A DNA stretch of 64,000 nucleotides from Fructobacillus americanaquae (lineage in GTDB: Bacteria; Bacillota; Bacilli; Lactobacillales; Lactobacillaceae): NCBI RefSeq assembly GCF_024029775.1, contig NZ_CP097122.1, forward strand, positions 1 to 64,000. Direction: 5' to 3'. The notes beneath the pieces are model-generated. The model made no database searches and was not told where the DNA came from. It worked only from the letters and a program-made list of their open reading frames with translations. The position numbers and the translations under genes were made by a program. Below are positions 1 to 64,000 of the stretch, in pieces (the stretch's first letter is position 1; every line of letters starts with the position of its first letter).

Positions 1-2
1 TG

Positions 3-3000
3 GAAACGAAAAACCCGTTGTTTAAATCTGTGTCTGATTGGGTTGCTGATGATAGAACGGTTAAGCTGTTTGACAATTTAGGCCAGCAATTAAGCAAGAC
101 GTTCAATACCATTACGTCAGCATTTGGTAAGTCGTTTAAGAGCAAAGACTTTGACGACTTCGCAAACAAAGCAATGGTTAACGCAACTAATGCAGTTGAA
201 CGATTTGGTAACTATGTCGCTAAACACTCTGATGATATTATAAAGCTTGCTAAAGGAATAAAAGCGGTAGGAGGAGCTGCGCTTTCTACAGGCGGAATGA
301 TGATGAAACTACTTGTTCCGATGTTAATGAAGGCTGGTGAACTTGCTACAAAACACAAAACAACGTTCAAAGTATTGGCAGGATCAATTTTTGGAGTTGT
401 TGCAGCAGTTAAAGGAATGATGGTTGTTTCTAAAATAGCTGTTTCTTGGTCTAACTTGACAACTGTTATGAAGGATTCGTTGATTGTTACTAAGGTAGCT
501 GATGGCTTTAAGAAATTAAGAGAGTCGACTATGCTTGCAACAGTGGCACAATATGCATTCGATTCGGCTCTTTGGGCTTCTGGCATACCAGAAATTATTA
601 TTGCAGTTACGGCATTAGTAGCTGGTTTCGCACTGCTTTATAAAAATAATAAGAAATTCAAATCTTTTGTTGATAGTACGGTTGGAAGCATTGTAAAGGT
701 TGCTAAAAAAGCAATCGATTTTTTCAAGAAGGATTGGAAACAAATTGGTTTGCTTATATTAAATCCAGTTGCGGGAGCATTTTCTCTCTTATACAAGCAT
801 AATCAAACATTTAGAAAGAATGTTAACAAGTTAGCAGCACCAATAAAGAAAACATTTTCGAATATCGGAAAGTCAGTTGGCAAGACTTTTAATCAATTAT
901 CTAAAAATTCAAGAATTGCTTTTTCAAACGTTAAAAAGCAATCTTCGTCGTTATTATCGGCAACAAAAAAAGGATTTGATGGATTATCAAAGAACATTGG
1001 TAAATCGCTTTCTGGTGTTGGGAAGTCGATAGGAAAAGAATTTGGCTCTTCGATGAAAGATGTCAAAGGAATTTTCAAAGACACTGCCAAAGATTCAAAA
1101 AGTTCCTTCGGTGATATTAGTAAAGATGTTTCCGGCATAACAAAAGGAATAACCAGTAAATTTAAAGAAGTTAAGAAAGTGTTGTCTTCTTTAGGAAAGT
1201 GGATCAACAAAAATTTCGGGTCTGCATTTAAAGATGCAAAGAAAGAATTTAACAATCAAATCAAACCAATTAAAAAAGACTTATCTGAATTCGGAAAATC
1301 TTTCAAGCAAGCTTTCTCTGGTATTAACAAATTTTTAAAGCAGCATAAGAAAGAGATACAGACAGTCGGTAAAGTAATTTCAACCGTGTTTAAAGGAATA
1401 ATGATTGGAGCTTTAGTTCCTTTGGGAGCTATGTTTGCCGGTGCTTTTGCAACGATTAGAATTGCAATCTCTGTTCTAATTGCTGCAATAAAGCCAATGG
1501 CTAAGACTATTGCAAACATATTTAAAACCGTCATCGGAGTTGTTTCAGGGGTAGTAAAGGTCATTACTAACTCAATGAAACTCGTGTATCATTTATTCAC
1601 GGGTAATTTTAAAGCAGTAGGAAAAGATGTCGGAAAGATAGTAAGTGGGTATGTCAAGATATTCACCTCGTTCTTCGGAGGAATATTACGCCAAATCGGT
1701 ATATTCTTCAGCGGAACGTGGGATATGATGAAGGCCGGATATAAAACCTTTACTAATTTGCTTAAACCTTTTGCTAGTTTTTTCACTGGAATCTGGAAAG
1801 GGATTCAAGCCTTCTTTAAGCCAGTAATTAAATGGTTTGAAGATGTAATATCTGATACTACAAAATCAATTTCAAACGTTTGGAATAGTATTTGGAATGG
1901 AATTAGTTCGTTCTTTGGCAATATCTGGAAGGGGATGTCAAAGTTCACCTCTAACACTATTAATGGCATGCACGACGTCATTAAGGGTGTGCTTGATAAG
2001 ATTTCAAGTACTTGGAACGGAATGTGGCGAGGATTATCGGACTTCTTTGGTAGTATCTGGAAAGATATTAAAGGATTTGCCCAAGATGGTATCAACGGCG
2101 TTCTGTCCATCATTAATGGTGGTATTGATGCTATTGATTCTGTTTGGAAGTTCTTTACTGGCCACGAAACAAGTGTTCATCATTTGAAGCCAGTTAAGTT
2201 TGAACGTGGTGGTGTCGTTGAGACCCGCATGTCCATGGTGAACGATGGTAAGGGTGAGAATTGGAAGGAACTTATCCAACTTCCAGATGGTCAACTTAAG
2301 ATGTCGAATAAGCGTGATCATGTATTGCCATTGCCGGTTGGTACTCGTGTCTATAACGGTGACCAAACCAAGCAAATCATGCAGGCCGCCGGCGTTGAGA
2401 AATACGCTAACGGCGGAATTGTTGGCAGTGTGGTTAGTGCAGCCAAAGGCGTTGGTGAATGGGTCGGTGACAAGTACGAAATGGTCACTAAATTCTTGAA
2501 GGACCCACTTAAGAATGTGACTGATTTAATCGTCAAAGGCACCAAGGGTATGTACGATGGCTTGCATAGTTTCGGCGACATGGCTCATGGAGTCTTTGAT
2601 AACCTGTACAATCCAATTGCTGACTGGTTCAAGAAGGGACTCGAAACAATTAAGTCTAGTCTCGGACGTAACGCACCAAGCGGTTCTGGAGTTGAACGTT
2701 GGCGTGACCAAGTAAAAGACGCGTTGAAAGAAAACGGTATGAGTACCGAGTCTTGGGCGGTCAATAAAATCTTGAAGCAAATCAGTACCGAGTCAAGCGG
2801 TAATGAAAAGGCTGTTCAAGGTGGCTACACCGACATCAACACGAAGACCGGTGACTTAGCTAAGGGATTGATGCAGACAATTAGCGCAACGTTTAATCGT
2901 TATGCCTTCCCTGGTCACAAGAATATCTTCAATGGATATGACAATCTGTTGGCTGCTATTGCCTACATCAAGAACCGTTATGGCATGAACATGTCAGGCA

Positions 3001-3359
3001 TTGGCGAAGGTCATGGATACGCAAACGGCGGTCTAGTATCACGTCATCAAATTGCACAAATTGCTGAAGGGAACAAGCCGGAAATGATTATTCCGCTTGA
3101 TTCCATGAAGTCATCTCGTGGTTTTGAACTGCTTGGCAAGACCGCAGTAGCAATGGCCGCCCGTGATGGTCAGTCTAGTCAGAACACGACTGATAATTCA
3201 GAAGTTGTCGGTAAGTTAGATCAAATGATTACATTGCTTAGCATGATTCTAGGAGTCAATAAAGAACAGTTAAGTTCTGGTTCACAAAACAGTGGATTAA
3301 AGGCCGTCTATGAGCAAATGGCTCGTGATAATACCATTCGCAATTATCAATCAATTTAG
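3..3359 (+). CDS. Phage tail tape measure protein with C-terminal lytic transglycosylase (5' partial)
   Basis: The frame is open to the left edge, so the N-terminus is missing; the first possible start in view, a TTG at 18, has no ribosome site. About 1118 residues are visible. The first half is repetitive, Lys/Ser/Gly-rich helical sequence with hydrophobic stretches, followed by Trp/Phe-rich repeats (WNSIWNGISSFFG type, about nt 1870-2160) typical of tape measure proteins, which set siphovirus tail length. Near residue 925 the motif TESSGN and then GLMQTI mark a soluble lytic transglycosylase-like domain, expected to open peptidoglycan during DNA injection. The distal tail gene follows 9 bp downstream, as in phage morphogenesis modules. 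Confidence 0.9.
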   Translation, partial: ETKNPLFKSVSDWVADDRTVKLFDNLGQQLSKTFNTITSAFGKSFKSKDFDDFANKAMVNATNAVERFGNYVAKHSDDIIKLAKGIKAVGGAALSTGGMMMKLLVPMLMKAGELATKHKTTFKVLAGSIFGVVAAVKGMMVVSKIAVSWSNLTTVMKDSLIVTKVADGFKKLRESTMLATVAQYAFDSALWASGIPEIIIAVTALVAGFALLYKNNKKFKSFVDSTVGSIVKVAKKAIDFFKKDWKQIGLLILNPVAGAFSLLYKHNQTFRKNVNKLAAPIKKTFSNIGKSVGKTFNQLSKNSRIAFSNVKKQSSSLLSATKKGFDGLSKNIGKSLSGVGKSIGKEFGSSMKDVKGIFKDTAKDSKSSFGDISKDVSGITKGITSKFKEVKKVLSSLGKWINKNFGSAFKDAKKEFNNQIKPIKKDLSEFGKSFKQAFSGINKFLKQHKKEIQTVGKVISTVFKGIMIGALVPLGAMFAGAFATIRIAISVLIAAIKPMAKTIANIFKTVIGVVSGVVKVITNSMKLVYHLFTGNFKAVGKDVGKIVSGYVKIFTSFFGGILRQIGIFFSGTWDMMKAGYKTFTNLLKPFASFFTGIWKGIQAFFKPVIKWFEDVISDTTKSISNVWNSIWNGISSFFGNIWKGMSKFTSNTINGMHDVIKGVLDKISSTWNGMWRGLSDFFGSIWKDIKGFAQDGINGVLSIINGGIDAIDSVWKFFTGHETSVHHLKPVKFERGGVVETRMSMVNDGKGENWKELIQLPDGQLKMSNKRDHVLPLPVGTRVYNGDQTKQIMQAAGVEKYANGGIVGSVVSAAKGVGEWVGDKYEMVTKFLKDPLKNVTDLIVKGTKGMYDGLHSFGDMAHGVFDNLYNPIADWFKKGLETIKSSLGRNAPSGSGVERWRDQVKDALKENGMSTESWAVNKILKQISTESSGNEKAVQGGYTDINTKTGDLAKGLMQTISATFNRYAFPGHKNIFNGYDNLLAAIAYIKNRYGMNMSGIGEGHGYANGGLVSRHQIAQIAEGNKPEMIIPLDSMKSSRGFELLGKTAVAMAARDGQSSQNTTDNSEVVGKLDQMITLLSMILGVNKEQLSSGSQNSGLKAVYEQMARDNTIRNYQSI

Positions 3360-3368
3360 GAGGAATAA

Positions 3369-4196
3369 ATGTCAGATTTCTACGTGATGCGCAAAGGTCA
3401 TGACGAATTTAATTTGTCAGATAAATTGACTTCTGTGCATTTTTTAGAGCTAAATGTCGGGGCACCCCAATTGACCCCGACTTATAATTCAATCCAGGGA
3501 AGTGATGGCCAACTATTGCAGACAGTGTCTTTCAATAGTTCAACGGCGGTTGCTTCTTTTTTTATTGAGAGTAATAGTCGTTCCGAGTTTAACTTGGCCA
3601 AATCAGCGCTACAACGTGAACTGTATGCACGTGTACCCATCCGAATTCGGTCGAGTGATGACCCCGGCAAAGCGGTATGGGTGTTAGCTAATCCAACGGA
3701 CATCAACCCACTGTCAAACAGTGACGATGCCAAAATTGATTTAGCATTTACCATCATTAGCGGTACAAAACTGACCCCGTTCAATAGTGATGAGCTGGCT
3801 GATAACCAAGATAAGTTGTCATTTGGCATGAACTTGGATTTAGACAATCTGCCCAGTTATCACTTTAAAAGTAGTAACTTCAATGTGTTCAACCCCAGCG
3901 ATTTGGAAATTGACCCCTATATCCAGCACCATCAACTGGTGTGGACGATTAAGGGGAACGGTCAGAGTGTGACGGTAACCAATAGTACAAACGGCACTAG
4001 TTTCACGGCTAACACTGGTTTGGGCAGTTCGGACACGTTGACTATGAACGGTATTACACTAGCTAAGAACGGCACACAGGGTGGAATTGATACGGACTTC
4101 GGCCATATCATATTAGCCCGTGGCGATAACAACATTACGGTATCTGGTCTATCGAATGTTGATGTCACGGTGTCGTTCCCGTTCTTGTACTTTTAA
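3369..4196 (+). CDS. Phage distal tail protein (Dit-like)
   Basis: 275 residues starting at an ATG preceded by AGGAGGAATAA. Position (after the tape measure, before the tail endopeptidase), size and a beta-rich composition fit the siphovirus distal tail protein that forms the hub joining tail tube and baseplate. The N-terminal third resembles the conserved Dit hub region; the C-terminal half, rich in Asn, Thr and Gly, is probably the variable galectin-like part. The call rests on synteny and general resemblance rather than on a catalytic motif. Confidence 0.72.
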   Translation: MSDFYVMRKGHDEFNLSDKLTSVHFLELNVGAPQLTPTYNSIQGSDGQLLQTVSFNSSTAVASFFIESNSRSEFNLAKSALQRELYARVPIRIRSSDDPGKAVWVLANPTDINPLSNSDDAKIDLAFTIISGTKLTPFNSDELADNQDKLSFGMNLDLDNLPSYHFKSSNFNVFNPSDLEIDPYIQHHQLVWTIKGNGQSVTVTNSTNGTSFTANTGLGSSDTLTMNGITLAKNGTQGGIDTDFGHIILARGDNNITVSGLSNVDVTVSFPFLYF

Positions 4197-5279
4197 TTGA
4201 AAAGCCAAGATAAGTTGGTGGTGCGATCAAGAGACCAGACAACGACCGTACCAGTACCATCACTTGATTTTTCAACGTTGCAAACCACGTGGGAGAAGAA
4301 CAACAGCTATCAGATTGCGTTCACAGCATACGATGATGAGAGTCTGGCCTTTAGTCTCTTAACGGTTGAAAACAGCGTGTTTTGGGCAGGACAAGAGTAT
4401 ATCATCAAACAGTCAACAGATGGTTATTCTGGCGGTGTACACACCGTTCAAATCACGGCTACTCACGTCTTCTATCAGCTTAATAATCGTCGGCAGAACG
4501 CTGTGCAAAAAGGGGATGTGTCTTATACGATTCAGTCGGCCTTACAGTTTTTGACGGGCGATATACAGGGGTATTCGTTCAACGTGATTGGCAATCTTAA
4601 TAGTTCTCATACTATTACTGATTTTGGTAATTGTTCCATCACGGACGGGCTAAGCACGATTGCTTCAACGTTTAACGTTTACGCCATTGTCCCTGACAAC
4701 CACTCTGTTAATTTATACAGTGAAGCGAATTGGATCAACGATGTCGGCAAGCAGTTCTTTTATCGGAACAATACTAGCGACGTCCAATTGCAGTACGACT
4801 CGTCTGGAATCGTGAACCGAGTCCAGGTCGTTTCGACCAATGAAACACCGCAATTTGAACCGTTTTTCGTCACTAATGATGATTCAATCAAGCAGTGGGG
4901 CATTCGTGACGGGGAACGAGTCGAGAACGACCAAGATAATAACACTGGTCCTAATATTGCCAGTGCTAAGGCTAAGATGGTCACGGTGCCAAATTTGTCG
5001 CTCACAATCAGTGTGCAAGAAAACGATGTGCACATGGGCGATATTTGGACGTTAGTTATTCCAGAAAATGGTATTACGACGAAATTGCAGGTCGTGTCCA
5101 TTGTTGACACACCCTTCTTGAAAAACAACATGCAAGTCACGTTGAACAATACGATGCAGAACTTCTTGGATTCTTTTAATGCTAATTCCAAAAAGTTGGC
5201 TAATATCCAACTAAACAATAAGAACAAAGGCTTTTCATTCAATATGTGGACGGTCGGAAAGGTAAGCGAAAATGGCTGA
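4197..5279 (+). CDS. Phage tail endopeptidase/Tal-like baseplate protein
   Basis: 360 residues starting at a TTG directly after the stop of the Dit gene. The sequence (TAYDDESLAFSLL, then HVFYQL) resembles the prophage tail endopeptidase family (PF06605), which forms the tail-tip spike below Dit. It is short, like versions that keep only the structural N-terminal domain and leave enzymatic or receptor-binding functions to neighbours. The start has no clear ribosome site of its own, so translation is probably coupled to the upstream gene. The next gene overlaps it by 8 bp. Confidence 0.65.
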   Translation: MKSQDKLVVRSRDQTTTVPVPSLDFSTLQTTWEKNNSYQIAFTAYDDESLAFSLLTVENSVFWAGQEYIIKQSTDGYSGGVHTVQITATHVFYQLNNRRQNAVQKGDVSYTIQSALQFLTGDIQGYSFNVIGNLNSSHTITDFGNCSITDGLSTIASTFNVYAIVPDNHSVNLYSEANWINDVGKQFFYRNNTSDVQLQYDSSGIVNRVQVVSTNETPQFEPFFVTNDDSIKQWGIRDGERVENDQDNNTGPNIASAKAKMVTVPNLSLTISVQENDVHMGDIWTLVIPENGITTKLQVVSIVDTPFLKNNMQVTLNNTMQNFLDSFNANSKKLANIQLNNKNKGFSFNMWTVGKVSENG

Positions 5280-5616
5280 TACACCTATTGTTCAATATGC
5301 TGATGCAAACGGTAAAAGGGCATATGCCAAAACTCACGTTCAAGCTGTTGATGGTTTAGACGATAAATTAGCTGTTTTTGCTAAGACAACCGACTTAACC
5401 ACGGCAATCAGTCAAATTCCAAAAGTCGATTTGTCTGGGTATGTCAAAACGTCAGACCTGAGCAACTATGCTACTAAGGACGATTTGCAAAAGGTTGATA
5501 ACGAGATAACCACGCTCAAGAGTCCAGACGGTTCGGTTTGGTTTTTGTCAGTCGATAACAATGGTCGCCTTTCAACTTCGAAATTAGTACAAATTCAGGA
5601 AGGAGGGCAATCATGA
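5272..5616 (+). CDS. Small phage tail/baseplate protein
   Basis: 114 residues, overlapping the upstream gene by 8 bp and the downstream gene by 4 bp (ATGA), so clearly one translational unit in the tail module. The middle carries short fibre-like repeats (SGYVKTSDL, SNYATKDDL) followed by a likely coiled coil, as in adapters or fibres of the receptor-binding apparatus. The family is not recognised more precisely. Confidence 0.55.
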   Translation: MADTPIVQYADANGKRAYAKTHVQAVDGLDDKLAVFAKTTDLTTAISQIPKVDLSGYVKTSDLSNYATKDDLQKVDNEITTLKSPDGSVWFLSVDNNGRLSTSKLVQIQEGGQS

Positions 5617-6005
5617 ATTTTTTAAACGTTATCAACCAGTTCAAGCAGCTAAAAGGGTCTTATGACGAGTTGATGAACGGCTTGGTTGGTATCGGCTTGG
5701 TTGAAGAATTCCCGGAAATTTCATTCAATGATAGCTATTCACGCTATGACGTGAACGACTATCGGCAGATTTATAATGATTTGAATTTGTCACGTAGTTG
5801 TGTGAATTGGTTGATTACACTAACCAACAAGAACGGCTTTGCTGACAATGATGGAAACGATTTACAACCAGTTGATTTTACGATTATTGATTTAATTGAC
5901 GGTCAAGAGATGTCAGGATATTACACCAGTAAATTAAAAGAAATGCAGACGTTGTTGGATCAACTAAAAGCGATTTTGGTTGAAAACAACGTTCTTGCAA
6001 AATAA
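5613..6005 (+). CDS. Hypothetical phage structural protein
   Basis: 130 residues, with GGAGGG just upstream of an ATG that overlaps the previous stop. It is acidic and mostly helical with no motif I recognise. Its place between two tail-tip genes indicates a baseplate or accessory tail role, but this is inference from position only. Confidence 0.5.
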   Translation: MNFLNVINQFKQLKGSYDELMNGLVGIGLVEEFPEISFNDSYSRYDVNDYRQIYNDLNLSRSCVNWLITLTNKNGFADNDGNDLQPVDFTIIDLIDGQEMSGYYTSKLKEMQTLLDQLKAILVENNVLAK

Positions 6006-6014
6006 GGAGGAAAT

Positions 6015-6830
6015 ATGGCACGAACATATGCCGAGTTAAACACTAACTTAAACACCAATCAATCTACCTTTATCGACCAGTTGAACGGTCGACAAGGAGA
6101 TGCAAATCGTGAGGTGTTTTTTCAAATTAAGGATGGTACTACACCATATAACCTTGAAGGCAAAACCATTGCTCTTTTTGCAAAAGACGCTCAAGGCGTG
6201 ATTAAGGCTACATCAACAATTAACGACCAGACAGGAATTTCTGTTGGTCGTTTTTCTATGATTATTCCTAAGGAATTTTACCAGGCAAGCGGTGCAGTAG
6301 AAGACGCTTACATTCAGATTTCTTATTCGGATAAGGTCATTTCAACAATTCCTGTATCGTTCCAAGTTATTGCTAATACAATGTTGGTAACGCAGACACA
6401 ATCACAAATGTTCATCGATACTGTTCAGTCTTTGGTTGATGAAACAAATCAACGTCTATCATCTACCATTACTAGCCTGACTTCAGTTGAGAACGCGGTC
6501 GAGGCGCTCAAGGTCACAATTGGGAATTTGAATGACCAATATAATTCTGATTTGTTTGCTAAAAATGCGAATGATAACGAGTTTAAGGGTGTCAATACAT
6601 TTGACAAAAAGATTGTAGCTCCTAACGGTGTGCAAGGTAAGGCTGACTCAGCAACACAAGCTGACAACGCTACCCATGCAGTTAATGCTGATGTTGCAGA
6701 CTCGGCCAAAAGTGCTGATGTTGCCAATAGTTTAAATCCAGCCTACAGTCAGACTGTTAATGATTTGACGGTCTCAGGTAAAATTGTTGCTAATAATGAT
6801 GTGATTACAGGTGGGGTCTTTCCAGTCTAG
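6015..6830 (+). CDS. Baseplate upper protein-like (BppU N-terminal domain)
   Basis: 271 residues with AAGGAGG before the ATG. Residues 1-130 look like the BppU N-terminal domain (DUF2479): an opening NTNQSTFIDQLNGRQGD, an immunoglobulin-like fold and an IPVSFQV segment. A helical stretch (about 140-185) and an Ala/Asp-rich linker follow. The frame stops just after a G4 run at 6812-6815, and the adjacent frame then encodes a beta-rich receptor-binding-like domain. The product may therefore be a truncated form of a longer tail fibre, or the first part of a frameshifted one. Confidence 0.65.
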   Translation: MARTYAELNTNLNTNQSTFIDQLNGRQGDANREVFFQIKDGTTPYNLEGKTIALFAKDAQGVIKATSTINDQTGISVGRFSMIIPKEFYQASGAVEDAYIQISYSDKVISTIPVSFQVIANTMLVTQTQSQMFIDTVQSLVDETNQRLSSTITSLTSVENAVEALKVTIGNLNDQYNSDLFAKNANDNEFKGVNTFDKKIVAPNGVQGKADSATQADNATHAVNADVADSAKSADVANSLNPAYSQTVNDLTVSGKIVANNDVITGGVFPV

Positions 6831-7164
6831 AAAAAAGTACACATTTACAAAAACTATTGATTGGGGACTTGTTGCCAATTTAACTCGAATCGGAAACGTT
6901 GTTCAGGTTCAATTTTTCGGCAAATTAGACACCGACATGCCGGCATGGTATCTAACTAATTTTGTTTTCCCTAACGGTTTTAAACCGACTGAAACCGCAA
7001 TGGGGAACATGACAATTGGAAACACATCAGGACTATTTGCAGTTGGCACTGACGGAATTTTGTACAATCGTAATTCTTCTTTTTACAAAAACGGTAACAA
7101 TGGAGGAGATAGCAATGCAAGCGGTTTTGCAATGTGGGTAACGCTGGATGATTTTCCAGAATAA
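6811..7164 (+). CDS. Receptor-binding-like C-terminal fragment in a shifted frame
   Basis: 117 codons open from a GTG at 6811, overlapping the BppU-like gene by 20 bp in another frame, with no ribosome site. The sequence (KTIDWGLVANLTRIGNVVQVQFFGKL, then GFKPTETA) looks like the C-terminal head of a phage receptor-binding protein rather than a free-standing protein. Removing one G from the run at 6812-6815 would join the two frames as ...ITGGSFQSRKKYTF.... It could be a frameshift mutation, a sequencing error, or recoded translation. Confidence 0.5.
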   Translation: MGSFQSRKKYTFTKTIDWGLVANLTRIGNVVQVQFFGKLDTDMPAWYLTNFVFPNGFKPTETAMGNMTIGNTSGLFAVGTDGILYNRNSSFYKNGNNGGDSNASGFAMWVTLDDFPE

Positions 7165-7177
7165 GGAGGACTAATAA

Positions 7178-7534
7178 ATGCAATGGTATTTTAAGTATGA
7201 CCCAAACACTTTTGAATTCATTCCCGGTGCTATTCGAGCTGATGAACAGCCAGACAATACTACAACAGTTGAGCCAACAGGGTTCTACGGATTGCCAAAG
7301 TGGAATCCATCAACTAACTCATGGACAGGTCAGTCGATGAATGATTATTTGGCAGAACAAAAAGCAAATGCTGGGCAACAGGTAGACCCACAACAACAGC
7401 AGTTAGCACAATTGTTGCAAATGATTGTATCGTTGAAGGCTGATTCTGCAATGAACAAAGCGCAAATCGCCTCATTGACTGCTAAATTAGCAACGGCTCA
7501 ATCAGCAAAAACTGGAGGTGCTACAAATGTTTGA
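7178..7534 (+). CDS. Hypothetical phage tail-module protein
   Basis: 118 residues with AAGGAGG before the ATG. The first half (MQWYFKYDPNTFEFIPGAI, then GFYGLPKWNPSTNSW) has aromatic spacing often seen in small proteins just upstream of XkdX. The second half is a Gln-rich linker followed by an Ala/Lys helix, probably coiled coil. It overlaps the next gene by 8 bp. A chaperone or structural role near the receptor-binding genes is likely but not shown. Confidence 0.5.
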   Translation: MQWYFKYDPNTFEFIPGAIRADEQPDNTTTVEPTGFYGLPKWNPSTNSWTGQSMNDYLAEQKANAGQQVDPQQQQLAQLLQMIVSLKADSAMNKAQIASLTAKLATAQSAKTGGATNV

Positions 7535-7655
7535 TATGCTAAAAGGTTTGTATCCACAATACGTGGATAAGGAGTTCGTTCAATCGTGCGTGAAGTATGA
7601 ATATATCACGCCCGAACAGTACAAGGAACTTACTAACGAGGAGTATGAGGAATAA
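7527..7655 (+). CDS. XkdX family small phage protein
   Basis: 42 residues from an ATG with a good ribosome site (TGGAGG, 7 nt upstream). The pattern MFDMLKGLYPQYVDKEFVQS, then YEYITPEQYKELT, matches the XkdX family of very small tail-module proteins found after the receptor-binding genes in many Gram-positive prophages. Function is unknown. It is too short for most ORF cut-offs. Confidence 0.72.
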   Translation: MFDMLKGLYPQYVDKEFVQSCVKYEYITPEQYKELTNEEYEE

Positions 7656-7671
7656 AAAAAAGGGGGGATAG

Positions 7672-7929
7672 ATGCAAAATTGGGGAGTAGATGAATGGGC
7701 TAGTATATTTGGCATCATCGGGTCATCAATCACGGCGCTATCATATGGTCTAAAATACGTGGTCATTAAGCCACTAACAAGCTCTATGGAGCGACTGAAT
7801 GATAGTTTTTCGAGCTTAGATTCGACGCTGAAATTGATGCGGGCAGATGTAGACCAAATTGACGAGAGAGTAGATGACCACGAGACACGGATTACCGTGC
7901 TAGAAAAAACACGAAAAAAAGAAGACTAG
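7672..7929 (+). CDS. Small phage membrane protein, XhlA/holin-like
   Basis: 85 residues, preceded by AGGGGGG. The N-terminal half has one hydrophobic segment (WASIFGIIGSSITALSYGL), followed by a charged heptad-like coiled coil ending in Lys/Arg/Glu. This layout and the position before the LLH-type holin and endolysin fit a lysis-module membrane protein such as the XhlA (hemolysin-like) group. A membrane topology test would be needed to call it a holin. Confidence 0.55.
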   Translation: MQNWGVDEWASIFGIIGSSITALSYGLKYVVIKPLTSSMERLNDSFSSLDSTLKLMRADVDQIDERVDDHETRITVLEKTRKKED

Positions 7930-7959
7930 CAATAGTCTTTTTTATTTAGGAGGAATTTT

Positions 7960-8271
7960 ATGGATTTTACGCAAGCACAGTCATTGCTAACTTTTGGAAT
8001 TATGCTGGTAGTTTTGTTTGCCACGCCGATTTATAAGTTAAACAACTACATCAAGGCACATACACGAAACGAACACATTAAAACGGCCGTGGAAATGGCA
8101 AATCAAGCGGTTGCGGCACTGGTTAATTCTGGTGTGAACACCGAACAGAATAAGCAAAAGGCCGTGGATGAATTGACACAGCGAATTGCCTCTAACAAAT
8201 TGGCTAAGAATTTCTCTAAGACAGAAATTGAAAGCTACGTAGAACAGGCAATCCAACAGTTAAATAAGTAA
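7960..8271 (+). CDS. Phage holin, LLH (LL-H) family
   Basis: 103 residues with AGGAGG before the ATG. One N-terminal transmembrane segment (LLTFGIMLVVLFATPIYKL) is followed by a long charged amphipathic helix ending in EQAIQQLNK. This matches the phage holin LL-H family (PF09682). The endolysin starts 14 bp downstream. Its role would be timed permeabilisation of the membrane to let the lysin reach the wall. Confidence 0.75.
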   Translation: MDFTQAQSLLTFGIMLVVLFATPIYKLNNYIKAHTRNEHIKTAVEMANQAVAALVNSGVNTEQNKQKAVDELTQRIASNKLAKNFSKTEIESYVEQAIQQLNK

Positions 8272-8285
8272 GAAAGGACAAAATT

Positions 8286-9221
8286 ATGCTAAAAATTGCA
8301 GACGTATCATCGTACCAAGGTAACAACATCAATGGTATTTTAGGAGCAAATGATGGGGTCATTGTTAAGGCCACTCAGTCAACGGACTATGTTAATCCGT
8401 CATACCAAGCACAAGTGGATGCCACTCGTACGGCTGGTAAGAAACTGGGTGTGTATCATTTCATTCAAGGGAATGTTGACGTCAATTCTCAAGCACAGCA
8501 CTTCTTGGATACCATTGGCGACCTGGCAACCGATGACCAAGTGCCGTTGATTCTTGATTTTGAAAACAACAGTAATTATCCAGTTTTGTCAGGTAACGAA
8601 CCACGACAATTCGCCGATTATGTATTTAATAAGACGGGTAAGAAGATTTGGCTGTATATCTCGAACAGTGACATTCGTGGCGGTGGTCATGGGTACTACT
8701 GGTCTGATATGCAGGACAACCCAGTCTGGGTGGCAGGCTATCCATTGAACGATGGGTCGGGTTATTCTCAAGACTTGCAAGATTGGGCAGACCAGCACTA
8801 TTTCAGCAACTTGCCATGGTGGGGTGAGAACGTGACGATGTGGCAGTTCGATTCAAATCCATATGACCAATCTGTATTCTATGGCGATCAATCGACGTGG
8901 GACAAGTTGTCACAACGTGTGAATAAGCCCGTTGAACAACCTGCACCAGCACCGCAGCCTGAGCCACAACCACAACCATCGCCAACGGTTACACAGCCAA
9001 CCGAACCAGAGTCAACGGCTGCATCAACTGCGCCCGTTCAATCAGAGAGTGCAAGTACTAGCACGTCAGCAACTAACGAAAGTTCAAGCGCTACAAGTAC
9101 CAGCGATAATAGTGCTAATAGTGATAGCAAGCCAACCGGTGTTCATGAGTATAACGCCAGCTTTTTGCTGAAAGTAGCTAATGCGATTATCGATTTTTTC
9201 AATCATTTATTTAAGAAGTGA
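8286..9221 (+). CDS. Endolysin, GH25 muramidase
   Basis: 311 residues with AGAAAGGA before the ATG. Residues 1-200 are a GH25 lysozyme domain: IADVSSYQG at the start, VIVKATQST, YHF, and the catalytic ILDFEN (D91, E93). It should cleave MurNAc-GlcNAc bonds of peptidoglycan. Residues about 215-285 are a Pro/Gln and then Ser/Thr-rich linker, followed by a short amphipathic tail (LKVANAIIDFFNHLFKK) in place of a recognisable SH3 or LysM domain. No signal peptide is seen, consistent with holin-dependent export. Confidence 0.9.
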   Translation: MLKIADVSSYQGNNINGILGANDGVIVKATQSTDYVNPSYQAQVDATRTAGKKLGVYHFIQGNVDVNSQAQHFLDTIGDLATDDQVPLILDFENNSNYPVLSGNEPRQFADYVFNKTGKKIWLYISNSDIRGGGHGYYWSDMQDNPVWVAGYPLNDGSGYSQDLQDWADQHYFSNLPWWGENVTMWQFDSNPYDQSVFYGDQSTWDKLSQRVNKPVEQPAPAPQPEPQPQPSPTVTQPTEPESTAASTAPVQSESASTSTSATNESSSATSTSDNSANSDSKPTGVHEYNASFLLKVANAIIDFFNHLFKK

Positions 9222-9224
9222 AAA

Positions 9225-9239
9225 AGCCCTTCGGGGCGT
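9225..9239 (+). terminator. Short hairpin after the endolysin
   Basis: GCCC-TTCG-GGGC forms a small stable tetraloop hairpin just after the lysin stop but lacks a clean T tract, so it is a weak terminator at best. Confidence 0.35.
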
Positions 9240-9277
9240 ACATAATTCATTTTCGGATAATATATGCCTATTTTTGC

Positions 9278-9283
9278 TATAAT
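9278..9283 (+). promoter_or_regulatory. Promoter -10 for the DUF3800 gene
   Basis: A perfect TATAAT 27 nt upstream of the ATG, with no good -35. It indicates the DUF3800 gene has its own promoter, separate from the late lysis operon, as expected for a gene expressed from the lysogen. Confidence 0.5.
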
Positions 9284-9310
9284 ATTTTTATTAAACTAAA
9301 GGGTAAAAAT

Positions 9311-10015
9311 ATGGCTGATAAAACAATATTAATATATTTTGATGGGGCTGGTAATTTACATGAAAATGATCCATCTTCACATTTTATATTAGGAGGGTAT
9401 GTATTTTTTTCATATCAAGAAAGAGATTCTGCTAAGCGTGAATACATAAAAAAATCTAAGGCAGTCAGAAATAAAATAAAACATCAAGGCGAACTTAAGG
9501 CTAAGAATCTGGCATTTGACCATCCGAAAGAGCAAACAAAATTAATTCGGTTAATGAATAAGTACCAATCAATGTATGTTCATGTTGATCGTTCTAAAAT
9601 ATATAAACGAGAAAATATAACTGAAAAAAAGCACATTAATAATTATAAAGTGTATTGTATGACTCTATTAATAAGAGAATTATTTCAGCAATTGCTATTT
9701 AAAAACATAATAGATGACCAACAATCTATTGAATTAAAATTATATATTGATCAGGACAAGCGCTCAACTAGTGGATGGTATGAGTTAGATGAATCTATTC
9801 GAAAAGAACTGTTAGTTGGTAAATATAATTATTTGAAAGATATTAAACCTGTGTTTGATAAATCAAAACCAGAAATTGATATTAATGTTCAGCAGTTTAA
9901 TTCAGAATGTGAGCCACTAGGGCAATCGGCAGATATGCTAGTAAATAGACTATGGCATAATTACGAAAATGGTGTCGATAACAAATTTTTTCATATAAAA
10001 AAAGAAATGCCATAA
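9311..10015 (+). CDS. DUF3800 domain protein (prophage accessory gene)
   Basis: 234 residues starting at an ATG with AAAGGG 8 nt upstream. A longer open frame to 9218 exists but runs through the post-lysin hairpin and promoter. Conserved acidic positions of DUF3800 are visible: IYFDGAGN (D11), YIDQDKRS near the middle, and GQSADMLVN near the end, a layout reminiscent of RNase H-like folds. AT content is higher than in neighbouring tail genes. Location between the lysin and the attachment site is typical of lysogenic-conversion genes. Molecular function is not established; a nuclease or phage-exclusion role is inference. Confidence 0.72.
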   Translation: MADKTILIYFDGAGNLHENDPSSHFILGGYVFFSYQERDSAKREYIKKSKAVRNKIKHQGELKAKNLAFDHPKEQTKLIRLMNKYQSMYVHVDRSKIYKRENITEKKHINNYKVYCMTLLIRELFQQLLFKNIIDDQQSIELKLYIDQDKRSTSGWYELDESIRKELLVGKYNYLKDIKPVFDKSKPEIDINVQQFNSECEPLGQSADMLVNRLWHNYENGVDNKFFHIKKEMP

Positions 10016-10070
10016 CTTGTTTGATAAAAATGTCAGTAACTGTTATTATGTTTGTAAGAAGTAATTCTGC

Positions 10071-10173
10071 TACAATGTAATCCTCACTGAAAAACGTTAA
10101 GCGTAATGTTATCCTATTAACAAAGTACGCGAGATACATTGGGATACCTGCTCTTTGGCAGGTATTTTTTTTG
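10071..10173 (+). ncRNA. Putative small RNA unit 1
   Basis: An extended -10 (TGC then TACAAT at 10071-10076) is followed about 70 nt later by a perfect terminator: ATACCTGC, a 6-nt loop, GCAGGTAT and eight T (10144-10172). No ORF with a ribosome site lies between. The layout predicts a transcript of about 90 nt. Confidence 0.5.
10144..10172 (+). terminator. Rho-independent terminator (small RNA unit 1)
   Basis: Eight-base-pair perfect stem (ATACCTGC/GCAGGTAT) with a TCTTTG loop and a run of eight T. Confidence 0.8.
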
Positions 10174-10183
10174 TAAACAATGC

Positions 10184-10270
10184 TATAATTTAAAAGAAAG
10201 CTACTCGGGCTGTACGCAGTGGTTTGCGTAATTGACGGGGAAAACGCAGACGTGCGCCCGTCTTTTTTTG
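10184..10270 (+). ncRNA. Putative small RNA unit 2
   Basis: An extended -10 (TGC then TATAAT at 10184-10189) is followed by about 70 nt of strongly structured sequence: TACGCA/TTGCGTA hairpin, then GACGGG ... CGCA/TGCG ... CCCGTC with seven T. No credible ORF. The predicted RNA ends at about 10,270, just upstream of the peptide promoter. Confidence 0.55.
10233..10269 (+). terminator. Nested-hairpin terminator (small RNA unit 2)
   Basis: GACGGG pairs with CCCGTC and encloses a CGCA/TGCG hairpin; a T7 run follows. Confidence 0.7.
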
Positions 10271-10291
10271 TGCAAAAATATAATAAAAATG

Positions 10292-10320
10292 TTGACAACT
10301 ATATATAATCATGATATTAT
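10292..10320 (+). promoter_or_regulatory. Strong promoter for the 37-residue peptide
   Basis: Perfect -35 TTGACA (10292-10297), 17-nt spacer, -10 TATTAT (10315-10320). This is among the strongest-looking promoters in the window and leaves a leader of only about 18 nt before the peptide ATG. Confidence 0.75.
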
Positions 10321-10344
10321 ATAAGTATAGAGAAAGGAGGAAAA

Positions 10345-10458
10345 ATGAGCAAACAAAAAAAGCATAAAAAGAAAAAGCCAACCACGCTTGAGATAATTCT
10401 TGCAGTAAGTGCACTACTACAAGCCATTGCTCAACTGATTAGCTCTTTCAAGAAATAA
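10345..10458 (+). CDS. 37-residue Lys-rich hydrophobic peptide, toxin-like
   Basis: An ATG with an excellent ribosome site (AAAGGAGG, 5 nt upstream). The product begins with a very basic stretch (MSKQKKHKKKKPTT), continues as one hydrophobic helix (LEIILAVSALLQAIAQLI) and ends SSFKK. Size, composition, strong promoter and structured RNAs on both sides resemble membrane-acting toxins of type I toxin-antitoxin loci (Fst/holin-like toxin groups). The family assignment is inference; it could also be a small membrane regulator. Confidence 0.6.
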   Translation: MSKQKKHKKKKPTTLEIILAVSALLQAIAQLISSFKK

Positions 10459-10488
10459 GAAGTAAGGCCCGCAAGGGTCTTCTTCGTG
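10459..10488. terminator. Hairpin after the peptide gene
   Basis: GAAG-TA-AGGCCC, GCAA loop, GGGTCT-TCTTC can pair almost throughout, partly by G-U. No T run follows on the plus strand; on the minus strand the sequence after the hairpin is ATTTCTT. It may serve transcripts from both directions. Confidence 0.45.
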
Positions 10489-10509
10489 TATGCTCATTCT
10501 AACATTTTT

Positions 10510-10602
10510 ATGAAAAATAATAAACCTTCATGGGTAGGCTGGACGGCTTTAGTGTTGTCGGTAGTTTCGTTACTAATCGCAATTTATGGTGCAATCAAAT
10601 GA
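10510..10602 (+). CDS. 30-residue hydrophobic peptide
   Basis: Open frame MKNNKPSWVGWTALVLSVVS followed by LLIAIYGAIK, a single transmembrane helix with a short polar head. No ribosome site is visible. Its stop overlaps the ATG of the next gene (ATGA), suggesting translational coupling. It may be a leader peptide or a second small membrane protein; evidence is limited to composition and overlap. Confidence 0.4.
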   Translation: MKNNKPSWVGWTALVLSVVSLLIAIYGAIK

Positions 10603-10823
10603 CAGATAAGAAAATGGGTCGGCCTGCAGTTTATGAAAGTTCAACAACTGCACAAAATGAAGCAAACAAGCGCTGGGCTGAAAAAAACAAGGAACACAAA
10701 AAGTATTTAAATTACCGTTCAACGTCACGATCATTTATTCGAAAACTCGCTACGGAAGAGGACTTAAAGGAATTAATTAGTTTAATAGAAGAAAGAAGTA
10801 AAGAGATTGGCAAAGAAGGATAG
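10599..10823 (+). CDS. Small basic prophage protein, possible DNA-binding
   Basis: 74 residues from an ATG that overlaps the previous stop (ATGA). A longer frame from 10530 would run through the hydrophobic peptide gene and is less likely. The product is charged: MGRPAVYESST, a Lys/Asn/Glu-rich middle, then a predicted helix pair (SFIRKLATEEDLKELISLIEE). This resembles small accessory proteins seen in lactic acid bacterial plasmids and prophages, some related to Arc/CopG-type regulators, but no diagnostic motif is present. Confidence 0.5.
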   Translation: MTDKKMGRPAVYESSTTAQNEANKRWAEKNKEHKKYLNYRSTSRSFIRKLATEEDLKELISLIEERSKEIGKEG

Positions 10824-11079
10824 TAAACAAATAGCTAGAGAGATTTTTAAAGCAGTAGAACCACTTTGGAAGAAGCAACCAAACACCATTTATGCCATTC
10901 GTGTCGTAATGCCAGAGTTTAAGCATGACATCAATGTTTTCTTTGAATGGAACAAAGTGGGAAAATCAACTATATCGAGAGCAATTAAATCATATAAGGC
11001 AATCGAACAAGACGAAGTTCTTGAAGCAATTGAAATTTTGAAAAAAGAACACAATCTAAATGTAAAAATGTATAACTAG
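10807..11079 (+). CDS. Hypothetical prophage protein
   Basis: 90 residues from a TTG at 10807 that overlaps the upstream gene by 17 bp; AAGAG lies just before it. The product is mainly helical and charged (MAKKDSKQIAREIFKAVEPL, then STISRAIKSYKAIEQDEVLEAIEIL). No family recognised. As the last gene before the attachment site, cotranscribed with two small genes, it belongs to the accessory end of the prophage. Confidence 0.5.
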   Translation: MAKKDSKQIAREIFKAVEPLWKKQPNTIYAIRVVMPEFKHDINVFFEWNKVGKSTISRAIKSYKAIEQDEVLEAIEILKKEHNLNVKMYN

Positions 11080-11111
11080 ATTTAGATACTAACTTTTTTG
11101 TTTAAAAAAAC

Positions 11112-11147
11112 ACCCTAGTCTCTTAATTGAGATTGGGGTATTTTTTA
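11112..11147 (+). terminator. Terminator at the prophage right end
   Basis: ACCCTAGTCTC, TTAATT loop, GAGATTGGGGT (11 pairs including G-U) followed by ATTTTTT. Confidence 0.75.
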
Positions 11148-11151
11148 TTTG

Positions 11152-11173
11152 TTGTCCCCCATTTGTCCCCCAT
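11152..11173. repeat. Tandem 11-bp repeats near the attachment site
   Basis: TTGTCCCCCAT occurs twice in perfect tandem (11152-11162, 11163-11173), about 35 bp from the tRNA 3' end. Short direct repeats of this kind next to att cores are commonly arm-type binding sites for tyrosine integrases; here that role is inferred from position. Confidence 0.55.
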
Positions 11174-11208
11174 GTAGGGTACAAACATTGACATATCAAT
11201 ACTATCGA

Positions 11209-11282
11209 TGCACTGAGGGGGGTTCGAACCCTCGACCTGCCGGGTAGAAACCGGCTGCTCTATCCAGCTGAGCTACCAGTGC
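11209..11282 (-). tRNA. tRNA-Arg (anticodon UCU)
   Basis: Full cloverleaf on the minus strand: acceptor GCACTGG with TCAGTGC, D arm GCTC/GAGC, anticodon stem GCCGG/CCGGC with loop TTTCTAC (anticodon TCT), T arm GAGGG-TTCGAAC-CCCCC with one A-C mismatch. CCA is not encoded. The 3' end faces the prophage, so this is the probable integration target with att core overlapping the 3' half. The second att site would be left of the window. Confidence 0.92.
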
Positions 11283-11400
11283 AAATCATAAAAAATCTAA
11301 CACAATTAAGAATAGCAAAAAAAAGACTGAATTACTATGAAAAATTTTGCTAACTGATCAAAAGGGAAAAGCCTGTTCGTTAACTGTTACACGGAAATCC

Positions 11401-11429
11401 TTGTTATCTAGAGGCTCATCACTGATAAT
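11401..11429 (+). promoter_or_regulatory. Promoter upstream of the SMR transporter
   Basis: -35 TTGTTA (11401-11406), 17-nt spacer, -10 GATAAT (11424-11429), 29 nt before the ATG. The remaining sequence between the tRNA and this promoter (11283-11400) shows no clear gene or structured element. Confidence 0.6.
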
Positions 11430-11458
11430 GGAGGGCATAGACATAAAAGGAGATAGAA

Positions 11459-11785
11459 ATGTTAACTTATTTTTATTTAGCCCTCGCTATTATCGCTGAA
11501 ACGACTGGTACGACCCTAATTGGCAGTACAGCTGGTTTTACAAAATTGTTACTGACAGTTTTGACCCTAAGCTGTTATGCCCTGTCTTTCTACCTTTTGT
11601 CGCTAGTCGTTAAATCGATGCCGGTTTACCTTGCATATGCAATCTGGTCGGCAAGTGGTATACTAATTGTTACGTGCTTGAGTGTTGCCTTGCTCAATGT
11701 TCGTTTGAATTGGCAAACAATCGTTGGCCTAGCCTTTTTGGTCCTAGGGGTGGTTTTGGTTAACATCTTTGGCAGCGTACATTAA
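11459..11785 (+). CDS. Small multidrug resistance (SMR/EmrE-type) transporter
   Basis: 108 residues with AAGGAG before the ATG. Four hydrophobic helices are evident and the conserved Glu in helix 1 is present (ALAIIAETTGTTL, E14), which couples proton antiport to export of cationic compounds. The helix 3 motif VYLAYAIWSASGI is typical of QacE/EbrA-type members rather than the guanidine-specific Gdx type. It is normal family length. pnuC follows 42 bp downstream without an obvious terminator, so the two are probably cotranscribed. Confidence 0.88.
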   Translation: MLTYFYLALAIIAETTGTTLIGSTAGFTKLLLTVLTLSCYALSFYLLSLVVKSMPVYLAYAIWSASGILIVTCLSVALLNVRLNWQTIVGLAFLVLGVVLVNIFGSVH

Positions 11786-11827
11786 AATGTTCGGGGAAGA
11801 CTATCCCTGAGCCGTTGGAGGAGCTTT

Positions 11828-12592
11828 ATGAATAACGAACAATCAACGTCTGGTTATACCTGGCAGGATGTAAGGACGAACATGAAACAGATTTTTACCT
11901 GGTCTTATTATAAAGAAGGTTTTTCTGGTTGGGATAAGCAATCTTATGCCTGGTTAGCAATTGGTCTAGTAGTCATTTTGGTGACTGGTTTCCCACATGG
12001 ATTGGAAATTTTGTCAGTTTTGTCCATGGTTGGTGGGGCAATCGGATTTGCTTGTACTTTGGCCATTACGTCAAACAAACGAATTAATGGTTTGCTAGGC
12101 TTTATTTCAGCCATTCTGATTTCGATTGTGGCCTTCCACTCAAAAAACTACTCTGATATTGTGATGCAGATGGTTTATGTAGTGGCATTAGATTTGAATT
12201 TTATGTTTTTCGGTAACGCTTGGCAAAACCGTAAAATTAAAGCAATGAATGCGAATGGCTGGCGTTTGGCTCTGGTAACTTTCGTAGTGGCGTTCTTCTT
12301 GCTCTTTATGATGGACACACATTTGCTGATTTCTCCGCGGCCGTGGTTAGACGCTTTTTCAGCAGCAATCGGGGTAACCGGTGCCGCATTAACCATTGCC
12401 AAGTTCCACTCACAATATTGGATGTGGACATTGCAGGGATTGATGTCAGTTACTCTCTGGGGAGTAACAGCATGGCAAGGAGATGCCAACTGGGTTTTGT
12501 TTGTCACTTATATCCTTTACTTGGGAAATGATGTGATTGGCCTGTTCTTCTCGCCATGGTCACGAGCTACAAAGACAGCTAATGCTAAATAA
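11828..12592 (+). CDS. pnuC: PnuC family nicotinamide riboside transporter
   Basis: 254 residues with GGAGGAG before the ATG. After a soluble N-terminus (about 40 residues) there are about seven hydrophobic segments. The late segment (YWMWTLQGLMSVTLWGVTAW) and the pattern YILYLGNDVIGL fit the PnuC family of facilitators that take up nicotinamide riboside for NAD synthesis, trapped inside by phosphorylation. No salvage kinase is adjacent. A strong terminator follows the gene. Confidence 0.85.
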   Translation: MNNEQSTSGYTWQDVRTNMKQIFTWSYYKEGFSGWDKQSYAWLAIGLVVILVTGFPHGLEILSVLSMVGGAIGFACTLAITSNKRINGLLGFISAILISIVAFHSKNYSDIVMQMVYVVALDLNFMFFGNAWQNRKIKAMNANGWRLALVTFVVAFFLLFMMDTHLLISPRPWLDAFSAAIGVTGAALTIAKFHSQYWMWTLQGLMSVTLWGVTAWQGDANWVLFVTYILYLGNDVIGLFFSPWSRATKTANAK

Positions 12593-12628
12593 GGTTTCGT
12601 AGCAGTCATATTTTTATTAGTGAAAAGG

Positions 12629-12668
12629 GTCGATAATTGTGGTTTAGGACAATTATTCGACTTTTTTT
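12629..12668 (+). terminator. Terminator after pnuC
   Basis: GTCGATAATTGT pairs with ACAATTATTCGAC with one bulge, 8-nt loop, then seven T. Confidence 0.85.
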
Positions 12669-12707
12669 GTTAATCTGCTTGATATTTAAGTCAAATTAAT
12701 TCTTTGT

Positions 12708-12716
12708 TGTTATAAT
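12708..12716 (+). promoter_or_regulatory. Extended -10 promoter of the TetR-type gene
   Basis: TG-T-TATAAT (12708-12716); no good -35 at normal spacing. Lies 47 nt before the ATG. Confidence 0.55.
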
Positions 12717-12763
12717 CAAGACAAGCTGAATCGCTTTATCCTTTTAAAGATTGGAGAGATTAC

Positions 12764-13336
12764 ATGACTAAGAAGTTAACGGATGCTCGTGTCTTACGTT
12801 CAAGGCAGGTTCTTCGTTCAGCAGCGATTGAATTATTATCAAGAACAGATCATTTCTCAATTGCCGAATTACTGTTGAAAGGTCACGTGACTCGTGGAAC
12901 CTTTTACCGACACTATAATAATAAGGCGGACTTGATCAATGATGTCAATCGGGACCTTATTCGTCAGTTTACGGAAAAGACTGACGAAAAGTTTCGTGTA
13001 CGTGAGGTGTTGGAAGTTATTTCAGAGCAAGGAATATTCTATAATGCCGTTTTGAACAACGGTCAGGATAAGTCTTTAATGGTTGATTTGATGGCCGCAC
13101 TACGCAAACAACGTGATCGGGCATTGGCTCATGTAGGCGATGAAAAACTAAAGAAACACTTGATTTATCAATGGGAAATCATTGTCGCTGGTTTCTGGGC
13201 TTGTGTGTCTTTGTGGCTGCAAGACTCGATGGCACTGACTTATGATGAAATGCTCGAAGAATTCCGTGAAATATGGCGGGTAACGATGACACGGACGAAA
13301 AAGACAGGGTTATTACTTTTTGATTTTGATGTCTAG
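12764..13336 (+). CDS. TetR/AcrR family transcriptional regulator
   Basis: 190 residues with TTGGAGAG before the ATG. The N-terminal 50-60 residues form the TetR helix-turn-helix (AAIELLSRTDHFSIAELLLK, then VTRGTFYRHYNNKADLI); the C-terminal ligand domain is of the low-conservation type (WEIIVAGFWACVSLWL). It stands alone between pnuC and rplU with its own promoter. Its target is unknown; the neighbouring SMR transporter is a candidate only because TetR proteins often control efflux pumps. Confidence 0.85.
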   Translation: MTKKLTDARVLRSRQVLRSAAIELLSRTDHFSIAELLLKGHVTRGTFYRHYNNKADLINDVNRDLIRQFTEKTDEKFRVREVLEVISEQGIFYNAVLNNGQDKSLMVDLMAALRKQRDRALAHVGDEKLKKHLIYQWEIIVAGFWACVSLWLQDSMALTYDEMLEEFREIWRVTMTRTKKTGLLLFDFDV

Positions 13337-13441
13337 TTGCTAACAATGAAAAATTATGCAACTCTAAATTAGCAAAGACACATTGGAATCATTGCTTTGA
13401 TTATGTGTTAAAAGGGGTAATGGTTAAATATAAAGATTTTC

Positions 13442-13470
13442 TTGATAAAATGGGACAACTTTGATAAAAT
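13442..13470 (+). promoter_or_regulatory. Promoter of rplU-rpmA
   Basis: -35 TTGATA (13442-13447), 17-nt spacer, -10 TAAAAT (13465-13470), about 100 nt before the rplU ATG, leaving room for a structured leader. Confidence 0.7.
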
Positions 13471-13477
13471 TAATTAG

Positions 13478-13560
13478 TTGTTAGCGCAGCTACAACCACA
13501 CATCTCAGGTTTAAGAAGCTAGCGATAGCCGCCTAGAGATGGTGAGTCTAAGTATAAAAG
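13478..13560 (+). promoter_or_regulatory. Ribosomal protein L21 leader RNA
   Basis: About 80 nt between the promoter and the rplU ribosome site contain paired elements (GCTAGCGATAGC region, and CATCTC with GAGATG) in the position of the Firmicutes L21 leader, which is thought to let L21 repress its own mRNA. Identified by context and general form, not by a covariance search. Confidence 0.6.
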
Positions 13561-13572
13561 GAGAATTCAATA

Positions 13573-13872
13573 ATGGCCTACGCAATTATTGTTACTGGCG
13601 GCAAGCAATACAAAGTCGCTGAAGGCGATACCATCTTTGTTGAAAAGTTGGACGCACAAGAAGGGGACAAGGTTGTTTTCGACCAAGTCGTCTTGACTGA
13701 CTCAAAGATCGGTACCCCATTTGTTGATGGTGCTAAGGTTTCTGGAACTGTTGAAAAGCAGGGTAAGGAAAAGAAGGTTGTTACTTTCAAGTACCGTCCT
13801 AAGAAGCATTCCCATACAAAGCAGGGACACCGCCAACCATATACACGCGTGAAGATTGATTCCATCGCGTAA
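13573..13872 (+). CDS. rplU: 50S ribosomal protein L21
   Basis: 99 residues, usual length. [19 protein letters not shown] at the start and the C-terminal [19 protein letters not shown] are diagnostic for bL21, which binds 23S rRNA. AAAGGAG precedes the ATG. It is cotranscribed with rpmA, 27 bp downstream. The usual third gene of this operon, the L27-processing protease Prp (YsxB), is not between them. Confidence 0.97.
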
Positions 13873-13899
13873 TCATCACTGTTAAAGGAGAATAGACTT

Positions 13900-14214
13900 A
13901 TGTTGATGAATCAAGATAACTTGCAACTCTTTGCCCACCACAAGGGGGGGGGATCATCTGCCAACGGTCGTGACTCAGCTGGTCGTCGTTTAGGTACGAA
14001 GGTCGCTGATGGACAAGCCTTGACTGCTGGTTCAATCATTTACCGCCAACGTGGAACGCACATCTACCCAGGTCAAAACGTTAAAAAGGGTGGCGATGAC
14101 ACACTTTTTGCTTTGACTGACGGTGTTGTTAAGTTCGAACGCAAGGGTCGTGACAAGCGCCAAGTTTCCGTTTATACTCGGGAAGAATACAATCAGTTAC
14201 TTGCTAACGCCTAA
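13900..14214 (+). CDS. rpmA: 50S ribosomal protein L27 (with processed N-terminal extension)
   Basis: 104 residues. The N-terminus (MNQDNLQLF, then [15 protein letters not shown]) carries the Firmicutes extension that Prp protease removes after the NLQxF motif, exposing the residues that reach the peptidyl-transferase centre. The sequence from [11 protein letters not shown] onward is highly conserved bL27. The coding sequence includes a run of nine G (KGGG). AAAGGAG lies before the ATG; a second ATG two codons in is possible. Confidence 0.97.
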
Positions 14215-14223
14215 CTAATTGGG

Positions 14224-14250
14224 AAAAAACAGCTTTGGCTGTTTTTTTTT
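14224..14250 (+). terminator. Terminator after rpmA
   Basis: AAAAACAGC, TTTG loop, GCTGTTTTTTTTT. Confidence 0.85.
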
Positions 14251-14329
14251 GCCTAAATTTTGCTTGATTTGGTCTTTTGAAACATTGGACAATTATTTTG
14301 TATTTCTTAAAACAAAATGAGAACTTTCT

Positions 14330-14358
14330 TTTAGAAATCTTCAAACTTATGGTACAAT
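14330..14358 (+). promoter_or_regulatory. Promoter of the M24 peptidase gene
   Basis: -35 TTTAGA (14330-14335), 17-nt spacer, -10 TACAAT (14353-14358), upstream of the GTG start at 14395. Confidence 0.55.
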
Positions 14359-14394
14359 AACCGCAAGCTATATTAAAATTTGGAGGGTCATACC

Positions 14395-15489
14395 GTGGGA
14401 TTTTATGAAGAACGTTTGAACAAGTTTCAAAAGCTGTTGAAGAAGTTGGACTTGCAGGGAATGATTATTTCCAATGCCTCGAACTTGAACTACCTGATTG
14501 GCTTTGGTGGGGTTCCTGGTGATGGTGTTTTGGTTGTATCCTTAGCTGATGCTGCTTTTATCACGGATGCTCGTTACGAAAATGAGTATGTTGGTACGTT
14601 ACCACAGGGTGTTTCACTGAAGGTTACGCGTCAATACTACGAAAAGGCTGCTGAAGTTGCTCGCGAATTTAGAATCGAAAAGCTCGGCTTCGAATCTGAT
14701 TTGCCATATGCTTTCTATGAAGAGTTAGATGACTTGCTGCCAGCCAATGTCAGTTTTGATGCCGTTCCAGGTGCTGTCGAAGCGTTGCGCGAAACGAAGG
14801 ATGATCAAGAAGCTGATGCGTTGCGCAAAGCTGCTCAAGCATCCATCAAAGCCTTTAATGCTTTGTTGAAAGAAGTTAAGGTGGGGATGACTGAAAAGGA
14901 AGTCGCTAACCGTTTGGATGTTTTGCAAAAGCAATTTGGGGCGGAAAAGCCTTCCTTTGAGACGATTGTTGCTTCCGGCTATCGTTCAGCGATGCCACAC
15001 GGAATGGCCAGTGATAAGAAGCTGGAAGCTGGTGAACTGGTCACGGTTGACTTTGGTTACTATGTTGATGGGTACACATCTGACGTTACCCGGACGTTTG
15101 CCTTGGGCGAAATTGATCCTGAATTGAAGAAAATTTATGAAATCGTCAAGGAAGCCAATGAAAACACGATTGCTGTTTTGAAAGCTGGTATTTCGGCCTC
15201 TGAGGTTGACCGAGTGGCCCGTGACTTTATTACAGAAAAGGGCTATGGTGAGGAATTCCAACACTCAACAGGCCACGGTGCTGGTTTGGATATTCACGAA
15301 GGCCCTTACCTTTCATCGCGTTCGAGTGACGAAGTTCAAGTTGGTAACCTTTTGACGGTCGAACCTGGAATTTATTTGGCCGGCAAGGGTGGCGTCCGGA
15401 TTGAAGACGATGTCTTGATTACGAAGGATGGCCATGAAGTTTTGACTGCTGATTTGCCAAAGGACTTAATCGTTTTACCAGTTGATTAA
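14395..15489 (+). CDS. M24B family Xaa-Pro aminopeptidase/dipeptidase
   Basis: 364 residues from a GTG with GGAGGG 7 nt upstream; an in-frame TTG at 14380 overlaps that ribosome site and is rejected. An N-terminal creatinase-type domain (residues 1-130) precedes the pita-bread catalytic domain with metal ligands in VTVDFGYYVDGYTSDVTRTF (two Asp), the STGHGAGLDIHE His, and Glu residues in TVEPGIY and GGVRIEDD. It removes N-terminal residues before proline, or cleaves Xaa-Pro dipeptides; PepP and PepQ are hard to separate by eye. A terminator follows; efp, often adjacent in related bacteria, is absent. Confidence 0.88.
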   Translation: MGFYEERLNKFQKLLKKLDLQGMIISNASNLNYLIGFGGVPGDGVLVVSLADAAFITDARYENEYVGTLPQGVSLKVTRQYYEKAAEVAREFRIEKLGFESDLPYAFYEELDDLLPANVSFDAVPGAVEALRETKDDQEADALRKAAQASIKAFNALLKEVKVGMTEKEVANRLDVLQKQFGAEKPSFETIVASGYRSAMPHGMASDKKLEAGELVTVDFGYYVDGYTSDVTRTFALGEIDPELKKIYEIVKEANENTIAVLKAGISASEVDRVARDFITEKGYGEEFQHSTGHGAGLDIHEGPYLSSRSSDEVQVGNLLTVEPGIYLAGKGGVRIEDDVLITKDGHEVLTADLPKDLIVLPVD

Positions 15490-15510
15490 TTTCATCAGGG
15501 ATTTAAAAAA

Positions 15511-15541
15511 AGACTGAACTCGGACATGTTCGGTCTTTTTA
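15511..15541 (+). terminator. Terminator after the M24 peptidase gene
   Basis: AGACTGAAC pairs with GTTCGGTCT (one G-U), followed by TTTTT. Confidence 0.8.
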
Positions 15542-15719
15542 ATTTTGGAAAATAACTTAGTAATTTAATTCGGCGCGGTATTGTCATTCCTTTGATTTTT
15601 ATCAAATCAGGTTGGTCGCTGTATGCTGATTTTGTCCTTATTTTTAATGCATACTTTTTTGATAAAAGCTTTCTGAAAAAGGCCCTTTAATGATAAGATA
15701 AGATGAACGGGGGTAAGCT

Positions 15720-17057
15720 ATGGAAGCCATACAATTACGACACACCAATGATTTGCATTCGCACTTTGAGGCCTGGCCACGCCTACGGCGTTTTTTGCTA
15801 GCTAAAAAAACTGCGGATACAACTTTTAACTTCGATATTGGTGATGCCATTGACCGCTTCCATCCGCTAACTGACGCCACTTTGGGCAAGGCGAACGTCG
15901 ACTTGATGAATGCTGCTCATTATGATGCTGTTACGATTGGTAATAATGAAGGTTTGGGTATGGCCCATACTGATTTAAACCATTTATACGATCAAGCAAA
16001 TTATTCAGTTATTCTGGCGAACTTGAAGGAATTGCCCGGGGACAATCAGCCTGCCTGGGCAGAGCCTTACAAGATATTGACCACTAATAATCAGACGAAG
16101 GTTGCCATCATTGGCTTGACGGCTCCCTATGAAATGACTTATCGATCACTAGACTGGCAACCGCTAGTAGTTAAAGATGTTTTGGATGACTTGGTGCCAA
16201 GGCTGCGAAAAGAGGCTGACCTGGTGATTTTACTTTCACACCTGGGGCTGCCAACCGACCGTGAGTTAGCTGAAAAATATGATTTAGACGTCATTATGGG
16301 TGCCCACACCCACCACGTTTTGCCTGATGGCGAGATGAATCACGGTACCTTGTTGGCAGCGGCAGGACGTTACGGGGACCACGCTGGCGAAATAGATTTG
16401 GTTTTAGACGAAAACCATCAGCTGATTTCTAAACAAGCGCGAGCCATTCCACTTGGTGAATTACCAACCGAACCTGGTGACTTAGCTGAAATTCAGGCTC
16501 TTCATGATCGAGGAGCAGGGTTAGAAGAAGCGCAGAAGATTGTTCATTTTAACCAGGGCAAAACGATTTCTGATCAGGGACAAGCCTGTTTAGCAGCTTT
16601 GAAGGAGTCGACAGGATTGCCCGTTGCTTTTTGTTCTTCTGGTCTGTTTTTGCAGGATTTGCCGGCTGGAACTGACACGGCTGAGGATTTTCTAGCCTCA
16701 ATGCCGCATGCTATCCATCCTATGGTGACGACCTTGACCGGAACCCAATTAATGACCTTAGTTACCGAGTTTGAGGAGCGGGAAAATGCCTTGGTTAATC
16801 ACAAAATGAAGGGCTCCGGTTTTCGTGGGAAAGTTTTTGGTCATCTGCTGATTGATGGTCTTGATCGTAATGATGACGGTCAATTACGGTATGCGGGTCT
16901 TGTTGTTGAACCAGAAAAAACTTATCAAATTGCAACCTTAGACCATTATCGCTGGATTAGTTTTTTCCAAGTGTTGGATGAGGCACCCGCTAAGATCAAT
17001 CAAAAAATCTTTCTGCGAGAACTACTTGCACAATATTATCAGAAACATGCCCAGTAG
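15720..17057 (+). CDS. yunD: Cytoplasmic 5'-nucleotidase-like metallophosphoesterase (YunD type)
   Basis: 445 residues; GGGGGT precedes the ATG. Metallophosphoesterase motifs are in order: HTNDLHSHFE, FNFDIGDAID, GNNEG, LLSHLG and MGAHTHH, all dimetal ligands of the UshA/5'-nucleotidase superfamily. The C-terminal half (from about residue 260) is the 5'-nucleotidase substrate-binding domain. No signal peptide, unlike periplasmic UshA, so it acts in the cytoplasm like B. subtilis YunD. It is followed after 32 bp by yutD, an arrangement known in related Firmicutes. Confidence 0.85.
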   Translation: MEAIQLRHTNDLHSHFEAWPRLRRFLLAKKTADTTFNFDIGDAIDRFHPLTDATLGKANVDLMNAAHYDAVTIGNNEGLGMAHTDLNHLYDQANYSVILANLKELPGDNQPAWAEPYKILTTNNQTKVAIIGLTAPYEMTYRSLDWQPLVVKDVLDDLVPRLRKEADLVILLSHLGLPTDRELAEKYDLDVIMGAHTHHVLPDGEMNHGTLLAAAGRYGDHAGEIDLVLDENHQLISKQARAIPLGELPTEPGDLAEIQALHDRGAGLEEAQKIVHFNQGKTISDQGQACLAALKESTGLPVAFCSSGLFLQDLPAGTDTAEDFLASMPHAIHPMVTTLTGTQLMTLVTEFEERENALVNHKMKGSGFRGKVFGHLLIDGLDRNDDGQLRYAGLVVEPEKTYQIATLDHYRWISFFQVLDEAPAKINQKIFLRELLAQYYQKHAQ

Positions 17058-17089
17058 ACTGAATAGTTACTAGCGGCTGAAGAGGAATT

Positions 17090-18154
17090 ATGAACCACGA
17101 AAGTCTTAAAGAACGGACAATTACCCAACAAGCTGAGCGTGAAAAAGAATTTCAGGTCAGTGTTTTTGGGGATGAAATTACCATTGATGGGTTGAAGTTG
17201 ACTTTGCAGGAAAATTTCAAGGATGCCTTTGATGCCAGTAAATTAGCGATTCGCTATACACCGCTTTTAAAGCAGTATGACTACATTGTTGGTGACATTT
17301 CGGCAGACCAATTGCGATTGCGCGGCTTTTATCAAGATGACCGCGAAGTGACTGCCGACCAAAAAATTAGTGCTTTGGCTGATTATCTTTATGAATATGT
17401 AAATTTTGGTGCGCCTTACTTCGTCTTATCGAATGCAACTCATTCTTTCCGACCAGTTAAGGTTCATGATTTCTTAGCCGATTGGGAAGCTGCTAACCCT
17501 AAGAAACCAGTGCGTAAACCGTCGAGGTCGAAGAAACCTGTTACTAGCCGTAAACCAGCCAAGGTGACGAACGGCCGTAATCAACGCCCAAGCAACAGGG
17601 GTGGACAAAATGGTGAGCAAAGACAGAATGAAACTGGATCAGCGAAGCGCGGTTCGAGTGGAAATAGCTCCAAGCGAAAGAATCACCAACATCGTTTCAA
17701 AAAAATTGAGCAAAAGACAAATAAGACGGTTCAGGAATTATCCAATCAGAAGCCGGGAAGAGAAGCTGATAGTCCAGTCTCTGCAAAGAAGGGTACACTA
17801 GCTAATAATCGTCGCCGAAATCAGCAGCAAAAGGCTAACCAGGATGGCGGCCCAGGGCAAAAACGTCAAGGAATGAAGGGTGGTCAAGGAAGCGGTCAAC
17901 GTCAAAAGTCGAGGACGCAACATCAAAACGAAAACCGTCAGGATGGATCAAACCAGAAAAATACTCGCCAGGGTCACGGAACTAAGACGAGCCAGGCTGG
18001 TAAGAATACAAAACAGGGACAGATGAAACAGGGAAATAACGCTTCGACAAATTCGCAAAAGCAACCTGCTACTTCGCAACAGGGAAAGGATCACCAATCT
18101 CGAGCAAAGTCAGCCACTAACAAACGTTCCTTTACAATCAAGGAAAGACAATGA
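17090..18154 (+). CDS. yutD: YutD-like protein (DUF1027) with long basic disordered tail
   Basis: 354 residues with GAGGAATT before the ATG. Residues about 20-130 match the YutD domain (YTPLLKQYDYIVGDISADQLRLRGFY, with FGAPYFVL). From about 140 to the end the protein is almost free of hydrophobic residues and very rich in Lys, Arg, Gln, Asn, Gly and Ser, with KKP, RRN and GQ repeats: an intrinsically disordered, probably RNA-binding tail. Bacillus YutD is only about 100 residues, so the tail makes up most of this protein. Function of the family is unknown. Confidence 0.8.
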   Translation: MNHESLKERTITQQAEREKEFQVSVFGDEITIDGLKLTLQENFKDAFDASKLAIRYTPLLKQYDYIVGDISADQLRLRGFYQDDREVTADQKISALADYLYEYVNFGAPYFVLSNATHSFRPVKVHDFLADWEAANPKKPVRKPSRSKKPVTSRKPAKVTNGRNQRPSNRGGQNGEQRQNETGSAKRGSSGNSSKRKNHQHRFKKIEQKTNKTVQELSNQKPGREADSPVSAKKGTLANNRRRNQQQKANQDGGPGQKRQGMKGGQGSGQRQKSRTQHQNENRQDGSNQKNTRQGHGTKTSQAGKNTKQGQMKQGNNASTNSQKQPATSQQGKDHQSRAKSATNKRSFTIKERQ

Positions 18155-18161
18155 TACTGAT

Positions 18162-18193
18162 AAAACCAGTAATCGAAATCGATTACTGGTTTT
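18162..18193. terminator. Terminator after yutD
   Basis: Perfect 14-bp stem, AAAACCAGTAATCG/CGATTACTGGTTTT, with an AAAT loop; symmetric, so it could act in both directions. Confidence 0.85.
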
Positions 18194-18196
18194 ATT

Positions 18197-18225
18197 TTGA
18201 CAATCGAAGTATTTCTTGTTAATAT
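18197..18225 (+). promoter_or_regulatory. Strong bioY promoter
   Basis: -35 TTGACA (18197-18202), 17-nt spacer, -10 TAATAT (18220-18225) with an extended TG. Confidence 0.75.
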
Positions 18226-18226
18226 T

Positions 18227-18260
18227 TTAGTTACCTAGTCAAACTGAATTGGGTTACTAA
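18227..18260 (+). promoter_or_regulatory. Predicted BirA operator
   Basis: Inverted repeat TTAGTTACC, 16-nt spacer, GGTTACTAA, starting one base after the -10 box. Half-site sequence and 16-nt spacing resemble Firmicutes BirA operators. It would block initiation when BirA is bound to biotinyl-AMP. Confidence 0.65.
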
Positions 18261-18275
18261 AAAAGGAGCATGTTC

Positions 18276-18836
18276 ATGACACCAAAATCACGTTTACAAG
18301 ATTTAACGAAAGGTGCTGTCTTTGTTGCGCTATTAATTGTGTTTGCTATGATTCCAGGAATTCCGTTGGGCTTCTTGCCAGTACCGATCGTACTGCAAAA
18401 CCTAGCTGTTATGCTGGTGGTCCTTATCTTAGGGCCAAAACGAGGAACGATGGTAATGGCCGTTTTCTTTCTTTTAGCAGCGGTCGGCTTGCCTGTTCTT
18501 TCTGGTGGTCGCGGTGGTTTAGCTGTTTTGACTGGTCCAACAGCTGGTTATATCTGGGCTTGGCTCCTTTTACCGTCAGTTTATTGGCTGTTGAATCGCT
18601 GGGTTTTTGGCCATCGAAACTTAGCTCAACCGGCTTGGTGGCAGAGTGTTATCCTGCTGATTATCGTTGATTTGATCTTGAACTTTGGCTTGGGAGCGGC
18701 TTGGCTACATTTTAACCAGGGCCTTGGCTTCTGGTCAGTTTACTGGGCAAATATGGTCTTTGTACCTGGTGATTTACTTAAAATTGCTTTAGCAGTCTTT
18801 TTGGATCAGGCCCTTTGGCGGGCGAGCCAGCATTAA
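18276..18836 (+). CDS. bioY: Biotin transporter substrate-binding component BioY
   Basis: 186 residues. The second ATG at 18276 is chosen because AGGAG lies 7 nt upstream; the ATG at 18270 is only 1 nt from it. Five to six hydrophobic segments and conserved BioY features are present (MIPGIPLGFLPVPIVLQNLAVML, and GLPVLSGGRGGLAVLTGPTAGYI). BioY is the S component that binds biotin, working with the shared ECF energy-coupling module encoded elsewhere. Placed directly before birA under a biotin-type operator. No biotin synthesis genes are in view. Confidence 0.92.
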   Translation: MTPKSRLQDLTKGAVFVALLIVFAMIPGIPLGFLPVPIVLQNLAVMLVVLILGPKRGTMVMAVFFLLAAVGLPVLSGGRGGLAVLTGPTAGYIWAWLLLPSVYWLLNRWVFGHRNLAQPAWWQSVILLIIVDLILNFGLGAAWLHFNQGLGFWSVYWANMVFVPGDLLKIALAVFLDQALWRASQH

Positions 18837-18905
18837 AATTTTAGCGGCCGCGGTGAGGCTGTTTTGCGGCCCATGCTAGTCAGCGACGATTGGAGGGGAA
18901 ATTTT

Positions 18906-19937
18906 ATGGAGAAACAAGAACGCAGTACCAAAGACCGGGTTTTAGCTATTTTATTAACGCAGCCAGGTGTTTATTTTTCCGGGGATAGCTTGGCACAGGT
19001 ATTGAATTTATCGCGTGAATCGATTTGGAAAGCGGTCCGGTCGTTAAAGGTTGATGGTCATCAAATTGCGAGTCGTAAGAAGGCTGGTTATGCCTATTTA
19101 AGCAGTCGGCAGGTTGATCCTCTTGTGTTAAAGCAGTGGTTGCATCTTTTGGATTCTGATTTGGCTGAAAATCAGCAGCCAAAAGTCCGGGTTTTTGAAC
19201 AAATTGATTCGACCCAGGCTTATGCAAAGGATCTGGTTGCCAAACAGCCGTTGACAAAGCCAACCTTGTTGGTTGCCCGAGAGCAAAGTGGTGGCTATGG
19301 TCGCCAGGGCCGGGCATTTTATTCGCCAAAAGATCGGGGGCTATATGTTTCGTTAGTCATGCCTGTAGCTGTTGGCACACGATTAGCACCTAGTCTTTTA
19401 ACGACCTCAGCTGCTGTTGCTTTAGTTCAGGGGCTGCAAGTTTTTTTTCCAGCAGCTCCTTTTCAATTGAAATGGGTCAATGACCTGATTTTACACCGAC
19501 GTAAAATTGGTGGTGTGATTACGGAGGGGATTTTTGACTTTGAGAGCCAGCAGTATTCAGCTGTGATTCTCGGCTTTGCCATTAACCTAATGCCAGGGGC
19601 CTTCCCTGATGGACTCGAGTCCAAGGCAGGAACTGTGCTGACAAATGATGCAAATAATTTGGACTTAAATTCGGTTTTGGCTCAATTGGTTGTCAACCTC
19701 TTAAAAATGGCGACAACCTACCAAGATGGTGCCTATCTGCCAGCGTATCGAGAGCGTTCTTTGTTGATTGGTCACACGATAACTGTTAAGGTTGGTACAG
19801 ATGAAAAAACAGGGATAGTGACCGGTATTAGTGACCAGGGTGGCTTAATGATGACCGAGAATGCTACGGGTCAACAAGAGACGCTGTATGCAGGTGAAGT
19901 GACCAAGGTTAAGCTGCTGGAAAACTTGAATTTGTAG
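18906..19937 (+). CDS. birA: Bifunctional biotin-protein ligase and repressor BirA
   Basis: 343 residues; ATG at 18906 has GGAGGGG upstream, and a longer frame from 18864 lacks one. Residues 1-65 form a winged helix-turn-helix (FSGDSLAQVLNLSRESIWKAVRSL), so this is the regulatory class II type. The ligase domain shows DSTQAYAKD, the biotinyl-AMP loop GGYGRQGRAFYSP, and KWVNDLIL, followed by an SH3-like C-terminal domain. It attaches biotin to acetyl-CoA/pyruvate carboxylases and should repress bioY through the operator at 18227-18260. Confidence 0.93.
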   Translation: MEKQERSTKDRVLAILLTQPGVYFSGDSLAQVLNLSRESIWKAVRSLKVDGHQIASRKKAGYAYLSSRQVDPLVLKQWLHLLDSDLAENQQPKVRVFEQIDSTQAYAKDLVAKQPLTKPTLLVAREQSGGYGRQGRAFYSPKDRGLYVSLVMPVAVGTRLAPSLLTTSAAVALVQGLQVFFPAAPFQLKWVNDLILHRRKIGGVITEGIFDFESQQYSAVILGFAINLMPGAFPDGLESKAGTVLTNDANNLDLNSVLAQLVVNLLKMATTYQDGAYLPAYRERSLLIGHTITVKVGTDEKTGIVTGISDQGGLMMTENATGQQETLYAGEVTKVKLLENLNL

Positions 19938-19954
19938 GAAAGAGAACTGCCGAT

Positions 19955-20569
19955 ATGGACTTTGTATTTGCTTCAAATAATTCTGCTAAGACGAAAGAAA
20001 TGGCTGTTTTGGCTCAAGCAATGGGTCATAGCGTGACTGATTATCGAGATATCTTGAAAAAGGAATTGGCTTTTCCAGAGGAAACGACCGATTCGCAGCT
20101 AGAAAATGCCCAGGCCAAAGCTTCTTTTATTCACCAGTATTTGCCAAATGATTGGATTTTGGCCGATGATACCGGCCTTTACCTCCAGGCCTTTCCTGAC
20201 CGTTTTGGTGTAACTTCTTCACGAGAATTTAAGAGCTTGCAGGTTATTGGTCAGGAAGCCGAGATTAATTATATCTTAGATCTTTATGACCAAGGTCAGG
20301 AGCGGTCGGCTTACCTTTTGGCGATTCTTTGCGCCTGTAGTCCGATTGGCCAATTGTATACTGGTACCGGCAAGGGTGGCGTTAAAATTGCCACGGAACC
20401 ACGTGGTGGGGAATTAATTGGTGGACTGGATGATATTATGGAGGCCGAGAATGGTCTGACTTTGTCTGAAATGGCCCTGCCCGAATTAGTTACTTATCAC
20501 GACCGTTCCCGTGCACTGGCTCAGGTTTTACAGGAAATTAAAGCGACAAAGGGACCAAATTCTTTTTAA
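19955..20569 (+). CDS. Non-canonical purine NTP pyrophosphatase (RdgB/HAM1-like)
   Basis: 204 residues. FASNNSAKTKEM at the start and LADDTGLYLQAFPDRFGVTSSRE are the nucleotide- and metal-binding motifs of the Ham1/RdgB family, which hydrolyses dITP, ITP and XTP to keep deaminated purines out of nucleic acids. Some positions diverge from classical RdgB (no SHR motif; the C-terminus has HDRSRAL), so substrate preference is uncertain. It begins 17 bp after birA and is probably in the same transcript. Confidence 0.78.
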   Translation: MDFVFASNNSAKTKEMAVLAQAMGHSVTDYRDILKKELAFPEETTDSQLENAQAKASFIHQYLPNDWILADDTGLYLQAFPDRFGVTSSREFKSLQVIGQEAEINYILDLYDQGQERSAYLLAILCACSPIGQLYTGTGKGGVKIATEPRGGELIGGLDDIMEAENGLTLSEMALPELVTYHDRSRALAQVLQEIKATKGPNSF

Positions 20570-20589
20570 AAATCAAAAATAAGCAATCG

Positions 20590-20677
20590 GCCGAGTGCTA
20601 CTGTACTGATACAAACGCCGCAATTTTGATGAGCAAATTGCGGGAGCTGTCTTCAATGGTAGTGTCGGTTTTTTCTT
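20590..20677 (+). terminator. Complex nested-hairpin region after the pyrophosphatase gene
   Basis: An inner 9-bp perfect stem (CCGCAATTT/AAATTGCGG) sits inside an outer interrupted stem (CCGA and CTACT with GGTAG and TCGG) that ends at GTTTTTTC. It works as a terminator on paper but is unusually elaborate. Confidence 0.5.
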
Positions 20678-20705
20678 TGGGAGGACTTATGAACAACCTG
20701 GATTT

Positions 20706-20734
20706 TTGAAAAAGACAGCCAACCATGCTAAAAT
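20706..20734 (+). promoter_or_regulatory. Promoter of the dus gene
   Basis: -35 TTGAAA (20706-20711), 17-nt spacer, -10 TAAAAT (20729-20734). Confidence 0.75.
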
Positions 20735-20781
20735 AGTAAGGTTGATTTTACTGGGCTTTTAAAAAGCCGAAAGGAGGGCTG

Positions 20782-21807
20782 ATGACAACTGCTAAGAGTG
20801 CATTTTGGCAACAGGTTGTGGATGAAGCCAAAGATGAAAACGGAAATAAACGCCCATTCTTCTCAATGGCACCAATGGAAGCGGTCACCGATACGATTTT
20901 TCGTCGTGTGGTGGCAAAAGCTGGTGGGCCGGATGTGTATTATACGGAGTTCACGAATGCGGCTTCCATGGTTCATCCCGAAGCCAAGTTTTCGGTGCAG
21001 GGTCGCCTAGCGGTTGCGCCGGGTGAACAAATGCCAATTGCTCAAATCTGGGGGTCAAAGCCGGAAGTGATTGCCGAAGCGGCGAAGTTGCTTCCTGAAA
21101 TGGGCTACCAGGCCGTTGATTTGAATATGGGTTGCCCAGATGGCACGGTGATCAAGAACGATGCTGGGTCTGATTTGATCCGTCATCCAGACCGAGCCAA
21201 GGCATTAATTGCTGCAGCCAAGGAAAGTGGTTTGCCCGTATCTGTAAAGACCCGATTGGGCTTTTATAAGGTCGAGGAGTACCACGACTGGTTGACGATG
21301 ATTTTTGAACAGGACATTCAAGTTCTGACGATTCATTTGCGAACTCGCAAGGAAATGTCCAAGGTTGATGCTCACTTCGAGTTGATTGACGACATTATTG
21401 CCATGCGTGATCGGTTGGCACCTCAGACACTCCTTCAAATCAATGGGGATGTCAAGGACTACGAGCACGGGCTGGCTTTGGCTACCGCACACCCAGGGAT
21501 TGATGGGGTGATGATTGGCCGTGGTGTCCTAAATGATCCATACGCCTTTGAACCAGGTCACCAAGAACACACTTTATCAGAGTCAATCGCTCTTTTGGAA
21601 CTGCAGTTGGACCTGTTTGATGAAGTGAACCAGACGGTTTCTACCAAGAATTTTGAAGCATTGAAGCGTTACTTTAAGATTTATTTGAGGGGCTTCCCGC
21701 ATGCTTCCCAGCTACGACAATTGCTGATGGAAACCCATGCAACTGACCAAGTTCGGGCTTTATTGGCGGAACACGTTGGTGATCTTTTGCAGACGCCTGC
21801 ACGCTAA
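20782..21807 (+). CDS. tRNA-dihydrouridine synthase
   Basis: 341 residues, ATG preceded by AAAGGAGGG. TIM-barrel FMN enzyme: SMAPMEAVTDTIFR at the N-terminus, IAQIWGS, LNMGCPDGTV with catalytic Cys118, SVKTRLG, and the FMN phosphate site (QINGDVKD, GVMIGRGVLNDPYAF). It reduces uridines in the D loop of tRNA. The subtype cannot be assigned surely; CPDG (rather than CPAP) and overall length differ from the usual DusB. Monocistronic, with its own promoter and terminator. Confidence 0.92.
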   Translation: MTTAKSAFWQQVVDEAKDENGNKRPFFSMAPMEAVTDTIFRRVVAKAGGPDVYYTEFTNAASMVHPEAKFSVQGRLAVAPGEQMPIAQIWGSKPEVIAEAAKLLPEMGYQAVDLNMGCPDGTVIKNDAGSDLIRHPDRAKALIAAAKESGLPVSVKTRLGFYKVEEYHDWLTMIFEQDIQVLTIHLRTRKEMSKVDAHFELIDDIIAMRDRLAPQTLLQINGDVKDYEHGLALATAHPGIDGVMIGRGVLNDPYAFEPGHQEHTLSESIALLELQLDLFDEVNQTVSTKNFEALKRYFKIYLRGFPHASQLRQLLMETHATDQVRALLAEHVGDLLQTPAR

Positions 21808-21826
21808 GACAGATTATCGAATAAAT

Positions 21827-21868
21827 AAAAGGACTGATACCCGGTATTTTAACGGTGTCAGTTCTTTT
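21827..21868 (+). terminator. Terminator after dus
   Basis: 15-bp stem with two wobbles (AAAAGGACTGATACC/GGTGTCAGTTCTTTT). Confidence 0.8.
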
Positions 21869-21974
21869 AGGTTGCTTTTAAATTTGGGTAATAAATCTGT
21901 TTTTTGGTGGTTGATCGGACTGAAGTAGGCCAAAAATGACCAAAATCAGCTTGGATAGGCTGTTGGTGATTCAT

Positions 21975-22044
21975 CATAACTAAAGGTAATCGCCGTTTTA
22001 CGGTTTTGCCACAAGATGTTGCAGTTTGAGCAACAGCGTTTTTT
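21975..22044 (+). other. Structured intergenic segment ending in a terminator
   Basis: Contains a small CCGT/ACGG hairpin and then TGTTGC/GCAACA (22017-22035) followed by GCGTTTTTT. There is no gene upstream for about 100 nt after the dus terminator, so this could end a small RNA; no clear promoter was found for it. The rest of 21869-22129 shows nothing else recognisable. Confidence 0.4.
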
Positions 22045-22129
22045 CTGCCAGCACTATCACACCAGGTTTTCGATTGCTAAAAGGACAGTTCAAATGTTGA
22101 TTAACATGAACGTGAACGTTTTGCCTGAT

Positions 22130-22159
22130 TTGAGTTCTTGGTTTAATTAATGCTATAAT
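22130..22159 (+). promoter_or_regulatory. Promoter of the antiporter gene
   Basis: -35 TTGAGT (22130-22135), 18-nt spacer, -10 TATAAT (22154-22159) with extended TGC; about 130 nt before the start codon. Confidence 0.7.
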
Positions 22160-22173
22160 GGCAACATTAAATA

Positions 22174-22268
22174 AAAACTTTGGTTGAGGTCATACTCAAG
22201 GCGGAACCTAACGGGGGAGTTAGGTTCACTTGGAGTGGGCTTTTTTCTTTGCTCATTTCAAGTGATTT
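22174..22268 (+). promoter_or_regulatory. Structured leader RNA of the antiporter gene, candidate riboswitch
   Basis: Three hairpins in 95 nt: TTGAG/CTCAA; GAACCTAAC/GTTAGGTTC with a GGGGGA loop; and CACTTGGAGTGGGC with GCTCATTTCAAGTG, whose loop is a T-rich run. Weak pairing of ACTTTGG with TTGGAGT could close a three-way junction and leave the T6 as a termination point. I do not recognise the class; it is not the T-box, yybP-ykoY, fluoride or ykkC pattern. Confidence 0.5.
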
Positions 22269-22291
22269 AGCTATTAATGAGGAGAAAGAAA

Positions 22292-23428
22292 ATGACGGTT
22301 TGGACATTTGGATTGATTTTGTTTGGGGCTTTAGCAATGTCTTGGTTAGCGGAACGCTTGCGCCTGCCAACGGTTGTCGGTCAAATTGGGGCAGGGATTA
22401 TTTTAGGACCAGCTGGTTTGCGCTTGTTGTCTACTGATCATAGCCTGGCCACGTGGGCAGAGGTCGGCGTTTTGTTCTTGATGTTTCTGGCCGGAATCGA
22501 ATCTGATTTGGGATTATTAAAGCGCCATGCCCGGCAGGCTGGAGCAGTGGCTCTAGCTGGAGTGGTAACACCTTTTGTGGTCTTTTTAGTATTGGGACTG
22601 ACCTTGGGGATGACTGATGAGAAATCTCTTTTTTGGTCGGTATTATTTTCGGCGACGTCCGTTTCGATTACGGCGCAAATTTTGACTGAGTACCATCAGG
22701 TTCAATCAGACGCCGGGGCAACTATCCTGGGTGCGGCCGTTTTAGATGACATTTTGGCGATTCTGATGTGGACAGTTTATCAGACGGCTTTTGGCATTGG
22801 TGAGGAAACCAAGCGCCCATTGTGGTTTACGATTGTATTGATGGTCATGTTTTTACTTGGCCTAGTAGCAGTTTTGCTTTACGTACTGCCTAAAATCTTG
22901 CCAGCAATTAGTCGCTTGTCGCTGCCGGGAGCTGTTTTGACCTTTGCTTTGGTCATTGTTTTACTAAGTGCAACCATGTCAGAAACAATTGGCTTTTCGG
23001 CTGCCATTGTGGCTTTTGTTGTCGGTGTGCTTTTTTCTCGGCAAAAATCAGCTGCGTCGATTGAACATGGTGTCACTTTAATCGGGCAAACGGTCTTTAT
23101 TCCGATATTCTTTGTTAATATCGGTTTAAAAGTCACACTGGTCGGCCAGTTAGTGAATCTGCCATTGATTGCGATTTTGACCATCTTTGCGATTTTGACG
23201 AAGTTTTTTGGGGCTTACTTTGGGGCTCGGCTGGTTAAGGTGGCAGTTTTCGATGCCCGGGTTGTTGGTGTTGGAATGGTGTCGCGTGGTGAGATGGCCA
23301 TTGTGATTGCTGATTTGGCGCTGTCAGCTCATGTCTTGAGCTCGGGTCACTATGCCATGTTAACCCTGGTGATTCTGTTAACGACAATTTTTACACCAAT
23401 TGCCTTAAAACCTTTATTAAGAAAATAA
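22292..23428 (+). CDS. Kef/NapA-type monovalent cation:proton antiporter (CPA2)
   Basis: 378 residues; the ATG at 22292 has GAGGAGAAAG upstream, and an earlier in-frame start at 22277 lies on top of it. About twelve hydrophobic helices. CPA2 features: ERLRLPTVVGQIGAGIILGPAGL, an FLAGIESDL motif, and the helix 5 region with AAVLDDILAIL, where the paired Asp binds the ion. There is no RCK/TrkA-N domain, so it resembles NapA-type Na+/H+ exchangers more than KefB. The structured leader suggests regulation by an ion or metabolite. Confidence 0.88.
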   Translation: MTVWTFGLILFGALAMSWLAERLRLPTVVGQIGAGIILGPAGLRLLSTDHSLATWAEVGVLFLMFLAGIESDLGLLKRHARQAGAVALAGVVTPFVVFLVLGLTLGMTDEKSLFWSVLFSATSVSITAQILTEYHQVQSDAGATILGAAVLDDILAILMWTVYQTAFGIGEETKRPLWFTIVLMVMFLLGLVAVLLYVLPKILPAISRLSLPGAVLTFALVIVLLSATMSETIGFSAAIVAFVVGVLFSRQKSAASIEHGVTLIGQTVFIPIFFVNIGLKVTLVGQLVNLPLIAILTIFAILTKFFGAYFGARLVKVAVFDARVVGVGMVSRGEMAIVIADLALSAHVLSSGHYAMLTLVILLTTIFTPIALKPLLRK

Positions 23429-23558
23429 GTGGACTGATAACTTGGATAACCCTTGGTCTACGGAACAGAAAAGCAGCCAAAAAATGCCATCATTCAACTG
23501 ATCGGAGTTGATTTGTCTTTTTGCTGAGGGTAAATCATATTGCGGGAAATTCCTTGAT

Positions 23559-23587
23559 AAAAGGCCGAGTATTCTCGGTCTTTTTTT
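23559..23587 (+). terminator. Terminator after the antiporter gene
   Basis: AAAAGGCCGAG, TATT loop, CTCGGTC and T8. Confidence 0.85.
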
Positions 23588-23641
23588 GCTAAAAAAAGGC
23601 TTGGCTTCAGTCTTTTTACCGGTTCGCTTTTGGTGGGCCTA

Positions 23642-23650
23642 TGCTATAAT
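23642..23650 (+). promoter_or_regulatory. Extended -10 promoter of murE
   Basis: TGC then TATAAT at 23645-23650. Only six bases separate it from the murE ATG, so the mRNA should start at or next to the initiation codon. Confidence 0.65.
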
Positions 23651-23656
23651 GAGCTT

Positions 23657-25198
23657 ATGCGATTAACTAGACAAGATGTGACAAAAATTTTACAAAAACA
23701 CGACTTACTCGTCAGCGAACCCACTGATGATTTAGTCTTTGACCACCTCCACTATGACACTCGTCAGGTCCAGGATCAGACGCTCTTTGTTGTGAAAGGG
23801 GCCTTTAAGGCAAAATACCTTGATGGGGTTGCCGGCGTGACGGCCTTGGTAGCCGACCATGATTTGGGGATTGATTTACCTCAATGGTTGGTGACTGATA
23901 GCCAAAAGGCTTTATCAGTGTTGGCGATGGCTTACTTTGATTACCCACAAGACCATCTTTGGATTGGAGCCTTCACGGGAACCAAAGGGAAGACAACGGC
24001 TGCCTACTTTGCCTATACGATGCTCAAGGAGGCAACTAAGGGGAAGACGGCACTGTTTTCGACGGTCGATCGAATTGTTGGTCCAAAACCGGCGGATAAG
24101 AAAAAATCAGATTTGACCACGCCCGAATCCTTTGAACTCTTTAAAGATATGCGTCGAGCGGTGGATAATGGTATGACCCACTTGGTCATGGAAGTCTCCT
24201 CGCAGGCATACTTGCGCAACCGCGTTTACGGTTTACGTTTTAACGTGGGGGCCTTTTTAAATATTTCACCGGATCATATCGGACCAAATGAGCACCCAAC
24301 CTTTGCCGACTATTTGGCCCATAAGGAAATGCTGTTGGATCACTCTGACCATGTGATTTTGAATGCTGAAATGGACCATTACCAGGAAATCTTTACTCGT
24401 GCTGCTAGTCGACATGACCGGGTCTTAACTTATGGCCGGACCAAAATGACCCCAGTAAATGATCAGCAACCATTAGTGACCTTTACGAGTCAAGAGTCTG
24501 CTCTGCATGAATCGCATTTCACAGTCGCAGCTGGTCCGATGGTTCCTGATTTACAAGTGATTAGTGGTGGTTACCGTTTAAACCTTCCCGGTGACTTTAA
24601 TGAGGAAAACGCCGTGGCAGCGCTCATGATGGTGGGTCTAGCTGGAACTGACCACGGCTCGATGGTAAAGGGATTGGATGAAGTCACGATTCCAGGGCGG
24701 ATGCTTTCATTAAAGTTGCCTGGTCACGGTGTGGCCTTTGTCGATTACGCCCACAACTATGTTTCATTACTGTCGCTTTTGGCCTTTGCCAAGGCGCAGT
24801 CCCCAGACGGACAAGTCATTGTGGTTTTGGGTGCACCAGGAAATAAGGGCGTTTCCCGCCGAGCTGATTTTGCCAAAGTCTTGTCACAAAAGGCAGACCA
24901 GGTCTTTTTGACAGCTGATGATCCCCAATACGAGAACCCGCTGACAATTGCTAAGACGATTGCTGATGGTATTAAAAATGATCATGTCCGAGTTCATTTT
25001 GAGATGGACCGGATTACTGCCATTCATCGGGCGATTGATTTGTCCGGTGAAAATGACTTGGTTGTAGTGGCCGGTAAGGGTGAGGACCCTTACCAAAAGG
25101 TTGGCGGCGTTGACACACCATATATCGGTGATTATGCCGCTGTGAAGGAGTGTCAGCGGGCGCTTTTGTCAGGTCAAAAATTACTTGTGGAGGATTAG
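23657..25198 (+). CDS. murE: UDP-N-acetylmuramyl tripeptide synthetase MurE (probably L-lysine-adding)
   Basis: 513 residues from the ATG at 23657, with no ribosome site and a -10 box 6 nt upstream (likely leaderless). The ATP site GTKGKTT (about residue 108), the Mur ligase central motifs (NISPDHIG, HNYVSLL) and the C-terminal domain are present. At the position where DAP-adding enzymes carry DNPR it reads DDPQ, which points to L-lysine, as in most lactic acid bacteria. It adds the third residue of the peptidoglycan stem peptide in the cytoplasm. coaBC starts 2 bp after the stop. Confidence 0.9.
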   Translation: MRLTRQDVTKILQKHDLLVSEPTDDLVFDHLHYDTRQVQDQTLFVVKGAFKAKYLDGVAGVTALVADHDLGIDLPQWLVTDSQKALSVLAMAYFDYPQDHLWIGAFTGTKGKTTAAYFAYTMLKEATKGKTALFSTVDRIVGPKPADKKKSDLTTPESFELFKDMRRAVDNGMTHLVMEVSSQAYLRNRVYGLRFNVGAFLNISPDHIGPNEHPTFADYLAHKEMLLDHSDHVILNAEMDHYQEIFTRAASRHDRVLTYGRTKMTPVNDQQPLVTFTSQESALHESHFTVAAGPMVPDLQVISGGYRLNLPGDFNEENAVAALMMVGLAGTDHGSMVKGLDEVTIPGRMLSLKLPGHGVAFVDYAHNYVSLLSLLAFAKAQSPDGQVIVVLGAPGNKGVSRRADFAKVLSQKADQVFLTADDPQYENPLTIAKTIADGIKNDHVRVHFEMDRITAIHRAIDLSGENDLVVVAGKGEDPYQKVGGVDTPYIGDYAAVKECQRALLSGQKLLVED

Positions 25199-25200
25199 CC

Positions 25201-26430
25201 ATGACATTCTACCAAGATAAAAACGTCCTCTTAGCTGTAACGGGTGGCGTAGCGGCCTATAAGGCGGCTGAATTAACGCGACTGTTGATCAAGGCCAAAG
25301 CGAATGTCAAGGTGGTGATGACGGATGCGGCTCAAGAGTTTATACCAGCCAAAACGTTGGCGGTACTGTCGACGCACCCCGTTTTGACCGATGCGAGTTG
25401 GCAGGGAGCTGGCAGTGAGGTTGACCATGTTCGATTAGCAAAGTGGGCTGATTTGATTGTGCTGGCGCCTTTGACAGCTAATACCTTGGCTAAATTGGCC
25501 TTGGGACTCGCCGACAACGCCTTAACGGCCACGATTATGGCCAGCACCGCGCGCAAGATTGCTGTACCGGCAATGAACGATGCCATGTGGAGTAATCCTG
25601 CAGTGCAGCGGAATGTTGACCAGCTGAAGAAAGATGACTTTGACTTTATTGGACCGACTAGTGGTTTTTTGGCTGAAGGTTATGAAGCCAAAGGCAGGAT
25701 GGTTGAACCAGCTGAAATTGTGACGGCGATTACTGATTTAGCCTGGGATGGCTTTCAGGATGCTATTTTCGAGGAAAAGCCTTTAGTGGGTAAAAAGATT
25801 GTGGTTACTGCTGGTGGCACGCGTGAGCCAATCGATCCAGTGCGCTATTTGACGAATAAGTCTTCCGGTAAAATGGGTTATGCTTTAGCCGAAGCTGCCC
25901 GAGCAGCTGGTGCGACTGTCACGTTGGTGGCGGCAACCTCGCGACCGGTGAATCCAGCCATTCGAGTTAATTTAGTTGGTGACACGAGAGAGATGTTGGC
26001 AGCCGTTCAAAAAGAAATGGCGGTAGCTGATGTATACATTGGCGCGGCGGCGGTATCTGATTTTCGGGTGGCTGAAGTATCCGAACACAAGGTTAAAAAA
26101 CGTGGCGATGAGCACATGATTTTAGATTTGGTACAAAATCCCGACATCTTAAAGACCGTGGGTGAGGCGAAAAAGCCGGGACAGGTAGTGGTTGGCTTTG
26201 CGGCCGAAACCGAAAATCTGATCGAAAATGCCCAGGCTAAATTAGTCAAAAAACATGCCGATTTGATTGTGGCGAATAATGTTTTAGAGGCCGGTGCCGG
26301 TTTTAACAAGGATACGAACAAGGTGACCTTGGTCACCGCCGACCAAGACCCCATCCGGGTGGCGGCTAAATTGAAAACAGAAGTTGCTGAAGACATTATC
26401 GCCCTGGTGGCTGATTTACTAACATCTTGA
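25201..26430 (+). CDS. coaBC: Bifunctional phosphopantothenoylcysteine synthetase/decarboxylase CoaBC
   Basis: 409 residues; ATG at 25201 with GGAGG upstream. The N-terminal half is the flavin-dependent CoaC decarboxylase (LLAVTGGVAAYKA, and PAMNDAMW with the conserved Asn), the C-terminal half is the CoaB synthetase (TAGGTREPIDPVRYLTNKSS and GKMGYALA, then the AAVSDF region). It carries out two successive steps of coenzyme A synthesis. Directly behind murE, so probably cotranscribed. Confidence 0.94.
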   Translation: MTFYQDKNVLLAVTGGVAAYKAAELTRLLIKAKANVKVVMTDAAQEFIPAKTLAVLSTHPVLTDASWQGAGSEVDHVRLAKWADLIVLAPLTANTLAKLALGLADNALTATIMASTARKIAVPAMNDAMWSNPAVQRNVDQLKKDDFDFIGPTSGFLAEGYEAKGRMVEPAEIVTAITDLAWDGFQDAIFEEKPLVGKKIVVTAGGTREPIDPVRYLTNKSSGKMGYALAEAARAAGATVTLVAATSRPVNPAIRVNLVGDTREMLAAVQKEMAVADVYIGAAAVSDFRVAEVSEHKVKKRGDEHMILDLVQNPDILKTVGEAKKPGQVVVGFAAETENLIENAQAKLVKKHADLIVANNVLEAGAGFNKDTNKVTLVTADQDPIRVAAKLKTEVAEDIIALVADLLTS

Positions 26431-26437
26431 AACTTTA

Positions 26438-26446
26438 TGGTATAAT
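26438..26446 (+). promoter_or_regulatory. Extended -10 promoter of the DUF2187-like gene
   Basis: TGG then TATAAT (26441-26446), with no good -35. Confidence 0.55.
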
Positions 26447-26479
26447 AGTGACCTATATGAAAGTAAGCAGGAGGCTGTG

Positions 26480-26734
26480 ATGAGCAAGGAAGACGAAAAG
26501 CAAGAATCCAAGTATCATGTGGGGGATGAGTTGCTCGCCCCAGCATACGGGAACCTTGAAAATCCCTTTACCGGTAAGGTTGAAAAGGTTTACGAAAATG
26601 CATTGTTGGTCGAAATCATTGAAAATGATCCAGCTGACCAACCAGCCGTCAATGAAATGAACCACCGCGCTGTTGTTCGAATGGCCGATGTGGAAGTCAT
26701 CAAGGCAGCACCCCAGGATAAAAAGTCTGAATAA
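26480..26734 (+). CDS. DUF2187-like small protein (YkvS type)
   Basis: 84 residues; ATG chosen because AGGAGG lies 5 nt upstream, better than a GTG one codon earlier. The core YHVGDELLAPAYGN, FTGKVEKVYENALLVEII is a small beta-barrel-like module resembling the DUF2187/YkvS family. Charged tails on both ends. Function unknown; located between coaBC and the argS leader with its own promoter. Confidence 0.6.
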   Translation: MSKEDEKQESKYHVGDELLAPAYGNLENPFTGKVEKVYENALLVEIIENDPADQPAVNEMNHRAVVRMADVEVIKAAPQDKKSE

Positions 26735-26743
26735 GGCCTTCTT

Positions 26744-26943
26744 GGTTGTAATTGAAAAAGATAGAAGGCAGGTGCCCAGCTTTGCAGTGACCTTAACGTT
26801 AGTGTGAGTTAAGGGCTGGCCCTGGCCCGCGCGGCTTTTTCTGCTCAGAATTTGATAACAAGGTGGCCATCATGGCTATTAGAGTGGTACCGCGGGCAGG
26901 GCTCGTCTCTTTGGTTAATAAGAGACGAGTCCTCTTTTGCAAG
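26744..26943 (+). promoter_or_regulatory. T-box leader of argS
   Basis: The T-box sequence AGAGTGGTACCGCGG (26880-26895) and a downstream terminator stem (GCTCGTCTCTT/AAGAGACGAGT then CTCTTTT, to about 26940) are clear. Upstream is a Stem I-like hairpin CCAGC...CCTTAAC/GTTAAGG...GCTGG. Stem I looks shorter than canonical, and I could not assign the specifier codon with confidence. Uncharged tRNA-Arg should favour the antiterminator and switch argS on. Confidence 0.85.
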
Positions 26944-26975
26944 ATAGTGAAGCAATTAATAAAAGGATAATAGCA

Positions 26976-28667
26976 ATGGCAACAAATCAAGCAGTGACTT
27001 CCGCCTTACAGGCGGTCCTACCTGACATGACAGCTGAAGAAATCGCAAACAAGGTCGAAGCGCCTAAGGACACCAAGATGGGTGACTTGGCTTTTCCAAC
27101 CTTTACTTTGGCAAAGGTTTTAAAGAAAGCCCCACAACAAATTGCGGCTGACCTCGTTGAACAAATCGACCAAAGTGGTTTTGAAAAGGTTGTCGCAACT
27201 GGCCCTTACATCAACTTTTTCTTGGACAAGCAGGCGATGACACAAGAAACATTGACCGCTGTTTTGACTGCTGGTGACCAGTATGGTAAAAACAACCGTG
27301 GTCAAGGACAAAATATTACTTTGGATATGTCCTCTCCAAACATTGCTAAGCCAATGTCAATGGGGCACCTGCGGTCGACAGTGATTGGAAATGCTTTGGC
27401 GAACTTAGCTGAAGAAAACGGCTATCAACCGGTTAAAATCAACCACCTTGGTGACTGGGGCACCCAGTTTGGTAAGCTGATTTATGCTTATAAGACTTGG
27501 GGATCTGAGGAGGAGGTCAAGGCCGATCCAATTGCCACTCTTCTGAAGTATTATGTGGAATTTCACGATAAAGCGAAGGAAGATCCATCATTGGACGATG
27601 AAGGCCGTGCTTGGTTTAAGAAGCTTGAAGATGGTGACCCAGAGGCTAAGCGCCTTTGGGCCTGGTTCCGTGAAGAATCATTGAAGGAATTTACAGAAAT
27701 TTATGATCGTTTGGGCATTGAATTTGATTCCTTTAATGGGGAAGCTTTCTACAACGACAAGATGGATAAAGTCGTTGAAATGTTGGAAGAAAAGAACCTG
27801 CTGCAGGAATCACAGGGTGCACAAATTGTTGACTTGTCACCAATTAATGAAAATTTGACACCAGCGATGATTAAGCGAACTGATGGTGCCACTTTGTACA
27901 TGACCCGTGATTTGGCAGCAGCCATTTATCGTAAGGAAACTTATGATTTTGCGAAGTCTTTGTACGTTGTTGGTGGCGAACAGCGTGAGCATTTTGTGCA
28001 ATTAAAGGCTGTTTTGACTTTGCTTGGCTTACCATGGGCGGATGATGTTGAACACATTTCCTTTGGTTTGATTACCTTTAACGGTAAGAAGATGTCAACT
28101 CGTAAGGGTGATGTTGTCTTGTTGAAGGATGTTTTGGATGACGCTCACGAGCTTGCCCTTTCACAAATCAATGAAAAGAACCCTGATTTGGCCAACAAAG
28201 ACCAGGTGGCCGAAGAAGTCGGCGCTGGAGCGGTGGTCTTCCACGATTTGATGAATGACCGGACCAATAACTTTGACTTTAACCTTGGTGAAGTTGTTCG
28301 ATTTGAAGGGGATACCGGACCATACGTGCAATATACGAATGCACGGGCCCAATCAATTCTCCGGAAGGCAGGCGTTGCGGTTAACGAAGGACAAATCAGT
28401 CTGGATGATTCACAAACGTGGGATATTGTGACGACCTTGGCAAACTTTCCTGCTACTGTTGTGCGTGCCTTTGACCACCGTGAACCGTCAGTAATTGCTA
28501 AATATGCATTAACGTTGGCTCGTTCGTTCAATAAGTATTATGCTAATTCTAAGATTTTGGCAGAAGACGAAAACTTGAATGGTCGCCTCGCTTTGGTTAA
28601 GGCCGTCTCCACGACTTTGACAATTGCGCTCTCAATCCTTGGTGTGCAGGCACCAAAGGAAATGTAA
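26976..28667 (+). CDS. argS: Arginyl-tRNA synthetase
   Basis: 563 residues from an ATG with AAAGGA upstream. Class I signatures: HLRSTVIGNAL corresponds to the HIGH region (in SSPNIAKPMSMGHLRS), and KMSTRKGDVV to KMSKS. The N-terminal ArgRS Add-1 domain (residues 1-100) and the C-terminal anticodon-binding domain with ArgRS DALR motif region are present. It charges tRNA-Arg. Controlled by the T-box just upstream. Confidence 0.97.
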   Translation: MATNQAVTSALQAVLPDMTAEEIANKVEAPKDTKMGDLAFPTFTLAKVLKKAPQQIAADLVEQIDQSGFEKVVATGPYINFFLDKQAMTQETLTAVLTAGDQYGKNNRGQGQNITLDMSSPNIAKPMSMGHLRSTVIGNALANLAEENGYQPVKINHLGDWGTQFGKLIYAYKTWGSEEEVKADPIATLLKYYVEFHDKAKEDPSLDDEGRAWFKKLEDGDPEAKRLWAWFREESLKEFTEIYDRLGIEFDSFNGEAFYNDKMDKVVEMLEEKNLLQESQGAQIVDLSPINENLTPAMIKRTDGATLYMTRDLAAAIYRKETYDFAKSLYVVGGEQREHFVQLKAVLTLLGLPWADDVEHISFGLITFNGKKMSTRKGDVVLLKDVLDDAHELALSQINEKNPDLANKDQVAEEVGAGAVVFHDLMNDRTNNFDFNLGEVVRFEGDTGPYVQYTNARAQSILRKAGVAVNEGQISLDDSQTWDIVTTLANFPATVVRAFDHREPSVIAKYALTLARSFNKYYANSKILAEDENLNGRLALVKAVSTTLTIALSILGVQAPKEM

Positions 28668-28739
28668 AAAACTCTTTTTATCGGTGACCACCTGTGCGTT
28701 ATGCGACAGGCATGAGCCCTGTTGGTTAAAGGAAAATGG

Positions 28740-30818
28740 ATGAAAGCAAAATTTTCACTTAAAAATACAGCCTTTTGGAAACGAACGGCTCCCACTTGGA
28801 ACCGGTATCAAATTGGTCGACTTCTGATTCTGATTTTTATGTCGCTGTTCTTAGTGACGTCAGTCTACTTAGTGACGATGGCCAAGACGACGCACGTACA
28901 AAAGCTGGAAGCCTCACTATCACAAACGACGAATATCTACGATAGTTCGAATAACTATGCTGGGTCGTTGTACTCGCAAAAAGGTACCTATGTCAAATAT
29001 GATCAGATTTCACAGAATATGCGCGATGCTGTTCTGTCAATTGAGGATCGTAATTTTTATAAAGAACATGGGTTCTCCGTTTCTGGCCTTGGTCGAGCAG
29101 CGTACTTGTTTGTTCGCAACCGCTTGACCGGTTCACATGTCATTTCTGGTGGTGGATCGACCATTACCCAGCAACTGGTAAAAAATGCTTATTTGACCCA
29201 AGAGCAAACCTTTACTCGAAAGGCCAAAGAGATTTTCTTATCGATGCAAGTTGAACAGGTTTATTCGAAAAATCAAATTTTGACGATGTACCTGAATAAT
29301 GCATGGTTTGGTCATGGTGTTTGGGGGGTTGAAGATGCTTCTGAGAAATACTTTGGTGTTCACGCAAAGGACTTGACGACGGAACAAGCGGCTACTCTGG
29401 CCGGCATGCTAACGAATCCTTCTGGCTTTAATCCAATCGATAATCCAGACCGCTCAAAGGCTCGTAGAAACTTGGTTTTGCAAACAATGTATGAAAACAA
29501 GAAGTTGACCAAGGAGCAGGAAAAGGCTGCTCAGGCAACTGATATTGTGTTGCATGACAACTATACGGGTGATGAGTCGTACCATTATCCATGGTTCTTT
29601 GATGCCGTGATTAACGAAGCCGTCAATAAATACGGTTTGGACGAAAAAGACATCATGAACCGCGGTTATAAAATCTATACAACTCTAAACCAAAAGGACC
29701 AGGAAAACATGCAAAATGATTTCCAGAAGAGTAGTCTTTTTGGCAATCAGTCACAGGCACAGTCGGCTTCGATTGTCTTAGATGCTAAGACAGGTGGGGT
29801 CCGAGCCGTTATCGGTGGCCGTGAAACCCAACATACTTTCCGCGGCTTCAACCGTGCCACTCAGTCACAGTTGCAACCCGGATCGATTATTAAACCTTTG
29901 GTTGTTTATGCGCCAGCATTGGAAGCTGGTTACAGTATTAATACCAAGTTACCTAATAAGAAGATGACCTTTGGTACGAATAATTATTCTCCAAATAATG
30001 CGCTGAATGTCGAAACGGCTGATGTGCCAATGTATGTGGCCTTAGAGCATTCATATAATATTCCAGCTGTTTATTTGTTGAATAAGTTAGGTGTCAATGT
30101 TGGCTTTGATTCTGGTAAGAAGTTTGGCTTGCCATTGGTTGATGCAGATAAAAATTATGCCTTGGCCCTTGGTGGTTTGACGACTGGTGTGTCACCATCT
30201 CAAATGGCGTCTGCCTATACGGCTTTTGCAAATGACGGAACAATGTCACAAGCACACTATATTACTAAAATTGTTGATTCTTCTGGTAAGGTCATCGTAG
30301 CGCAGCCAAAGGTAACTCAAAAGCAAGTGATTTCAAAATCAGTTGCGGATAATATGACCAAGATGATGCTTGGTACCTATACCAGTGGAACTGGAACGGG
30401 TGCAGCACCATCTGGTTATAAGATTGCTGGTAAAACTGGAACGACTGAAAATCCTAATGATTCAAACAATGCTAATTCATCAAAGGATTCATGGGCCGTG
30501 GCTTATACCAAGGATATTGTTCAAGTTTCCTGGGAAGGTTTGGAAGGTGACAATACTAGTTCGCTACCAATCGGCTTGATGGGCACAATTGGCTACTTTG
30601 TTAAAACTTCATTGGGTCAAATTTTACCAAATACGACCGGAGATAACTTTAGTGTTTCAGATGCTAGTCAAACGAGCACTAGCAATACTAATACTTCATC
30701 ATCTTCGTCATCATCAAATTGGTTTACTGACGCAGCACATAATTTCAGCAATGGTGTTAATACTACTGTTGCCGGTGCGGCCAAAGTATGGGATACTATT
30801 AGTGGAGTATTTAATTAA
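28740..30818 (+). CDS. Class A penicillin-binding protein (PBP1A-type)
   Basis: 692 residues from the ATG at 28740 with AAAGGA 6 nt upstream; a TTG at 28722 is less likely. Short cytoplasmic tail, one transmembrane segment (LLILIFMSLFLVTSVYLVTM), then the glycosyltransferase domain (IEDRNFYKEHG with catalytic E102; GGGSTITQQLVKN) and the transpeptidase domain with SIIK (Ser382), SYN (438) and KTGTT (565). The last 60 residues are Ser/Thr/Asn-rich. It polymerises and crosslinks peptidoglycan on the outer face of the membrane. Confidence 0.93.
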   Translation: MKAKFSLKNTAFWKRTAPTWNRYQIGRLLILIFMSLFLVTSVYLVTMAKTTHVQKLEASLSQTTNIYDSSNNYAGSLYSQKGTYVKYDQISQNMRDAVLSIEDRNFYKEHGFSVSGLGRAAYLFVRNRLTGSHVISGGGSTITQQLVKNAYLTQEQTFTRKAKEIFLSMQVEQVYSKNQILTMYLNNAWFGHGVWGVEDASEKYFGVHAKDLTTEQAATLAGMLTNPSGFNPIDNPDRSKARRNLVLQTMYENKKLTKEQEKAAQATDIVLHDNYTGDESYHYPWFFDAVINEAVNKYGLDEKDIMNRGYKIYTTLNQKDQENMQNDFQKSSLFGNQSQAQSASIVLDAKTGGVRAVIGGRETQHTFRGFNRATQSQLQPGSIIKPLVVYAPALEAGYSINTKLPNKKMTFGTNNYSPNNALNVETADVPMYVALEHSYNIPAVYLLNKLGVNVGFDSGKKFGLPLVDADKNYALALGGLTTGVSPSQMASAYTAFANDGTMSQAHYITKIVDSSGKVIVAQPKVTQKQVISKSVADNMTKMMLGTYTSGTGTGAAPSGYKIAGKTGTTENPNDSNNANSSKDSWAVAYTKDIVQVSWEGLEGDNTSSLPIGLMGTIGYFVKTSLGQILPNTTGDNFSVSDASQTSTSNTNTSSSSSSSNWFTDAAHNFSNGVNTTVAGAAKVWDTISGVFN

Positions 30819-30867
30819 GAATGATTAGTAATTTTATTACTCCGATTTGCACTTGAAAGGGATAAGA

Positions 30868-31224
30868 ATGACTGTTAACATTTACGATAACGCAAACTCA
30901 ATGGCCAAAGTTTTGGTTGAAACTGACCAATACAAGTCATGGCTGACTGCCTTTGATGCAGTTCAGGCTGATGCTGCTGCCAAGGATTTGTTCAAGCAAT
31001 TCCAAGCAATCCAAATGACTGTGCAACAAATGATGCAAGCACAGCAACAACCTACTCCTGAGCAAGAAAAGGAATGGGATGCTGTCGCTAAGCAAGTCCA
31101 AGAAAATGACAAGATTAAGGACTTGATGGCCGCAGAACAGATTTTGAACACATTGTTGGGTGAAATCAACGAAATCGTGACCAAGCCTGTGTCTGAGTCA
31201 TATGCAAAAGTCCAACAAGCTTAA
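30868..31224 (+). CDS. YlbF/YmcA family protein
   Basis: 118 residues; ATG with AAAGG upstream. All-helical: MTVNIYDNANSMAKVLVETD, with a Gln-rich middle (MTVQQMMQAQQQPTPEQ) and AEQILNTLLGEINEIV. This matches the YlbF/YheA (DUF964) family; Bacillus members YlbF, YmcA and YaaT form a complex that influences RNase Y and competence/biofilm. Which paralogue this is cannot be told by eye. A strong terminator follows. Confidence 0.82.
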   Translation: MTVNIYDNANSMAKVLVETDQYKSWLTAFDAVQADAAAKDLFKQFQAIQMTVQQMMQAQQQPTPEQEKEWDAVAKQVQENDKIKDLMAAEQILNTLLGEINEIVTKPVSESYAKVQQA

Positions 31225-31242
31225 TTTGTTAGAATAAATCAG

Positions 31243-31279
31243 AAAAAGGCTGGACGGGTTAAACCGTCCAGCCTTTTTT
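31243..31279. terminator. Terminator after the YlbF-like gene
   Basis: AAAAAGGCTGGACGG, short loop, CCGTCCAGCC with T6; near-perfect 15-bp stem. Confidence 0.9.
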
Positions 31280-31359
31280 ATTAGCGTTCACGCCTATCAA
31301 AGGTTCTGTTTTCTTTTTTGTGTTATTTGCACGCCGAAACCGTCTAATTGATTGAGGGC

Positions 31360-31387
31360 AAAAAACGACCATCATGGTGCAATGGTC
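31360..31387 (-). terminator. Terminator of the hom-thrB-lysC operon
   Basis: On the minus strand GACCAT/ATGGTC with a 9-nt loop is followed by GTTTTTT. Confidence 0.7.
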
Positions 31388-31407
31388 TTGTTTAAACTAA
31401 TTTTACT

Positions 31408-32757
31408 TTAAAAGATGTTATGATAAATTGCTTTGACCGCGTTATCAACATCTTTGGATTCGACACCAAGCATAATTGAAATTTCAGAAGCACCTTGGTT
31501 AACCATCTGCAACGAGATACCGGCGTCCTTTAGTGGTGTAACGATTTCAGTGAAAGCACCAACACGATTGATCATTCCTTGTCCGACAACCATGATAATA
31601 GCAAAGTTATCATGCCAAGCCATTGTATCGGGTGACAATTCACGCTCGATATCTGTTTGGATTTGTTCGATTTGTTCCTTATTGAGGCTTTTCTTATTGA
31701 AGATAATCGTCAAATCATCAATTCCAGAGGGCATGTGTTCGTAGGGAACATCATGCCGGTCCAAAATTTTTAAAATGCGCATGGTAAAGCCGATTTCCTT
31801 GTTTAATAGGTAACGGTGAAGGTAAAGGGCACAAAAGTTGTCCGAAGCGGCAATTCCCGTTACACGGCGTTCCGGCTTATTTTGTTCAGCTGGGCCAATC
31901 CAAGTACCAGGAGCGGTTGGGTCATTGGTATTTTTGACGTTAATTGGCACCTGAGCCTGAATTGCTGGGATGATGGCTTCATCATGGAAGACCGCAAAAC
32001 CGGCGTAGGATAATTCGCGCATCTCACTATAAGACATGTTTTTAATCGCTGCGGGGTGGCCGACTAACCGAGGATTAACAGCGTAAATAGCCGAAACATC
32101 TGTAAAGTTTTCATAAACTTCTGCCATCAAGCCACGAGCCAAAATAGCACCGGTAATATCTGAACCACCGCGAGAAAAGGTCACCATCTCGTCCCGGTCA
32201 TTGTAGCCAAAGAAACCTGGGAAAATATAACGGGTGTCATCTTTGATTTCAAAGGCTCCGAGGTCTCGGTAAGTGTCTGTTTCATTTAGGGTTGCAGTTG
32301 TTGCATCGGTTTCCATATGAAGCTGTTTTGGATCAACGAAGACTGCCTTTTCGCCTTTAGATTGAAGAATCAAGGCTAGCAATTGTGCGTTTAAATACTC
32401 GCCATGGGCAGCAAAAGCAGCTCGCAAATAAGAGTAGGAGCGATAATGATGATCCGCCAATTGGTCAATTTGGTCAGGAATCGTTTGGAAAACTCCCTGA
32501 TCGAGGTTAAAGTAGTCGGCAATCGTTTGGTAGCGTTCTTTTAACGCTAAGACAGTTTCAGTAGCGTCCTCATCGTTGATGGTTTCGTTGGCATAGCGAA
32601 TTAAGAGGTCAGTGACCTTGATTGGAAATTCCTTTGCCTTACCAGGGGCGGAGGTCACGACGACTTGCCGGCTTTCATCCTGATTTAAAATATCGATGAC
32701 ACGTTCAAACTGGGCTCCAGTTGCTAAAGAGGAACCACCAAATTTTGTTACTTTCAT
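31408..32757 (-). CDS. lysC: Aspartate kinase
   Basis: 449 residues. KFGGSSLATG at the N-terminus is the kinase signature, followed by VVTSAPGK and SRGGSDITGAILA. The C-terminal third contains the tandem ACT domains for feedback control (IDDLTIIFNKKSL; GQGMINRVGAFTEIV). It phosphorylates aspartate, the first step to lysine, threonine and methionine. It is third in the operon after hom and thrB. Its ribosome site (AAAGGAG) is 24 nt from the ATG, with a 17-nt hairpin between them. Confidence 0.95.
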   Translation of the reverse strand: MKVTKFGGSSLATGAQFERVIDILNQDESRQVVVTSAPGKAKEFPIKVTDLLIRYANETINDEDATETVLALKERYQTIADYFNLDQGVFQTIPDQIDQLADHHYRSYSYLRAAFAAHGEYLNAQLLALILQSKGEKAVFVDPKQLHMETDATTATLNETDTYRDLGAFEIKDDTRYIFPGFFGYNDRDEMVTFSRGGSDITGAILARGLMAEVYENFTDVSAIYAVNPRLVGHPAAIKNMSYSEMRELSYAGFAVFHDEAIIPAIQAQVPINVKNTNDPTAPGTWIGPAEQNKPERRVTGIAASDNFCALYLHRYLLNKEIGFTMRILKILDRHDVPYEHMPSGIDDLTIIFNKKSLNKEQIEQIQTDIERELSPDTMAWHDNFAIIMVVGQGMINRVGAFTEIVTPLKDAGISLQMVNQGASEISIMLGVESKDVDNAVKAIYHNIF

Positions 32758-32765
32758 AATATTGC

Positions 32766-32788
32766 CGGTCAGAAACCGACACTCCTTT
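32766..32788 (-). promoter_or_regulatory. Unusual lysC ribosome site with intervening hairpin
   Basis: On the minus strand AAAGGAG (32788-32782) is followed by GTCGGT-TTCTG-ACCGGC and then AATATT-ATG. The 6-bp hairpin, if folded, would reduce the effective spacing from 24 to about 7 nt. No other in-frame ATG, GTG or TTG lies nearer the ribosome site. Confidence 0.55.
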
Positions 32789-32815
32789 CATTAAGTCAAA
32801 AGCAAATGGGTGACC

Positions 32816-33697
32816 TTAGTCCAATGAACCCGTGAAGGTTGTACCAGTTTGCTGTACAGCTAAAACCATGGCTGTGCCGTTAAGGTTGAGGCCATTAATG
32901 GCTTCAAGCAGTTGGTCAGCTTGTTTTTTTGTAACCAGTGAGACAACTGTCGGTCCAGCTCCCGATAGGTATGTTCCTGCAAGGCCTAGGTGGTGTGCTA
33001 AGGTACGAATTTGTAAAAATTCAGGTGCCAAATCAGCCCGATAGGGTTCATGCATTTGGTCTTCTTCTACTAAAGCCATTAATCGCTTTTGATCACCTAA
33101 GTAGCAAGCTGCAACCAAGTTGGCGAGGTGTTGGCTTTGGTGAACGGCTGTTTTGAGTGCCAAGGTTGTAGGTAAGGCTGCTCGGGCTGCCGCTGTTTTT
33201 AATGAATAATCTGGGATAAAGGTTACCGCGACTAAGTCTTTTGGAAAAGGAAGGGGGGTGGCTTGTACGCCAATTTTGTTTTCGTCTGTTAATTGTAGGC
33301 CACCTAAAATAGTTGGTGCAACGTTGTCTGGGTGACCCTCAAGGGCTGCTGCCTCTTGTAAAATTTGATGACGATTAATCGTTTGCCCCACCAAATAGTG
33401 TCCTAAGAAAAGGCCAGCAACTAATGCTGATGACGAAGATCCCAGGCCGCGAGCCAGTGGAATGTCACTTTTAACGACTAGTTGGTGGGGGGGAATATCT
33501 GGATCAACAAATCGAGCAGTTTGAACAATGAGATTGCTTTCATCATTTGGAATATCTGCGCCAAATGGGTGATCAACTTGCCAAGTATTAGTTTTTGGGC
33601 CAATGGTTACGGTTAAATTAAGGTCTAGTGCCAATCCAAGGCAATCAAAGCCGAGACCAAGATTGGCTGAACTGGCGGGTACAGTAATGGTTAGCAT
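32816..33697 (-). CDS. thrB: Homoserine kinase
   Basis: 293 residues. GHMP kinase motifs: VPASSANLGLGFDCLGLAL at the N-terminus and the ATP loop PLARGLGSSSSA, plus a C-terminal YLSGAGPTVVSL. It phosphorylates homoserine for ThrC. The start overlaps the hom stop by 7 bp, so translation is coupled within hom-thrB-lysC. Confidence 0.95.
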   Translation of the reverse strand: MLTITVPASSANLGLGFDCLGLALDLNLTVTIGPKTNTWQVDHPFGADIPNDESNLIVQTARFVDPDIPPHQLVVKSDIPLARGLGSSSSALVAGLFLGHYLVGQTINRHQILQEAAALEGHPDNVAPTILGGLQLTDENKIGVQATPLPFPKDLVAVTFIPDYSLKTAAARAALPTTLALKTAVHQSQHLANLVAACYLGDQKRLMALVEEDQMHEPYRADLAPEFLQIRTLAHHLGLAGTYLSGAGPTVVSLVTKKQADQLLEAINGLNLNGTAMVLAVQQTGTTFTGSLD

Positions 33698-34941
33698 GGA
33701 TAAATCACAAACTCCTTCGCTAATGTCCGATTGGTTGTTAAAGCAGCAAGAAGAACATCGTGCTGATCTTTGGACATTTCTTTGGTATAAAGGACAAGCT
33801 GAGAGCCAAGTCGGCTATTTTCATGGCTGGCTTGACGGACGATCAATGATCGGAGTTCATCCTTGGTGTCTTGGCTGACGCTAGTTGTTTCAGTTGTATT
33901 CAAAATCCAGCAATAGGCCTGGCCTCGTTGACTAGCTAATGTCATCTGTTTTTCTGGCAACGGTTGCTGAGCGTCCTTTGGTGTAGTTGCGGCAGCCAAA
34001 ATATCGGCCAAGACAGCTTGGGCAGTTGGGCGTGCACCAGCCCCAGGTCCATAGAAAAGCGTTTGACCAAGGTTATCACTGTTCACAACAATGGCATTAT
34101 TTTCATTGTGGACCTGTGACAGAGGTGATTGTGGTAAGACGACCTGAGGAGCCACGATCACCGCGACTGAATTGGCACTGATTTGATCAATGCGAAAAAG
34201 GAGCTTGAGCTGGCCACCCAAAGCTTTCACGGCGGCAATGTCTTCGTCAGTAATCTTTTGAATACCGGTAATTTGAATGTCTTGTAAGCCGACTTCTAAT
34301 CCAAAGACCAGGCGAGCCAAAATAATGGCCTTGTAGGCGGCATCGTAGCCGGCGACATCATTTGTAGGATCTGCTTCGGCAAAGCCTAAGTCTTGCGCTT
34401 TCTTTAGAGCATCTCCGTAAGACAGGTCATTATCGGCCATTTGAGTCAACATGTAGTTGGTTGTACCGTTAACAATACCAGCTAGCGAACGAATTGTATC
34501 GGTCCGGAAATATTCGCGCAGGGTTTTGATAATTGGGATACCACCGGCAACAGCCGCTTCGTATAGGAGAGGGACCTGAGCCTTGTTTGCTAAGTCGAGC
34601 AGTTCTTCTCCAGCGGTGGCAATCAGGTCCTTATTAGCCGTAATGACCGGCTTTTTACTTGCCAAAGCGGACTTGATCCAATTTTTAGCAGGACCAGTAC
34701 CACCGGCAACTTCAACAACCAAATCAATTTCTGGATCATCTAAGATGTCTTTTGGGTCTTTGGTCAGTTGGATGGTGGAGCTTAAACCAGGACGGTCCTT
34801 GGTTAAAGAAGTGACCATTGCGGTTTTTACGGTCAGTTCTAAACCAGTATTTTCACTGATTTTTTCTTTTTGTTCCTCTAAGATGGTTAACAAGCCCATC
34901 CCAACTGTTCCTAAGCCAAAAAGGCCAATCTTAACTTCCAT
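33691..34941 (-). CDS. hom: Homoserine dehydrogenase
   Basis: 416 residues; AAGGAG precedes the ATG on the minus strand. NAD(P) motif GLFGLGTVGMGLL at the N-terminus, catalytic-domain signature AGIVNGTTNYMLTQM and GFAEADPTNDVAGYDAAYK, and a C-terminal ACT-like region. It reduces aspartate semialdehyde to homoserine. It is the first gene of the minus-strand operon, divergent from thrC. Confidence 0.95.
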   Translation of the reverse strand: MEVKIGLFGLGTVGMGLLTILEEQKEKISENTGLELTVKTAMVTSLTKDRPGLSSTIQLTKDPKDILDDPEIDLVVEVAGGTGPAKNWIKSALASKKPVITANKDLIATAGEELLDLANKAQVPLLYEAAVAGGIPIIKTLREYFRTDTIRSLAGIVNGTTNYMLTQMADNDLSYGDALKKAQDLGFAEADPTNDVAGYDAAYKAIILARLVFGLEVGLQDIQITGIQKITDEDIAAVKALGGQLKLLFRIDQISANSVAVIVAPQVVLPQSPLSQVHNENNAIVVNSDNLGQTLFYGPGAGARPTAQAVLADILAAATTPKDAQQPLPEKQMTLASQRGQAYCWILNTTETTSVSQDTKDELRSLIVRQASHENSRLGSQLVLYTKEMSKDQHDVLLAALTTNRTLAKEFVIYPC

Positions 34942-35026
34942 GATGACTCCTTCTATCGTTTTTTACTGTCAAGTAAGGATAATTTCTATTAACTTTACCA
35001 TTTTCCTGCCTAAAAAGGAATGTTTT

Positions 35027-35035
35027 TGTTATAAT
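35027..35035 (+). promoter_or_regulatory. Extended -10 promoter of thrC
   Basis: TG-T-TATAAT (35027-35035), 35 nt before the thrC ATG. The 129-bp divergent region must also hold the hom promoter, which I could not assign firmly. Confidence 0.6.
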
Positions 35036-35070
35036 ACCATTAGAAATCAATGAGATTGAAGGAGTGCGTC

Positions 35071-36534
35071 ATGGAATATGTCTCGACCCGGGGAGAAGCC
35101 CCTGCTGTTTCTGCCGCCCAGGCCATCCTCCGGGGATTAGCACCAGATGGTGGTCTTTACGTGCCAAATCAGTGGCCAACTTTGCATCTGGATTTAAAGA
35201 CCATCGGTCAACAATCCTATCAGGACCTGGCGGTTGAAATTTTTGCTGCTTTTTTGCCTGATTTTACTAAAGCAGAAATTCAAGCCGTTGTGCAGGCAGC
35301 CTATGGTAGCCAATGGGATACCGATAAAATTGTGCCAATTAAAGATGCAGGGAACAACTTGTACTATTTGGAGCTCTTTCATGGCCCAACATTGGCCTTC
35401 AAAGATATTGCCCTTCAGGCCTTACCCCATTTAGTGATGACAGCAGCTAAAAAAGAGGGGCTCAACAAAGAAATTGCCATTTTAACAGCAACGTCTGGGG
35501 ATACCGGAACGGCGGCTATGGCTGGTTTTGCTGATGTACCTGGCACAAAAATTGCAGTTTTGTACCCACAAGTTGGCGTTTCGGATATTCAACGCCAACA
35601 AATGGTCTCCGAACCGGGAAAAAATACTTATGTTTATGGCATAGAGGGGAATTTTGATGATGCTCAGCAGGCTGTTAAAGGTCTTTTAGGTGATTCAAAT
35701 TTTGCAACCTTCTTAAAGGAAGAAGATATTCAAATCTCATCGGCGAATTCGATTAATATTGGTCGCTTGGTCCCACAGATTGTCTATTATTTCTACGGTT
35801 ATGGTCAGTTAGTTGAAAGCGGCCAAATTAAGCCTGGTGAAGAAATTGATGTACTCGTGCCAACAGGTAATTTTGGGAATATGCTAGCAGCTTATTATGC
35901 CAGTCAAATTGGCTTGCCGGTGGCTGATTTTACGGTTGCTTCGAACGAAAATCATGTTTTAACAGAATTATTCCAAACAGGGGTATACAATAAGAATCGT
36001 GACTTCAAGGTGACGAATGCACCGGCTATGGATATTTTGGTCTCGTCAAACTTGGAACGCCTGCTGTATTTTGCTGGTGGCCAGGATGCTGACTTGATCA
36101 AAAAGGATATGGCAGACCTACAAAGTCAGGGCAGCTATCACTTGGCAGAAAAAACAAGAGCTGGTTTAATGAAGTTTTCTGCTGGTTGGACAGATCAAGA
36201 CCAAGTTGAAGAAACGATCCGAAAGACTTTTGTTGCTTCTGGTTACTTGATTGATCCGCACACGGCGGTGGCCGTTCATCAGTACCAAGATGATGGCCAT
36301 CCAACCCTTTTGGCTGCAACTGCTAGCCCTTATAAGTTCCCACAAACGGTTCTTGCAGCACTGGGTGAAGAAGTTATTGGTGGAGAAGGGGGCTTAACTG
36401 CTTTGGCAGCAGCAACCAAAACGACCATTCCTGACCAAGTGAAGAATTTATTCCAGCGACCTATTCGTCATCAGACCTTTATTCAGGCAGCTGATATTCA
36501 AAGGCAAATTGAAAGCGCCTTGAAGACAGACTGA
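35071..36534 (+). CDS. thrC: Threonine synthase
   Basis: 487 residues from the ATG at 35071 with AAGGAG upstream; the ATG at 35050 lies before that site. STRGEAPAVSAAQAILRGLA with PDGGLYVP is the typical N-terminus; the PLP lysine is in LAFKDIALQ (K111), with TATSGDTGTAA binding the phosphate and VPTGNFGN further on. It converts O-phosphohomoserine to threonine. asd follows 51 bp downstream, so this unit supplies the last and second steps of the pathway. Confidence 0.96.
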   Translation: MEYVSTRGEAPAVSAAQAILRGLAPDGGLYVPNQWPTLHLDLKTIGQQSYQDLAVEIFAAFLPDFTKAEIQAVVQAAYGSQWDTDKIVPIKDAGNNLYYLELFHGPTLAFKDIALQALPHLVMTAAKKEGLNKEIAILTATSGDTGTAAMAGFADVPGTKIAVLYPQVGVSDIQRQQMVSEPGKNTYVYGIEGNFDDAQQAVKGLLGDSNFATFLKEEDIQISSANSINIGRLVPQIVYYFYGYGQLVESGQIKPGEEIDVLVPTGNFGNMLAAYYASQIGLPVADFTVASNENHVLTELFQTGVYNKNRDFKVTNAPAMDILVSSNLERLLYFAGGQDADLIKKDMADLQSQGSYHLAEKTRAGLMKFSAGWTDQDQVEETIRKTFVASGYLIDPHTAVAVHQYQDDGHPTLLAATASPYKFPQTVLAALGEEVIGGEGGLTALAAATKTTIPDQVKNLFQRPIRHQTFIQAADIQRQIESALKTD

Positions 36535-36585
36535 TTTTCTTATGTTGATGATTATGTCATTTAAAAAAGAAAGAGAGAATTTTTT

Positions 36586-37677
36586 ATGGTAGCAAAGACA
36601 GCCTATAATGTGGCGGTACTCGGTGCAACGGGTGCTGTTGGACGTCGAATTTTGGACCAATTGGCTCAATCAACGATTCCGGTTGGTGAGGTCAAGGCTT
36701 TGGCTTCTGCTCGTTCAGCCGGTCAAAAAATCAGCTTTAAGAATCAGGAGTTAACCGTTGCAGAAGCAACGGAAGATTCCTTTACTGATGTTGATCTTGT
36801 GCTGGCCTCTGCTGGTGGATCAACTTCAAAGACTTTGGCTCCGGCAGCTGTTAAAGCTGGTGCGGTTGTTGTTGACAATTCTTCTTACTGGCGGATGAAT
36901 GATCAGGTGCCATTGGTCGTCCCAGAAGTTAATGCCGCTGCGTTAAAGGAGCATCAAGGAATTATTGCTAACCCTAATTGCTCAACGACGCAATTGGTGA
37001 TGGCGCTTGACCCAGTTTACCGACAATTTGGCTTGAACCAGGTGATTATTTCGACTTATCAGGCGGCTTCAGGTGCTGGAAAAGCAGCGATGGACGAAGT
37101 TTTGGCTGAAGCACAGGCTCGTTTGTTGGGAGATAACATGGCGGAGTTAGCCCATGTTTTACCTGTGAAGGGTGATAAAAAGCACTTCCCCTTGGCCTTT
37201 AACTTGCTGCCACAAATTGATGTCTTCGAAGAGGAAGGTTACACACACGAAGAATACAAGATGATCCATGAAACGAAAAAGATTATCTTGGGCGACAAGA
37301 ATGCTAAGGACATTAAGGTGACGGGTACGGCTGTTCGCGTGCCAGTTATGATTGGTCATGGTGAAAGTGTCTATATTGATACTGGTGACGAAAACGTGAC
37401 GCCTGACCAAATTCGTCAGGCAATTGGTGCCGTTGATAACGTGATTATTGAAGATGACCCAGCCACACAAACCTACCCTCAACCTCTTTTGGCTGAAGGT
37501 AAGCGGGAAACTTTTGTTGGTCGCATTCGCCCTGATTTGGAAAATCCGGGTGCTTTCCACTTGTGGGTTGTTTCTGACAATTTGCTGAAGGGCGCTGCCT
37601 GGAATACGGTTGAAATTGCCCAAATATTGGTTGAAATGGACCTGGTCCGTGTCCCCGCGGAATCAAGCTTTGCATAA
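36586..37677 (+). CDS. asd: Aspartate-semialdehyde dehydrogenase
   Basis: 363 residues; AAAGAGAG upstream of the ATG. NADP motif VLGATGAVGRRILDQL, SAGGSTS, and the active site NPNCSTTQL with catalytic Cys132; the substrate-binding region KGDKKHFPLAFNLLPQIDVF follows. It reduces aspartyl phosphate to the semialdehyde used by Hom. Together with lysC, hom, thrB and thrC it completes aspartate-to-threonine synthesis within about 6 kb. Confidence 0.95.
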   Translation: MVAKTAYNVAVLGATGAVGRRILDQLAQSTIPVGEVKALASARSAGQKISFKNQELTVAEATEDSFTDVDLVLASAGGSTSKTLAPAAVKAGAVVVDNSSYWRMNDQVPLVVPEVNAAALKEHQGIIANPNCSTTQLVMALDPVYRQFGLNQVIISTYQAASGAGKAAMDEVLAEAQARLLGDNMAELAHVLPVKGDKKHFPLAFNLLPQIDVFEEEGYTHEEYKMIHETKKIILGDKNAKDIKVTGTAVRVPVMIGHGESVYIDTGDENVTPDQIRQAIGAVDNVIIEDDPATQTYPQPLLAEGKRETFVGRIRPDLENPGAFHLWVVSDNLLKGAAWNTVEIAQILVEMDLVRVPAESSFA

Positions 37678-37690
37678 ATAATTTTGATAG

Positions 37691-37721
37691 AGCCACCGAC
37701 TGAAAAATTGGTGGCTTTTTT
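37691..37721 (+). terminator. Terminator after asd
   Basis: AGCCACC/GGTGGCT with a 12-nt loop and T6. Confidence 0.8.
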
Positions 37722-37741
37722 AGCGCTGCTATTTTGGGGTT

Positions 37742-37771
37742 AAAAAAACTCTACTACATTTTGTAGTAGAG
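37742..37771 (-). terminator. Terminator of lexA
   Basis: Perfect 10-bp stem CTCTACTACA/TGTAGTAGAG with a 3-nt loop; on the minus strand a T7 run follows. Confidence 0.85.
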
Positions 37772-37788
37772 CCTTGAGCAAGTTGTTT

Positions 37789-38424
37789 TTAGTAAATAGC
37801 ATCACGGTAAAGGGAGACGACTTTTCCCAAAATGGACACAGATTCCAAAATAATAGGCGCCATTGTATCGTTTTCTGGTTGCAGGCGGTAGTGACCACCT
37901 TCTTGGAAGAAGCGCTTGACCGTGGCCTCGTTGTCTTCGTTCATGGCAACAACAATATCACCGTTGTCGGCATTTTGTTGCCGACGAACAATCACCTTGT
38001 CGCCATCTAAAATACCGATATTAATCATTGATTCACCGCGAACGTTGAGCATAAAGAGATCACCATCGTAGGGAATTAGATTTTCTGGAATGGGGAAGAA
38101 TTCGGTTGCTTCTTGTTCGACTGCTAGAATTGGTTGACCAGCTGTCACTAATCCTAAGAGCGGAATCTTGCCCGAAGTGGCTGAAATACCAAGAATTTCA
38201 AAACCGGCTGGTGTTACTTCAATCGCCCGAGCCTTGGTTCCTTCGCCTTTCTTCTCAAGGTAGCCGTTTTTAATCAAACGGGCAATGTGACCATGGATGG
38301 TCGAAGAAGAAGATAGGCCGACTGCTTCACCAATTTCACGAATAGTGGGTGGGAAACCGTTTTTACTTTGATAGTCGTGAATAAATCTCAAGACTTGAAT
38401 TTGTTTTGAATCAGAACTTGCCAT
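37789..38424 (-). CDS. lexA: SOS repressor LexA
   Basis: 211 residues; the ATG at 38424 with AGGAAAG upstream is chosen over a longer frame that includes the operator. N-terminal winged helix ([20 protein letters not shown]), self-cleavage site TA95-G96Q, catalytic Ser132 (RGESMINIG) and Lys170. It represses DNA damage genes and is cleaved upon RecA activation. A consensus SOS box lies upstream, indicating autoregulation. yneF is divergent, as in Bacillus. Confidence 0.96.
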
Positions 38425-38481
38425 ATGTACTTTCCTACCTGTATTTACTATGTTTATCTTAGCGAATTTTAACTCGAAAAG

Positions 38482-38495
38482 CAAACAAATGTTCG
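38482..38495 (-). promoter_or_regulatory. LexA (SOS) box upstream of lexA
   Basis: Minus strand CGAACATTTGTTTG fits the Gram-positive LexA consensus CGAACnnnnGTTYG. It overlaps a probable -35 (TTGCTT) with a -10 TAAGAT 17 nt further, so LexA binding would block the lexA promoter. Confidence 0.75.
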
Positions 38496-38634
38496 CAAAA
38501 AAAGTTTAAGAAATATTAAATTTTATTACAAAAAGGGGATTAAATTTAAAATAGTGGATAAAGGGATGTTTTATGTAAATTATCGACTCGTTTTCCACTG
38601 TTTTTGTAAAAAGATACTGTCAAGCCAACCTTTA

Positions 38635-38643
38635 TGCTATAAT
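38635..38643 (+). promoter_or_regulatory. Extended -10 promoter of yneF
   Basis: TGC then TATAAT (38638-38643), 35 nt before the ATG. Confidence 0.6.
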
Positions 38644-38678
38644 ATTTTATAGATTTTCGTAGTTAAAGGAGACCAATA

Positions 38679-38900
38679 ATGGTTATATTAGTTGGAATTT
38701 TGGCTTTGGTCGTTGGTTTGGTTGGGGGATTCTTCTTGGCCCGCTTTACGATGAAGTCATACTTGGCGAAGAACCCACCGATTTCAGAAGAAATGATGAA
38801 ATCAATGATGATGTCAATGGGCCAGAAGCCATCACAAAAGAAGTTGAATCAGATGATGGCTCAAATGAAGGCGCAAAATGCCAAAGCACAAAAAAAATAA
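38679..38900 (+). CDS. yneF: YneF family membrane protein (UPF0154)
   Basis: 73 residues with AAAGGAG upstream. One N-terminal transmembrane helix ([19 protein letters not shown]) followed by a Met- and Lys-rich helix ([20 protein letters not shown], then [16 protein letters not shown]), characteristic of UPF0154. Function unknown. Its stop codon lies within the stem of a terminator shared with convergent plsC, and its last residues (KAQKK) are the same as those of PlsC. Confidence 0.88.
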
Positions 38901-38928
38901 GCCCAGCGGCTTATTTTTTTTGTGCTTT
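38883..38928. terminator. Bidirectional terminator shared by yneF and plsC
   Basis: A 21-bp perfect inverted repeat (38883-38903 and 38908-38928) with a CAGC loop. Both stop codons (38898-38900 plus; 38913-38911 minus) fall inside the stem, and eight A/T on each side provide the T tract for either direction. Confidence 0.9.
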
Positions 38929-39546
38929 TGGATCAACGTAAACCCAGTTTGGATCAATTTCTTTGTCCAAAGCATCAAAGGATTCTTGAATCTTTTGATT
39001 GTATTCGGCAATTTTTTCGTCCGTCAAGCGGGCTTTGGGGTCAATTGCGATTGGTTCACCAAAATTAATTGTGGTATTATTGCGTTTAAATAAGTGTGAA
39101 AACTTCACAGGCCCTTGGTATACTGCTGGGACAATCGGCTTCTTTGAAAGCTTGGCAATCAGGATTGATCCTGATTTTAACTTTTGAGAATGCCGTGATC
39201 CGGTTGGGAACATGATGAGCGAGCGCTGGCCATCCTTTAACTCGTTGACGGGATGTTTGATGGTATCGGCCCCAACATTGCGCCGGTCAACTGGGAAGGC
39301 GCCCAAGGTAGTAATTAAGGCACGCAAAGCGGGATTTTTGAAAAGTTCCTTTTTAGCCATAAAAATGAAACGTTTTGGGTAGGCCGCCATGGCATACCAA
39401 ACGGGATCCCACCAAGAACGGTGTGGTCCAACCAAAACATAATTTTCGTTTTTTGGTAGGCGCTCCTTGTGGAGGTAGGTAACGCGACCATTAATAATGG
39501 CCACAAAGGTCACAGTAAAGACCCGGATAAAGCGATAGAATAACAT
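38911..39546 (-). CDS. plsC: 1-acyl-sn-glycerol-3-phosphate acyltransferase
   Basis: 211 residues; ATG at 39546 with AAAGGGA upstream, preferred to a longer frame from 39612. Acyltransferase motif HRSWWD (H42, D47), then VDRRNVG and the FPTGSRH block (usually FPEGTRS), and VPAVYQG. It adds the second acyl chain to lysophosphatidic acid at the membrane. N-terminal hydrophobic stretch (FYRFIRVFTVTFVAII). Converges with yneF. Confidence 0.9.
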   Translation of the reverse strand: MLFYRFIRVFTVTFVAIINGRVTYLHKERLPKNENYVLVGPHRSWWDPVWYAMAAYPKRFIFMAKKELFKNPALRALITTLGAFPVDRRNVGADTIKHPVNELKDGQRSLIMFPTGSRHSQKLKSGSILIAKLSKKPIVPAVYQGPVKFSHLFKRNNTTINFGEPIAIDPKARLTDEKIAEYNQKIQESFDALDKEIDPNWVYVDPKAQKK

Positions 39547-39615
39547 CTGCTTGTCCCTTTCTAATTGACTTAACAGAATAATTTTACTTAGTTTATGGAG
39601 ATATTGCAACAAACC

Positions 39616-40380
39616 ATGGTAGTAGAAAAATTACGAGCAGGAGAACGCCTAGACGGCCTGCCATCACAACAGATTCAAATTATTCAAAATCCAGATATGT
39701 TTTCTTACTCGTTAGACGCTGTTCTCTTAGCTTATTTTGCTAAACCTAAGCAAAAGGGGCGGGGGCTTTCGGTTGATTTGGGAGCAGGTACGGGCGCAAT
39801 TGGCCTCTTTTATGCTGCCAAGGTCACTGGCCAGGTAAAATTAGTGGAACTGCAACAAGACTTAGCGGAGATGGCACAGCGTTCAGTTGTGTTAAATCAC
39901 TTGGAAAAGCGCGTGAGCGTGATTCAGTCTGATATGCAGGAAATTTTTACTGAGATTAAGCCGGGCTCGGTGGATACGGTTTTGTCGAACCCACCTTATT
40001 TTTCCTTGAATGAAAAAACCAAGCAAAACTTGGATGAACATTATCAGTTAGCCCGGCATGAAATTGCCATTGATTTACCACGCTTAGCTCAAGTTGCTAA
40101 TAAGTTGTTGAAGAACAACGGTAAATTTTATCTGGTGCACCGTCCAGACAGATTGGAAGATATTATGTCCTCCTTGGCTGCCCGAAAATTAGCGGTCAAG
40201 CGCATTCAGTTTGTTTACGGCAAGGCTGACCGTGAAGCCAACATGGTTTTAGTAGAAGCGATTAAGTCGGGCAAGCCGGGTGGTGTTCGAATTTTGCCAC
40301 CAATTATTGCCTATACAGCTGCTAACGAGTACACGCCTCAGGTACAAGAAATTTTGTATGGGCAACCTTGGCAACTGTAA
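39616..40380 (+). CDS. TrmN6/YabB-like methyltransferase
   Basis: 254 residues if started at the ATG at 39616 (MVVEKLRAGERLD), which aligns with how related proteins begin; an in-frame ATG at 39595 is possible. SAM site VDLGAGTGAIGLF and the N6-adenine signature SNPPYF (in VLSNPPYFSL) identify a class I methyltransferase of the tRNA m6A37 (TrmN6/YfiC) group. The next gene encodes a GIY-YIG protein, as in Bacillus yabB-yazA. Confidence 0.87.
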   Translation: MVVEKLRAGERLDGLPSQQIQIIQNPDMFSYSLDAVLLAYFAKPKQKGRGLSVDLGAGTGAIGLFYAAKVTGQVKLVELQQDLAEMAQRSVVLNHLEKRVSVIQSDMQEIFTEIKPGSVDTVLSNPPYFSLNEKTKQNLDEHYQLARHEIAIDLPRLAQVANKLLKNNGKFYLVHRPDRLEDIMSSLAARKLAVKRIQFVYGKADREANMVLVEAIKSGKPGGVRILPPIIAYTAANEYTPQVQEILYGQPWQL

Positions 40381-40445
40381 ACTCGATCAAGATGGTTGCG
40401 CGAGGAGGGAATTTTGCTAACCCTCAAGGAGGGGAGACTTCAATC

Positions 40446-40742
40446 ATGGCAGATGAGCATGACAAGACTTATGATTTTTATGTGCTTTATACGGCTGATG
40501 GCTATTTTTATGGTGGCTTTTCCGATAACGCTCACCGACGGTTTTTAGTCCATCAGGCAGGGAGGGGCGCCAAATTTACCAGAGTAAAGGCCAGGCACCC
40601 ACTGCAGCTGATTTACCAAGAAACGTTTGCGAATAAGCATGATGCCCTTTCGGCTGAGGCTAAATTTAAGCACCTGAGTCGACCGCAAAAAGAAGCCTTC
40701 CTAATGGAACGGGCAGTCGATTCGACAATTTGGCAGAAATAG
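40446..40742 (+). CDS. GIY-YIG domain protein (YazA/UPF0213-like)
   Basis: 98 residues from the ATG at 40446, downstream of GGAGGGGAG. The short GIY-YIG domain reads YVLYTADGYFYGGFSDNAHR, then HQAGRGAKFTRVK, with the conserved Arg; the signature is modified to YVL/YGG as usual in this group. The catalytic-type Glu is in the C-terminal part (SAEAKFK). DNA-processing function is unproven. Paired with the yabB-like gene; an open frame extending into that gene lacks a ribosome site at its start. Confidence 0.82.
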   Translation: MADEHDKTYDFYVLYTADGYFYGGFSDNAHRRFLVHQAGRGAKFTRVKARHPLQLIYQETFANKHDALSAEAKFKHLSRPQKEAFLMERAVDSTIWQK

Positions 40743-40814
40743 GTTGAGGGATTTTATGAGACTCTTGATCCATGGTAAAATGGAATAAATCATTTGAATT
40801 GAAGGTGGCAAATA

Positions 40815-41012
40815 ATGATTACTACTTTTGAATTAAACAATATTATTGGGCGTCAAGTGTCTTTTAGAGACTGCGACCCGAGAGAGAAGTTAGTGAAGGT
40901 TATTGGCAATTTTTATCACTATGATTTAGCTTTTGGGACTAATGTGGTTCCAGAAGAGACCTATGTGATTGAGCGTGCCGAGGGGAACGTCTTAATCCTC
41001 CAGAAAAAGTAA
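40815..41012 (+). CDS. Hypothetical small protein
   Basis: 65 residues with GAAGGTGG before the ATG and a TGG-TAAAAT extended -10 at 40773-40781. Beta-rich with mixed charge (MITTFELNNIIGRQVSFRD, then ETYVIERAEGNVLILQKK). No family recognised. The SPFH gene starts 11 bp after its stop, so the two are likely cotranscribed. Confidence 0.6.
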   Translation: MITTFELNNIIGRQVSFRDCDPREKLVKVIGNFYHYDLAFGTNVVPEETYVIERAEGNVLILQKK

Positions 41013-41023
41013 GGACGGTATTT

Positions 41024-41896
41024 ATGTCGATTTTGCTGATTATCATCATTGTTGTAATCGTTTTGGCCCTGGTTTCCTTTAAGATTGTGCCTCAAAATAG
41101 TGTTGGCCTTTTGGAAACGTTGGGGAAGTATTCGTCAACGCGGCAGACGGGGTTGAATTTCCGCTTGCCTTTGGTACAAAAAATCAGGACAGTTTCCTTG
41201 GCCCTGCAACCACTGAAGTTGGCAGGTTATTCAGTTATCACCAAGGATAACGCTGATATTGGAGCGACAGTGACTTTGAATTTCCATATCACGGATCCTG
41301 TGAAGTATTCGTATGAAAACACGAATTCGATTGAATCAATGCAACAGTTGGTTCGCGGTCACTTGCGCGACATTATTGGGCGGATGGAATTGAACGAGGC
41401 CTTAGGCTCAACCAGTCAAATTAATAAGGACTTGGCTGAAGCGATTGGTGATTTAACGAATACTTATGGTATTAATGTTGATCGGATTAACATTGACGAA
41501 TTGAAGCCAAGCGCAGCTATCCAGTCTTCAATGGACACACAGTTGAAGGCTGACCGGGAACGGGTGGCATCTATTTCGCAAGCTGAAGGGGAGGCCAAGT
41601 CAATTGAACTCCGGGCCAAAGCGAACAATGAGGCCTTAATTGCTACGGCCAAGGCCAACGCCGAGGCGACGCGAACAAAAGCAGATGCCGAAAGTTATCG
41701 GATTGATAAGGTTCAGGCTGCTTTGAAGAACGCCGACCAAAACTATTTCAATAACCAATCGATTAATGCTTTCGAAGCTTTGGCTAAGTCAGATGCTAAT
41801 TTGATTGTTACGAATGGTGCCGATTTGGACCAAACCGGACAAAATGCTGTTTTGGCCAAAACTTTGGGTCAGGAATTAGGCAACGAAGAAGATTAG
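41024..41896 (+). CDS. SPFH/Band 7 (stomatin-like) membrane protein
   Basis: 290 residues. N-terminal membrane helix (LLIIIIVVIVLALVSF), then the Band 7/PHB domain (PQNSVGLLETLGKYSSTRQT, VTLNFHITDPVKY), and a long Ala/Glu/Lys coiled coil (about residues 180-240). Such proteins form cages or scaffolds in functional membrane microdomains, often with proteases. No NfeD or HflC partner is adjacent. A terminator follows. Confidence 0.9.
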   Translation: MSILLIIIIVVIVLALVSFKIVPQNSVGLLETLGKYSSTRQTGLNFRLPLVQKIRTVSLALQPLKLAGYSVITKDNADIGATVTLNFHITDPVKYSYENTNSIESMQQLVRGHLRDIIGRMELNEALGSTSQINKDLAEAIGDLTNTYGINVDRINIDELKPSAAIQSSMDTQLKADRERVASISQAEGEAKSIELRAKANNEALIATAKANAEATRTKADAESYRIDKVQAALKNADQNYFNNQSINAFEALAKSDANLIVTNGADLDQTGQNAVLAKTLGQELGNEED

Positions 41897-41905
41897 AAAC
41901 ATTGG

Positions 41906-41930
41906 CCAGCCGATTATGGCTGGTTTTTTC
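41906..41930 (+). terminator. Terminator after the SPFH gene
   Basis: CCAGCC/GGCTGG with a 6-nt loop and T6. Confidence 0.8.
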
Positions 41931-41968
41931 TTTGAAGTAATATGTTCTAGTTAAAATCAGAAAAATCC

Positions 41969-41997
41969 TTGCTTTTCGCTCAAAATCTTAGTAAACT
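41969..41997 (+). promoter_or_regulatory. Promoter of rpsB and leader
   Basis: -35 TTGCTT (41969-41974), 17-nt spacer, -10 TAAACT (41992-41997). The roughly 115-nt leader that follows has repeated short pairings (TTGTGG/ACAACA and GCAGGTGC regions) and could be an S2-type leader; the class was not assigned. Confidence 0.6.
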
Positions 41998-42117
41998 AGT
42001 ACCTGTTGTGGATACAACAAAAATACACACGGTAAACGAGAACGTGCAGGTGCAAGTGATTGATCATTTGTCAGCACGGACCAAGAATTTACCGGAGGTT
42101 AAACCTAGGAGGCCACT

Positions 42118-42891
42118 ATGGCAGTTATTACAATGAAGGAACTCCTCGAAGCAGGGGTTCACTTTGGACACCAAACTCGTCGTTGGAACCCAAAGATGGC
42201 ACCATACATCTTTACGGAACGTAACGGCATTCACATCATCGACTTGCAAAAGACTGTTAAGTTGATTGACGAAGCTTACAACTTTATCCGTAATGCTTCA
42301 GCTGATGGGGCTAACATCTTGTTTGTTGGTACTAAGAAGCAAGCATCTGATGCAATCGCTGAAGAAGCAACGCGTGCTGGTCAATTCTATATCAACCACC
42401 GTTGGTTGGGTGGAACTTTGACTAACTGGAACACAATCAAGACGCGTGTTCAACGTTTGAAGGACTTGAAGGCAATGGCCGAAGATGGTACTTTCGAACA
42501 ACTGCCTAAGAAGGAAGTTGTCTTGTTGAACAAGCAACGTGAGAAGTTGGAAAAGTTCTTGGGTGGAATCGAAGACATGCAAGACTTGCCAGATGTTTTG
42601 TTTGTTGTTGACCCTAAGAAGGAAGAAATCGCTGTTAAGGAAGCCAACATGCTCAACATCCCTGTTGTTGCTATGATTGACACAAACGCTGATCCTGACG
42701 ATGTTGATGTTAAGATTCCTGCAAACGATGACGCTATCCGTGCCATTCGTTTGATTACTGCTAAGATGGCTGATGCCGTTATCGAAGGCCGTCAAGGTCA
42801 AGACAACGCTGCTGAAGATGCTTTCATCGAAGGTGACGAAAACACGGAATCAATCGAAGAAATCACAACAATCGTTGAAAAAGACAACTAA
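42118..42891 (+). CDS. rpsB: 30S ribosomal protein S2
   Basis: 257 residues, ATG after TAGGAGG. Starts [20 protein letters not shown] and [12 protein letters not shown], the classical uS2 N-terminus; the [10 protein letters not shown] and [13 protein letters not shown] blocks follow, with an acidic C-terminal tail. Followed by tsf, the usual order, separated by a hairpin terminator/attenuator and a second promoter. Confidence 0.98.
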
Positions 42892-42913
42892 GTTGAAATT
42901 CGTTTATTGATTT

Positions 42914-42954
42914 GCCGTTCCGGTGGACCTGCTTGGGACGCTGAACGGCTTTTT
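42914..42954 (+). terminator. Hairpin between rpsB and tsf
   Basis: GCCGTTC/GAACGGC with a long GC-rich loop and T5, giving partial termination or attenuation before tsf. Confidence 0.65.
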
Positions 42955-42957
42955 CTA

Positions 42958-42966
42958 TGCTATACT
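42958..42966 (+). promoter_or_regulatory. Extended -10 promoter of tsf
   Basis: TGC then TATACT (42961-42966), about 52 nt before tsf. Confidence 0.5.
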
Positions 42967-43018
42967 AGAGACTGTTAAAAGATAATAAAGAAGCTAAAGG
43001 AGCTAAAGGAGCATTTGC

Positions 43019-43903
43019 ATGGCTGTTACTGCAAAGTTAGTGAAGGAATTACGTGATAAGACATCTGTTGGAATGATGGATGCCAAAAAGGCTTTGGTTG
43101 AAGCTGAAGGCGACATCGAAAAGGCAATTGACTTGTTGCGTGAAAAAGGAATGGCAAAGGCCGCTAAGAAGGGTGACCGTGTTGCTGCCGAAGGTATGAC
43201 TTACGTGATGACTGAAGGCAACAAGGCTGCCATCATCGAATTGAACTCAGAAACTGATTTCGTTGCCGGTAACAAGGAATTTAATGACTTGTTAGTTGCT
43301 GTTACTAAGACAATCTTGGAAAAGCAACCTGCAGACGTTGAAGCTGCTTTAGTTTTACCAGTTGCTGGTGAAGAAGACCGAACTGTTAACGATAAGATCA
43401 TCAACGTTTCTCAGATTACTGGTGAAAAGATTACTTTGCGCCGTTTCGCTACTGCTGAAAAGACTGACGGTGAAGTCTTCGGTGCTTACTCACACATGGG
43501 TGGCTCAATTTCTGCTTTGGCCGTTTTGACTGGTTCAAATGAAGAAGCAGCCCGTGATGTGGCTATGCACATCGCCGCTATTGCGCCACAGTATGTTTCT
43601 GATGATCAAGTTCCTGCAGATGTTATTGCTAAGGAAAAGGAAGTTCAATTGGCTTCTGAAGACTTGAATGGCAAGCCTGACAACATCAAGGAAAAGATGG
43701 TTGAAGGCCGGATCAAGAAGTTCTTGGCGGATATCACTTTGCTGGACCAAGATTTTGTTAAGAATGGTGACCAAAAGGTTGCTGATTTCGTTAAGCAAAA
43801 CGGTATGACTGTGAAGTCATTCGTTCGCTACCAAGTTGGCGAAGGTATCGAAAAGCAAACCACAAACTTGGCTGAAGAAGTTGCTAAGCAAATCAACAGC
43901 TAA
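43019..43903 (+). CDS. tsf: Elongation factor Ts
   Basis: 294 residues; the repeated sequence AGCTAAAGG-AGCTAAAGG precedes the ATG and gives a strong ribosome site. [20 protein letters not shown] is the UBA-like N-terminus of EF-Ts, followed by NSETDFVA, the exchange motif TDFV. It recharges EF-Tu with GTP. Confidence 0.98.
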
Positions 43904-43911
43904 GTTCATTT

Positions 43912-43944
43912 AAAAAGTATCCAAAAATTTGGATGCTTTTTTTT
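43912..43944 (+). terminator. Terminator after tsf
   Basis: AAAAAGTATCC/GGATGCTTTTT with an 8-nt loop and T8. Confidence 0.85.
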
Positions 43945-43964
43945 GGAATTGGCGACTATATTTT

Positions 43965-43973
43965 TGCTATAAT
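43965..43973 (+). promoter_or_regulatory. Extended -10 promoter of pyrH-frr
   Basis: TGC then TATAAT (43968-43973), 26 nt before the pyrH ATG. Confidence 0.6.
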
Positions 43974-43999
43974 AGATAGCGATAAGAAAGAGGAAAACC

Positions 44000-44725
44000 A
44001 TGACGGATACAAAGTATAAAAGAGTTTTAATGAAGCTGTCAGGCGAAGCCTTGGCTGGTGCTAAGGGTCAGGGAATTGACCTGCAGACAGTCGCCCAAAT
44101 TGCCAAGGAAATCAAGGCAGTCCATGATATGGGCACTCAAATTGCCATCGTTGTTGGTGGTGGTAACCTATGGCGTGGTGGACCCGCTGCCCGTGTTGGG
44201 ATGGAGCGGTCACGCGCTGATTATACCGGAATGCTTGGAACGACTATGAACGCTTTGGTCCTTCAAGATGCTTTAGAGCGAGCCGGTGTTGATACACGCG
44301 TGCAAACGGCGATTACGATGCAACAGATTGCAGAGCCTTACATTCGTGGTCGGGCCATTCGCCACCTTGAAAAGGGGCGGATTGTCATCTTTGCTGCGGG
44401 AACTGGTTCGCCATACTTCTCAACTGATACAACCGCTGCTTTGCGGGCCAACGAAATTAATGCTGACGCGATTTTGATGGCAAAGAACGGTGTTGATGGT
44501 GTCTATGATTCAGATCCAAATACGAACCCAAATGCTCAGAAATTTACCACTTTGACGCACTTAGACATCATTCAAAAAGGCTTGAAGGTCATGGATTCAA
44601 CCGCTTCATCCCTCTCAATGGAAAACAACATGCCACTTGTTGTCTTTAACTTGAACCAACCAGGTAATATCGAACGGGTCATTAAGGGCGAGACAATTGG
44701 AACCACAGTCACTGGAGAAAAATAA
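44000..44725 (+). CDS. pyrH: UMP kinase
   Basis: 241 residues, AAAGAGG before the ATG. Amino-acid kinase fold motifs: [33 protein letters not shown], and the [12 protein letters not shown] block. It phosphorylates UMP to UDP. The stop overlaps the frr start by 1 bp (TAATG), the usual translationally coupled pair. Confidence 0.97.
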
Positions 44726-45270
44726 TGGCTTTTGATTTTACAAGTACCAAAGAACGGATGCAGGGCGCCCAAGAAGCTTTGCGTCGTGAATTAGCAGAAA
44801 TTCGGACTGGTCGGTCCAACCCCCGTATTTTGGACCGAGTAGAAGTAGAATATTACGGTGCGATGGTGCCGTTGAACCAAGTTGCTTCGATTTCAGTACC
44901 TGAAGCACGTTTGCTTTTGATTACACCATTTGACAAGAACGCCTTAGAAGCAATCGTGACGGCGATTAACGTTTCTGATTTGGGTTTGAACCCAGCTTCT
45001 GACGGTAACATCGTGCGTTTGGCTATTCCACAAATGACGGAAGAACGTCGTAAGGAATTGGCGAAGGATGTTAAGGCTGAAGCTGAAAAGGCTAAGGTTG
45101 CTGTTCGTAACGTTCGTCGTGATGCCATGGATGCAATCAAAAAGGACAAGGAAATGACCGAAGACCAAGTCCATGACGCTGAGGATCAGGCTCAAAAGTT
45201 GACGGATGACAACACAAAGGCAATTGATGAAATTGCAGCAGAAAAAGAAAAAGAATTGTTGAAAATCTAA
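44725..45270 (+). CDS. frr: Ribosome recycling factor
   Basis: 181 residues. IRTGRSNPRILDRVEVEYYG and ITPFDKNALEAI are conserved RRF motifs; the helical bundle ends with the Lys/Glu-rich C-terminus. It splits post-termination ribosomes together with EF-G. Coupled to pyrH by a 1-bp overlap. Confidence 0.97.
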   Translation: MAFDFTSTKERMQGAQEALRRELAEIRTGRSNPRILDRVEVEYYGAMVPLNQVASISVPEARLLLITPFDKNALEAIVTAINVSDLGLNPASDGNIVRLAIPQMTEERRKELAKDVKAEAEKAKVAVRNVRRDAMDAIKKDKEMTEDQVHDAEDQAQKLTDDNTKAIDEIAAEKEKELLKI

Positions 45271-45394
45271 GAGTATTAGGTCGATGATGATTACTGAAAA
45301 GGCTTGCTAATCACTTGGTTAGTAGGCTTTTTCTGTCTTAAACAAGTTTTCTTCTTGACCTTTTTAAGAAAAATCGGCATAATATGAATAGATT

Positions 45395-45552
45395 AGTTTA
45401 AGGCTTTGACCCGGTCTGGCACCCGGTGAGCTGAGAACCGTGAAAGTGTCAACGACTGAGCAATTGGTTGTTGGAAATCAGGTGGAACCGCGCGTTAGCG
45501 TCCTGATGTCAAATTTTGACATTGGGGCTGTGAACCGCGGTTTTTTTGTCAG
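45395..45552 (+). promoter_or_regulatory. T-box leader (probably glycine) upstream of the DUF2130 gene and glyQS
   Basis: AGGTGGAACCGCG (45479-45491) is a clear T-box sequence. A terminator is formed by AACCGCG of the T-box with the later CGCGGTT and a T7 run (to about 45548). The short Stem I region (about 45400-45450) contains GGTCTGGCACC, which could supply a GGC specifier; this is tentative. The first gene after the leader is not glyQ but a DUF2130 gene. Confidence 0.75.
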
Positions 45553-45566
45553 ATAAGGAGGGGTTT

Positions 45567-46928
45567 ATGGCCAAACTGAAGTATCATTTGGAGTCGGACA
45601 CGGTTTTGGTTTTAAACGAGGACGGCCATGTTGGCGATACCTTGGATTTGAAAGACGAACTTCAAGTTGATACGAATCAACTTGGCGTGGCTGTGCAAAC
45701 GGCCATTGATGAAAAATTAGCTCAGGAAAAGGTCGATTGGGAAAAGAGTCAACAACGCTTATTAAAGGCACAAATTGACCAGGAAAAGCAAAAGGCTGAT
45801 TTGGCGCTGGAGAAGGCTAAGCAGGCTGAAAAGGATGCAGCGCAGCAAGATAAGGCAAAACTGCAAGAGCAACTGACTCAGCTACGTTCACAGTTGGCTG
45901 CGTTCAAGGATCAGGAGGCTGCCACAAAGGAGTTGGCGCTGGCTAAACAAAAGGAACATCTGCAGAGCGCCTACCAGGCTGAAAAGGACCAGGCTGGACA
46001 GAATCGACAGGAACTAGAAAAGCAACTAGCCGATTTGAAAAATCAAGTTGAAAACCAAGGTCGCGATCAAGAGTTGGCCTTGGCAAAGGTGAAGTCGGAC
46101 TATGATGCCCAACTGCAGGCCGCCCAAGAGCAAGTCGAGTTCTATAAGGACTTTAAGGCTCGGCAGTCAACTAAAGAGATTGGTGAAAGCCTAGAAGTTT
46201 ACGCTCACCAGGAGTTCAACAAAATCCGCCCATACGCCTTTCCTAATGCCTACTTTGAGAAGGACAACGAGGTTTCAAAGCAATCCGGATCGAAGGGTGA
46301 TTTTATTTTCCGAGATTATCAGGATGGTGTGGAATTTATTTCGATCATGTTTGATATGAAAAACGAGGCGGACGCAACTGAACAGAAGCATAAAAATGCT
46401 GACTTTTTTAAGGAACTGGATAAGGACCGCAGGGAAAAGAACACCGAATATGCTGTCTTAGTCTCGATGCTGGAAGCCGATGATGAGTACTATAATACCG
46501 GAATTGTTCAGGTACCGGACTACGAGAAGATGTACGTCATCCGCCCGCAATTTTTTGTTCATTTTATCGGTCTTTTACGCAACGCGGCCTTGGACTCGCT
46601 TCAATACCGGCGGGCGCTGATTGAGGAGCAAAATCAAAACATTGATATTACCAATTTTGAGGATAGCATCACCGCCTTTAAGGACCGCTTTGCTAAAAAT
46701 TATAATTCCTACTCGAGTAACTTCCAAAAAGCAATCGAACAGATTGACCGGGCGATTAGTCAGATGGAAAACGTGAAAAAGAGCTTGACGACTTCTGAAA
46801 ATCAGATTCGTCTTGCTAACAATAAGTTGGAGGATTTGACCGTCAAAAAGTTGACGAGGAATAATCCAACCATGACGAAGAAGTTCGCTGATTTAAAAGC
46901 GGACCAGGAAGGTGATCGAAAGCCGTAA
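45567..46928 (+). CDS. DUF2130 domain protein with coiled coil, nuclease-like core
   Basis: 453 residues; ATG at 45567 with AAGGAGG upstream. Residues about 45-200 are a long Gln/Lys/Glu/Ala coiled coil. Residues about 205-330 form the DUF2130 core (STKEIGESLEVYAHQEF, SGSKGDFIFRD, ISIMFDMKNEA), whose acidic-Lys pattern recalls restriction endonuclease-like folds. A second coiled coil ends the protein. It lies between the T-box leader and glyQ, 51 bp before glyQ, so it should respond to tRNA-Gly charging. Biochemical role unknown. Confidence 0.78.
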   Translation: MAKLKYHLESDTVLVLNEDGHVGDTLDLKDELQVDTNQLGVAVQTAIDEKLAQEKVDWEKSQQRLLKAQIDQEKQKADLALEKAKQAEKDAAQQDKAKLQEQLTQLRSQLAAFKDQEAATKELALAKQKEHLQSAYQAEKDQAGQNRQELEKQLADLKNQVENQGRDQELALAKVKSDYDAQLQAAQEQVEFYKDFKARQSTKEIGESLEVYAHQEFNKIRPYAFPNAYFEKDNEVSKQSGSKGDFIFRDYQDGVEFISIMFDMKNEADATEQKHKNADFFKELDKDRREKNTEYAVLVSMLEADDEYYNTGIVQVPDYEKMYVIRPQFFVHFIGLLRNAALDSLQYRRALIEEQNQNIDITNFEDSITAFKDRFAKNYNSYSSNFQKAIEQIDRAISQMENVKKSLTTSENQIRLANNKLEDLTVKKLTRNNPTMTKKFADLKADQEGDRKP

Positions 46929-46979
46929 ACTCGTCACATTGTTTTAAAATTTTAATGATGAAAAATAAAGGAAAGACTT

Positions 46980-47927
46980 ATGTCCAGTGAAAAATTATCA
47001 GTACAAGACATTATTTTGACCCTGCAAGAGTTTTGGGCCGCAAAGGGCGCTAACTTGATGCAGGCTTACGATAACGAAGTTGGAGCGGGAACTCAAAGCC
47101 CTTATACCTTCTTGCGCGCTAACGGTCCAGAACCCTGGCGAGCAGCCTATGTTCAGCCTTCACGGCGACCAGCCGACGGTCGTTATGGTGACAATCCAAA
47201 CCGTTTGTTCCAACACCACCAATTTCAGGTAGTGATGAAGCCTTCACCTGACAATATTCAGGAATTGTACCTTGCTTCTTTGGAAGCCTTGGGTATTAAG
47301 CCCTTGGAACATGACATTCGTTTTGTTGAAGATAACTGGGAAAATCCTTCAATGGGTGCGGCCGGAATCGGTTGGGAAGTTTGGTTAGACGGGATGGAAG
47401 TGACGCAGTTCACTTATTTCCAACAAGTTGGTGGAATTGAAGTTGATTCCGTTACGGCTGAAATCACCTATGGTTTGGAACGGCTAGCCTCTTACATCCA
47501 GGATGTGCCAACGGTTTATGATTTGGAATGGGGTCATGGCGTTCTGTATGGTGATATTTTCAAAGAACCGGAATATGAACACTCAAAGTATGCCTTTGAG
47601 GAGTCAAATCAGGAAATGTTACTCCAACATTTTGATGATTATGAAAAGGAAGCTCAGCATAATTTGGCATTAGGCTTGGTTCATCCGGCCTATGACTATA
47701 TTTTGAAGTCATCTCATACCTTTAACCTTTTGGATGCCAGAGGAACGGTTTCTGTAACAGAACGAGCTGGTTATTTGCACCGAATTCGAACAATGGCTCG
47801 GCAGGTTTCAAAGGTCTTTATTGAAGAACGAGCTAAGCTTGGCTTCCCATTGTTAAAGGACGAGGCATTACGTGAAAAGTACTTGGGTGCTAAGGGAAAG
47901 TACGCCAAGAAGGAGGAGCAGGACTAA
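46980..47927 (+). CDS. glyQ: Glycyl-tRNA synthetase alpha subunit
   Basis: 315 residues with AAAGGAAAG before the [42 protein letters not shown] and FQVVMKPSP are diagnostic class II motifs for GlyQ. It forms the alpha2beta2 enzyme with GlyS, overlapping it by 1 bp. No T-box lies in the 51 bp upstream, so regulation depends on the leader before the DUF2130 gene or on an internal promoter. Confidence 0.97.
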
Positions 47928-49984
47928 TGGCAGATTTTATTTTAGAAATTGGTTTGGAAGAAATGCCAGCCCACTTGGTGACGAGTTCTGAAAAGCAGCT
48001 TATCGACCGAGTTTCTGATTTCTTAGACGAGCACCGACTCGATTATGAAGCGATGAAGCCATTCTCAACGCCACGACGCTTAGCTGTCGAATTGACTGGC
48101 TTGGCGACCGGCTCAAAAGCCGTTGAAGAAGAAAAGCGGGGACCAGCCATTGACCGTGCTAAGGATGACAACGGTGATTGGTCGAAGGCTGCTCAGGGAT
48201 TTGCTCGTGGACAGAAGACGACGCCAGAAGCCTTGATCGAGAAGGATGGCTACTTGTGGGCCAAGACTGAAATTGCCGGTGTTTCAGCCGCGGAAATTTT
48301 AGCAAAGTTGGGCAAGGAAGTTGTTGAAAAAATGACCTTCTCAACTTACATGAAGTGGGGCAATCACAGTTTCGCTTATATTCGTCCAATCCGCTGGTTA
48401 GTGGCCCTTTTGGACCAGGATGTGGTTGATTTTTCTGTTTTGGACGTTCAAACAGGTCGGACAACTCGTGGTCACCGTTTCTTATCAACGGAAAATGTGA
48501 CGATTGCGGGTGCTGCTGAATATGAGCAGACATTGCAAGATGCTTTTGTGATGGCTGATGCAGCCAAACGCAAGGCAACCATTCAAGCGCAGTTGGAAAA
48601 GATTGCTCAGAGCCAAAACTGGCACTTGAATTTGACCACTGATCAAGCACAAGACCTTTTGGAAGAAGTTAATAATATCGTCGAATGGCCAACGGCCTTC
48701 GCCGGTAACTTTGACCAAAAGTACCTGGATTTGCCAAAGGAAGTCTTGATAACTTCGATGCGTGACCATCAACGCTTCTTCTTTGTGACGGATGACCAGG
48801 GTGACCTATTGCCACACTTCCTTTCTGTCCGCAATGGAAATGAAGAAAACTTGGCCAACGTGGTTGCCGGAAATGAAAAGGTCTTGGTTGCTCGTTTGGA
48901 AGACGCTGTCTTCTTCTACCAAGAAGACCAACAAAAGTCGATTGATGACTACATGGACCGGGTGAAAAAACTGGTCTTCCATGAAAAAATTGGTACCGTC
49001 TACGAACACATGGTTCGTGTCCGGGCTTTGGCTGGTCAATTGGGACAAGTACTTGGTCTTTCATACGAAGAATTGTCTGATTTGAACAGGGCCACTGAAA
49101 TTTATAAGTTTGACCTGATGACTGGCATGGTCGGTGAATTTGACGAATTGCAGGGTGTGATGGGGGAACACTACGCCAAGCTCTTTGGTGAAAATGACGT
49201 CGTTGCTCATGCGATCTTGGAACACTATTTGCCAACTTCAGCAACCGGCGCAGTAGCTGCTTCAAAAATTGGAGCGGTGTTGGCTGTCGCCGATAAGCTC
49301 GATTCCATCGTGACCTTCTTTGCGGCTGACCTGATTCCTTCAGGTGCCAACGACCCTTATGGTTTACGTCGGGCAGCAACTGGAGTCGTTAAGACGCTGG
49401 AAGCGCATGACTGGCGTCTTGACTTGGAAACCGTTTTGGCTAACTTCAAGGACCAAAACAAGAATGTAGCGGATGCTGATTTGGCCCAGGTCATGGCCTT
49501 TTTGACAGACCGTGTCAAGAAGCAAGCAGCCGATGCTGGCGTTCGTTCTGACATCGTTTCTGCTGGAACGGCCAACGTAGTAACTGGTGATTTGGTTTAC
49601 GTGGCCGACCGAACAGCGGTCTTAGCAAAGCATTCAAAGGATGCAAACTTCCGCGATGTGATTGAGTCTTTTTCTCGAGTAAGTCGCTTAGCTAGTAAAG
49701 AACGCAGTGATGTCCCTGTTAAGCCGGACTTGTTTGAAAATGATCAGGAAAAGGCTTTGTACGCAGCAAGCAAGAACTTGAACTTGGTTGACTTGGAGAA
49801 ACAGGGCGCAGAATCACTGTATCAAGCATTGGCTGCCTTGCAAGAACCAATTGCTGCTTACTTTGAAAATACGTTGGTTAATGACAAGAAGAAGGCGATT
49901 AAGAATAACCGCTATGCACAGTTGCAGGCCTTAGACAAGTTGATAGTTGGCCTTGGGGATATTGAAAAAATCGTTGTCAAATAA
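47927..49984 (+). CDS. glyS: Glycyl-tRNA synthetase beta subunit
   Basis: 685 residues. FILEIGLEEMPAHLV at the N-terminus, STPRRLAVELTGL, FSTYMKWGNHSFAYIRPIRW and TSMRDHQRFF are typical GlyS blocks; the C-terminal region holds the HD-like and anticodon-binding parts. It is a tRNA-binding subunit needed for GlyQ activity. A perfect palindrome begins at the stop codon and a terminator follows. Confidence 0.97.
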   Translation: MADFILEIGLEEMPAHLVTSSEKQLIDRVSDFLDEHRLDYEAMKPFSTPRRLAVELTGLATGSKAVEEEKRGPAIDRAKDDNGDWSKAAQGFARGQKTTPEALIEKDGYLWAKTEIAGVSAAEILAKLGKEVVEKMTFSTYMKWGNHSFAYIRPIRWLVALLDQDVVDFSVLDVQTGRTTRGHRFLSTENVTIAGAAEYEQTLQDAFVMADAAKRKATIQAQLEKIAQSQNWHLNLTTDQAQDLLEEVNNIVEWPTAFAGNFDQKYLDLPKEVLITSMRDHQRFFFVTDDQGDLLPHFLSVRNGNEENLANVVAGNEKVLVARLEDAVFFYQEDQQKSIDDYMDRVKKLVFHEKIGTVYEHMVRVRALAGQLGQVLGLSYEELSDLNRATEIYKFDLMTGMVGEFDELQGVMGEHYAKLFGENDVVAHAILEHYLPTSATGAVAASKIGAVLAVADKLDSIVTFFAADLIPSGANDPYGLRRAATGVVKTLEAHDWRLDLETVLANFKDQNKNVADADLAQVMAFLTDRVKKQAADAGVRSDIVSAGTANVVTGDLVYVADRTAVLAKHSKDANFRDVIESFSRVSRLASKERSDVPVKPDLFENDQEKALYAASKNLNLVDLEKQGAESLYQALAALQEPIAAYFENTLVNDKKKAIKNNRYAQLQALDKLIVGLGDIEKIVVK

Positions 49985-50004
49985 GTAAACTTATAAGTTT
50001 ACTT
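49983..50004. repeat. Perfect 22-bp palindrome at the glyS stop
   Basis: Half-site AAGTAAACTTA joined to its complement without a loop, overlapping the last two bases of the TAA stop. There is no T tract. It looks like a protein-binding palindrome or an RNA stabilising stem. Confidence 0.5.
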
Positions 50005-50012
50005 GACTAAAG

Positions 50013-50046
50013 AAACAGGTGAGAATAGCATCTCCCTGTTTTTTTG
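50013..50046 (+). terminator. Terminator after glyS
   Basis: AAACAGG (with GAGA) pairs with (TCTC) CCTGTTT, then T7. Confidence 0.8.
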
Positions 50047-50168
50047 TGCATGAAAGTGATCTGGGAGACCACTAAAATTAGCCAATATGTTGTTAATTTT
50101 TGCTTGGTTGACCTTGAGTGAATGCCTTTTGAAGATTTCAAGTATTAAGGCAAAGCAAGAATAACGCT

Positions 50169-50196
50169 TTGTTTCACCAGGGTTTTCCTGTAAAAT
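50169..50196 (+). promoter_or_regulatory. Promoter of lepA
   Basis: -35 TTGTTT (50169-50174), 16-nt spacer, -10 TAAAAT (50191-50196). Confidence 0.55.
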
Positions 50197-50233
50197 GAAG
50201 AGTAAGTACAGACTCTAAAAAAGCAGGATATTC

Positions 50234-52087
50234 ATGGCAGATTTTACTTTAGAAGAATTAAAAAAACGGCAAAAGCGGATTCGAAACTTTTCAATCGTGG
50301 CTCATATTGACCACGGAAAGTCGACGATTGCCGACCGGATTTTGGAACAGACCCAAACGGTGGCCGAGCGTGATATGCAAAACCAGCTGCTGGATACCAT
50401 GGATTTGGAACGGGAGCGCGGCATTACCATCAAATTGAATGCGGTTGAGGTTCATTATAAAGCTAATGATGGCGAAACTTACATCTTTCATTTGATTGAT
50501 ACACCGGGGCACGTGGACTTCTCTTACGAGGTTTCACGGTCTTTGGCAGCGGCGGAAGGGGCCATCTTAGTGGTCGATGCCGCCCAGGGAGTGGAGGCGC
50601 AAACCTTAGCCAATGTTTATTTGGCAATTGATAATGACCTTGAAATCTTACCGGTCATTAATAAAATTGATTTGCCTGCTGCTGATCCAGAGATGGTCAA
50701 GGGCGAAATTGAGGATGTGATTGGTCTTGACGCTTCTGATGCCGTCCTAGTCTCGGCTAAGCAGGGAATCGGTATTCCTGAACTCTTAGAACGGATTGTT
50801 TCTGATTTTCCAGCACCGGATGGTGATCTGGAAGCGCCATTACGGGCTTTGATTTTTGACTCACAGTATGATGCCTATCGTGGCGTAGTAGTGAACTTGC
50901 GAGTGCGTGAGGGTGTTGTTAAACCTGGTGACCGGGTGAAGATGATGAACACCGGGGCAGAATACGAGGTGACGGAAGTCGGCGTGATGTCACCGGATGC
51001 ACAAAAGCGTGATTACCTGATGGCTGGTGACGTTGGTTATTTGACGGCGTCAATCAAGGACATTCAAACCACACATTCAGGTGATACGGTGACACTGGTC
51101 GACAATCCAGCCGATGAACCGCTCCCTGGTTACCAACCAATGACACCAATGGTTTATTCGGGATTGTATCCTTCAGATAATGCCAAGTATGGTGACTTAC
51201 GAGAGGCTTTGGAAAAGTTGCAGTTAAACGATGCTGCGCTGACTTTTGAACCCGAAACTTCACAAGCTTTGGGCTTTGGTTACCGAGTTGGTTTCCTCGG
51301 GCTCTTGCACATGGATGTGATTCAAGAACGTTTGGAACGTGAGTTCGATTTGGACTTGGTCACAACGGCACCTTCTGTTACTTACCGAGTAACGGCGGTT
51401 GACGGTGAGGTTTTGATGATTGAAAACCCGTCTGAATTGCCAGAAAGTCAACAAATCAAAATGATTGAAGAACCGTTTATTCACGGAAACATTATGGTGC
51501 CAAATGAGTATGTTGGGGCAGTGATGGAGCTAGCTCAGCGCAAGCGTGGCGAATTCGATACAATGGAGTACTTGGATGAAAACCGGGTGAACGTCAAGTA
51601 TTATTTGCCGTTGTCCGAAATTATCTTTAATTTCTTTGACAAGTTGAAATCATCAACGCGTGGCTATGCTTCTTTGGATTATGAAATCGATGGCTATCGC
51701 CCAGCTGATTTGGTCAAAATTGATATTCTTCTCAATTCAGAAAAGGTCGATGCCTTGTCCTTTATCGTGCACCGTGATTTTGCGGCAGAACGGGGTCGCG
51801 TGATTACTTCTAAATTGAAGGAAATCATTCCAAGGCAAAACTTTGAAATTCCGGTTCAAGCAGCAATTGGCAACAAAATTTTGGCTCGAACAAACATTAA
51901 GGCTTACCGAAAGGATGTGACTTCAAAGATTCACACGGGTGATCCTGATCGGCGGGCGAAGCTTTTGGACAAGCAGAAGCGTGGTAAAGCGCGGATGAAA
52001 GCCGTGGGAACGGTTACCGTTCCTCAAGAAGCCTTTATGGCGGTTTTGCAGACGGATGATGACGAAAAGTATGCTCGCGGTAATTAA
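50234..52087 (+). CDS. lepA: Elongation factor 4 (LepA)
   Basis: 617 residues. G domain motifs: [15 protein letters not shown] (G1), RERGITIK (G2), DTPGHVDF (G3), NKIDLP (G4). The C-terminal LepA-specific domain ([54 protein letters not shown]) separates it from EF-G. Ribosomal GTPase affecting initiation/translocation under stress. Confidence 0.98.
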
Positions 52088-52177
52088 GTTTGTTACAACC
52101 TGAGTGGTCTTGTTTGAAAAAATAAAGAATCCAGTTTAAAATAACGGTACAAACGATTCGAAGGAGAGCATAGTTGA

Positions 52178-53326
52178 ATGTCCTTAAAAACTGTATTTCA
52201 AAAAATAACCAACTATTTTCGACCCAAAATGATTGCAATTGGCATCACTCATAATGGGCCTTTAGAAACAACAGACGCTTTTGTGGAACGACAAGTACGC
52301 CAACCAAAGCCAAACGGCGATGAGGTTTTGGTTCGAATATTGGCAACAGCTGTTAACCCTGTTGATACGAAGATGCGGGCTGGTTATCGTCAGGATGGCG
52401 TCTTTCGCGTTTTTGGTCTTGATGTTGTTGGTGTGATTGAAGAGGTTGGTAAGGACGTGACGGACTTTTCTGTCGGCGACCGCGTCTTTTACGCTGGTAA
52501 GCAACACGCCTTCGGTGCCGATGCCGAGTTTCAAGTGATTGAGGCGGACTTAATTGCGCTGGTACCAAAGAATTTAGACAATGTGGATGCCGCAGCCATG
52601 CCTTTGACTGCCATTACGGCTCATGATGTTTTGCACCATGGTTTTCATTTACCGATTATTCAGAATAGTGCCCAAGAAAAATCAGTGCTCATTATCAATG
52701 GTGCTGGTGGTGTTGGTTCAGTCTTGGTTCAAATGGCCAAGTATCTCGGACTAACAGTGATTGCAACGGCGGGAACAACTGAGTCAAAGAACTGGGTGAG
52801 AGAATTGGGTGCTGATTTTGTCCTTGATTATCATGAAGACTTGCAAAAACAGTTGGTAGCCATTAACTTTGCTCAAGTTGACTACATTGCCAACTTGCAG
52901 GATACGACGGCCTATTGGGACTTGATGGCGGCGGTCATTAAGCCCTATGGTGAAATCGCGGCCATTGTTGAAACTACTTTACCAGTTGACTTAGGTGACT
53001 TAAAGAGTAAGGCCGTTTCCTTTTCTTGGACCTTTATGTTAGCGCGTGGCAATGAGAACTTTAACCTTGCTGAGCAGGGACAAATTTTGCGTGATGTCGC
53101 TAACCTTTTGGACCAAGGGGTAATTCGGCCAACCGTTACAAAGGTTTATCAGGGATTATCGGCTGAAAATGTACGTCGTGCCAATCAGGATGTCACTAGT
53201 CACCACACGATGGGGAAAGTGGTCATCGATTGCATGGCCGAAGAAGAGGCCAATAATAAGGTTGAGCAGACAATTGCCAATAATGTCGCACCAGTGAAGG
53301 TTACGATGGCAGATGCTAATAATTAA
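52178..53326 (+). CDS. Zinc-type alcohol dehydrogenase-like oxidoreductase
   Basis: 382 residues; AAGGAG about 11 nt before the ATG at 52178. The MDR fold is clear: LVRILATAVNPVDTKMRAG, GLDVVGVIEEVGKDVTDFSVGDRVFY, and the NAD(P) loop LIINGAGGVGSVLVQMAKYL. It lacks the catalytic zinc Cys, as in quinone-reductase-like ZADH proteins, so it probably reduces enones or quinones with NADPH. The first 17 residues (before MIAIGITHNG) and a 30-residue C-terminal tail are extra; a start at 52229 is the alternative. Confidence 0.82.
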   Translation: MSLKTVFQKITNYFRPKMIAIGITHNGPLETTDAFVERQVRQPKPNGDEVLVRILATAVNPVDTKMRAGYRQDGVFRVFGLDVVGVIEEVGKDVTDFSVGDRVFYAGKQHAFGADAEFQVIEADLIALVPKNLDNVDAAAMPLTAITAHDVLHHGFHLPIIQNSAQEKSVLIINGAGGVGSVLVQMAKYLGLTVIATAGTTESKNWVRELGADFVLDYHEDLQKQLVAINFAQVDYIANLQDTTAYWDLMAAVIKPYGEIAAIVETTLPVDLGDLKSKAVSFSWTFMLARGNENFNLAEQGQILRDVANLLDQGVIRPTVTKVYQGLSAENVRRANQDVTSHHTMGKVVIDCMAEEEANNKVEQTIANNVAPVKVTMADANN

Positions 53327-53400
53327 CACGATTTGGGACGGGGACCAAGCGGTCCTCGTTTTTATTTGTGTTGTTGTAGGAATAGTAAACGAGGAAAAAG

Positions 53401-54291
53401 ATGATTACGTATCAAAAGGTTGTTTGGCAGGTGCCGGCTGAAAATCAGGATGTGGTGATTGCAACTTTGGTAGCACTTGGAGCAGAGGGCGCCGAGCAGG
53501 GGACAGAGACGGTTACCATTTACCAAGATATTCAGCAAGAGGGCTTTGAAAATCAGATTGCAACTTATATTGCCGGGTTAACAACCCTTGCTGAACGGGG
53601 GCTAGCCATTAATAGTCAACCAATTTCACAGGAGAAATTGGACTCAACTGTCTTTGAAAACGAATGGAAAAATTACTACCATGCTAGTCGGGTGACCAAC
53701 CAGTTTACGGTTGTGCCCGCTTGGGAAGACTACCAAAAAGATCAGGACCAAGAAAAATTAATTGTGATGGATCCCGACCAAGCCTTTGGGACCGGTACGC
53801 ATCCAACCACTTCTTTGATGCTTCAAGCCTTGGAAACAGTGGTGCGTGGCGGTGAAAAAACGATTGACGTTGGGACTGGGTCGGGTGTTTTAGCGGTAGC
53901 TGCTAAACACCTGGGGGTTGGTTTAATATTGGCAACTGATATTGACCAAGAGGCGGTTTCGACGGCCCAAGCTAATTTAGCGTTAAACCCTGTGGCGCAT
54001 GATGTGACCGTTATTGCGTCGGATTTGATGCAGGATGTACCAAAAGAATGGAATCAATCTGATTTGATTATGGCGAATATTTTAGCTGATGTGATTACGC
54101 CACTGATTCCCCAAGTAGTGCCAATGCTCACGGCAGGTGGTTACTTCTTAGTTTCGGGAATTTATGACGATGTGGAACCAGCCATTGAGCGGGCTTTAAA
54201 AAGCCACGGACTGACGATTGTTCAGCACTTGAACCAAGGAACTTGGCATGCCTTTATTACAAAAAAGGCGGATGACTTAATCAGCGACTGA
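53401..54291 (+). CDS. prmA: Ribosomal protein L11 methyltransferase
   Basis: 296 residues; GAGGAAAAAG before the ATG. N-terminal L11-recognition domain, linker FENEWKNYYHASRV, then the SAM domain DPDQAFGTGTHPTTSLML and TIDVGTGSGVLAVAA, with MANILADVI further on. It trimethylates L11. Followed by rsmE 20 bp downstream, a common order. Confidence 0.95.
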   Translation: MITYQKVVWQVPAENQDVVIATLVALGAEGAEQGTETVTIYQDIQQEGFENQIATYIAGLTTLAERGLAINSQPISQEKLDSTVFENEWKNYYHASRVTNQFTVVPAWEDYQKDQDQEKLIVMDPDQAFGTGTHPTTSLMLQALETVVRGGEKTIDVGTGSGVLAVAAKHLGVGLILATDIDQEAVSTAQANLALNPVAHDVTVIASDLMQDVPKEWNQSDLIMANILADVITPLIPQVVPMLTAGGYFLVSGIYDDVEPAIERALKSHGLTIVQHLNQGTWHAFITKKADDLISD

Positions 54292-54311
54292 TTTTTTAGG
54301 AAGAGAAAACG

Positions 54312-55055
54312 ATGCAACGTTATTTTTTAGAAGAACCGATTCAAAATACCATCATCTTGACAGCAGATATGCCGGCCTTTAAGCACTTGGTTAAGGTTTT
54401 ACGAGCCAAAGTGGGTACAAAAGCGGAATTTTTTGATGGCCAATCGCGCTTGGTGTTTGGGCAGGTCGAAGAAATCGGCCAGAGTCAGGCGGTGATTAAG
54501 GTGCTAACCGACATTGATCAGCAGGTTGAATTACCTGTTGAAGTCACGTTGGTGGTTTCTCCAATTAAAAAAGATCGCAACGAGTGGCTGGCGGAGAAGG
54601 CAACCGAACTGGGTGCCAGTCGCTTACTTTTCGTGCCGATGGAGCGGTCGGTCGTTGCTTGGAATGAAAAACAGAAAGCTAAACAGTTAGAGCGGTTGCG
54701 GGCCAAGGCAGTCGGTGCTGCCGAACAATCACACCGGCTGAAAGTGCCAGAAATTCGTTTTGCTGATTTTGCTGAGGTTTTGGCACTGGAAAAAGATCAG
54801 GGGTTGGTTGCTTGGGAAGAATCTGCTAAGCAGGGAGAAAAAGCGGCTTTGGTGGATTTGGCACAGATTAGTCAACCCGGTCAGCATTTTGTTGCCGTCT
54901 TTGGACCAGAAGGTGGTTTGACTGAAAAGGAGATTAATACCTTGCAAGAGGCCGGTTATCGTCCCGGTGGTTTGGGGCCCCGAATCTTGCGGGCCGAAAC
55001 GGCACCACTGTACACGTTAGCCGCTTTATCAACATTATTAGAATTAGAAAAATAA
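54312..55055 (+). CDS. rsmE: 16S rRNA m3U1498 methyltransferase
   Basis: 247 residues; AGGAAGAG before the ATG. SPOUT-type: VVSPIKKDRNEWLAEKATEL, the knot FGPEGGLTEKEI, and LGPRILRAETAPLYTL, all diagnostic of RsmE. N-terminal PUA-like domain. In operon with prmA. Confidence 0.95.
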   Translation: MQRYFLEEPIQNTIILTADMPAFKHLVKVLRAKVGTKAEFFDGQSRLVFGQVEEIGQSQAVIKVLTDIDQQVELPVEVTLVVSPIKKDRNEWLAEKATELGASRLLFVPMERSVVAWNEKQKAKQLERLRAKAVGAAEQSHRLKVPEIRFADFAEVLALEKDQGLVAWEESAKQGEKAALVDLAQISQPGQHFVAVFGPEGGLTEKEINTLQEAGYRPGGLGPRILRAETAPLYTLAALSTLLELEK

Positions 55056-55085
55056 CAGAAAAATGAGTCTAGGTTGTGAAAAACC

Positions 55086-55114
55086 TTGCCCTCATAGGTT
55101 AAACAGCCTATAAT
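55086..55114 (+). promoter_or_regulatory. Promoter of the small membrane protein gene
   Basis: -35 TTGCCC (55086-55091), 17-nt spacer, -10 TATAAT (55109-55114). Confidence 0.6.
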
Positions 55115-55150
55115 TTGTTATAACAATTTCACTGTGAATGAGGTTTTTAC

Positions 55151-55546
55151 ATGCGTAATTTTTTAAATAAATTACACCACTCTGCTTGGTTTTATAACTT
55201 ATTGGTCATGCTTTTCGTGGCAGTCTTCTTGCCATTTATGGCCGACAAATTTGATTGGTCAGATATTAATCTGGTCTTTTGGCTTTGCTTTGTCTTAAAT
55301 GGGGGCTTTGCCTTGTACTTTGGCGCTTACATTCGCAAGCAAGGTCTGCGTTTTTACTGGATTTTTGCGCAGCCACTGCTTTTTGCCTTGGTGACGACCT
55401 GGTATTTTGACTGGGTTGATACTGAATACGGTTATTATTTAGCCGGTTTGTACTTGGTTTTGACGATTTTTACTTTTTGGTCTGATACCCGGTCTGATCC
55501 TGATGAAGACCTATTGCCAATCGATGGCGGTTATGAAGATCTTTAA
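55151..55546 (+). CDS. Hypothetical integral membrane protein
   Basis: 131 residues with ATGAGG before the start. Four hydrophobic segments (about residues 15-30, 42-60, 68-86 and 95-110) with Trp-, Phe- and Tyr-rich content, and an acidic C-terminus (SDPDEDLLPIDGGYEDL). Resembles small YfhO/YfiX-like uncharacterised membrane proteins of lactic acid bacteria only in size and topology; the family is not recognised. Own promoter, GC-rich hairpin terminator behind it. Confidence 0.65.
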   Translation: MRNFLNKLHHSAWFYNLLVMLFVAVFLPFMADKFDWSDINLVFWLCFVLNGGFALYFGAYIRKQGLRFYWIFAQPLLFALVTTWYFDWVDTEYGYYLAGLYLVLTIFTFWSDTRSDPDEDLLPIDGGYEDL

Positions 55547-55561
55547 ATAATCAAAGAAAGC

Positions 55562-55585
55562 GTCCCCCAAAAGGGGGCGCTTTTC
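55562..55585 (+). terminator. Hairpin after the membrane protein gene
   Basis: GCGTCCCCC/GGGGGCGC with an AAAAG-type loop, then TTTTCTG; a moderate terminator. Confidence 0.6.
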
Positions 55586-55641
55586 TGTTAAAATACTAAG
55601 AGAATAATTTTTTACTTTTTACCCCTTTGGAGGAAGCATTC

Positions 55642-57267
55642 GTGATTACTGTTGCAGACATGTCATTTTCATTTTCTGGTAAGAAACTTTACCAGGACGT
55701 TAACTTAAAGTTGGTCCCGGGCCATACATACGGCATTATCGGAGCCAATGGTGCTGGTAAGTCAACCTTTTTGAAATTGCTTCAAGGAGAATTGGAACCG
55801 ACTGAGGGTGTCATCAGCATTAGTGATAACGACCGGATGTCATCTTTGCAGCAGGATCACTTCGCCTTTGACGACTTTACGGTGATGGATACGGTCATCC
55901 AGGGACATGAACGCCTCTACCAGGTTAAGACTGAAATGGATGCTATCTATGCTAAGCCTGATTTTTCAGATGAAGATGGGGTGCGAGTAGGCGACTTGTC
56001 TGCTGAATTTGAAGAGCTGGACGGTTGGAACGCTGAAACTGAAGCAGCCCAACTATTGACGAAGTTGGGCATCGATGAATCAATGCAACAGAGCATGATG
56101 GGCGACTTGACTGAAAACGATAAGGTGAAGGTCTTGTTGGCTCAGGCCTTGTTTGGTAATCCAGATATCTTGGTTTTGGATGAGCCCACCAACGGGTTGG
56201 ACGTGCAAACGATTGCTTGGTTGGAAGACTTCTTGGCCGACTTTGAGAACCTCGTGATTGTTGTTTCGCACGACCGTCACTTCTTGAATGTTGTTTCAAC
56301 GAATATCTTAGATGTCGACTACGGTAAGATTACGCCGTTCGTTGGAAACTACGATTTCTGGCGTGAATCAGCTGAATTGGCACAACGCTTGGCTTCACAG
56401 CAAAATGCTAAGAAGGAAGAGCAAATTAAGCAGCTGCAGGAATTCGTCGCGCGCTTCTCAGCCAATGCCTCAAAGTCAAAGCAGGCAACAGCTCGTAAGA
56501 AGCAGTTGGATAAGATTACTTTGGATGATATCAAGCCTTCGTCTCGTAAGTACCCTTACATTTCCTTCCCGTTGAACCGTGAATTAGGAAATGACTTAGT
56601 TCGCGTTGAAGGGGTTTCCAAGACGATTGATGGTGAAAAGGTTTTGGATAATATTACCTTTACTGGTCGTCCTGGCGACAAAATTGCTATCTTGTCCCGG
56701 TCTGATTTGGCAACGACAACGTTGATGCAAATTTTGGCAGGTACGATGGAACCTGATACAGGTTCTGTCACTTGGGGTGTCACGACAACCCAGTCATATT
56801 TGGCTAAGGACCTGAATGATAATTTCGACGACCAGGAAAAGGTCATTTTGGACTGGTTGCGTGATTTTGCCGAAGAAGAGCAGAAGGACAACACGTCATT
56901 GCGTGGTATGCTTGGCCAAATGCTCTTTAAGGGTGATGACGCCTTGAAGCAAATTAAGGTTTTGTCTGGTGGTGAAAAGGTTCGAATCGTTTTGGCTAAG
57001 TTGATGCTATTAAAGGCCAACGTTTTGTTGCTTGATGATCCAACAAACCACTTGGATTTGGAATCAATCCAGTCATTGAACGATGCGGTTGCGGACTTTA
57101 AGGGTTCTGTCATCATGACATCTCATGACCACGAATTTTTGGAGACGACGGCAAACCATATCGTTGCAGTTTCTGCCAAGGGTGTCGTTGACCGTTTGGA
57201 TACCACTTATGATGACTTTATTAACACCGACAGTATTCAAGCTAAGGTGAAGGCCTTGTACGATTAA
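55642..57267 (+). CDS. ABC-F family ATPase, YkpA/YbiT-like, with one degenerate ATP site
   Basis: 541 residues from a GTG with GGAGGA upstream; the TTG at 55627 overlaps that site. Two ABC domains without membrane segments. Domain 1: Walker A GANGAGKST (34-42), degenerate signature LTEND (about 156), Walker B VLDEPTNGLD (E181). Domain 2: degenerate Walker A ILSRSDLATTT (about 350), intact signature LSGGE (about 441), Walker B LLDDPTNHLD with Asp466 instead of Glu. The linker (about 250-300) is Lys-rich and helical. Family members act on ribosomes. Only the composite site WalkerA1/signature2 appears active. Confidence 0.9.
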   Translation: MITVADMSFSFSGKKLYQDVNLKLVPGHTYGIIGANGAGKSTFLKLLQGELEPTEGVISISDNDRMSSLQQDHFAFDDFTVMDTVIQGHERLYQVKTEMDAIYAKPDFSDEDGVRVGDLSAEFEELDGWNAETEAAQLLTKLGIDESMQQSMMGDLTENDKVKVLLAQALFGNPDILVLDEPTNGLDVQTIAWLEDFLADFENLVIVVSHDRHFLNVVSTNILDVDYGKITPFVGNYDFWRESAELAQRLASQQNAKKEEQIKQLQEFVARFSANASKSKQATARKKQLDKITLDDIKPSSRKYPYISFPLNRELGNDLVRVEGVSKTIDGEKVLDNITFTGRPGDKIAILSRSDLATTTLMQILAGTMEPDTGSVTWGVTTTQSYLAKDLNDNFDDQEKVILDWLRDFAEEEQKDNTSLRGMLGQMLFKGDDALKQIKVLSGGEKVRIVLAKLMLLKANVLLLDDPTNHLDLESIQSLNDAVADFKGSVIMTSHDHEFLETTANHIVAVSAKGVVDRLDTTYDDFINTDSIQAKVKALYD

Positions 57268-57296
57268 TGATGAGCTGATGGTGAAGGCCGTTAAGG

Positions 57297-57317
57297 AGCG
57301 CTTTCGAGCGCTTTTTT
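57297..57317 (+). terminator. Terminator after the ABC-F gene
   Basis: AGCGCT, TTCG loop, AGCGCT and T6. Confidence 0.75.
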
Positions 57318-57341
57318 GCTTAAGTAAAAAGGAGATTTTTA

Positions 57342-58505
57342 ATGACTGTAGGTATTGATAAATTAGCTTTCTACACACCAGGACTAGCGCTTGATATGGT
57401 CGAATTGGCCAAAGCGAGAGGCGATGAGCCTGATAAATATACGATTGGAATTGGCCAGTCGGTTCAGTCTGTCGTGCCAAATTACGAAGACGTGGTGACA
57501 ATGGGCGTCAATGCCGCTAAAAAAATCTTGACTGCTGCAGATATTGAGGCGATTGAGATGCTGATTTTTGCCACTGAATCTGGGGTGGATAATTCCAAAT
57601 CAGCGGCCGTCTTTGCGCAGAAGTTATTGAATTTATCGCCATACATTCGCACCATTGAAATGAAGCAGGCTTGCTATGCTGGCACTTACGGTCTGATGCA
57701 AGCCAAGGACTACGTGCGCCTGCATCCTGATAAGAAAGTTTTGGTTATTGCGGCCGATATCGCCCGCTATGGATTGAAGACAGCCGGAGAAGTCACACAG
57801 GGGGCCGGTGCAATTGCCATAGTGGTCAGCGCTGACCCAGCTATTGCTGCTATCGAAGATGACTCTGTTTATATGAGTCAGGACGTTCCTGATTTTTGGC
57901 GACCAGTGGCCTCAACAACGGCCTTGGTTGACGGTCATCTGTCAACGGATATTTACAAGGAAATGTTTTTGACGCTTTGGAGCCGATATACAGCCAAGAC
58001 AAAGTTAGCGTTGGCTGACTTTGCAGGTTTTGCCTTCCATTTACCATACACGAAGATGGGGAAGAAGGCCTTGGACCAGATTCTGGACCAAGCAACGCCT
58101 GAGCAGCAAAAATTTTTGCAGGAGCAACTGGCGGCCTCACAGGTTTATAACCGTCAAGTTGGTAACCTCTACACAGGGTCAGTCTATCTCGCGCTGCTTT
58201 CGTTATTGCAACAGGGACAAATCATTGCAGGTCAACGGTTGGCCGTCTTTTCTTATGGTTCTGGAGCAGAGGCCGAACTCTTTTCATTAAAAATCCAAGA
58301 AAACTTCCAATCTGCTATTGTCGGCCAGGACGTCGTTACGATGTTGGCCGACCGTCGTTTGCTTTCAGTTAGTGAGTACGAGGATGTCTTCAACTCACAG
58401 CTATTTGATTATCAGGTTGATGCGACGACGGCGGGTCCCAAAAACACGGATCGCTGCCAATTTGTTGGCTGGCAAAATGGCCACCGTCGCTATCAGATGA
58501 GCTAA
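57342..58505 (+). CDS. mvaS: Hydroxymethylglutaryl-CoA synthase
   Basis: 387 residues; AAAGGAG before the ATG. Catalytic residues lie exactly where expected for the bacterial enzyme: E79 (FATESGVDNSKS), C111 (QACYAGTYG) and H233 (AFHLPYTKMGKKAL). It condenses acetoacetyl-CoA and acetyl-CoA to HMG-CoA, entering the mevalonate route to isoprenoids used by Gram-positive cocci and lactobacilli. The reductase gene is not in this window. Confidence 0.96.
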   Translation: MTVGIDKLAFYTPGLALDMVELAKARGDEPDKYTIGIGQSVQSVVPNYEDVVTMGVNAAKKILTAADIEAIEMLIFATESGVDNSKSAAVFAQKLLNLSPYIRTIEMKQACYAGTYGLMQAKDYVRLHPDKKVLVIAADIARYGLKTAGEVTQGAGAIAIVVSADPAIAAIEDDSVYMSQDVPDFWRPVASTTALVDGHLSTDIYKEMFLTLWSRYTAKTKLALADFAGFAFHLPYTKMGKKALDQILDQATPEQQKFLQEQLAASQVYNRQVGNLYTGSVYLALLSLLQQGQIIAGQRLAVFSYGSGAEAELFSLKIQENFQSAIVGQDVVTMLADRRLLSVSEYEDVFNSQLFDYQVDATTAGPKNTDRCQFVGWQNGHRRYQMS

Positions 58506-58639
58506 AGACAAACATTGGTGACAAAGTGTGGCCAATGTTCTATTTTTGTTCTATTTTTCATTTAGAATGTTATCCCGTTGCAACCTGCTTTTGGTAAACT
58601 AATAGAATAGATAAGCAGGTAAGAAAAGGAGAATTATCC

Positions 58640-59086
58640 ATGGCAAAGCGGATTTATTTGGCTGGACCATTTTTTTCAGAAACACAGATTAAGAAGGCTG
58701 AGCGTCTTGAAAAGGTCTTGGAAGAACACGACCAGGTGGGCCACGTTTTTTCACCTCGGAAGCATCAGCATGCTGAATATGAACTTTTTTCGGAACCATG
58801 GCGTCATGCTGCCTATGGGTCTGACGTTGAAGCCATTGATAATTGTGATGTGATGGTAGCGTTGGCTGATTTTGACCGGGCCGATACTGATTCAGGCACT
58901 GCTTGGGAAATCGGTTATGCAAAAGCTAAGGGAATCCCGGTTGTGGTCATCAAAGAGGAAGCAGATATTACGTTGAACTTGATGATTGCCATGTCATTAA
59001 CGGCATACTTTGACAAGATTGAAGATGTCGCTGCGTATGATTTAGAAGCTTTGCCAGCAAAGCCATACGATGGCGAAGTTATCTAA
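58640..59086 (+). CDS. Nucleoside 2-deoxyribosyltransferase
   Basis: 148 residues; AAGGAG before the ATG. IYLAGPFFSETQIKKAERLE, FSPRKHQ, DNCDVMVALADFDRADTDSG, TAWEIGYAKA with the nucleophile Glu90, and C-terminal Asn/Tyr residues match the NDT family. It exchanges bases between deoxynucleosides for salvage; frequent in lactic acid bacteria. Apparently monocistronic. Confidence 0.92.
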   Translation: MAKRIYLAGPFFSETQIKKAERLEKVLEEHDQVGHVFSPRKHQHAEYELFSEPWRHAAYGSDVEAIDNCDVMVALADFDRADTDSGTAWEIGYAKAKGIPVVVIKEEADITLNLMIAMSLTAYFDKIEDVAAYDLEALPAKPYDGEVI

Positions 59087-59149
59087 AAATCAGAAAAAGG
59101 CAGGCCTGACAAAAATCAGGTTTAAAACGATCAATTAGAGGAGAAAATC

Positions 59150-59419
59150 ATGATTAAAGCAGTTGTCACCGTTGTTGGCCAGGATCAAGCAGGAATTGTA
59201 GCTGGCATCGCAACCACCTTGTCAAAACATGGAGTCAACATTTTGGATATGTCGCAGACGATTATGTCGCAAACCTTTACAATGTCAATGTTAGTAGCCA
59301 TCGACGCTGCTGCTGATTTTGATGAAGTCTATGCCTCTGTCAAAGAAGAAGGCGCTCGCTTAGGTGTCACGGTGCATGTACAACGAGAAGAAATTTTTGA
59401 TACGATGTCCCACATCTAA
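59150..59419 (+). CDS. ACT domain protein (GcvR-like, UPF0237)
   Basis: 89 residues; AGAGGAG before the ATG. A single ACT domain: AVVTVVGQDQAGIVAGIATT, LSKHGVNILDMSQTIM, MSMLVAID. UPF0237 proteins are small stand-alone ACT modules, probably amino-acid or metabolite sensors. The UPF0210 gene follows 44 bp downstream, a conserved pairing in Firmicutes. Confidence 0.9.
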   Translation: MIKAVVTVVGQDQAGIVAGIATTLSKHGVNILDMSQTIMSQTFTMSMLVAIDAAADFDEVYASVKEEGARLGVTVHVQREEIFDTMSHI

Positions 59420-59463
59420 TTTAAAAAATTAGTGCGAACAAAGACAAAGAAAAGAAGCAAATA

Positions 59464-60807
59464 ATGGATACAACACAAATTCGAGAAACAATTCAGATGG
59501 TCAAAGAAGATAATTTTGACATCCGAACAATTACGATGGGGATTTCTTTGCTGGACACGGTTGGTGGCTCAGTTGATGAAACGGCGAAGAACGTTTATAA
59601 GAAGGTCACAACCTATGCCAAGAACTTGGTAGCAGTTGGTCAACAGATTGAACGCGAATATGGTGTACCCATTACGAATAAGCGTATTTCAGTGACGCCC
59701 GTTTCCCTAATTGCTGGCAATGCTGATGAAAAGGAAATCCTTGTTTTGGCGCATGCCTTAGACGATGCTGCCAAGGAAGTTGGTGTTGACTTTATCGGTG
59801 GTTACTCCGCCTTGGTGCAAAAAGGTTTTTCACACGGTGATTTAGCCTTGATTAAGTCATTGCCAAATGCTTTGACGCAAACGGATGTGGTGATGTCATC
59901 CATTAACGTTGGTTCATCTAAGGCCGGGGTCAACCTTGATGCCGTGAAATTGATGGGTGAAACGATTAAGGCCATTACGGACAAGTCCGATACAGCAAAT
60001 TCAAAGATGGTTGTCTTTGCCAATGCCGTTGAAGATAACCCCTTTATGGCTGGAGCTTTCCATGGTGTTTCAGAACCAGATGTGGTGATTAATGTCGGTG
60101 TTTCGGGTCCTGGTGTCGTTAAGCGTGCTTTAGAACAGGTGAAGGGTGAATCGATCACAGTGGTTGCCGAAACCATTAAAAAGACGGCCTTCAAGATTAC
60201 CCGTGTTGGTCAGTTAGTGGGGACAATTGCAGCGGAACGCCTCGGGGTACCATTTGGAATTGTTGATTTGTCCTTGGCACCAACTCCAGCTCGCGGTGAT
60301 TCTGTGGCTGAAGTCTTGGAAGAAATCGGCTTGGAACAAGTTGGAACGCACGGAACAACTGCTGCTTTGATGCTCTTGAATGATGCCGTTAAAAAGGGTG
60401 GTGTTATGGCTTCACAAGGTGTTGGTGGCTTGTCAGGAGCCTTTATCCCTGTTTCAGAAGATGCCGGAATGATTGATGCCGTACAGGCTGGCACGTTGTC
60501 ATTGGCTAAGTTAGAGGCGATGACATCTGTTTGTTCTGTTGGGTTGGATATGATTGCCATTCCGGGTGATACACCAGCAACAACGATTTCAGCAATGATT
60601 GCTGATGAAGCGGCAATCGGTGTGCAAAACAATAAGACCACGGCTGTGCGCATTTTGCCAACGAATGGTACCAAAGTTGGCGATATGGTTGATTATGGTG
60701 GTTTGTTGGGAACTGCTCCAGTTATGCCAGTAGTGGCTAAGTCTTCTGCTGACTTTATTAATCGTGGAGGCCACGTGCCAGCGCCAATTCATTCCTTTAA
60801 AAATTAA
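59464..60807 (+). CDS. UPF0210 family protein (DUF711)
   Basis: 447 residues; AAAGAAAAGAAG before the ATG. Starts [31 protein letters not shown], with [21 protein letters not shown] and a C-terminal [13 protein letters not shown], all conserved in UPF0210. Structures of the family resemble glycyl-radical-like folds, but no glycyl radical or activity is established. Cotranscribed with the ACT protein, which may sense its ligand. Confidence 0.88.
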
Positions 60808-60813
60808 AAAATA

Positions 60814-60855
60814 AAAATGAGCCAAAACCAGGACCTGGTTTTGGACTCATTTTTT
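60814..60855 (+). terminator. Terminator after the UPF0210 gene
   Basis: Long stem (AAAATGAG...CCAAAACCAGG with CCTGGTTTTGG...CTCATTTT, one bulge) and T6. Confidence 0.9.
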
Positions 60856-60886
60856 GCTGCTGCTACTGATTTTGTTGATAAATGCC

Positions 60887-60917
60887 GAAAAGCCCACTGC
60901 AAAACAGTGGGCTTTTC
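60887..60917 (-). terminator. Terminator of the minus-strand small gene
   Basis: Perfect 13-bp stem GAAAAGCCCACTG/CAGTGGGCTTTTC with a CAAAA loop; symmetric. Confidence 0.75.
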
Positions 60918-60924
60918 AGGTGGA

Positions 60925-61185
60925 TTAGTTAAAATCATTGTGTTGATGGTTAGCGCGTCGACCATAAGAATAACGGTCGTTTTCAGCAATGACCCGCTTA
61001 TTGAGCAAGTCTTTGGCCTCATGGTGGGTCGGTGTAAAGGTTGTGCCGTTTTTCCATGCTTCTCGTTGGTCACGGTGGTTTAATATGTTATCACGGATGC
61101 TCAAGAAGAAGGCATTGACTTTGACCCGCTTCAACCCCAAAATGTGGCGCAAGTAACTGCTCGTTGAATTAACTGGTAGGTTCAT
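60925..61185 (-). CDS. Small basic hypothetical protein
   Basis: 86 residues; the ATG at 61185 has CGGAGGATTTCGTC upstream on the minus strand, and a longer frame to 61263 has no such site. Basic, with His, Asn, Arg and Lys (YLRHILGLKRVKVNAFFLSI, then RREAW-type and TPTHHEAKDLL segments; ends RRANHQHNDFN). No family recognised. It has its own terminator and lies between the UPF0210 gene and xerC, on the opposite strand. Confidence 0.6.
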   Translation of the reverse strand: MNLPVNSTSSYLRHILGLKRVKVNAFFLSIRDNILNHRDQREAWKNGTTFTPTHHEAKDLLNKRVIAENDRYSYGRRANHQHNDFN

Positions 61186-61285
61186 GACGAAATCCTCCGT
61201 ATCGTTTTTGTAATTAGTATTACTATACAATGCAAGTCCTTTAATTACTGCTACATCGATCAAGGTTAGAGGAATCCTAACTATC

Positions 61286-61300
61286 TTAAGGAGTTCTTAA
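61286..61300. promoter_or_regulatory. Palindrome over the xerC -35 region
   Basis: TTAAG-GAGTT-CTTAA, centred 21 bp upstream of the xerC -10. Possible repressor site; there is no recognisable -35 hexamer here. Confidence 0.4.
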
Positions 61301-61313
61301 CCTTTATCCATTG

Positions 61314-61319
61314 TATAAT
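61314..61319 (+). promoter_or_regulatory. -10 box of xerC
   Basis: TATAAT with only six bases before the ATG at 61326; predicts a leaderless mRNA. Confidence 0.6.
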
Positions 61320-61325
61320 GGCAAT

Positions 61326-62273
61326 ATGGAAATCAATGCTGTCCAACAATACCAACAATACCTGCAGGCAGAACGTGGCTATTCACTTCAAACCGTGAAA
61401 GCGTATCGAACCGATATTGACGAATTTGTTAGTTATTTGACCGATAATGGTGGTTTCACAGGCTTTGCTAGTATTAAAAGCTTAGATGTTCGAGTTTATT
61501 TGGCTGGTCTATATGATCAAATGCTCGCCCGCACGACGATTGCCCGCAAGGTTTCAAGTCTGAAAAATTTCTATGCTTATTTGGTAAGTGAAAATTTAGC
61601 CACCGACAATCCCTTTGACGGGGTAGCACTGCGGAAACACCAAGCGCATTTGCCAGAATTTTTTTATGACAATGAGCTGTTGGAACTCTTCCAAGTCGCT
61701 TATGATCAAAATGACCACCCGCTCTGGCGCCGGGATGCCGCTTTGCTGGAATTTTTATTTGCCACGGGAACGCGAGTATCTGAGTTTTCGGGGTTGACAT
61801 TGGATCAAATTGATTTAAATCAACGGTTAGTGCTCATTCACGGGAAAGGAAATAAGGACCGGTTTGTACCTTTTGGTTCATATGCTCAGCAGGCCTTGGT
61901 GGATTATCTGGAAAATTGTCGGCCGGGCTTATTAGCTAAAAACCACCGATTAGACCAGGAAGAGGTTGTGTTTTTAAATGCTAATGGCGGTCCGATTACC
62001 TCGGCTGGTGTGACTTACATTTTGAACCAATTAATGAAAAAAACGAGTTTGACAGGCAAAATTCATCCCCATATGTTGCGCCACAGTTTTGCGACCGCTT
62101 TATTAAATCGGGGAGCTGATATGCGAACTGTGCAAGAATTACTGGGGCACGAAAACCTTTCAACGACCCAAATCTATACCCATGTTTCAAAAGCCATGCT
62201 TCAGGATTCCTATCAAAATTTCTTTCCACGGGCAAAAAAGGTGAGTGAAAGACACACAAAAAGAGAAGGATGA
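61326..62273 (+). CDS. xerC: Tyrosine recombinase XerC
   Basis: 315 residues from the ATG at 61326; no ribosome site is present. N-terminal SAM-like core-binding domain (FVSYL, then KVSSLKNFYAYL) and catalytic domain with R150 (GTRVSEFSGL), K174 (HGKGNKDRFVP), H249 and R252 (HMLRHSFAT), H275 (LLGHENLS) and nucleophile Y284 (TTQIYTHV). It resolves chromosome dimers at dif. Lactic acid bacteria with XerS use another enzyme; this is XerC/D type. Not a prophage integrase by context. Confidence 0.9.
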   Translation: MEINAVQQYQQYLQAERGYSLQTVKAYRTDIDEFVSYLTDNGGFTGFASIKSLDVRVYLAGLYDQMLARTTIARKVSSLKNFYAYLVSENLATDNPFDGVALRKHQAHLPEFFYDNELLELFQVAYDQNDHPLWRRDAALLEFLFATGTRVSEFSGLTLDQIDLNQRLVLIHGKGNKDRFVPFGSYAQQALVDYLENCRPGLLAKNHRLDQEEVVFLNANGGPITSAGVTYILNQLMKKTSLTGKIHPHMLRHSFATALLNRGADMRTVQELLGHENLSTTQIYTHVSKAMLQDSYQNFFPRAKKVSERHTKREG

Positions 62274-62311
62274 TTTTTATCCAAAAGTTTTTTCAGTACG
62301 GGCCAATTAAA

Positions 62312-62340
62312 TTGTCATTCTAGGGAATAGATAGTAGAAT
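62312..62340 (+). promoter_or_regulatory. Promoter of the aldose epimerase gene
   Basis: -35 TTGTCA (62312-62317), 17-nt spacer, -10 TAGAAT (62335-62340), then six bases to the ATG: the clearest leaderless promoter in the window. Confidence 0.75.
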
Positions 62341-62346
62341 AAAGTT

Positions 62347-63222
62347 ATGATAATTCTGGAGAATGACAAATTAAAGGTACAGATCAGTGAGCATGGTGCG
62401 GAGCTGATTTCAGCATGGAATAAGGAAGCAGAACTGGAGTATATCTGGTATGGGGATCCCATGTATTGGGGTCGGCATGCACCTAACCTGTTCCCAATTG
62501 TAGGCCGCCTGCAGGGGGACCAGTATGAATTGGCTGGTCAAACCTATTATATGAACCAACACGGTTTTGCTCGGAATATGGATTTTTTAATTGTCAGCGA
62601 ACAAGATGACGCGGTTCGTTTGCGTTTGGAGGATTCCGAATCAACACGGCGAATTTATCCTTTTGCCTTTATCTTTGATGTCATCTTCACCTTGAATGGC
62701 TCTTCACTAAAGGTGGAATATGAGGTCAAAAACCCAGCGAGTCATGATTCATTATTCTTCTCTGTTGGTGGCCACCCAGCTTTTAATCTCCCCCTTGATG
62801 GTGGCAAATTCTCAGATTACTATTTATCTGTGACGCCAGAAAAGGTTTATGATCGGATTCGCCTGGTTGGACCATATTCGAATCCAAACGTGCCCACGCC
62901 ATTTTCTTCAAATATTCCATTGCGCTTGCGACAGGAAGACTATCATGACGATGCCATTATTCTCAAACTTGATCGTCAGAAAACAACCTTCTTGCTGGCT
63001 CGTCTAGCAAATCAGCATGGGATGGAAATGACAATTGATAACGCTCAGTTTGTTGGCATTTGGACACCATCTGGTAAAGATGCGCCCTTTATTGCTGTCG
63101 AGCCATGGTGGGGGATTGCTGATACAGTTGATGCAACCGGAAACTTCAAGGAAAAATTTGGCGTTAACGTTCTTGCTGCGGGTGATACTTTTAATGGTTC
63201 TTACTCGATGAACTTCTTTTAA
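62347..63222 (+). CDS. Aldose 1-epimerase family protein (LacX-like)
   Basis: 291 residues from an ATG 6 nt after the -10 box, without a ribosome site. Galactose mutarotase-like beta-sandwich: VQISEHGAELISAWNKEAEL, IWYGDPMYWGRHAPNLFPIV, with substrate His residues in FARNMDF and FSVGGHPAFNLPLDG, and AVEPWWGIAD near the end. It probably interconverts sugar anomers or sugar-6-phosphates; the LacX subgroup is often of unknown substrate. Confidence 0.88.
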   Translation: MIILENDKLKVQISEHGAELISAWNKEAELEYIWYGDPMYWGRHAPNLFPIVGRLQGDQYELAGQTYYMNQHGFARNMDFLIVSEQDDAVRLRLEDSESTRRIYPFAFIFDVIFTLNGSSLKVEYEVKNPASHDSLFFSVGGHPAFNLPLDGGKFSDYYLSVTPEKVYDRIRLVGPYSNPNVPTPFSSNIPLRLRQEDYHDDAIILKLDRQKTTFLLARLANQHGMEMTIDNAQFVGIWTPSGKDAPFIAVEPWWGIADTVDATGNFKEKFGVNVLAAGDTFNGSYSMNFF

Positions 63223-63253
63223 GCGAAATATTTTAAATCAATCAATGAAAGAA

Positions 63254-63282
63254 AAAGCCAGCTGTTGATTCAGCTGGCTTTC
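63254..63282. terminator. Terminator after the epimerase gene
   Basis: AAAGCCAGCTG, TTGATT loop, CAGCTGGCTTT; 11-bp perfect stem, short T tract. Confidence 0.75.
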
Positions 63283-63295
63283 GGATTATTAGACT

Positions 63296-64000
63296 ATGAA
63301 AATTACAGAATTATTTGAACAAAAAAAGCCAATTGCCCAATCAGCATTGGCTGTCCCAATGGCGTTAGGGCCAACCGATAAATTTACCCCTTTCAAGCAG
63401 GCATTAGACCAAAAGAATCCAGATGTTGTTATCTGGCAGGCCGATGCGATTGCTGATGAGTTTTCTAAAGAAGTGGTTTGGGATCAGGTGAAGGCCGGTG
63501 GTGCACAGGCGGTTGAAGAACGTGACGCCTCTGCAATGAAAAAAGCTGCAATGAAGGCAGAATTAGACCAGGCATACCAAGAATTTCTGTCTAATTGGCC
63601 AGCCATGCACCAGCAAATTGTTCAGGAACTGGTGGATAATGCTCTGCAGACAGCAGGGGAGCACTTGGTTTTGCTGGCTTATACTACCAAAGCTGCTGGT
63701 GGAAAAGGTGAGTTAGCCCCGGCTGATCAAGCTTACTTTTTAGCAACGGCACTGCAGGCTGGAACTAGTCGCTTTGCCGGCGTCTACTTACCAGAGGAAA
63801 TGGATGCAAATCTGCAGGAAAAAATCATTGCTGTGGCGGAGAAGGTGGCTGTGCCGGTTATTCGAACAGGCACACTTCATGATCTGACACCAGAAACGAT
63901 TCGAGCGGCTTTCTCGTCTTTGTTAATCAAGAAGCCGGATGTTGTCAACTTACAGGTTGCATCTGATCGGTTAGCTGAAATTGACTTAGCCGATTTTGAA
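63296..64000 (+). CDS. AroD-like protein lacking dehydroquinase active-site residues (3' partial)
   Basis: 235 codons to the window edge, no stop reached. The strand order resembles type I 3-dehydroquinate dehydratase: SALAVPMA, PDVVIWQAD (usually IEWRAD), LVLLAYTTKAAGGKGEL (usually TFRTKxEGG), VPVIRTGTLHD (usually SYHD) and DVVNLQVA (usually VKIAV). The expected EWR Glu, the Arg and Glu of RTKxEGG, and the Schiff-base Lys are all replaced; His seems kept. If the family call is right, it is not an ordinary dehydroquinase. No ribosome site is present; GATTAT lies 6 nt before the ATG. Confidence 0.45.
   Translation, partial: MKITELFEQKKPIAQSALAVPMALGPTDKFTPFKQALDQKNPDVVIWQADAIADEFSKEVVWDQVKAGGAQAVEERDASAMKKAAMKAELDQAYQEFLSNWPAMHQQIVQELVDNALQTAGEHLVLLAYTTKAAGGKGELAPADQAYFLATALQAGTSRFAGVYLPEEMDANLQEKIIAVAEKVAVPVIRTGTLHDLTPETIRAAFSSLLIKKPDVVNLQVASDRLAEIDLADFE

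Follow-up and report, generated by a model that had tools for sequence, protein, structure and literature searches.

The closest described counterpart of the leader analysed here is the glyQS T-box of the Firmicutes, a class I, transcriptional switch without Stem II, with which it shares a glycine specifier, a UGGA bulge, Stem III, an antiterminator and a terminator. It departs from that system in that its Stem I measures 48 nt, the specifier lying in a terminal loop of 6-8 nt, and in that a gene is inserted before glyQ. As far as the available text of PMC7583486 describes them, the ultrashort ileS T-boxes of Actinobacteria likewise have a short Stem I that lacks the elbow-binding module; however, these are translational and lean on Stem II, whereas the leader described here carries a transcription terminator but lacks Stem II. 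Section 6.2 of the same source, in its accessible part, holds that the elbow-binding module is generally required in transcriptional T-boxes and that an ultrashort Stem I belongs to translational ones, and the portion of PMC7778990 available to us notes that class I matches with a truncated Stem I exist in TBDB. With regard to the inserted gene, a table from 2008 (Table 2 of PMC2494555, in the excerpt available) lists unknown genes under tRNA-ligase-related Gly, Val, Ala and Thr T-boxes in streptococci, a glycine case being spr1331 of S. pneumoniae. The general arrangement of an uncharacterised gene under a tRNA-ligase T-box was thus already known, although in that excerpt DUF2130 is not named and the genera are different ones. 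Our literature search, in which subscription journals were thinly covered so that either may be in print, returned no description of a DUF2130-glyQS operon or of an ultrashort transcriptional glycine T-box, and DUF2130 appeared by name in three papers of the literature searched, in no case in the title or abstract.

The window, a stretch of 64,000 nucleotides from the single-contig, 1.41 Mb genome of Fructobacillus americanaquae, carries on its forward strand, in this order, frr, a promoter-like site, a T-box leader, a DUF2130 gene, glyQ and glyS. The promoter-like site (TTGACC-17-CATAAT, 45355-45383) agrees with the consensus at 10/12 positions, and its TTG(A/C) and ATAAT columns are conserved in 14 aligned leaders. 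The DUF2130 gene (45567-46928) encodes 453 residues and matches PF09903 with an E value of 7.3e-80 and 268.4 bits against a curated cut-off of 26.7, the profile match covering residues 175-432 (46089-46862). It is followed, after an intergenic gap of 51 nt (46929-46979), by glyQ (glycyl-tRNA synthetase alpha, 46980-47927; PF02091, E 5.6e-139) and glyS (glycyl-tRNA synthetase beta, 47927-49984; PF02092, E 2.1e-193). A sequence-only reading of this DNA had placed the DUF2130 gene between the T-box and glyQS and had seen no second T-box before glyQ; it can be seen that both statements hold, the 51-nt gap containing none. The DUF2130, glyQ and glyS genes are probably co-transcribed.

The survey of gene order around glyQS that this reading had suggested revealed that the placement of DUF2130 is clade-wide. 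The order T-box motif, DUF2130, glyQ was found in all 17 genomes inspected, which represent three genera (13 Fructobacillus, two g6 and two g53), and members of g6 or g53 that lack the gene may exist among the family genomes beyond these 17. The distance between DUF2130 and glyQ ranges from 7 to 67 nt, and is 7-16 nt in nine of the genomes. An frr match was present upstream, within the fetched stretch, at 9/13 Fructobacillus loci and at none of the other four (L003, L005, L007 and L013), showing that the gene preceding the T-box varies. The premise that a T-box usually sits directly before glyQS proved correct for 27 of 29 other Lactobacillaceae genera, in which the motif lies 67-342 nt before glyQ with no intervening open reading frame of at least 70 aa; no T-box motif was found before glyQ in L253 and L259, although a T-box model that we built from the leaders of the clade does detect one in L253.

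Leuconostoc genomes differ in what lies between the T-box and glyQ. This gap is empty in five of the 11 genomes (L042, L043, L055, L232 and L233), holds a DUF1801 gene in two (L041 2831-3265 and L044 2972-3382), and in the other four holds a pair of genes encoding 244 and 128 or 129 aa (L045 2397-3518, L046, L054 and L234 3304-4422), of which the L045 copies had no Pfam or NCBIfam match. It is also empty in g7 (L051). Each of the 11 Leuconostoc genomes does have DUF2130, but away from glyQ. Three unrelated cargoes therefore occupy the gap within one clade, and none of at least 70 aa was seen in the 27 other genera. Judged from gene order, genes have repeatedly been inserted between T-box and glyQ, and this makes a passenger the more plausible reading of DUF2130 than a dedicated tRNA nuclease would be.

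Within the family, DUF2130 was found in 34/301 genomes and 7/40 genera. The best 80 of 556 relatives from a scan of named genomes were mostly from streptococci and clostridia, and 14 viral contigs also carry the gene. In a tree of DUF2130 cores the 17 that are linked to glyQS form one group (support 92/84), which fits a single move into the gap, and the Leuconostoc cores fall separately from it (99/98), together with g7 and one g32 row; three Leuconostoc genomes share an identical core with L. pseudomesenteroides or L. inhae. The g53 cores lie within Fructobacillus in this tree, but the GlyQS tree does not resolve the position of g53 and several forks have weak support, so that a transfer may have taken place. 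RmuC, considered as a stand-in for DUF2130, scored above cut-off in only 2/301 family genomes, and there is therefore no complementary pattern. At one further locus (G018, L035 3779-7016) DUF2130 is split over two frames, by a break or a sequencing error, and the split gene adjoins pieces of a Schlafen-type helicase and of a GIY-YIG protein.

We compared the window's DUF2130 gene with that of L009 and found dN 0.018 and dS 0.87 for the core, and dN 0.047 and dS 0.64 for the N-terminal part; L011 gave similar values. The core dN/dS is about 0.02, and synonymous sites were saturated in the four more distant of six pairs. These substitution rates point to strong purifying selection on DUF2130. 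Residues E207, E210, D245, E256 and K265 are invariant both in 36 and in 63 sequences, and position 263 is D or E in both sets, which thus display a PD-(D/E)XK-like site, D ... [D/E]-x-K; the candidate catalytic residues are E207, E210, D245, E256, D263 and K265. A model of the core (pLDDT 68.6, pTM 0.45) has the order helix, three strands, helix, strand, with D245 in strand two and [D/E]263-x-K265 in strand three, and in this arrangement it resembles PD-(D/E)XK nucleases. It is unlike them in that long coiled coils flank the core on both sides and in that Foldseek gave nothing significant for the core model (best E 0.02); for the full-length model, which is dominated by a long helix (pTM 0.34), the best E was 0.044. 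VIA-align gave a best Z of 8.7 for the core, where the tool warns that 7-8 is common; its top rows were mainly what we take to be PD-(D/E)XK nucleases (McrC, Bax1, Can2/Cdn1 and BstEII), with acetyl-CoA carboxylase and other unrelated rows lower, and we do not count families missing from this list as excluded. A profile search of solved structures with DUF2130 returned coiled-coil matches only (E 0.14 or worse), NCBIfam gave no match, and PADLOC and PHROGs gave weak matches only. The core does look nuclease-like, as the earlier reading had it, and DUF2130 is a predicted nuclease that is likely to be active. Streptococcal and clostridial DUF2130 proteins begin with a CPxCG zinc-ribbon-like segment that is absent in Fructobacillus and Leuconostoc (window 45567-45680).

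On balance we favour an explanation in which a single glycine-specific transcriptional T-box governs DUF2130, glyQ and glyS, and in which DUF2130 moved in and was kept, most likely as a passenger. DUF2130 would have moved, most simply once, into the gap between T-box and glyQ in the lineage that comprises Fructobacillus and two related genera. There it would have stayed functional, with its PD-(D/E)XK-type nuclease core; its most likely status is that of a passenger at a site that the clade has filled several times, and not that of a dedicated tRNA enzyme. Its tie to starvation would then be a regulatory one, and the clade-wide operon provides a regulatory context for the DUF2130 protein family.

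A functional explanation for the same arrangement, which we consider unlikely but would not neglect, is that the DUF2130 nuclease has tRNA, mRNA or stalled translation complexes as its targets under glycine shortage and was selected under the T-box for that reason. It would account for an order that is kept in 17/17 genomes of three genera despite the saturation of synonymous sites in four of the six pairs, and for the conservation of the catalytic residues; moreover, of 30 Streptococcaceae loci with DUF2130, 12 have truB immediately downstream (L063, L065-L072, L076, L084 and L093), and metG and pth flank DUF2130 in one incomplete family genome (metG - DUF2130 - pth, L040 2995-6986). This long conservation in place, along with the truB, metG and pth neighbours elsewhere, leaves room for a functional link. 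However, DUF2130 is away from glyQ in every Leuconostoc genome, with other genes in the gap, and among 113 further DUF2130 loci scanned, many of them with short flanks, the T-box motif was present only at three from Fructobacillus. Most neighbours elsewhere are, furthermore, unrelated to tRNA, and TruB, the commonest, accounts for 5 of the 58 sampled; these 58 were hand-picked from 89 same-strand neighbours with the streptococci thinned, and we claim no enrichment of tRNA-related neighbours. L025 and L061 have an amino-acid permease upstream of DUF2130, and L059 a P-type ATPase. The proposal of the sequence-only reading that DUF2130 acts on tRNA or in starvation thus stays a suggestion, against which stand the unrelated genes in the Leuconostoc gap and the confinement of the T-box motif, among the further loci scanned, to the three from Fructobacillus. 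Its alternative of an inserted passenger has the better support. That the DUF2130 nuclease also acts on tRNA seems to us improbable.

The leader itself was identified by E-value, since at the Rfam gathering score no T-box was reported anywhere in the window. RF00230 matched 45397-45508 at E 2.6e-06, its 34.6 bits falling well below the gathering score of 93, and in a scan of the genome the glyQ leader, at 38.1 bits, was the weakest of 21 T-box matches. The gathering score also missed the T-box in 20 loci scanned, canonical glyQ leaders of other Lactobacillaceae included, and the miss in the window is therefore no evidence against a T-box. The gathering score is a poor test for this T-box subgroup and, as it is blind even to canonical leaders, we used the E-value search and our clade model instead. 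The clade model scored the window, which is itself among the model's 26 training rows, at 96.4 bits; the best score among the other glyQ leaders supplied was 51.0 bits, and across 398 genomes of the phylum, under strict filters, nothing except the window exceeded 43.6 bits.

Stem I (45395-45442) is ultrashort, with a K-turn-like UGA/GAG element, and has the same register in 29/29 leaders. For 26 of these, a UGA-like triplet, 18 nt and a GAG-like triplet follow one another, a register that the collecting scan required and that 26/26 leaders supplied passed; three further Leuconostoc leaders agree with it. Some Leuconostoc have AGA or GGA as their first triplet, and three leaders have UAG or GAA as their last. 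The upper helix (45411-45414 with 45423-45426) has pairs that are formed in 26, 25, 26 and 26 of 26 leaders, so that together the four are 99% formed against 14-54% when slid, and they show compensatory G-C/C-G and G-C/A-U exchanges. In the 17 leaders of the DUF2130 type the six pairs of the lower part are formed in 84% of cells (at most 53% when slid), and in the nine other leaders in 70% (at most 48%). Stem III (45449-45474) comprises five pairs, four of them changed on both sides, with 100% of cells paired across 26 leaders. The antiterminator (45477-45507), which is recognised as part of the Rfam T-box, has its pairs formed in 26/26 rows, and around the UGGAACCGCG bulge (45483-45489, UGGAACC in the window) 100% of antiterminator cells are paired across the 26 leaders. 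Overlapping it, the minimum-energy fold places a terminator hairpin that is followed by a U run (45484-45547), and this intrinsic terminator and the antiterminator are mutually exclusive. The hairpin was missed by a simple terminator scan, probably on account of internal loops in its stem.

Covariation was assessed in an alignment (A8) of 26 of the 29 leaders, from which the near-copies L011, L037 and L055 were left out. It can be seen that 99.8% of 520 cells are paired and that nine pairs are changed on both sides. The covariation score of 0.448, for a structure that was drawn from the same sequences and so leans towards them, compares with 0.166 (sd 0.014) for shuffles, 0/500 of which scored as high, and with at most 0.076 when the pairs were slid. 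Further pair types were not above shuffles (22 vs 21.1; 199/500), and as eight of the ten antiterminator pairs never vary, this element is without a covariation test. When 45390-45560 was folded, the long terminator hairpin and Stem III were produced (z -3.11; 1/200 shuffles as good). Stem I was missing from a fold of 45398-45519 alone, which did not outperform shuffles (z -0.60), and the window's short Stem I alone gave z +0.32, with a minimum-energy upper helix that is shifted from the comparative one. Single-sequence folds thus give no support for Stem I, and the claim rests on covariation.

In the window, the terminal loop of Stem I holds the glycine codon GGC as specifier (45418-45420). 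GGC was found in 27/29 leaders and GGA in 2/29, positions 8-11 of the 18-nt segment being UGGC in 24 and UGGA in two of 26 leaders; GGA comes from F. durionis and F. sp. CRL 2054, whose leaders are near-copies of each other, and was therefore counted as one event. The specifier, which the earlier reading had left to be determined, is thus a glycine codon in all of the clade leaders and a non-glycine codon in none. The UGGA of the bulge is complementary to UCCA and fits the discriminator of tRNA-Gly(UCC), whose gene has a T there (U73). UGGA was also read in 27 glyQ leaders of other genera; for the other T-boxes of the genome the motif was read in 10/15, where the base is U, G or C and none has UGGA. 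By pattern, tRNA-Gly(GCC) is present in 6/14 genomes and was not found in the window's assembly, and the only glycine tRNA among the loci read in G000 (L136-L165 and L181-L185) is tRNA-Gly(UCC), though the specifier is GGC. The missing tRNA-Gly(GCC) may reflect a gap in the window's assembly.

We conclude that the operon is real, glycine-read and clade-wide. In the mechanism that we propose for it, the anticodon of uncharged tRNA-Gly would pair with GGC in the hairpin loop of the ultrashort Stem I, and the 3' UCCA end of the tRNA with the UGGA bulge. Both contacts would stabilise the antiterminator and allow RNA polymerase to pass the terminator, and DUF2130 would rise along with GlyRS when glycine is short. 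A response of the leader to glycine is what this scheme would predict.

The more surprising part of the finding is the shortened transcriptional T-box. A 48-nt Stem I followed by only about 10 nt up to the Stem III region leaves no room for an elbow-binding module or a Stem II, and the hallmark of class I transcriptional T-boxes, a long Stem I with the elbow-binding module, is absent in the 29 leaders. By contrast, five glycine leaders of other Lactobacillaceae for which alignments were displayed (L235, L240, L244, L249 and L256) cover 157-171 nt of the Rfam model and keep the upper Stem I. The clade's switch seems to be an unusually short version from which most of the tRNA-gripping arm has apparently been lost, a feature of Stem I on which the earlier reading had not remarked. 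One way to explain this would be that the T-box has decayed, such that with the loss of the upper Stem I tRNA is no longer sensed and a constant partial read-through remains. The absence of both the elbow-binding part of Stem I and Stem II is in line with this, as are the rank of the leader as the weakest T-box match in the genome and the statement in section 6.2 of PMC7583486, in its accessible part, that the elbow-binding module is essential in transcriptional T-boxes. We nevertheless regard decay as a poor explanation, and an improbable one, since Stem I and Stem III covary, the specifier remains a glycine codon through the GGC/GGA change, and the T-box bulge, antiterminator and terminator are all kept, which would not be expected of a decayed sensor. 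Instead we tentatively propose, while remaining in two minds about it, that the minimal T-box of Leuconostoc and Fructobacillus does without elbow-binding module and Stem II and makes its decision during one polymerase pass, using nothing but the codon-anticodon and 3'-end contacts, and that the clade has accepted varied cargo before glyQS, including a nuclease that glycine shortage induces. Should the short leader prove to work, it would reveal which contacts are dispensable for a transcriptional T-box and would also be a compact tRNA sensor.

That glyQ might have a strong promoter of its own had been named as a danger to the proposed link with the T-box: no such promoter is conserved, but a candidate (TTGACC-18-AATAAT, 46836-46865, 10/12 consensus) does occur in the window and its two nearest relatives. 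The least probable reading, and in our view a very doubtful one, is that glyQS is expressed from this site inside DUF2130, with DUF2130 alone under the T-box, because within 260 nt before glyQ a 10/12 site occurs among the 17 genomes only in the window, L009 and L011, three of the other 14 (L015, L016 and L038) having a 9/12 site and 11/17 none of at least 9/12, and because the site lies within conserved coding sequence and the DUF2130-glyQ gap is only 7-16 nt in nine genomes.

Three other RNA elements were noted in the window. A second T-box (26748-26913, 39.0 bits) lies upstream of a gene that, with its sequence judged by eye, resembles arginyl-tRNA synthetase. A DUF3800-I RNA match (10047-10176) is barely above its gathering score (44.8 vs 44.2 bits), and an L21 ribosomal protein leader is present at 13484-13559 (56.5 bits).
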